A stretch of 20,652 nucleotides of DNA, from IMG/VR virus record IMGVR_UViG_3300038369_000535, positions 5,405 to 26,056 of that record. One strand, written 5' to 3'. This document shows, one piece after another, positions 1 to 20,652 of this stretch. The notes under the pieces are model-generated. The model did not search any database, was not told where the DNA came from, and saw only the letters and a program-made list of their open reading frames with translations. Position 1 is the first letter of the stretch; each line of letters opens with the position of its first letter. The position numbers were made by a program, and so were the translations under genes. The DNA is from a virus.

Positions 1-1
1 A

Positions 2-883
2 GCAATTCGTGTTCTTGTTGATTCCGCAGATGATGTAACTTATATTCCAAGTGCAGATATGCCTGCAACTGCAGAAGCACCTGTAAAAGAAGAAAAAGTT
101 GAAACTGAAGAAGAAGCATTAGATCGTATTAAAAGACGATTTGAAATACTTGATGAAATGACTGATGCTGTTGCTAATGGCACAGTTAGAGGACTAATTG
201 TAAGTGGCCCTCCAGGTGTTGGTAAGTCTTTTGGTGTTGAGAAAGTTCTTGACGAATATGATATGATGGCAAAACTGTCCAGCAAACCACCTAGGACTGA
301 AATTGTAAAAGGTTCTATGACACCAATTGGTTTGTTCCAAACTCTCTTTAACAACTCAAACGATGGAGACATCCTAGTGTTTGATGACTGTGACTCAGTG
401 TTGTTTGACGAAACATGTCTTAACATGTTGAAGGCTGTTTTAGACAGTGGTAAGAAAAGAACTATTTCTTGGAAGTCAGAATCTGCCGCTTTGCGTAGGG
501 AAGGTATTCCTGATAGGTTTGACTTTAAAGGTGGTTGTATCTTTATTACTAACGTTGACTTTGAAAGTGTACGTTCTAAAAAGATCAAAGATCACTTAGC
601 GGCACTTATGTCAAGATGTCATTACATTGATCTTGAATTGGGTGGAGTCGAAGATAGATTCCGTAGAATTAATCAAATCGTTCGAGATGGTATGCTTGAC
701 GAATATGATTTTGGTGAAGAAGGCAACAAGGAAGTTACAGACTTCATGCTTGAAAAAGCAAGCCGACTTCGTGAGATTTCATTGCGTATGGTACTGAAGG
801 TTGCGGACCTTAAACAAATGTCGCCAGACACTTGGAAGGAACTTGCTGAAAGTACTTGCATGAAAAGACTTGTAGACTGTTAG
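2..883 (+). CDS. AAA+ ATPase, 5'-truncated by the window edge
   Basis: The reading frame is open from base 2, and the first in-frame ATG (59) has no ribosome-binding site, so the true start probably lies before the window. Counting from that ATG, a Walker A motif GPPGVGKS is at residues 50-57, a Walker B-type segment DILVFDDCD at 104-112, and a sensor-1-like IFITNVD around 161-167, followed by a helical C-terminal lid-like region. This is a standard AAA+ core preceded by an acidic, lysine- and glutamate-rich linker. It does not look like the T4 gp44 clamp loader, because the sequence around Walker A and the C-terminus differ. Similar stand-alone AAA+ proteins of unknown role occur in many phages; substrate remodelling is the family expectation. 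The gene ends just before a strong terminator, so it is probably the last gene of its transcription unit. Confidence 0.8.
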   Translation, partial: AIRVLVDSADDVTYIPSADMPATAEAPVKEEKVETEEEALDRIKRRFEILDEMTDAVANGTVRGLIVSGPPGVGKSFGVEKVLDEYDMMAKLSSKPPRTEIVKGSMTPIGLFQTLFNNSNDGDILVFDDCDSVLFDETCLNMLKAVLDSGKKRTISWKSESAALRREGIPDRFDFKGGCIFITNVDFESVRSKKIKDHLAALMSRCHYIDLELGGVEDRFRRINQIVRDGMLDEYDFGEEGNKEVTDFMLEKASRLREISLRMVLKVADLKQMSPDTWKELAESTCMKRLVDC

Positions 884-911
884 TTCTCCCACACTAAAGT
901 TTCAAGTCGAC

Positions 912-942
912 CCTCTCGGAGCATAATGCTCCGGGAGGTTTT
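912..942 (+). terminator. Strong rho-independent terminator
   Basis: A 12-bp stem (912-923 pairing with 927-938, one G-T wobble) with a TAA loop is followed immediately by TTTTATAT. The stem is far more GC-rich than the surrounding DNA. It lies 28 bases after the stop of the AAA+ gene and before the TonB-dependent receptor gene, so it should end the upstream operon. Confidence 0.9.
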
Positions 943-957
943 ATATATGAGGTAAAA

Positions 958-2520
958 ATGAAAATAAAAATATTAATTGGGTTGGCATTTTGTTTTTTTG
1001 CATTTCCAGTGAATGCACAAGAAATTGAAGAAGTAATTGTTGTAGGTTCTACCATAGAAGAGTTTACAACAGATCATGTAGATGATGATTCGCTACTCGA
1101 AGTAATTACTCCTATGGCAGAATTCACGCAAGGTGGATTCGGTGGATACGTTGGATATACTGATAGAGGCACACAAAGTAAACACACGTCTGTGTATAGA
1201 AATGGTGTACCAGTAAATGATGCAGGTGCTGGTTGGTATGATTTTGCACATGATATTACTACAGGTAATGAAAGTGTTAAAATTGTTAGTGGTGCTAATA
1301 GTGTTTTATATGGCTCTGCAAGTATGGCTGGTACTATTTTTATCAATGATAAGTTTGATCAAAAGGCGTTTGCTTCTTATGGAGATAATTATGAAAAATT
1401 TTATGCTGGTTATAAAAATGTCAGTATTTCAAGATTTGACGTAAGCAATGGTAGTGTTAAAACAGATAACAATGAAATTGACAGTTATGTTAATACTACT
1501 GCTAGAGCAAAAGCAAAATTATTAAGTTTTGATGTTGTTGCAAATTACACTGACTATGATTATGATTATGATGGTTGTTACAATGCTAGTTGGACAAAAA
1601 CAGATGACTGTAAGCAAAAAGGTGATAAAGGTGGACTTAGTATTAGGAATGACTTTTTAACAATAGGTTACAATTACAATAACGCAACTTACTTTACTGA
1701 AGATGCAGAAACTAGCAAAGGCGAAGCAGAAAGATATTTTGTAGATGCTAGACAGGCAGTTATTGAAACAAAAGAAGTATCTACTATAGTTGGTGCATCC
1801 TTCACTCAAGAAATTTATAATGATAACGATAGAGAAGAGTATAGCATTTACTCTGTTCTTAACTATAAAGATCTTTTTGATATTGGTGTTAGAGCATCGG
1901 AAGACTATGTAGTAGGTAGACTTGGTGTAGCATATGAATTGTTTTTTGCTAATGCTGGTACTAGTTTTAGAAGTCCTACACTTAATGAAATCAACGGTGA
2001 TGCTTGGACATTGCCCAATCCAGACCTAGAACCAGAAGAAGCATTTGGTTTTGAAATTGGATATGGTTCTGTAAGTTATTTTAACTACGAATTCAGTGAA
2101 GGCATAGACTATGTTTATTCAGTAGGACAATATGTAAACACAGGCGAGTATGATACACAAGGTCTCAGATTTAACGACTCTTTTAGTGTACCTTGGGGTG
2201 GCCTTGGTGTTGACATTAGATATACAGATACTGATCAATTTAGAGTGCCCAGATGGTCAGGTAACTTAAATTATTTTGCAAGTGTAAAAGGTTGGGATAT
2301 TAATACGTCTTGGTCTTTTGTAAATGATAGAAAACCTAGTCCATATGATGGTGATACTTTAGAGGACTACGATACATTTAATATTTCTCTAAGCAGACGT
2401 ATTGGTAATGATATCACTATCAGTGGTTCTATTAGAGACTTGTTTGATAATAACTTTGAAATTGTGCCAGGATATAGAGCAGGTGGTAGAACTTTTGTGT
2501 TGACTTTAACTTGGCAATAA
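958..2520 (+). CDS. TonB-dependent outer-membrane receptor, compact
   Basis: Predicted outer-membrane receptor that would import a chelated metal, vitamin or similar ligand using TonB-ExbB-ExbD energy. Residues 1-20 form a clear Sec signal peptide (Lys-rich start, hydrophobic core, cleavage after VNA). The mature start EIEEVIVVGS resembles the TonB-box region of proteobacterial receptors. Residues about 55-132 read as a plug domain: a DRGTQ segment, then YRNGVPVND, then VKIVSGANSVLYGSASMAGTIFI, a very typical plug ending. The remaining ~385 residues should be the barrel, with receptor-type stretches FRSPTLNEIN and NPDLEPEEAFGFEIGY, and a C-terminal IRDLFDNNF...GGRTFVLTLTW strand. At 520 residues it is shorter than the usual 600-800. 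A GAGG ribosome site at 949-952 supports the start. No promoter is obvious between the preceding terminator and the start. Unusual cargo for a phage; the ligand cannot be read from sequence. Confidence 0.88.
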   Translation: MKIKILIGLAFCFFAFPVNAQEIEEVIVVGSTIEEFTTDHVDDDSLLEVITPMAEFTQGGFGGYVGYTDRGTQSKHTSVYRNGVPVNDAGAGWYDFAHDITTGNESVKIVSGANSVLYGSASMAGTIFINDKFDQKAFASYGDNYEKFYAGYKNVSISRFDVSNGSVKTDNNEIDSYVNTTARAKAKLLSFDVVANYTDYDYDYDGCYNASWTKTDDCKQKGDKGGLSIRNDFLTIGYNYNNATYFTEDAETSKGEAERYFVDARQAVIETKEVSTIVGASFTQEIYNDNDREEYSIYSVLNYKDLFDIGVRASEDYVVGRLGVAYELFFANAGTSFRSPTLNEINGDAWTLPNPDLEPEEAFGFEIGYGSVSYFNYEFSEGIDYVYSVGQYVNTGEYDTQGLRFNDSFSVPWGGLGVDIRYTDTDQFRVPRWSGNLNYFASVKGWDINTSWSFVNDRKPSPYDGDTLEDYDTFNISLSRRIGNDITISGSIRDLFDNNFEIVPGYRAGGRTFVLTLTWQ

Positions 2521-2534
2521 GATAAAATACTTAT

Positions 2535-4001
2535 ATGCAAACTGTAACTTTAGAAATACGTGACGAGGTTAACATCAGGTTTCAAGGACTTGATGTTAAA
2601 ACTCGTCGTAAAATTTCTGATGAAGTGAAATACTTTTTGCCGTATGCATATCATATGCCTGCTTTTAAGTTGGGCAGATGGGACGGCTGTATTAGATTTT
2701 GCGACATTGGTGGCCGTAGTTATATTCATTTGTTGGATAGACTACTGCCCATAGTTACAGGCGATGGTTATGAAGTAAATGTTGTTGATAACAGAAAGCA
2801 TTGGGATTTGAACTTTGAACATGTTGAAGCAACCAGTTATGATCATATATCTTGGCCAGCAAAACATCCTGCCGCTGGATTGCCTATTATCCTAAGAGAT
2901 TATCAAGTAGAGGTAATTAATAGATTTTTAGATAATCCACAATGTTTACAAGAGATTGCCACAGGTGCTGGTAAGACTCTTGTTACTGCTGTTTTAAGTC
3001 ACAAGTGTGAGAAGTTTGGTAGAACTATTGTAATTGTTCCAAACAAAGATTTAGTTGTACAAACAGAAAGAGACTATAAAAATTTAGGTCTTGATGTTGG
3101 TGTATTATATGGCGACAGAAAAGAGTACGACAAACATCACACAATATGCACTTGGCAAAGTTTAGCAGTTCTTCAAAAGAAAACCAAGGAAGGTTCTGCT
3201 GAAGTAGAGTTAGAAACATTTTTAAATAATGTTGTGTGCATTATGGTTGATGAGGTACACAAAGCAAAAGCAGATGTATTAAAAGATTTATTGAGTGGTA
3301 TGTTTAAAGATGTTCCAGTACGTTGGGGACTTACAGGAACTATACCAAAAGATGATTATGAAGCAGTTGGTTGTACCTGTGCATTAGGTCCTGTTGTTGG
3401 TAATCTAAGCAGTAAAGAATTACAAGACATGGGTGTACTTGCTGACTTGGATATAAGTGTATTGCAAATGCTAGATAGTCCTTTAGGGTTCAATGGATAT
3501 GCTCAAGAATTAAAATGGCTTACAACCGACGAGACTAGGTTAAAACACATATCTAAAATAATAAGTCAATTGAGTAACGATGGAAATACACTGGTGTTAA
3601 TAGACAGAATTAAGACTGGTGAGATATTAACAGAGATGAATTCAGACTGGGTGTTTGTTAGTGGTGGAATGAAAGTTAAAGACAGGCAAAAAGAATATGA
3701 AGAAATTTCTGACATGAACAACAAAGTCATAATTGCTACATATGGTGTTGCGGCAGTAGGAATTAATATTCCAAGAATATTTAATCTAGTAATGATAGAA
3801 CCAGGCAAAAGTTTTGTTAGAGTAATTCAAAGTATTGGTAGAGGCATTCGTAAAGCAGAAGATAAAGACTATGTGAATGTTGTAGATATCACAAGCGATT
3901 TAAAATACAGTAAGAGGCATCTAACAAAAAGAAAGGCTTTTTATAGAGAACAAAATTTTAGACATACTGTAACTAAGGTAAATTATAAAAATGAAATTTG
4001 A
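2535..4001 (+). CDS. uvsW: UvsW-like superfamily 2 DNA/RNA helicase
   Basis: ATP-dependent helicase of the T4 UvsW type, which remodels recombination intermediates and stalled forks and unwinds R-loops in T4. At 488 residues it is close to T4 UvsW. The first ~100 residues match the UvsW-type N-terminal domain position (basic, with a GRWDG turn at 47-51). Helicase motifs then follow in order: LRDYQ (120-124), Walker A ATGAGKT (142-148), DEVH (239-242), GLTGT (265-269), and motif VI QSIGRGIRK (432-440). No clear Shine-Dalgarno precedes the ATG at 2535, which lies 14 bases after the receptor stop codon, so translation may be coupled. The 3' end overlaps the next gene by 11 bases. Confidence 0.92.
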   Translation: MQTVTLEIRDEVNIRFQGLDVKTRRKISDEVKYFLPYAYHMPAFKLGRWDGCIRFCDIGGRSYIHLLDRLLPIVTGDGYEVNVVDNRKHWDLNFEHVEATSYDHISWPAKHPAAGLPIILRDYQVEVINRFLDNPQCLQEIATGAGKTLVTAVLSHKCEKFGRTIVIVPNKDLVVQTERDYKNLGLDVGVLYGDRKEYDKHHTICTWQSLAVLQKKTKEGSAEVELETFLNNVVCIMVDEVHKAKADVLKDLLSGMFKDVPVRWGLTGTIPKDDYEAVGCTCALGPVVGNLSSKELQDMGVLADLDISVLQMLDSPLGFNGYAQELKWLTTDETRLKHISKIISQLSNDGNTLVLIDRIKTGEILTEMNSDWVFVSGGMKVKDRQKEYEEISDMNNKVIIATYGVAAVGINIPRIFNLVMIEPGKSFVRVIQSIGRGIRKAEDKDYVNVVDITSDLKYSKRHLTKRKAFYREQNFRHTVTKVNYKNEI

Positions 4002-4710
4002 TTGCGTAGTAATTATAGACTGTTGGAGTATGCAACAACATGAAATTATTCTTCAAAAAGAAAGCAGAAGTGATGATTATAAATTGTATGAGTTGAACAA
4101 ATGTAAAAGATTTTATCAAGACTTCAAAGACAATTTGAGAAAATTTGAATTTGATAACATTTTACATGCACTTTATAGAAATAGTGATAATGGAGATTTG
4201 TTGAATAAAGTTGAAATAAATTATGATATGTCAGACATACCTTCTCGACAAAGATGGATGTACCAAACACATCCTTTTTCTAGTCAGAACCTAGGAGAAG
4301 GATTAGTTAATAGTTTAACAAATGATATGGCAGTTCCAAACGATATAGAAAAATTAACAGATGGTAAAAAAATTCTTGTGTGTGGCAGGAGTTTTGGTGC
4401 CTGTGTTCATGGAAGACCAGTTGGGATTCTTCCTTTACTAAACTTAGGTTATGATGTTTACATATCAAGTAAACTTGTTCTTAGGGAAGGATACAGAGTG
4501 AATTCAGCAGGTAACCATCCTACTGATTTAGACGCAGAATTTCTGCTCAGTGATGATGTAGTATGGACTCATCATAGAGAAGTAGATGAAGATGGTGAAT
4601 GCCGTCTAGTACCAGATTTATTTAAAGCAGTAGCAATTCACCGAGATCAACTTCATGTACACGATATGTTAATAGAATATCAAATGAAAGATGACATGTA
4701 TTTTATATAG
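3991..4710 (+). CDS. Unknown protein with faint isochorismatase-like (cysteine hydrolase) features
   Basis: This 239-residue protein is not confidently recognised. It begins FDCVVIIDCWS, a strand ending in an Asp as in isochorismatase-fold hydrolases. Further on it has KKILVCGRSFGACVHGR followed by GYDVYIS, resembling the family pattern of a strand, a turn with the nucleophilic Cys, a helix and a second strand. The lysine of the usual Asp-Lys-Cys triad cannot be placed with confidence, and the region between is unusual. It could therefore be a diverged hydrolase, an inactive relative, or an unrelated Rossmann-like protein. The start overlaps the end of uvsW and the next gene follows after 8 bases, so it belongs to the same operon. 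Confidence 0.7.
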   Translation: MKFDCVVIIDCWSMQQHEIILQKESRSDDYKLYELNKCKRFYQDFKDNLRKFEFDNILHALYRNSDNGDLLNKVEINYDMSDIPSRQRWMYQTHPFSSQNLGEGLVNSLTNDMAVPNDIEKLTDGKKILVCGRSFGACVHGRPVGILPLLNLGYDVYISSKLVLREGYRVNSAGNHPTDLDAEFLLSDDVVWTHHREVDEDGECRLVPDLFKAVAIHRDQLHVHDMLIEYQMKDDMYFI

Positions 4711-4718
4711 GAGAGATT

Positions 4719-5216
4719 ATGAAAATATTAACCGTAGAAAATCGTCCATATGAACTGGACACAGTACCAGATGAAATAGACGATCTACGTTATTGTGCTC
4801 TTGACGCAAGTGATAGAGAATGTATAGATTTTTACTTTTTACCTTTAATTTTTTTAGAGAGTTTTTATGCACCAGCAATTTGTTTAGACATAGGAGGCAG
4901 AAAAATACAAATGCCTATGGACTGGAGCATTTTGTTGTGTGATGATGATTATGGTGGCATAGAGTGTTTGCCTTTAGCAAGTTTAAACAACAGAGGTTTT
5001 AGAGCATTAGCAATGAATCCTTTAAGTAACAGAATTCCTGACAGTTATGAAATAACTATCACAAACATTTTTCAAGATGTAAAATGGTATTTTCCTAAAT
5101 TAAAGCATGGACATTTGTTGGCAGTACCCATTGAGGATAAGAAAGAGCCAAGGTGTGTTTACTTTGTAAAAGAGTTAAATAAAGTGCAAGACATAGAAAT
5201 GGGTGATTTAATATGA
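4719..5216 (+). CDS. Conserved-looking hypothetical protein, 165 aa
   Basis: No family is recognised. The product is acidic, without signal peptide, and alternates short hydrophobic strands with charged turns. It has a central MPMDWSILLCDDDYGG segment and ends in a probable beta-rich domain (KHGHLLAVPIED). A well-spaced AGGAGA site precedes the ATG at 4719. The gene overlaps the start of metK by 4 bases (ATGA), so its translation is probably coupled to SAM synthetase and it may travel with the SAM cassette, although nothing in the sequence shows an enzymatic role. Confidence 0.75.
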   Translation: MKILTVENRPYELDTVPDEIDDLRYCALDASDRECIDFYFLPLIFLESFYAPAICLDIGGRKIQMPMDWSILLCDDDYGGIECLPLASLNNRGFRALAMNPLSNRIPDSYEITITNIFQDVKWYFPKLKHGHLLAVPIEDKKEPRCVYFVKELNKVQDIEMGDLI

Positions 5217-6313
5217 TGTATGAGTTTACCAGCGAAAGTGTAAGCGAAGGGCATCCAGATAAAATTGCTGATTTGATATCAGATAGAATAGCAGACTTTT
5301 TAATAGGTGGTAAAAGTTCTAATAGAGCGGCAATAGAAACACTCGTTACAACAAACATGGTTACAATAGCAGGTGAATTTAGAAGTTTTTTTTACAACAA
5401 AGAAGAAATTGATAAAATTGTTAGAGATACTGTAAAAGAAATTGGATATGAGCAAGAAGGATTTCATTGGGAAAAATTAAAAATATATAATGAGTTGCAT
5501 GGACAAAGTCCTGATATTGCTTTAGGAACAGACAAATTTGGTGCAGGTGATCAGGGATTGATGTTTGGGTATGCTTGTGAAGAAACTCCTACATACATGC
5601 CTAGTGCAATTTATTACAGTCATGAGATACTAAAATTTTTAGCAGAGCAAAGAAGAAAGGATATAAATTGGTTAGGACCAGATAGTAAGGCTCAGGTTAC
5701 TATGGAGTATGCTGATATAAACACTCCATTTAGAATAAGTAAAGTAGTATGCAGTAGTCAGCACACTGAAGACTATCCATTAGAGCATACACGAGACGCA
5801 CTAAGACATTTAGTAGGTCATGCACTCGACGGGTGCAATGCTCCTTACGATGAAAACACAGAATTTTTAATTAACCCTACAGGTAGATTTGTAGTTGGAG
5901 GACCAGATGGAGATACAGGACTTACTGGACGAAAAATTATTGTTGATACTTATGGTGGGTATGCTCCACATGGTGGCGGTGCTTTTTCAGGTAAGGATTG
6001 CACTAAAGTCGATAGATCGGCGGCATATATGGCTAGATATTTGGCAAAGAACATTGTAGCAAGTGGTAAGGCAAAAAATTGTACAGTACAATTAAGTTAT
6101 GCAATTGGCATGGCAGAGCCAACTAGTTTATATGTTTATGCTGATGGTGAAGTAAGAAATGACATAGCAAATTGGATAAGAGAAAATGTTGACTTAAGAC
6201 CTGTTGCAATCATAAATAGATTTGATCTGTTTAATGTAGAATTATCAAAGACAACAAACTATGGACACTTTGGTAAAGAAGGATTGCCCTGGGAAGAAAT
6301 TAATTTATATTAA
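5213..6313 (+). CDS. metK: S-adenosylmethionine synthetase
   Basis: Makes S-adenosylmethionine from methionine and ATP, releasing phosphate and pyrophosphate. The 366-residue protein keeps the family hallmarks in order: FTSESVSEGHPDKIAD near the N-terminus (active-site His and Asp), GAGDQGLMFGYA, the DSKAQVT lysine motif, NPTGRFVVGGPDGDTGLTGRK, and the phosphate-binding GGGAFSGKD with KVDRSAAY after it. It ends in a YGHFGKEGLPWE segment that aligns with the bacterial C-terminus. E. coli MetK is 384 residues, so this copy is nearly full length with shortened loops. Two adjacent ATGs occur (5213 and 5216); 5213 overlaps the previous stop as ATGATG. It appears catalytically intact, and it starts a tight cassette with apt and a nucleosidase-like gene. 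Confidence 0.96.
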   Translation: MMYEFTSESVSEGHPDKIADLISDRIADFLIGGKSSNRAAIETLVTTNMVTIAGEFRSFFYNKEEIDKIVRDTVKEIGYEQEGFHWEKLKIYNELHGQSPDIALGTDKFGAGDQGLMFGYACEETPTYMPSAIYYSHEILKFLAEQRRKDINWLGPDSKAQVTMEYADINTPFRISKVVCSSQHTEDYPLEHTRDALRHLVGHALDGCNAPYDENTEFLINPTGRFVVGGPDGDTGLTGRKIIVDTYGGYAPHGGGAFSGKDCTKVDRSAAYMARYLAKNIVASGKAKNCTVQLSYAIGMAEPTSLYVYADGEVRNDIANWIRENVDLRPVAIINRFDLFNVELSKTTNYGHFGKEGLPWEEINLY

Positions 6314-6314
6314 A

Positions 6315-6854
6315 ATGGAATTTGACTTTAAAAAACACATTCGAACAATAGTAGACTATCCTATAAAAGGTGTTCACTTCAGAGATATTACTAGTTTACT
6401 TGAGGAGCCTAAAGCATTTAAGGAATGTATTACAAGACTGTCTGTGGAGGCGGCAAAGTTTGATGCTAATTGTATTGTTGGTATAGAAAGTAGAGGATTT
6501 GTATTTGGTGCTCCAATTGCAACTAAATTTGAATTACCATTGATACTTGCAAGAAAACCAAACAAACTTCCAAACAAAACAGTAAGTAAACACTTCCAAT
6601 TAGAATATGGTGAAACAGAATTACATATACAAGAAATATCACCAATAGAAGGTAAAGTATGTATAGTTGATGATTTAGTTGCCACAGGAGGTACAGCACT
6701 TGCCTGTGCTGATTTAATACATGAATATTGGAATATAGATAAAGCAAATATATTAATACTTGCAGTAATAGATTTACCAGGACTGAATGGTAGTAATCTA
6801 ATTAAAGAACAAGGGTATTATGTAAAAACTCTTTTAGAGTATGAAGGAGCATAA
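6315..6854 (+). CDS. apt: Adenine phosphoribosyltransferase
   Basis: Converts adenine and PRPP to AMP and pyrophosphate in purine salvage. The 179-residue length matches bacterial Apt (E. coli 183). FRDIT at 22-26 and VGIESRGFVFG (55-65) are typical of Apt, and the PRPP-binding loop VDDLVATGGTA is at 118-128. The start at 6315 is chosen because the protein then begins like other Apt proteins; an in-frame ATG at 6261 would overlap metK by 53 bases. It begins 1 base after the metK stop and its last base is the first base of the next start (TAATG), so it is probably translated by coupling. Its substrate adenine is the product of the nucleosidase-like protein encoded next. Confidence 0.95.
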   Translation: MEFDFKKHIRTIVDYPIKGVHFRDITSLLEEPKAFKECITRLSVEAAKFDANCIVGIESRGFVFGAPIATKFELPLILARKPNKLPNKTVSKHFQLEYGETELHIQEISPIEGKVCIVDDLVATGGTALACADLIHEYWNIDKANILILAVIDLPGLNGSNLIKEQGYYVKTLLEYEGA

Positions 6855-7381
6855 TGAAAGAGATAATTTTAATTGCATTAGAACACGAAGCACCTAATAT
6901 GGCAAAATGGGATAATGTATTTTTCACTGGCGTAGGAAAAATCAATGCCGCACTAACAGCCGCTAAAGTTATACAAAAGTTTAAACCAAATAGAATATGG
7001 AATTTTGGAACAGCAGGTGGAATCAAACTAGAGCAAGGTTGCTACGAAATGGTAAACTTTGTAGAACGTGACAAAGGTAAATGTCCTGAGTCCATAGAAG
7101 TAATGCTACCAAAAGATCCTGTTTCTTTAAGTTTTGGTGTAGGATATACATGCAGTACAGGAGATAATTTTGTAACAGATCCTAATTTAGAAATACCTGC
7201 ACATGTTGTTGACATGGAGGCATTTGCTATTGCAAAAGCCTGTTTAAATGAACATGTAGACTTTAAGTGTTATAAGTATGTAAGTGATAGTGCTGATGAC
7301 ACCGCAGATACAAGTTGGTTAGACAATGTGCAAAAGGGCGAAGAACATTTTATAAACATTTACAAAAAAGAGGTAAAATGA
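6854..7381 (+). CDS. MTA/SAH nucleosidase-like protein (purine nucleoside phosphorylase fold), short
   Basis: Resembles bacterial MTA/SAH nucleosidase (Pfs), which cleaves S-adenosylhomocysteine or methylthioadenosine to adenine plus a ribosyl thiol. Visible signatures are IALEHEA (Glu10/Glu12, position of the general acid-region Glu), TGVGKINAALTA (25-36), FGTAGG (51-56), STGDNFV (101-107), VDMEAFAIA (119-127, ribose-binding Glu122), and YVSDSADD (142-149, catalytic Asp position 145). All key positions of the E. coli enzyme appear present, but at 175 residues it is well short of the usual ~230, mainly through a missing middle segment. A broader nucleosidase role cannot be excluded. It overlaps apt by 1 base and the cupin gene by 4 (ATGA). 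Confidence 0.85.
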   Translation: MKEIILIALEHEAPNMAKWDNVFFTGVGKINAALTAAKVIQKFKPNRIWNFGTAGGIKLEQGCYEMVNFVERDKGKCPESIEVMLPKDPVSLSFGVGYTCSTGDNFVTDPNLEIPAHVVDMEAFAIAKACLNEHVDFKCYKYVSDSADDTADTSWLDNVQKGEEHFINIYKKEVK

Positions 7382-7710
7382 AAAAAGTAACTATAAAAGA
7401 TATAGGCGGAAAAATTATCAAAGACAATGCAACCTATCTTTTAAAAGATAATGCATTTGGTAATAATCTTGTTTTAAGCAGTACTATGCTGAGAGCCAAT
7501 CAACATACCACAGGTCATAATCATAAAGGCCAAGAAGAAGTATATTTCTTTATTAGTGGACATGGTGAAATGGAGATTGATGACAATAGATTCACTGTTG
7601 AAGAAGGAGACGTTGTCTGTATCGAAGACGGAGAATTTCATAAGGTGTATAATACAGGTCATCTTGGATTATACTTTGTATGTGTATTTGACGGAGGGAG
7701 AAACCACTAA
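7378..7710 (+). CDS. Single-domain cupin protein
   Basis: Small beta-barrel protein of the cupin_2 type, 110 residues. Motif 1 is visible as GHNHKGQEE...G (His47, His49, Glu53 or Glu54 as metal ligands), and motif 2 as EEGDVVCIEDGEFHKVYN with the fourth ligand His88. A metal site therefore looks complete. Such proteins can be isomerases, dioxygenases or small-molecule sensors, so the reaction cannot be named. The start at 7378 is chosen because it has a GAGG site and overlaps the previous stop; an in-frame upstream start would add 21 residues inside the nucleosidase gene. It probably belongs to the same metabolic operon as metK and apt. Confidence 0.85.
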   Translation: MKKVTIKDIGGKIIKDNATYLLKDNAFGNNLVLSSTMLRANQHTTGHNHKGQEEVYFFISGHGEMEIDDNRFTVEEGDVVCIEDGEFHKVYNTGHLGLYFVCVFDGGRNH

Positions 7711-7856
7711 TGGCACAACCACAACAACAACAGAGTGATAGACTTAAATTTCAAAAGAAAAAAATTAAAGATCAGTCACAAGAAATAAAAGAGCAACAAG
7801 ACAAAATCAATGAATGGATTAAACAACAGCAAGATCCAAGGCACAATCAATGGTAG
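7710..7856 (+). CDS. Small Gln/Lys-rich protein, 48 aa
   Basis: A short reading frame starts on the last base of the cupin stop (TAATG) behind a strong GGAGGGAG ribosome site at 7693-7700. It encodes a very hydrophilic, glutamine- and lysine-rich peptide that should be largely one helix, possibly coiled-coil (KFQKKKIKDQSQEIKEQQDK), ending in NQW. It overlaps the next gene by 7 bases. The perfect ribosome site and tight packing on both sides support a real gene. Function unknown. Confidence 0.65.
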   Translation: MAQPQQQQSDRLKFQKKKIKDQSQEIKEQQDKINEWIKQQQDPRHNQW

Positions 7857-8050
7857 AGTTTTTGAATCACCCATTGGTAGATAATTGGTATTCTGCTATT
7901 GCTATAAATGTTTTTATTCTATATCTATCATATAAAATTATAGTATATGGTGGCACAGGAAAATTTAAAAAACATCTTGACAAATTACTAGATTTTGTTT
8001 TAATGAGAAAAAAAGAAGATAAAGTAAACAGTGGAGCAAAGTTTGGCTAG
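7850..8050 (+). CDS. Small single-pass membrane protein, 66 aa
   Basis: The peptide has one hydrophobic segment at about residues 14-33 (YSAIAINVFILYLSYKIIVY) followed by a basic tail (KKHLDKLL...RKKEDK), predicting an inner-membrane protein with its C-terminus inside by the positive-inside rule. The start overlaps the preceding small gene by 7 bases, and the end overlaps the predicted start of the clamp-loader-like gene. No family recognised; small membrane proteins are common in phage early regions and may act on host envelope functions. Confidence 0.65.
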   Translation: MVEFLNHPLVDNWYSAIAINVFILYLSYKIIVYGGTGKFKKHLDKLLDFVLMRKKEDKVNSGAKFG

Positions 8051-8510
8051 GAAAGTGCAAATACCATTAAAAGAAGTAATGTCCAATTTAGATAAGAGAA
8101 ATAAGAATTGGTATAACTCTCTGACTGCTGAACAGAAAAAAGCATTTAGCACATGGATGATGATGAGATATGCTAGTAGTGTGCAAGGTAAAAATGCGGC
8201 ACATTATTTGTTTATGATTAATGAACTAGTTAATAAAAACTTTGAAGATATTTATAAGCATCCAGAATTACAATGGTTATTGCTGTCAGCAAGTGGTATA
8301 GGCAAAATTGAATTTCATCCATATATAAAACCACCAAACACAAGAAAGAAAAAAGATAAAGTAAGTGAATTTTTATATGAACTGTTTCCACTTTTAAAAA
8401 GTGATGAGATAGATTTAATGTTAAGTATAAACACAAAAGAACAATTAAAGGAACTAGCAATTGAGCACGGCTACGATGACAAAACAATCAAAGACATCTT
8501 TGGAAAATAG
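8031..8510 (+). CDS. Probable clamp-loader small subunit (T4 gp62-like)
   Basis: This 159-residue protein resembles, in layout, the gp62 subunit that joins gp44 to load the sliding clamp in T4-like phages. A short N-terminus is followed by a helical block (WYNSLTAEQ...FSTWMMMRYASS) and HYLFMINELVNK. A basic segment follows (IKPPNTRKKKDK), then a C-terminal LKELAIEHGYDDKTIKDIFGK that matches the usual ending with a short helix about a GY(D/S) turn. The assignment is by motif spacing and recollection of marine T4-like homologues, not by search. The first start is GTG at 8031; GTG 8055 and ATG 8079 are alternatives because none has a strong ribosome site. It overlaps both neighbours. No gp44 or gp45 gene is visible here. 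Confidence 0.6.
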   Translation: MEQSLARKVQIPLKEVMSNLDKRNKNWYNSLTAEQKKAFSTWMMMRYASSVQGKNAAHYLFMINELVNKNFEDIYKHPELQWLLLSASGIGKIEFHPYIKPPNTRKKKDKVSEFLYELFPLLKSDEIDLMLSINTKEQLKELAIEHGYDDKTIKDIFGK

Positions 8511-9180
8511 GCCAACCTGTAAATGGTGTGGTAAAAGTTTTATGAGTGAGCGAACACTAGCCGCTCATATGTGTCCAAAGAAACGAAGATTTGCAGATAG
8601 AGAAATGACACATGTACGTTTAGGCTATCGTGTGTTTCAATTGTTTTATGAATTAAATACAAGTTCTACTAAATCTAAGACTATAGAAGACTTTATAATG
8701 AGTCAATATTATGAAGGCTTTGTAAAATTTGGTAGAAGTTGTATTCGCAATGAATATTTAGTTCCAGAAGTATTTGCAGAATGGTTAATAAAGAATGGCA
8801 AGAAACTTGCTGATTGGCCAAAAGATTCAACTTACGATGAATTTTTATTACAGTATGTAAAGAAAGAACCAGGACTTAAAGCATTAGAAAGAAACATAAT
8901 TTATCTTAGTAAATGGGCAGAAGAACATGATTGTCCATGGCAAGACTACTTTAAATATGTAAGTACGCCTCGAGCGGTGTATGATATTCGAAGTGCTAAA
9001 ATAAGTCCTTGGCTCTTATATCTTTCAGAGTCAGGCGATCACTTGCTAACACGTCTTAATGATGAACAGATCAATATGATTAATCATATCATAGAAGCAA
9101 AGTTTTGGTTAAGTGTGTTTGCAAAGAATCCTGAAGAAACTAAAGAAATACAGGAAACATGTATTGAGGCAGGAATATAA
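8461..9180 (+). CDS. Zinc-finger protein, function unknown
   Basis: Near its N-terminus the protein has CKWCGKSFMSERTLAAHMC: Cys20 and Cys23, then His36 and Cys38, a C2H2-like finger with the last ligand Cys. The remaining ~200 residues are helical and rich in aromatic residues, with SPWLLYLSESG and LNDEQINMINHII blocks. I recall similar zinc-finger proteins as common unknowns in marine T4-like phages, but no function is established here. Nucleic-acid or protein binding is the natural guess. The TTG at 8461 has AAAGGA 8 bases upstream; ATG at 8476 is the alternative and would shorten the protein by 5 residues. It overlaps the gp62-like gene by 50 bases, which suggests coordinated expression with replication proteins. 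Confidence 0.8.
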   Translation: MSTATMTKQSKTSLENRPTCKWCGKSFMSERTLAAHMCPKKRRFADREMTHVRLGYRVFQLFYELNTSSTKSKTIEDFIMSQYYEGFVKFGRSCIRNEYLVPEVFAEWLIKNGKKLADWPKDSTYDEFLLQYVKKEPGLKALERNIIYLSKWAEEHDCPWQDYFKYVSTPRAVYDIRSAKISPWLLYLSESGDHLLTRLNDEQINMINHIIEAKFWLSVFAKNPEETKEIQETCIEAGI

Positions 9181-9182
9181 TA

Positions 9183-9857
9183 ATGAAAGTAAACTTAATT
9201 AGTCACAGTCAATCCGATGGTAGTTACATTATAGATAGTGCTAGTGCAACAGAACTTGTTGCCTTTTGTGCTAGAGTAAGTAACCCTAACAATCAGATGA
9301 ACAGCGAAACCAGTGAAAAGTTAATCAAGTATTTGATGAAACACAAACATTGGTCTCCTTTAGAAATGGTATCAGTTTGTTTAGAAATTGAAACAACAAG
9401 AGATATTGCAAGACAAATTCTTCGGCACAGGAGTTTTAGTTTTCAAGAGTTCAGTCAAAGATATGCTGACCCAACAAAAGATTTAGATTTTGAAATCAGA
9501 GAAGCAAGATTACAAGATCCAAAAAACAGGCAAAACAGTATTCCAACTGACGACTTCTCATTAAATCATCAATGGGAAGAAATGCAGAAAGATATCATTA
9601 GAGCATCAAGGCATGCATACACTTGGGCAATAGAAAAAGGTATTGCTAAGGAACAAGCCAGAGCAGTATTGCCTGAGGGTAATACTGTAAGCAGAATGTA
9701 TGTAAATGGTACACTTAGAAGTTGGGTACATTACATAGAACTACGTGGTGCTAATGGTACACAATTAGAACATATTAAAATTGCCAATGCAGTTGCAGAC
9801 GTGATATCAAGAGTATTTCCACTAGCAGAAGACTTTAAAAACAAAGAAATACAATAA
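9183..9857 (+). CDS. thyX: Flavin-dependent thymidylate synthase
   Basis: Makes dTMP from dUMP using methylene-tetrahydrofolate, FAD and NADPH. The signature RHRX7S is exact: RHR at 81-83 and Ser91 within RHRSFSFQEFSQRY. HWSPLEM at 56-62 lies where the family has its conserved His-x-Ser/Thr-Pro segment, and RAVLPEGNTVSRMYVNGTLRSW holds the usual C-terminal block. The 224-residue length is normal. A GCAGGA-like ribosome site precedes the ATG. It starts 2 bases after the zinc-finger gene. Its folate substrate is the product of GlyA, encoded 5 kb downstream. Confidence 0.95.
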   Translation: MKVNLISHSQSDGSYIIDSASATELVAFCARVSNPNNQMNSETSEKLIKYLMKHKHWSPLEMVSVCLEIETTRDIARQILRHRSFSFQEFSQRYADPTKDLDFEIREARLQDPKNRQNSIPTDDFSLNHQWEEMQKDIIRASRHAYTWAIEKGIAKEQARAVLPEGNTVSRMYVNGTLRSWVHYIELRGANGTQLEHIKIANAVADVISRVFPLAEDFKNKEIQ

Positions 9858-9884
9858 ATTATTCTATTTCAGTAACTTAATTGC

Positions 9885-9912
9885 AAAAACCGGTTGACAA
9901 AAACTGGTTTTT
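9885..9912 (+). terminator. Probable terminator hairpin overlapping a promoter
   Basis: AAAAACCGGT (9885-9894) can pair with ACTGGTTTTT (9903-9912) across an 8-base loop, with one G-T wobble, and further Ts follow to 9913. It lies 27 bases after the thyX stop and would act as a weak intrinsic terminator. The hairpin shares bases with the TTGACA at 9894-9899, so termination and initiation signals overlap here. The stem has only five GC-type pairs including the wobble, so efficiency is uncertain. Confidence 0.5.
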
Positions 9913-9921
9913 TGCTATTAT
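9894..9921 (+). promoter_or_regulatory. Sigma70-type promoter with extended -10
   Basis: TTGACA (9894-9899), 16 bases, then TGC directly before TATTAT (9916-9921). A transcript would start near 9928, with a ~23-base leader holding AAGGAG (9939-9944) before the ATG at 9951. The whole block from CGG at 9891 to the ATG is closely repeated at 11709-11769. Confidence 0.8.
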
Positions 9922-9938
9922 ATATGAACAGTTAGGAA

Positions 9939-9953
9939 AAGGAGTAATTTATG
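9939..9953 (+). repeat. Ribosome-site repeat, copy 1
   Basis: AAGGAGTAATTTATG occurs here and identically at 10207-10221, in each case ending in the start codon of a gene. Confidence 0.85.
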
Positions 9954-10208
9954 AATATTAACGAAATTAAACTAGCAATCTCAAAAGGCGAATTTAGTCT
10001 TGATGAACTTAACCAATTGACTAATTATATTCAGTCTGTTAAGGTAAACCAAGCCAAAAAGTCTTTAAAGGTTGGCGACGACGTATTTGTAGTCCAAAAG
10101 ACTAAACGAACATATGGTGTCATTAGAGACATCAAAATCAAGAAAGCCATTGTGTCCATGAGAGGACAACAATACAATGTTCCGCTTTCTATGATTGAAC
10201 CTGCATAA
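9951..10208 (+). CDS. Small protein with SH3/KOW-like C-terminal domain, 85 aa
   Basis: Residues 1-38 look helical (INEIKLAISKGEFSLDELNQLTNYIQSV), and residues 40-85 alternate strands: LKVGDDVFVVQ, RTYGVIRDIKIKKAIVSMRGQQYNVPLSMIEP. The latter resembles a small beta-barrel such as SH3 or KOW that binds nucleic acid or ribosomal targets. No family is named with certainty; comparable small proteins are common in T4-like marine phages as far as I recall. It is the first gene after a strong promoter with an excellent AAGGAG site, so it should be well expressed. Confidence 0.8.
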   Translation: MNINEIKLAISKGEFSLDELNQLTNYIQSVKVNQAKKSLKVGDDVFVVQKTKRTYGVIRDIKIKKAIVSMRGQQYNVPLSMIEPA

Positions 10209-10221
10209 GGAGTAATTTATG
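10207..10221 (+). repeat. Ribosome-site repeat, copy 2
   Basis: Identical 15-base copy of the ribosome site at 9939-9953. It overlaps the stop codon of the 85-aa protein gene and gives the lipoprotein gene the same translation start signal as the promoter-proximal gene. Confidence 0.85.
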
Positions 10222-11703
10222 CATAATTTACCTGCAATACTTTGTAGTATTTTTTTAATTGTAGGTTGCGGAGGCGGAGGAGGTTCTGAACCAGTTACAC
10301 CAGAGCCTACACCACCACCTACCCCACCTACCCCACCGCCCACAGCAACTTTTTCTGATGATCCAATTATTTTGTCAGATATTCAAAGTTACTATGTAGA
10401 CCAATGCTTGATTCCAAACATTGGTTCTGTTATTCCAGTAGATATCAATGGAGACCAAGATGACGATTTTATTATTCATTATTGGTGTCCTCAAGAAGAG
10501 TTTGGTAATTCTGTTAGAACAGATACACCAAATGCTATTGTTGCCTATGTAAGCACAGGAGGTGTTTACGATATAGACAATTACAATGTGTTTGGAGAAA
10601 GTTATGTATCGCTTACCGGTGCTTCAAGAAAAGTAGCAGTAGCAGATATAAATGGAGATGGCAAGGAAGACATTGCATTTGCTATGAACAACGAAGATGG
10701 TAGAGCAACTTGGGAACCTGAAGATCAACTTAGTAATGGTGCTATACCAGTTGTATTATTAAGCACTGAAACTGGTTACGAAATTTTCCAACTTGGTGTT
10801 GCTGACTGGGGACATGAAGTACAAATTACCACAACAGGTGATGTGTTGTTTACAGGATACAATGTAGGTACTCAAGCATTTAATTACAACGGTAGTGCCT
10901 GGGCAAATGTCACCGATTACTATCCTGAACTAAGTCCAAAGTCACATTTAGTTGGACCCAATGTGTCATACATTGCAAATGAAGTAACCAATGCTGGCGA
11001 GGTCGGTGTAGAGATTTTACAACGATCTGGAGGCGAATGGGTATCCTTTGCTGATTACTTTATAAAAGAAGAGTTTAAGGTACAGTTGGAAGGTTGGAAC
11101 AATACGGGTTCGGGTAATTATTCTGATATAGGTGTTTTTAAATTTAACAATGTAAACTACATTGGTGGCAACATTGACAAAATGTGTTTGATACAAATGA
11201 ATGATAAAACATTGTTAGTACCTAAAATACAATCTATGGCACTAATAGATGGCACAGAACCTCAGGAAGGACTGTCATATCAAGAAGTTGATACTACACC
11301 TGTTAATCTGTTTATCTTCTTAGACTTAGTTGAAAATGAACTACAGTTATTTGAATCTCCCATAGAAGAAGAAATGATTAACTATAATTTCAACGAGTTT
11401 TCATGTGAGGATATTACTAGCAACGGCAGAGGAGATATAGTTGCTTCAGTATTCAGTCAAAATTGGGACGAAGATACACCTGAGAGAAGAGGTGTACCAA
11501 TAGTTTACATAAATGATGGTTCAGATACACTTGTTACAGTTGACACTAGTGAGTGGCCTACATTCTCTGAGGATTTACAAGACTCATTAGGGTTTATGAA
11601 TGATATCAATAATGATGGTTTAGTGGACCTAATTATGCATGGAATTACCACAGAATACAACGGAAATGTGGAAATATACCTAGCAAATAGCAATATTGAC
11701 TAA
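10219..11703 (+). CDS. Large lipoprotein with FG-GAP/VCBS-type calcium motifs
   Basis: Predicted exported lipoprotein of 494 residues. A short signal ends in a lipobox IVGC, so Cys17 would be lipidated; Gly18 rather than Asp follows, compatible with outer-membrane sorting. A run of glycines and a Pro/Thr-rich spacer (about 24-43) link it to a large beta-rich domain. Calcium-loop motifs VDINGDQDDD (74-83) and VADINGDGKEDIAF (141-154), plus NDINNDGLVDL near the C-terminus, are typical of FG-GAP or VCBS beta-propeller repeats. Only three are clear. Such proteins are normal for marine bacterial surfaces but unusual as phage genes. It shares a promoter with the 85-aa protein. Function unknown; adhesion, receptor blocking or ligand binding are possible. 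Confidence 0.9.
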   Translation: MHNLPAILCSIFLIVGCGGGGGSEPVTPEPTPPPTPPTPPPTATFSDDPIILSDIQSYYVDQCLIPNIGSVIPVDINGDQDDDFIIHYWCPQEEFGNSVRTDTPNAIVAYVSTGGVYDIDNYNVFGESYVSLTGASRKVAVADINGDGKEDIAFAMNNEDGRATWEPEDQLSNGAIPVVLLSTETGYEIFQLGVADWGHEVQITTTGDVLFTGYNVGTQAFNYNGSAWANVTDYYPELSPKSHLVGPNVSYIANEVTNAGEVGVEILQRSGGEWVSFADYFIKEEFKVQLEGWNNTGSGNYSDIGVFKFNNVNYIGGNIDKMCLIQMNDKTLLVPKIQSMALIDGTEPQEGLSYQEVDTTPVNLFIFLDLVENELQLFESPIEEEMINYNFNEFSCEDITSNGRGDIVASVFSQNWDEDTPERRGVPIVYINDGSDTLVTVDTSEWPTFSEDLQDSLGFMNDINNDGLVDLIMHGITTEYNGNVEIYLANSNID

Positions 11704-11711
11704 GATTTCGG

Positions 11712-11739
11712 TTGACAAAACAGCAAAATTTGCTATTAT
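11712..11739 (+). promoter_or_regulatory. Sigma70-type promoter with extended -10, near-copy of the 9894 promoter
   Basis: TTGACA (11712-11717), 16 bases, TGC, then TATTAT (11734-11739). The predicted start is near 11746, with a leader containing GTTAGGAAA and TAGGAG before the ATG at 11769. The distance from CGG to ATG is 60 bases in both copies. AGCAAA (11722-11727) and TTTGCT (11729-11734) form a dyad between the two promoter boxes that is absent from the other copy. Confidence 0.8.
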
Positions 11740-11768
11740 ATATACATAGTTAGGAAATAGGAGTTGTT

Positions 11769-12038
11769 ATGCAAATACCCGCAAATTTAGCAAGATCGTT
11801 TAATAAAGCAGTATCTAACCCAGAAAACATTCAGACAAATGGACATGTAAACTGGAATTTTGTAGATGCTGATGTTTACATGGATGTTGGTCCAAAAAAT
11901 AATCAAAGTAATGTATTGCATTACAAAATGTTTGACTTTTTAGCAGATGCTTTTGAAAAAGCAAACGGCAAACAAATTCAAGGCAAAGAAGCAACATTAG
12001 GTGTGTTTTCAGAATATGCCGAGGAAGGGTTACAGTAA
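11769..12038 (+). CDS. Hypothetical protein, 89 aa
   Basis: First gene after the second promoter copy, with a good TAGGAG ribosome site. The protein is soluble, with a mixed N-terminus (ANLARSFNKAVSNPEN), a short WNFVDADVYMDVGP strand region and a helix around FDFLADAFEKANGK. No motif recognised. Its stop overlaps the next start by 1 base (TAATG). Confidence 0.75.
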   Translation: MQIPANLARSFNKAVSNPENIQTNGHVNWNFVDADVYMDVGPKNNQSNVLHYKMFDFLADAFEKANGKQIQGKEATLGVFSEYAEEGLQ

Positions 12039-12226
12039 TGCATTCTGTTATCAGCAATAACAAGCGAAAAGTTAAAGTTGCAAAGCAGTATGCAGAATTA
12101 ACACTGGACGATGTCAGACCACCACTACCAGGAGAGGATGATTACATTGACCAAGAAAATGGTCAGTGTTGTTGTGGTGAGTATGACTGTCCTGATTCTT
12201 ATTCATGTTGGACAAGAGGTTGGTAA
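12038..12226 (+). CDS. Small cysteine-rich protein, 62 aa
   Basis: The basic N-terminal part is followed by an acidic proline segment (DVRPPLPGEDDY) and a C-terminal cluster CCCGEYDCPDSYSCW. The five cysteines within 15 residues could bind zinc. The gene is packed by TAATG overlaps on both sides, which supports it. The function is not recognisable. Confidence 0.65.
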   Translation: MHSVISNNKRKVKVAKQYAELTLDDVRPPLPGEDDYIDQENGQCCCGEYDCPDSYSCWTRGW

Positions 12227-12450
12227 TGGCTAAAAAGCAATACGCACAAATTGAAGGTTATGGGCGATTAATGGTTCCTTTGAACTTATTGGAAAAAATT
12301 GCCGCTGAAGGATATGTTGTCGAGACTGGTTATGGTGACAACAACGAGATATCTATCACAAAAGTTGAAAAGATATCTGGTGTTAAGTTGTGGACACAGG
12401 ATGATGTTGATGCCGCTATTGTTCAACAAAAACTTGAGGAGTCTAAATGA
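12226..12450 (+). CDS. Hypothetical protein, 74 aa
   Basis: The start at ATG 12226 overlaps the previous stop; an in-frame TTG at 12205 is a less likely alternative. The product begins MAKKQYAQIEGYGRLMVPLNLLEKI and contains a strand-rich middle and an acidic, helical end (TQDDVDAAIVQQKLEE). No family recognised. It overlaps the ligase start by 4 bases (ATGA). Confidence 0.7.
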   Translation: MAKKQYAQIEGYGRLMVPLNLLEKIAAEGYVVETGYGDNNEISITKVEKISGVKLWTQDDVDAAIVQQKLEESK

Positions 12451-13715
12451 ACCCTTGGAACATAATTCAAAAGTTAGAATCAGATAATAGCAGACTGTTC
12501 AAAGAGTCTGTTATTGCTGATAATATTGATAACGACACATTTGTTTGGGGAGCCAGACTTGCTCTTGACCCTATGATAACATTTGGTGTCCAACAAGTTC
12601 CTGTAAAGAAAGATCCAACAGGCGAAGGTCTTAGCAACGAGGACTTTGATAAACTTGCTAGAGACTTAGAACAAAGAGAACTTACAGGACATGCGGCCAG
12701 AGATGCTATTCTAATTGCTATGGCCAAGGCTACACAAGAACAATGGAATGATTGGTACAGAAGAATACTAATTAAAGATCTCCGTTGTGGTGTTAGTGAA
12801 AAAACAATCAACAATGTGCAGAAAGATACTATCCCTGTATTTGGTTGTATGTTAGCACATGATGGTGCTAAACACCCCAAGAAGATTACAGGTGAATGTT
12901 ATGTTGAATACAAATACGATGGCGTTAGGGTTATTGCTATTGTGCAAAACAATAGTGCAACCTTACATAGCCGAAACGGGAAACTACTTTCCAACTTCCC
13001 ACATATCGAAGAAGCACTCAGCAAACCAGAATTTAATAATTTGGTATTCGATGGCGAAGTAATGAGTGAGGACTTCCAAAGTCTAATGAAGCAGGTGCAT
13101 AGAAAAGAAGGTGCACAGACACAAGATGCCTACTTAGCATTGTTTGATATGTTGACACTAGATGAATTCAATGCTGGTGGCACTGAACTTAATGCATTGC
13201 ACAGACGTGAAAGAATGCTTGCCTTAGACTTTGACAGCAACATTACTGTGGTAGATGCTACACTGGTTAATTTTAATACACCAGAAGGCACAGAACAGTT
13301 TGATGCTATGAACAAAGAAGCATTAGACAAAGGTTATGAAGGACTTATGATCAAGCCAATACATGAAGGTTACAAATGTAAACGTAGCCATGCTTGGTTA
13401 AAAGTAAAACCTTTTATAGAAGTAACACTTACAGTTGTAGGTTTAGAAGAAGGCACAGGTCGTAACGAAGGACTACTTGGTGCACTTATTGTAGAAGGTG
13501 AAGATGATGGTAAGTTCTTCCATCTTAACGTTGGCAGTGGCTTAACAGATCAAGACAGAGAAGACATTTGGTCAAATCAAGATCAAGTGTTAGGACAATT
13601 GGTTGAGATTAGAGCCGATGCCGCAACACAATCTCAAGATGCTGAAGATACTTGGAGTTTGCGTTTTCCGAGATTTAAAACTTTCAGAGGTTTTGAGATA
13701 GGAGAAAAATTATGA
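12447..13715 (+). CDS. ATP-dependent DNA ligase (T4 gp30-like)
   Basis: Seals nicks in DNA, for example between Okazaki fragments, through an AMP-lysine intermediate. The nucleotidyltransferase motifs are all visible: motif I EYKYDGVR with the adenylated Lys156, motif III LVFDGEVMS, motif IIIa LALFDML, motif IV GYEGLMIK and motif V HAWLKVKP. A C-terminal OB-fold region follows with an RFPRFKTFRG ending, typical of the family's motif VI area. At 422 residues it is slightly shorter than T4 gp30 (487). It starts inside the stop of the preceding small gene and its own stop overlaps a 32-codon gene, so it lies inside a long operon from the promoter at 11712. Confidence 0.95.
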   Translation: MNPWNIIQKLESDNSRLFKESVIADNIDNDTFVWGARLALDPMITFGVQQVPVKKDPTGEGLSNEDFDKLARDLEQRELTGHAARDAILIAMAKATQEQWNDWYRRILIKDLRCGVSEKTINNVQKDTIPVFGCMLAHDGAKHPKKITGECYVEYKYDGVRVIAIVQNNSATLHSRNGKLLSNFPHIEEALSKPEFNNLVFDGEVMSEDFQSLMKQVHRKEGAQTQDAYLALFDMLTLDEFNAGGTELNALHRRERMLALDFDSNITVVDATLVNFNTPEGTEQFDAMNKEALDKGYEGLMIKPIHEGYKCKRSHAWLKVKPFIEVTLTVVGLEEGTGRNEGLLGALIVEGEDDGKFFHLNVGSGLTDQDREDIWSNQDQVLGQLVEIRADAATQSQDAEDTWSLRFPRFKTFRGFEIGEKL

Positions 13716-13810
13716 CAGTAGAACAATGGGAAATATTGGCATGGTTATTTTTAATTACTGCAGGTATGCTGACTGTTGCTGTCATGTGGTATCAGATGAG
13801 AATTAAATAA
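13712..13810 (+). CDS. Tiny membrane protein, 32 aa
   Basis: A short frame begins with ATGA overlap at the ligase stop, behind AGGAG (13700-13704), and ends with TAATG overlap at the next gene. It encodes MTVEQWEILAWLFLITAGML followed by TVAVMWYQMRIK, essentially one transmembrane helix of about 20 residues with a basic end. The ribosome site and exact packing argue that it is translated. Function unknown. Confidence 0.65.
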   Translation: MTVEQWEILAWLFLITAGMLTVAVMWYQMRIK

Positions 13811-14064
13811 TGGAAAAATATTTAGTATCAGATCTCACTGATAAACGTAACCATAGACAGAAAATTTACAAGTTTCCAAATGGTTATGGTGCAAGTGTTA
13901 TTCAAGGACCATACACTTACGGTGGACCTGATGGTAAATGGGAGTTGGCTGTTTTGGATAAGAACAAAGACTTATGTTACACAACACCTATTACTGAAGA
14001 TGTTGTAGGACATTTAAATGACCCTGAAGTTGATAATTTGTTGAGACAAATTAAACAATTATGA
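13810..14064 (+). CDS. Hypothetical protein, 84 aa
   Basis: Soluble protein with a strand-rich core KFPNGYGASVIQGPYTYGG followed by WELAVLD and a C-terminal helical part (VVGHLNDPEVDNLLRQIKQL). Proteins with this FPNGYGASV...GPYSYGG pattern are, in my recollection, widespread unknowns in T4-like phages. The gene overlaps the tiny membrane gene by one base. Confidence 0.8.
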   Translation: MEKYLVSDLTDKRNHRQKIYKFPNGYGASVIQGPYTYGGPDGKWELAVLDKNKDLCYTTPITEDVVGHLNDPEVDNLLRQIKQL

Positions 14065-14065
14065 A

Positions 14066-14548
14066 ATGTTACATCCTCTAGAACAGCAATACATTGATCA
14101 CCTCGCATTAGGCAATGAAAATGAGCCTGGAATGTTACTATTGCCAGAACATCATGTAATCCATACCACTGTAAAAAATGTTTTAGAAAACAAACATGAA
14201 GACTTAAATGATATGTCCTTGGTATATTGGATTTGGTTGGATAAAGATAACAATGATTTTTTATACATTGGCACAACAGACAAAAATGTAAAAGTTAGAT
14301 TAACAACACATTATGCAAAAAATGATGGTGTGTTACAAGAGGACGGAAGACGTATTAAGTTGGAATCAGTTGGCGAATTTAATGATACTGGAAGTTGGAA
14401 AGACTGGAGAAGTATAAAACATAAATGGCCAAATTTTGATTATTACAATGCAGATGTAACTCTCTTCAAAGTAAGAAACGCCGAAACAAATGCTATACAT
14501 CTTTACAAGCCAAAGGCCAACAAAGAATATAGTAAAGATTATCTATAG
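14066..14548 (+). CDS. Possible GIY-YIG nuclease-like protein, diverged
   Basis: Residues about 52-85 read LVYWIWL...NDFLYIGTTDKNVKVRLTTHYA, where a GIY-YIG domain has a GIY strand, then YIG(Q/T)T and an Arg about ten residues later. The C-terminal part NAETNAIHLYKPKANKE resembles the closing helix with the catalytic Glu and a later Asn. The first motif is changed from GIY to VYW, so activity is uncertain. The family includes homing and repair nucleases. The N-terminal 50 residues are not recognised. ATG 14066 is the only sensible start; it lies one base after the preceding stop. Confidence 0.65.
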   Translation: MLHPLEQQYIDHLALGNENEPGMLLLPEHHVIHTTVKNVLENKHEDLNDMSLVYWIWLDKDNNDFLYIGTTDKNVKVRLTTHYAKNDGVLQEDGRRIKLESVGEFNDTGSWKDWRSIKHKWPNFDYYNADVTLFKVRNAETNAIHLYKPKANKEYSKDYL

Positions 14549-14556
14549 GATAAATA
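14549..14556 (+). promoter_or_regulatory. Late-promoter-like GATAAATA before glyA
   Basis: GATAAATA matches the NATAAATA form of T4-type late promoters and sits exactly 5 bases before the glyA ATG, the same distance as at 16903-16910. A single 8-base match in AT-rich DNA can be chance, and the position would give almost no leader. Confidence 0.35.
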
Positions 14557-14561
14557 TTCGC

Positions 14562-15701
14562 ATGTACAAACAAATCAGCGATATTCTCAATCGAGAACAA
14601 ACTAGACAAGACAACACAATAGAATTAATTGCCAGTGAAAACTATACTAGTCAGGCAATTATGGATTTGTGTGGTTCTATTTTTACAAACAAATATGCCG
14701 AAGGTTACCCAGGTAAAAGATATTACAATGGTTGTCAAAACTATGACGAAGTAGAATCATTAGCAATTAAAACTGCAATTAAATTGTTTAACAGCAACTA
14801 TGCAAACGTGCAACCACATTGTGGTGCTAATGCAAACACAGCCGTTTACCAAGCATTTTTGCAACCAGGTGATAAAATACTAGGTATGGATTTAGCAAGT
14901 GGCGGACATTTAAGTCATGGCTCACCACCAAACATATCAGGTAAAATATATGAAGCACATCATTATGGTGTAAACAATGAAGGCTTTTTGGATTATGATG
15001 AAATTGAAAAACAAGCAAAAAGTGTTTTACCTCAAATGATTGTTGCTGGTGCAAGTGCATACCCAAGACAGATTGAATGGAAGAGATTTAGACAAATTGC
15101 AGATGAAGTTGGTGCAAAACTTTTAATTGATATGGCACACTATTCAGGAATTATTGCAGGTAAGGCATACACAAACCCACTTCCTTTTGCTGATGTTGTT
15201 ACAAGCACAACACACAAAACTCTTAGAGGTCCAAGAGGAGGTATAATTTTATGGAACTCTCCAGAATATACTAGAAGAATCAATAGTGCAATTTTTCCTG
15301 GTACACAAGGTGGACCTTTAATGAACATTATTGCCGCAAAAGCACAATGCTTCTTAGAAGCAAGTGAGATGGAGTTTAGTGTTTATGCACATGATGTTGT
15401 TGCTAATGCTAGAGCATTTGCAGAACAACTTATGGTAAATGGTTTTGAATGCTTGACAGGTGGAACAGATTCGCATATAATACTTATAGATTTAACAAAT
15501 AAAAACATCAGTGGACGTGAAGCCGCCGACCTATTAGAAGAAAATGGTATTACTGTGAACAAAAATGGTATCCCAAATGATCCAAGAGGGTTTACTGAAA
15601 CTTCTGGTATTAGAGTAGGAACAGCGGCAGAAACAACTAAAGGACACGATGCAGAATGGTTTAGGAACCTAGCAGATAAAATTGCTGAAATTATTGTATG
15701 A
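14562..15701 (+). CDS. glyA: Serine hydroxymethyltransferase
   Basis: PLP enzyme that converts serine and tetrahydrofolate to glycine and 5,10-methylene-tetrahydrofolate. The 379-residue protein starts like the family (NREQTRQDNTIELIASENY). It keeps the region around GKRYYNGCQNYDEVE, the pyridine-binding LLIDMAHYSG, the PLP-lysine motif STTHKTLRGPRGG with Lys219, and C-terminal SGIRVGTAAET. E. coli GlyA is 417 residues; the shortening is spread over the chain. The start at 14562 is preferred over ATG 14490 because the extra residues would overlap the upstream gene and do not resemble GlyA. It overlaps the MazG-like gene by 4 bases. It supplies the cofactor ThyX needs. Confidence 0.95.
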   Translation: MYKQISDILNREQTRQDNTIELIASENYTSQAIMDLCGSIFTNKYAEGYPGKRYYNGCQNYDEVESLAIKTAIKLFNSNYANVQPHCGANANTAVYQAFLQPGDKILGMDLASGGHLSHGSPPNISGKIYEAHHYGVNNEGFLDYDEIEKQAKSVLPQMIVAGASAYPRQIEWKRFRQIADEVGAKLLIDMAHYSGIIAGKAYTNPLPFADVVTSTTHKTLRGPRGGIILWNSPEYTRRINSAIFPGTQGGPLMNIIAAKAQCFLEASEMEFSVYAHDVVANARAFAEQLMVNGFECLTGGTDSHIILIDLTNKNISGREAADLLEENGITVNKNGIPNDPRGFTETSGIRVGTAAETTKGHDAEWFRNLADKIAEIIV

Positions 15702-15952
15702 AAAAACAGGAAGAGATGTTAGTTATTACCGCAGAAGAATGTGGAGAACTAATACAAGCATGTAGCAAAGTTATTCGTAGCAAAGGCAAAACAAAATACA
15801 TAAGAAACTTACAAGATGAAATTGGTGATGTAATGTGTATGATTGAAATTATAAAGTTAAGTGGCCTTGTTACAGATGAACAAATTGCAGATAGAATTAA
15901 AGAGAAAAAAGAAAAATTAATGAAGTGGAGTTTATTGTTTAGTGAAGATTGA
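15698..15952 (+). CDS. MazG-like nucleotide pyrophosphohydrolase
   Basis: A compact 84-residue all-alpha protein with the metal-binding EEXXE motif EECGE (13-17) and EXXD motif EIGD (41-44), arranged as in MazG and phosphoribosyl-ATP pyrophosphohydrolase domains. These hydrolyse nucleoside triphosphates or related substrates to monophosphate and pyrophosphate. In phages they are proposed to cleanse dNTP pools or affect ppGpp, but the substrate is not shown here. It overlaps glyA (ATGA) and extends into the next gene by 11 bases. Confidence 0.85.
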   Translation: MKKQEEMLVITAEECGELIQACSKVIRSKGKTKYIRNLQDEIGDVMCMIEIIKLSGLVTDEQIADRIKEKKEKLMKWSLLFSED

Positions 15953-16511
15953 TTTTGACGTAGATATTGATATGGCAAACAGAGATGATTTACTAAAATT
16001 AGTAAAGCATACTCCTGCAAGTATTTTTTCTAATAATGAATTTAGCAAACACAATACAGGTGTTTATATACAAAACATTCCGTTTGATCCTGTTGAAGGA
16101 TACAGCACTATTGATCACAAAGATGCAGAAGAACAAGGTTGGTTTAAATTAGATGTATTGAACAATAGCATTTACAAAGATGTAAAAGACAATGCACATT
16201 TAGATAAACTGCTAAACACAGAACCTATGTGGGAACTATTCCAGCATGAAGAAATAGTTGAAAAACTATTCCATATTAATAATCATTGGGAGATAGTAAA
16301 GCAACATCCACCCACAAGTATAGATCAGTTGGCAATGATATTGGCAATGATCAGGCCAGGTAAAAGATATTTAGTTGGTAAATCTTGGCAAGAGATTGAA
16401 CAAGATGTTTGGGTAAAACCAAATGATGATACATACTTCTTTAAAAAGTCTCATAGTTATGGTTATGCAGTGGCTATAATTGTGCAGTTAAATTTGATTT
16501 GTGAAGGTTAG
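15942..16511 (+). CDS. Small protein resembling fragments of bacterial DnaE
   Basis: Several blocks match, in the right order, the catalytic-subunit chemistry of bacterial DNA polymerase III alpha. FDVDIDMANRDDLLKLV resembles the DnaE PDFDVDF...R segment, and HNTGVYIQNIPFD resembles its H-A-G-V-V-I region. EEQGWFKLDVLNNSIY resembles the GL(L)KFDFLGL region, and FFKKSHSYGYAVAI resembles the F-K-S-H-A-Y-A region. The polymerase is ~1100 residues and this protein is 189, so most of the enzyme is missing and it is not expected to polymerise. It may be a conserved phage-specific relic or a protein with a new role near DNA. ATG 15942 overlaps the MazG-like stop. Convergent with the minus-strand gene, sharing 4 bases. 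Confidence 0.8.
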   Translation: MKIDFDVDIDMANRDDLLKLVKHTPASIFSNNEFSKHNTGVYIQNIPFDPVEGYSTIDHKDAEEQGWFKLDVLNNSIYKDVKDNAHLDKLLNTEPMWELFQHEEIVEKLFHINNHWEIVKQHPPTSIDQLAMILAMIRPGKRYLVGKSWQEIEQDVWVKPNDDTYFFKKSHSYGYAVAIIVQLNLICEG

Positions 16512-16873
16512 TCGTCTACCTTCTGCACCAACTGAATCGTTCTTCTCTTTATCCTTTTCTTAATTAAATTCTGTAACGTTGTTACAGGTCCAAATAATAT
16601 TTCAACATCTTTGGTAGCAAAAGTTTTTAAGCAAGAATGAAATTGTTTCATTTCATAATGTAAGAATACATCTATAGGAAGTTGCCGGTTACTTTCCCAC
16701 CACCAAATTTGACCTAGTTCTAAAAATTCTTTTCTCAATGTAAGATTAGGTATTGTGTCTACATCATAAAATGTAAGTATTTGATTATCTTGATTGACTA
16801 CAATACCAACATATTCTTTCCCTGAATATTTTATGCCGGTTAAAAATTCTAATTCTTCTTTGATAGGTTCCAT
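16508..16873 (-). CDS. Hypothetical protein, the only minus-strand gene
   Basis: 121-residue protein, no signal peptide, with a strand-rich first half (YVGIVVNQDNQILTFYDVD), a WWWESNRQLPIDVFL middle and a very basic end (IKKRIKRRTIQLV). The basic tail could bind nucleic acid. I recall similar proteins ending in a KRIKRR motif as conserved unknowns in marine T4-like phages. It ends 4 bases inside the convergent gene and shows no clear ribosome site or promoter upstream. Its start lies close to the promoter-like element before the next plus-strand gene. Confidence 0.75.
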   Translation of the reverse strand: MEPIKEELEFLTGIKYSGKEYVGIVVNQDNQILTFYDVDTIPNLTLRKEFLELGQIWWWESNRQLPIDVFLHYEMKQFHSCLKTFATKDVEILFGPVTTLQNLIKKRIKRRTIQLVQKVDD

Positions 16874-16902
16874 TCAATAGTTATTTACCAAATTAAATTT
16901 TA

Positions 16903-16910
16903 GATAAATA
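16903..16910 (+). promoter_or_regulatory. Late-promoter-like GATAAATA
   Basis: GATAAATA sits 5 bases before the ATG at 16916, the same spacing as the glyA copy. It precedes the only virion-like gene in the window, where a late promoter would make sense. There is no Shine-Dalgarno, so a transcript from here would be leaderless or nearly so. Confidence 0.45.
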
Positions 16911-16915
16911 CAGTT

Positions 16916-17716
16916 ATGAGCAACTTTAGTCAAGGACTATACATTTATGACAATGAAATTGATGTTACAATAACATCTACAAGCATATTACTGGATAACA
17001 GACCAATGAATAATAGAAAATTAAAAGCACATAAAGGTGTAACAAATGAGTTCATTTTCAATGTAACAAATAGAGATAGAAAACCACAGAACTTATATTC
17101 TGATACTCTTAGAGCATCTATTATCAATCCCACAAATAAAAAGAGATTGGTAACTAAAACTTTGGAAGTAAACATGGATTTAGGTAAAGCAAAACTTCTT
17201 TTAACAGATGGTGACTTACAAAATATAGAAAGAGGTTTATATTGGATATATCTAACTAGAAGTGACAGTGAAATAGAAAGCAGACCTTTATATAGCGATC
17301 ACAATAACAATGTCAGATTTGAGATAGAGGTTACAGACCAAGTTGTCCAAGATCCAGTTGCTACTCAAACCAACACAACATTTGTACAAACTGCAAACAC
17401 TATGTTAGGTGATGCCGCAAACATTTTGGTTAGTAGTGCATTGTACGGAAACATAGAAAAAAACTTTACTGATAGTCAGCACACAATAGCAGTTTATCCT
17501 GATACATACACAGGACAAGTAACTGTTCAAGGTAGTTGCATTACCGGCACTCCTGACAATGAAGACGACAGTAAAGATTGGTTCAATATCCAGAATATGG
17601 ATATTTCTAATAGTAGTGTGATAAATCATACTACATTTGTTGTTAGTTGTAATTGGATTAGAGTAGTTAGCAAACCTACTTCGGGCAGTATCTCAAAAGT
17701 TTTATTAAGAAACTAG
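16916..17716 (+). CDS. Probable virion (baseplate or tail) structural protein
   Basis: 266-residue beta-rich protein without signal peptide. The N-terminal half is asparagine- and lysine-rich with alternating strands (NEFIFNVTNRDRKPQNLYSD) of the kind seen in baseplate or tail upper proteins, and the C-terminal half contains VTVQGSCITG, DDSKDWFNIQN and a final WIRVVSKPTSGSISKVLLRN. Such QGS...DW(F)xI...W(I)RV endings recur in marine T4-like virion proteins as I recall, so a structural role is likely, but the exact position in the particle is unknown. It stands alone between a minus-strand gene and the primase promoter, and a late-promoter-like element lies just upstream. Confidence 0.65.
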   Translation: MSNFSQGLYIYDNEIDVTITSTSILLDNRPMNNRKLKAHKGVTNEFIFNVTNRDRKPQNLYSDTLRASIINPTNKKRLVTKTLEVNMDLGKAKLLLTDGDLQNIERGLYWIYLTRSDSEIESRPLYSDHNNNVRFEIEVTDQVVQDPVATQTNTTFVQTANTMLGDAANILVSSALYGNIEKNFTDSQHTIAVYPDTYTGQVTVQGSCITGTPDNEDDSKDWFNIQNMDISNSSVINHTTFVVSCNWIRVVSKPTSGSISKVLLRN

Positions 17717-17744
17717 TTGACTTTTTCCTCTTACATGCTATAAT
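17717..17744 (+). promoter_or_regulatory. Sigma70-type promoter that abuts the primase start
   Basis: TTGACT (17717-17722), 16 bases, TGC, then TATAAT (17739-17744), the same layout as the promoters at 9894 and 11712. Counting seven bases past the -10 box puts the start of transcription at the A of the ATG (17751), so the mRNA would be leaderless. No ribosome site is present. Confidence 0.75.
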
Positions 17745-17750
17745 ATAGGC

Positions 17751-18725
17751 ATGATCGAACAGATTGTTGAAACAGTACATAGACTTATTCTTGACCATTT
17801 ACCAATAAGAAGTAATACTACTCCTAGCGGATGGCGTACTTTTAATTGTCCTATGTGTAGCGATACTCGTAAACGTGGTGGTGTTATTACCAGTGGTCCA
17901 AAAATAAGTTATCATTGTTTTAATTGTAATTACACAACAGGCTGGACACCTAGTCCTCACTTAGGTAAAAAATATAAAGACTTAGCAGAAGCATTAGGTG
18001 TTGATAAAAATGTAATACACAACGTCACAATTGAACTTATGAAAAACAGTGATGAGTTCGAAGACATAGATGTTGATAATTATGTGTACAATTTTAAACA
18101 TTTTGAAAAAGTAGACTTGCCATCGGATGTAGAAATGATTAGCACATTAGATGACAATCATGAACTAAAAGTTTATGCAAAGCAAAGAGGCATACTAGAC
18201 TTATATCCACTATTACATTTTTCTGATGTTCAAAACAAGAGAAGAGTTGTTGTGCCTTTCACATACAACAATGAGTTAGTAGGCTGGACAGCAAGACACA
18301 TAGATCCGCCTAACAAGCAAACTCCTAAATACTTGCATAAACTACAACCAGGATATGTGTTTAACGTAGACAAGTTTGCAGACACTGACAGAGAAATAGT
18401 TATTGTCACAGAAGGTGTATTTGATGCAATTATGGTTGATGGTGTAAGCATTATGGGTAATAGTGTAACGCCAGAACAAGCACATTTGATTGACAAATTG
18501 GGTAAGAGAGTAATTGTTTGTCCTGATAAAGATAAAGCAGGTGTTGAATTAATTGATCAAGCATTAGAGTTAGGGTGGGAAGTAAGTTTTCCAGACTGGC
18601 ATACAAGTTGTAAGGATGCCGCAGATGCAGTTTTGAGGTATGGCAGACTTGCAACTATAAAAAGTATTATAGATTGTGCAACAAATAATAAAATTAAGAT
18701 TCAAGTTAAATCTAAAATGATATAA
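17751..18725 (+). CDS. DNA primase (T4 gp61-like)
   Basis: Makes RNA primers for lagging-strand synthesis together with the helicase encoded downstream. Zinc ligands are Cys33, Cys36, Cys56 and Cys59 (NCPMCSD...YHCFNCN). The TOPRIM core follows: VTEGVFDAIMV with Glu221, then CPDKDKAG with Asp259 and Asp261, the usual metal-binding acidic residues. The 324-residue length is close to T4 gp61 (342). The gene starts directly at a promoter and is followed by a hypothetical gene and the helicase gene, an operon order that fits a primosome. Confidence 0.92.
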   Translation: MIEQIVETVHRLILDHLPIRSNTTPSGWRTFNCPMCSDTRKRGGVITSGPKISYHCFNCNYTTGWTPSPHLGKKYKDLAEALGVDKNVIHNVTIELMKNSDEFEDIDVDNYVYNFKHFEKVDLPSDVEMISTLDDNHELKVYAKQRGILDLYPLLHFSDVQNKRRVVVPFTYNNELVGWTARHIDPPNKQTPKYLHKLQPGYVFNVDKFADTDREIVIVTEGVFDAIMVDGVSIMGNSVTPEQAHLIDKLGKRVIVCPDKDKAGVELIDQALELGWEVSFPDWHTSCKDAADAVLRYGRLATIKSIIDCATNNKIKIQVKSKMI

Positions 18726-18731
18726 AAGGGA

Positions 18732-18739
18732 AATAAATA
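18732..18739 (+). promoter_or_regulatory. Weak late-promoter-like AATAAATA
   Basis: AATAAATA in the short gap after the primase gene, 10 bases before AGGAGA (18749-18754) and 25 before the ATG at 18764. This spacing allows a short leader, but the match is only seven or eight bases in AT-rich DNA. Confidence 0.25.
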
Positions 18740-18763
18740 TATGCATATAGGAGACTTAAATAA

Positions 18764-19495
18764 ATGTCAAGAATAAAAAATCTTTGCATTGTAGGAACTG
18801 ACAAGATTGCAGGACATAGTAATGCAGTAGATGCATGGTCCAAAATAGAATACTTTGATCAAATTGCAACTGTACATCAAAAATATGCAAGTATAGAAAG
18901 AGTTCTAACACAATGGTTAAAGTATTGCAGAGGTTTTGGTAAGCCAAGTGAGGAAGGAATAGAAAGTTATTTTCAAAATTCCATATTCATATTGGAATTG
19001 CCTCACCCAGATAACAAAACAATTTGGGTAGAAGACTTTGGTTGTTATGTAAACTTCTGTGGTGAAACAGGCGATATGTATATAGAAGATGATGAATACA
19101 GAGAAAATACGCCAGGATGGTTCTTTGATCAAATACAAGAACAAAAAGAAAAATTAAAATTGTATGAGGAACTACAACCAAATAGAGAAAAGAATAATTT
19201 AAGAGCAACTGTAAGCAACGTATTTTCATGCTATTTGCAATGTATGAGATCGCAAGGACAAATAATTGCATTAGAAAGAAGTCATTGTCCTGCATATGAT
19301 ACACTAAGACAAGTCAGTGAAGAATATTTAATTACAGGCAATCATTGGTATGGACCTACAGTAGAAAGAGTAATAAAAGAAAACAATTTTGAACAACCAT
19401 TTGCCGAAAATAACATATTAACAGACGAGGTATATAGTAAGTATGTTAATAAGGTCTCTAAAAACATGCGTAAATTAGGATTCTTTGATTATTAA
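18764..19495 (+). CDS. Hypothetical protein, 243 aa
   Basis: No family is recognised. A short N-terminal strand (IKNLCIVGTDKIAG) is followed by helical regions, a motif-free charged segment DQIQEQKEKLKLYEEL, and several cysteines and tryptophans (LTQWLKYCRGFG, CYVNFCG, FSCYLQCM). No signal peptide. An AGGAGA site precedes the start by 9 bases. Between primase and helicase it may be a primosome-associated factor, but that is only positional inference. Confidence 0.75.
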   Translation: MSRIKNLCIVGTDKIAGHSNAVDAWSKIEYFDQIATVHQKYASIERVLTQWLKYCRGFGKPSEEGIESYFQNSIFILELPHPDNKTIWVEDFGCYVNFCGETGDMYIEDDEYRENTPGWFFDQIQEQKEKLKLYEELQPNREKNNLRATVSNVFSCYLQCMRSQGQIIALERSHCPAYDTLRQVSEEYLITGNHWYGPTVERVIKENNFEQPFAENNILTDEVYSKYVNKVSKNMRKLGFFDY

Positions 19496-19497
19496 TT

Positions 19498-20652
19498 ATG
19501 AGTGAAATAAAAGATTACAACGAAGATATACAGTATTTGTTTTTGCAATTTTTAATCAGCGATTCTGATTTGTTTGCAAGATGTCAAAACATTGTCAATC
19601 CTGAATTCTTTTCCAGGAAGTATAAACCTACAGTTGAATTATTAGTATCTCACAGTAAAGATTATAATTCTCTGCCTACAATAGATCAAATAAATGCTGT
19701 GGGTGGTGCAAATTTTGAAACACTTGTTAATGTAACGCCAGATCATCAAAATTGGTTTATGGATGAATTTGAAACATTCTGTAGACATAAAGCATTAGAA
19801 CAAGCAATTATCGAAAGCACAGATCTTTTAGAAGACAAAGATTATGGTAGTGTTGAAGAAAAAATTAAAAAAGCAGTACAGACTGGATTGGTAAAAGATC
19901 TAGGTCTTGAATATTTTGAAAATCCAAAGGAGAGATTGGAATGGATAAAGAAACAAGCAGGAGCAGTAAGCACAGGCTGGAAAGGAATAGATCAGAAACT
20001 GTACGGTGGGTTGAACAGAGGCGAAATCACAATATTCGCAGGAGGCTCCGGCGCAGGTAAAAGTTTATTCTTGCAAAACTTTGGTGTGAATTGGAGTCTT
20101 GCAGGACTCAATGTTGTTTACATTAGTTTAGAATTGAGCGAACAATTGATTAGTATGAGATTAGATAGTATGATATCTGGTTATAGTACTAAAGAGATAA
20201 TGAAAAACATGGATGATGTAGACTTAAAAGTTCGCATGAAAGGTAAAGGTTCGGGCAAATTCCGTGTAAAATATATGCCAAGTGGTGTAACAACCAATGA
20301 TGTTAGAGCATTTTTGCGTGAGTATGAGATACAAGCAGGTATAAAAGTTGATTGTTTACTTGTTGATTACTTGGATCTCATGATGCCAATTAGTGGTAAA
20401 GTAAGTGCAGAGAATACATTTATAAAAGATAAATTTGTTTCTGAAGAGTTGCGTAACTTAGCGGCAGAAAGAAATTTATTACTAGTGACAGCATCTCAGT
20501 TGAATAGAAGTGCTGTAGAAGAAATAGAATTTGACCACCATCATATAGCAGGTGGTATTAGTAAAATACAAACAGCAGATAATGTTGTTGGTATATTCAC
20601 AAGCAATGCTATGAGAGAACGTGGTAGATATCAAATACAGTTTATGAAAACA
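19498..20652 (+). CDS. Replicative DNA helicase (gp41/DnaB-like), 3'-truncated
   Basis: Ring helicase that unwinds DNA ahead of the polymerase and works with primase. The 385 visible codons start ATGAGTGAAATA two bases after the preceding stop. An N-terminal helical domain (1-150) is followed by the RecA-like motor: Walker A GGSGAGKS (182-189), VVYISLELSEQ (207-216), Walker B LLVDYLD (287-293) and TASQLNR (331-337). A T4-like gp41 is ~475 residues, so about 90 residues lie beyond the window. No Shine-Dalgarno is obvious. Confidence 0.93.
   Translation, partial: MSEIKDYNEDIQYLFLQFLISDSDLFARCQNIVNPEFFSRKYKPTVELLVSHSKDYNSLPTIDQINAVGGANFETLVNVTPDHQNWFMDEFETFCRHKALEQAIIESTDLLEDKDYGSVEEKIKKAVQTGLVKDLGLEYFENPKERLEWIKKQAGAVSTGWKGIDQKLYGGLNRGEITIFAGGSGAGKSLFLQNFGVNWSLAGLNVVYISLELSEQLISMRLDSMISGYSTKEIMKNMDDVDLKVRMKGKGSGKFRVKYMPSGVTTNDVRAFLREYEIQAGIKVDCLLVDYLDLMMPISGKVSAENTFIKDKFVSEELRNLAAERNLLLVTASQLNRSAVEEIEFDHHHIAGGISKIQTADNVVGIFTSNAMRERGRYQIQFMKT

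Follow-up and report, generated by a model that had tools for sequence, protein, structure and literature searches.

Genes for TonB-dependent outer-membrane receptors in phages are already on record. The marine megaphage Mar_Mega_1 encodes a SusC-type TonB-dependent receptor that was proposed to raise nutrient uptake (PMC9723777), and the annotation of the pelagiphage Polarivirus skadi lists a TonB-dependent receptor gene with tail genes on one side and capsid genes on the other, which the authors of that study connected with adsorption (PMC10504331). Among cellular receptors the reference is the B12 transporter BtuB of E. coli (TIGR01779; PDB 1nqh, 2gsk), in which an aspartate cage holds two calcium ions and raises the affinity for cobalamin about 1000-fold (PMC7360065). 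The phage receptor described here shares with BtuB a signal peptide, a TonB box, a plug, 22 barrel strands, a profile alignment over the full length and the residues at BtuB positions 193, 195, 229, 230 and 241, and BtuB is its top fold match. In contrast to BtuB, it is carried by phages, is only about 20% identical and about 90 residues shorter, has Ser in place of D179 and an invariant Cys pair in loop L3 (Cys207/Cys218), and scores far under the BtuB model cut-off. The Mar_Mega_1 receptor differs in being SusC-type rather than BtuB-like and in belonging to a single megaphage group (the SusC-type viral fold match, of 805 aa, is 12% identical to ours), whereas the receptor of Polarivirus skadi, also a marine-phage TonB-dependent receptor, is set apart by its gene position, as far as can be judged from its description. 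Nearest in our tree, with weak support, are marine BtuB-like receptors of SAR11 and gammaproteobacterial MAGs (L103, L106 and L107), which are cellular, about 650 aa long and 22-28% identical to the phage receptor, the SAR11 ones sharing its S-E-D-Y-D-D residues at the calcium site. The new element is thus a BtuB-like family at a fixed locus of a T4-like lineage, of which we found no earlier description in the literature searched, preprints and most subscription journals lying outside the search.

The window, that is, the whole stretch of DNA analysed (20,652 nucleotides), covers positions 5405-26056 of a 26 kb virus record (IMGVR_UViG_3300038369_000535). The other genes of this record are T4-like: upstream of the window it encodes a single-strand-binding protein and UvsX, and these are followed by uvsW, ligase, primase and replicative helicase. 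The features referred to below are, in window coordinates:

59..883, + strand: upstream flank, AAA+ ATPase gene (phrog_1250), 77-88% identical in relatives
912..938, + strand: terminator-like hairpin in the gap that separates the AAA+ gene from the receptor, present whether the site is filled or empty
958..2520, + strand: receptor coding sequence, 520 aa (open reading frame, Pfam Plug, BtuB models, about 100 viral relatives, 22-strand plugged-barrel model)
958..1017, + strand: signal peptide, residues 1-20, by sequence reading; the N-termini of relatives are also hydrophobic
1024..1050, + strand: TonB box IEEVIVVGS, residues 23-31, kept in nearly all of 45 relatives
1054..1350, + strand: plug domain, residues 33-131 (Pfam Plug and model)
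1366..2514, + strand: 22-stranded barrel, residues 137-519 (AlphaFold2 model, BtuB the top fold match)
1453..1482, + strand: extracellular loop L2, residues 166-175, with E173 and D175 corresponding to BtuB D193 and D195 (alignment and control)
1555..1617, + strand: residues 200-220, comprising loop L3 with the adjoining end of strand 5 and start of strand 6 (alignment and control)
2535..4001, + strand: downstream flank, uvsW helicase gene, 74-84% identical in relatives

A first scan of IMG/VR returned 35 related loci at 35-48% identity, and a scan with an alignment returned 218 encoding stretches, of which the best 80 were retained. Among the 101 loci examined, the AAA+ gene lies directly upstream in 81 and uvsW directly downstream in 82, the remaining loci being mostly contig ends or other phage lineages; some of the contigs counted may be copies of one virus. 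Chance can be ruled out, because the receptor is conserved in about 100 viral contigs, and at the level of sequence and predicted structure we regard a phage-encoded TonB-dependent receptor as established. The gene was not found in any of 50,697 deposited phage genome records, which gave only partial matches (at most 42% of the query, at about 25-34% identity), those that are annotated being labelled BtuB or B12 receptor. In a scan of the genomes of 84,980 species, the cellular relatives found were 22-28% identical.

When the AAA+ protein was used as the query, the locus proved to be polymorphic: the receptor follows the AAA+ gene on 36 contigs, while on 22 others AAA+ and uvsW are direct neighbours, about 100-115 bases apart. 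The AAA+ and uvsW proteins of these 22 contigs are about 74-83% identical to those of the window, and since the two genes are adjacent in such related phages, this fixed site carries the receptor as cargo. In the empty sites the hairpin is followed by a promoter of the TTGACA...TATAAT type and then by uvsW; in the filled sites the retained hairpin is followed by the receptor and then by uvsW, with a TTGACA-type promoter in front of the receptor in one case (L015). This arrangement of hairpin and promoter, at filled and empty sites alike, makes it likely that the receptor would be transcribed together with the replication genes. Control by a cobalamin riboswitch was considered and rejected, as none was found on the seven loci searched, which counts against the B12 reading discussed below. 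More distant relatives (L260, L262, L263 and L265-L267) have other, mostly unidentified genes between AAA+ and uvsW, in one case (L262) a radical SAM gene, and the site therefore takes up different cargo.

The sequence-only reading had described a compact TonB-dependent receptor in a phage, lying between an AAA+ gene and uvsW, with a signal peptide, a TonB-box-like mature start and plug motifs and with a length shorter than usual, and each of these points holds up. The gene starts with ATG, preceded by a GAGGT ribosome-binding site. Its product begins MKIKILIGLAFCFFAFPVNA, followed by QEIEEVIVVGS, which reads as a Sec-like signal peptide with a basic n-region, a hydrophobic core and an AxA-type end (VNA before QE), and then the TonB box; in nearly all of the 45 aligned relatives the mature N-terminus has a box of the form (I/V)EE(I/V)xV. 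The Pfam Plug model (PF07715) scores 36.5 bits, above its cut-off of 23.9. Members of the phage family are about 490-570 aa long, as against about 580-760 aa in the cellular receptors compared. Outer-membrane barrels have an aromatic residue at the C-terminus; here the sequence ends TLTWQ, with Trp in the penultimate position, and the ends of relatives vary (W or Y, YR or YK). Many receptor copies, among them L042, L044, L047, L053, L059, L080, L082 and L091, share an extended N-terminus in which the motif KNFHxNFxPxY precedes the hydrophobic part of the signal peptide. In G402 (a 250 kb contig) and G408 the receptor is longer, with an open frame of 675-700 aa that was matched as two overlapping pieces, which suggests a segment inserted near the middle.

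An AlphaFold2 model built from 45 sequences (pLDDT 80.2, pTM 0.81) has exactly 22 barrel strands and a plug, so that the plugged barrel proposed from the sequence is also what is predicted; a first model, from 20 sequences, had a pLDDT of 70, and its best PDB match was likewise BtuB. On this model, the compactness of the receptor is a matter of short loops, with no strands missing: it is predicted to be compact, not truncated. When the model was searched against the PDB, the top 15 chains were all B12 transporters (Z 30.4-35.9), E. coli BtuB scoring 33.1-35.9 and the Bacteroides BtuB types 30.4-31.5; the first receptors of other kinds were PirA (Z 30.4) and ChuA (Z 29.7), and, BtuB itself being a short receptor, size alone may push it up this ranking. 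Among viral structures the phage SusC-type receptor mentioned above was the sole significant match.

Likeness to BtuB is also seen in the sequence. The best NCBIfam model is that of the vitamin B12 receptor (TIGR01779, E 1.8e-17), although its equivalog cut-off is missed (63.2 bits against 599.7). Against the PDB the family profile finds BtuB at 3e-20 and the next receptor at 6e-5; it aligns with E. coli BtuB over its whole length (455 columns, E=2e-17) and with FhuA and CirA over 27 and 112 columns, respectively, in plug regions only. The calcium ligands of BtuB, which we take to be residues 179, 193, 195, 229, 230 and 241, can be followed in the alignment. Positions 193, 195, 229, 230 and 241 correspond to phage E173 (present in 45/45 copies), D175 (45/45), Y204 (42/45), D205 (45/45) and D217 (37/45), the last three falling within residues 200-220 opposite BtuB Y229, D230 and D241, and D179 is replaced by Ser; five of the six positions examined, four acidic and one Tyr, are thus kept, the alignment being least certain at 179 and 241, given the divergence. 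At the five positions classical BtuBs show D, D, F/Y, D and mostly D/E, the S-E-D-Y-D-D of the window receptor recurs in SAR11 BtuB-like copies, and E-D-Y-D-D was not seen in six E. coli receptors other than BtuB that served as an alignment control.

Taken over sequence, profile and fold, the BtuB-likeness of the phage receptor is strong. Where the earlier reading had left the class undecided among BtuB-like, siderophore and other receptors, these three lines narrow it to a receptor that appears BtuB-like, not siderophore-like, albeit one below the equivalog cut-off. We favour, with a probability of roughly 55%, a phage-encoded compact BtuB-like transporter, which a T4-like lineage carries as cargo in the midst of its replication genes, with import of a cobalamin-type compound as its best-supported function. 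The receptor would be made during infection, its signal peptide would direct its export, and it would fold in the outer membrane of the host. There, to judge from the conserved residues, its extracellular loops and the plug apices would bind a calcium-ordered ligand of the corrinoid type, B12 or a relative, and the TonB-ExbB-ExbD complex of the host would pull on the TonB box, so that the ligand enters the periplasm and the vitamin supply of the infected cell is raised by the phage.

One may also consider that the protein is a TonB-dependent importer of some other ligand (a siderophore, heme, a metal chelate or a small molecule) and that its resemblance to BtuB reflects shared ancestry and small size. 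Identity to BtuB of only about 20%, the missed TIGR01779 membership cut-off and the fact that the neighbouring marine BtuB-like receptors in the tree have putative ligands at most all leave room for this explanation. We nevertheless consider it unlikely, since the residues of the BtuB calcium site are kept here and are absent from siderophore receptors, which in addition match over the plug only.

The pattern of change in the gene bears both on import and on a different role altogether. Close pairs give a dN/dS of about 0.1-0.2, i.e. purifying selection. Receptor divergence correlates with that of nearby genes at a Spearman coefficient of 0.39-0.54, whereas nearby genes correlate among themselves at 0.82-0.86. 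The mismatch runs in both directions: one phage (L078) has flanks 94-97% identical to those of three others (L011, L043 and L046) and receptors only 57-60% identical, and another pair (L015 and L016) has receptors 92% identical, with 79% for AAA+ and 83% for uvsW. The receptor rate is therefore not clock-like, and the simplest reading is that receptor alleles are swapped between phages by recombination. Within the barrel, the external loops are better conserved than the remainder (a difference as large as this arises in only 5 of 388 circular shifts), conservation in the phage family being 0.64 for the extracellular half and 0.48 for the periplasmic half; for L2 and L3 it is 0.77, against 0.38 for the same columns in classical BtuBs.

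Two roles had been put forward from the sequence, a boost to import and the masking or replacement of a surface receptor. In the second, the phage protein would displace, mimic or occupy host receptor machinery at the expense of other phages or bacteriocins. TonB-dependent receptors, BtuB included, do serve as phage receptors (PMC8624392), phages are known to block such receptors (as in the FhuA-Llp structure), and an allele exchanged between phages would not be out of place under superinfection exclusion. However, a shared ligand site is expected to yield a conserved outer face and a variable decoy the opposite, and the extracellular loops to which phages bind are, together with the calcium site, the most conserved parts of the barrel, not the most variable. 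Nor would a mask require that the TonB box or the calcium site be kept. Exclusion thus seems to us rather improbable; the conserved outer face and the dN/dS speak for import, powered by TonB, of a single conserved ligand and against a decoy, and that ligand, judging by the residues retained, is probably a corrinoid.

As to origin, a tree with 67 cellular receptors sets the phage copies apart in a single clade, with support 100 and a stem of 1.18. The placement in a receptor tree that had been proposed as a check gave a tentative position: in a 33-row tree the nearest neighbours of the phage clade, weakly supported (80/68), are the BtuB-like receptors from marine SAR11 and gammaproteobacterial genomes, and the clade lies together with all BtuB-like rows on one side of a branch with a support of 72/22; joining the phage clade to classical BtuB alone is not rejected (p-AU 0.154). 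The best cellular match in 369 genomes of the class to which L103 belongs scores 67 bits, against 575-806 bits for full-length phage members in one open frame, and the gene has therefore long been resident in phages. Presence in only part of the lineage would by itself allow a neutral passenger, but with locus and phage flanks constant on about 80 contigs, dN/dS as low as given above, no close cellular homologue (22-28% identity at best) and no sign of a chimera, we reject a chimeric assembly or bacterial insert, which had been named as what could overturn the assignment, and regard any explanation of this kind, the neutral passenger included, as extremely improbable.

Other genes of these phages bear on what an imported corrinoid might serve. 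The ribonucleotide reductases found in these phages are class I (NrdA/NrdE types), none of them B12-dependent, and import for a B12-dependent phage ribonucleotide reductase was rejected on that account. On four receptor contigs there are genes for radical SAM proteins whose B12-binding domain scores over the cut-off; a specific link between receptor and such enzymes is unsupported, since two empty-site contigs likewise carry B12-binding radical SAM genes. Phage proteins combining the two domains were seen in L191, L192 and L194 (about 620 aa), L100:11557-13005 and L101:5377-6840, the B12-binding match being over the cut-off in L191, L192 and L193 and weak in L100 and L101. In these last two, which belong to a second phage group, the radical SAM gene directly follows the receptor, and a phrog_459 gene and a CobS-like gene also lie downstream. 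The radical SAM and CobS-like neighbours are weak support for a B12 ligand, because CobS-like genes are common in T4-like phages. The AAA+ gene upstream of the receptor was itself considered as a CobS and rejected, having no CobS match.

The window itself holds, at 5213-7381, 9183-9857 and 14562-15701 (+ strand), genes for SAM synthetase, an APRT-like phosphoribosyltransferase, a phosphorylase-superfamily nucleosidase, ThyX and SHMT. These one-carbon and SAM genes would fit the support of a metabolism in which B12 acts through methionine synthase. A wider reading, which we offer tentatively and would not call probable, is that several uncultured T4-like phage lineages have their own compact BtuB-type cobalamin importer, expressed with the replication genes and exchanged as alleles at one fixed locus, which would feed B12-dependent steps, namely the methionine/SAM cycle of the host and the B12-binding radical SAM enzymes of the phages. 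As part of this, the SAM synthetase, nucleosidase, phosphoribosyltransferase and SHMT of the window phage might reinforce the host cycle.

Seawater contains little vitamin B12, and among marine bacteria many are unable to make it. Viral auxiliary genes as known so far mostly alter reactions within the cell, whereas this receptor, if the favoured reading is true, would alter uptake from the surroundings, and a widespread viral B12 importer would tie phage infection to the exchange of vitamins among microbes. The locus also raises a question that concerns one gene only, namely whether a virus adds a working TonB-dependent transporter to the outer membrane of its host. Filled and empty sites at one locus allow phages that have the receptor to be compared with natural counterparts that lack it, and a predicted complete 22-strand receptor in about 500 residues should be of use to structural work.

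Some other genes near the receptor deserve mention. At 10219-11703 (+ strand) the window encodes a 494-aa protein with a lipobox (LIVGC) and FG-GAP repeats, by its sequence probably a surface or periplasmic lipoprotein. Its relatives, 24-37% identical and fast-diverging, lie downstream of the receptor in L002, L003, L005, L010-L012 and L033. A beta-propeller lipoprotein near a BtuB-like receptor is reminiscent of Bacteroides BtuG, but a pattern scan and a PDB sequence search for a BtuG-like partner found no relative. Upstream of the window, a 130-aa ORF (L037:4779-5171) with no PHROG match looks, by eye, like a holo-ACP synthase (MIYGIGTDIINLERS...). Within the window, adjoining the SHMT gene, positions 14066-14548 (+ strand) encode a GIY-YIG domain protein of 160 aa.
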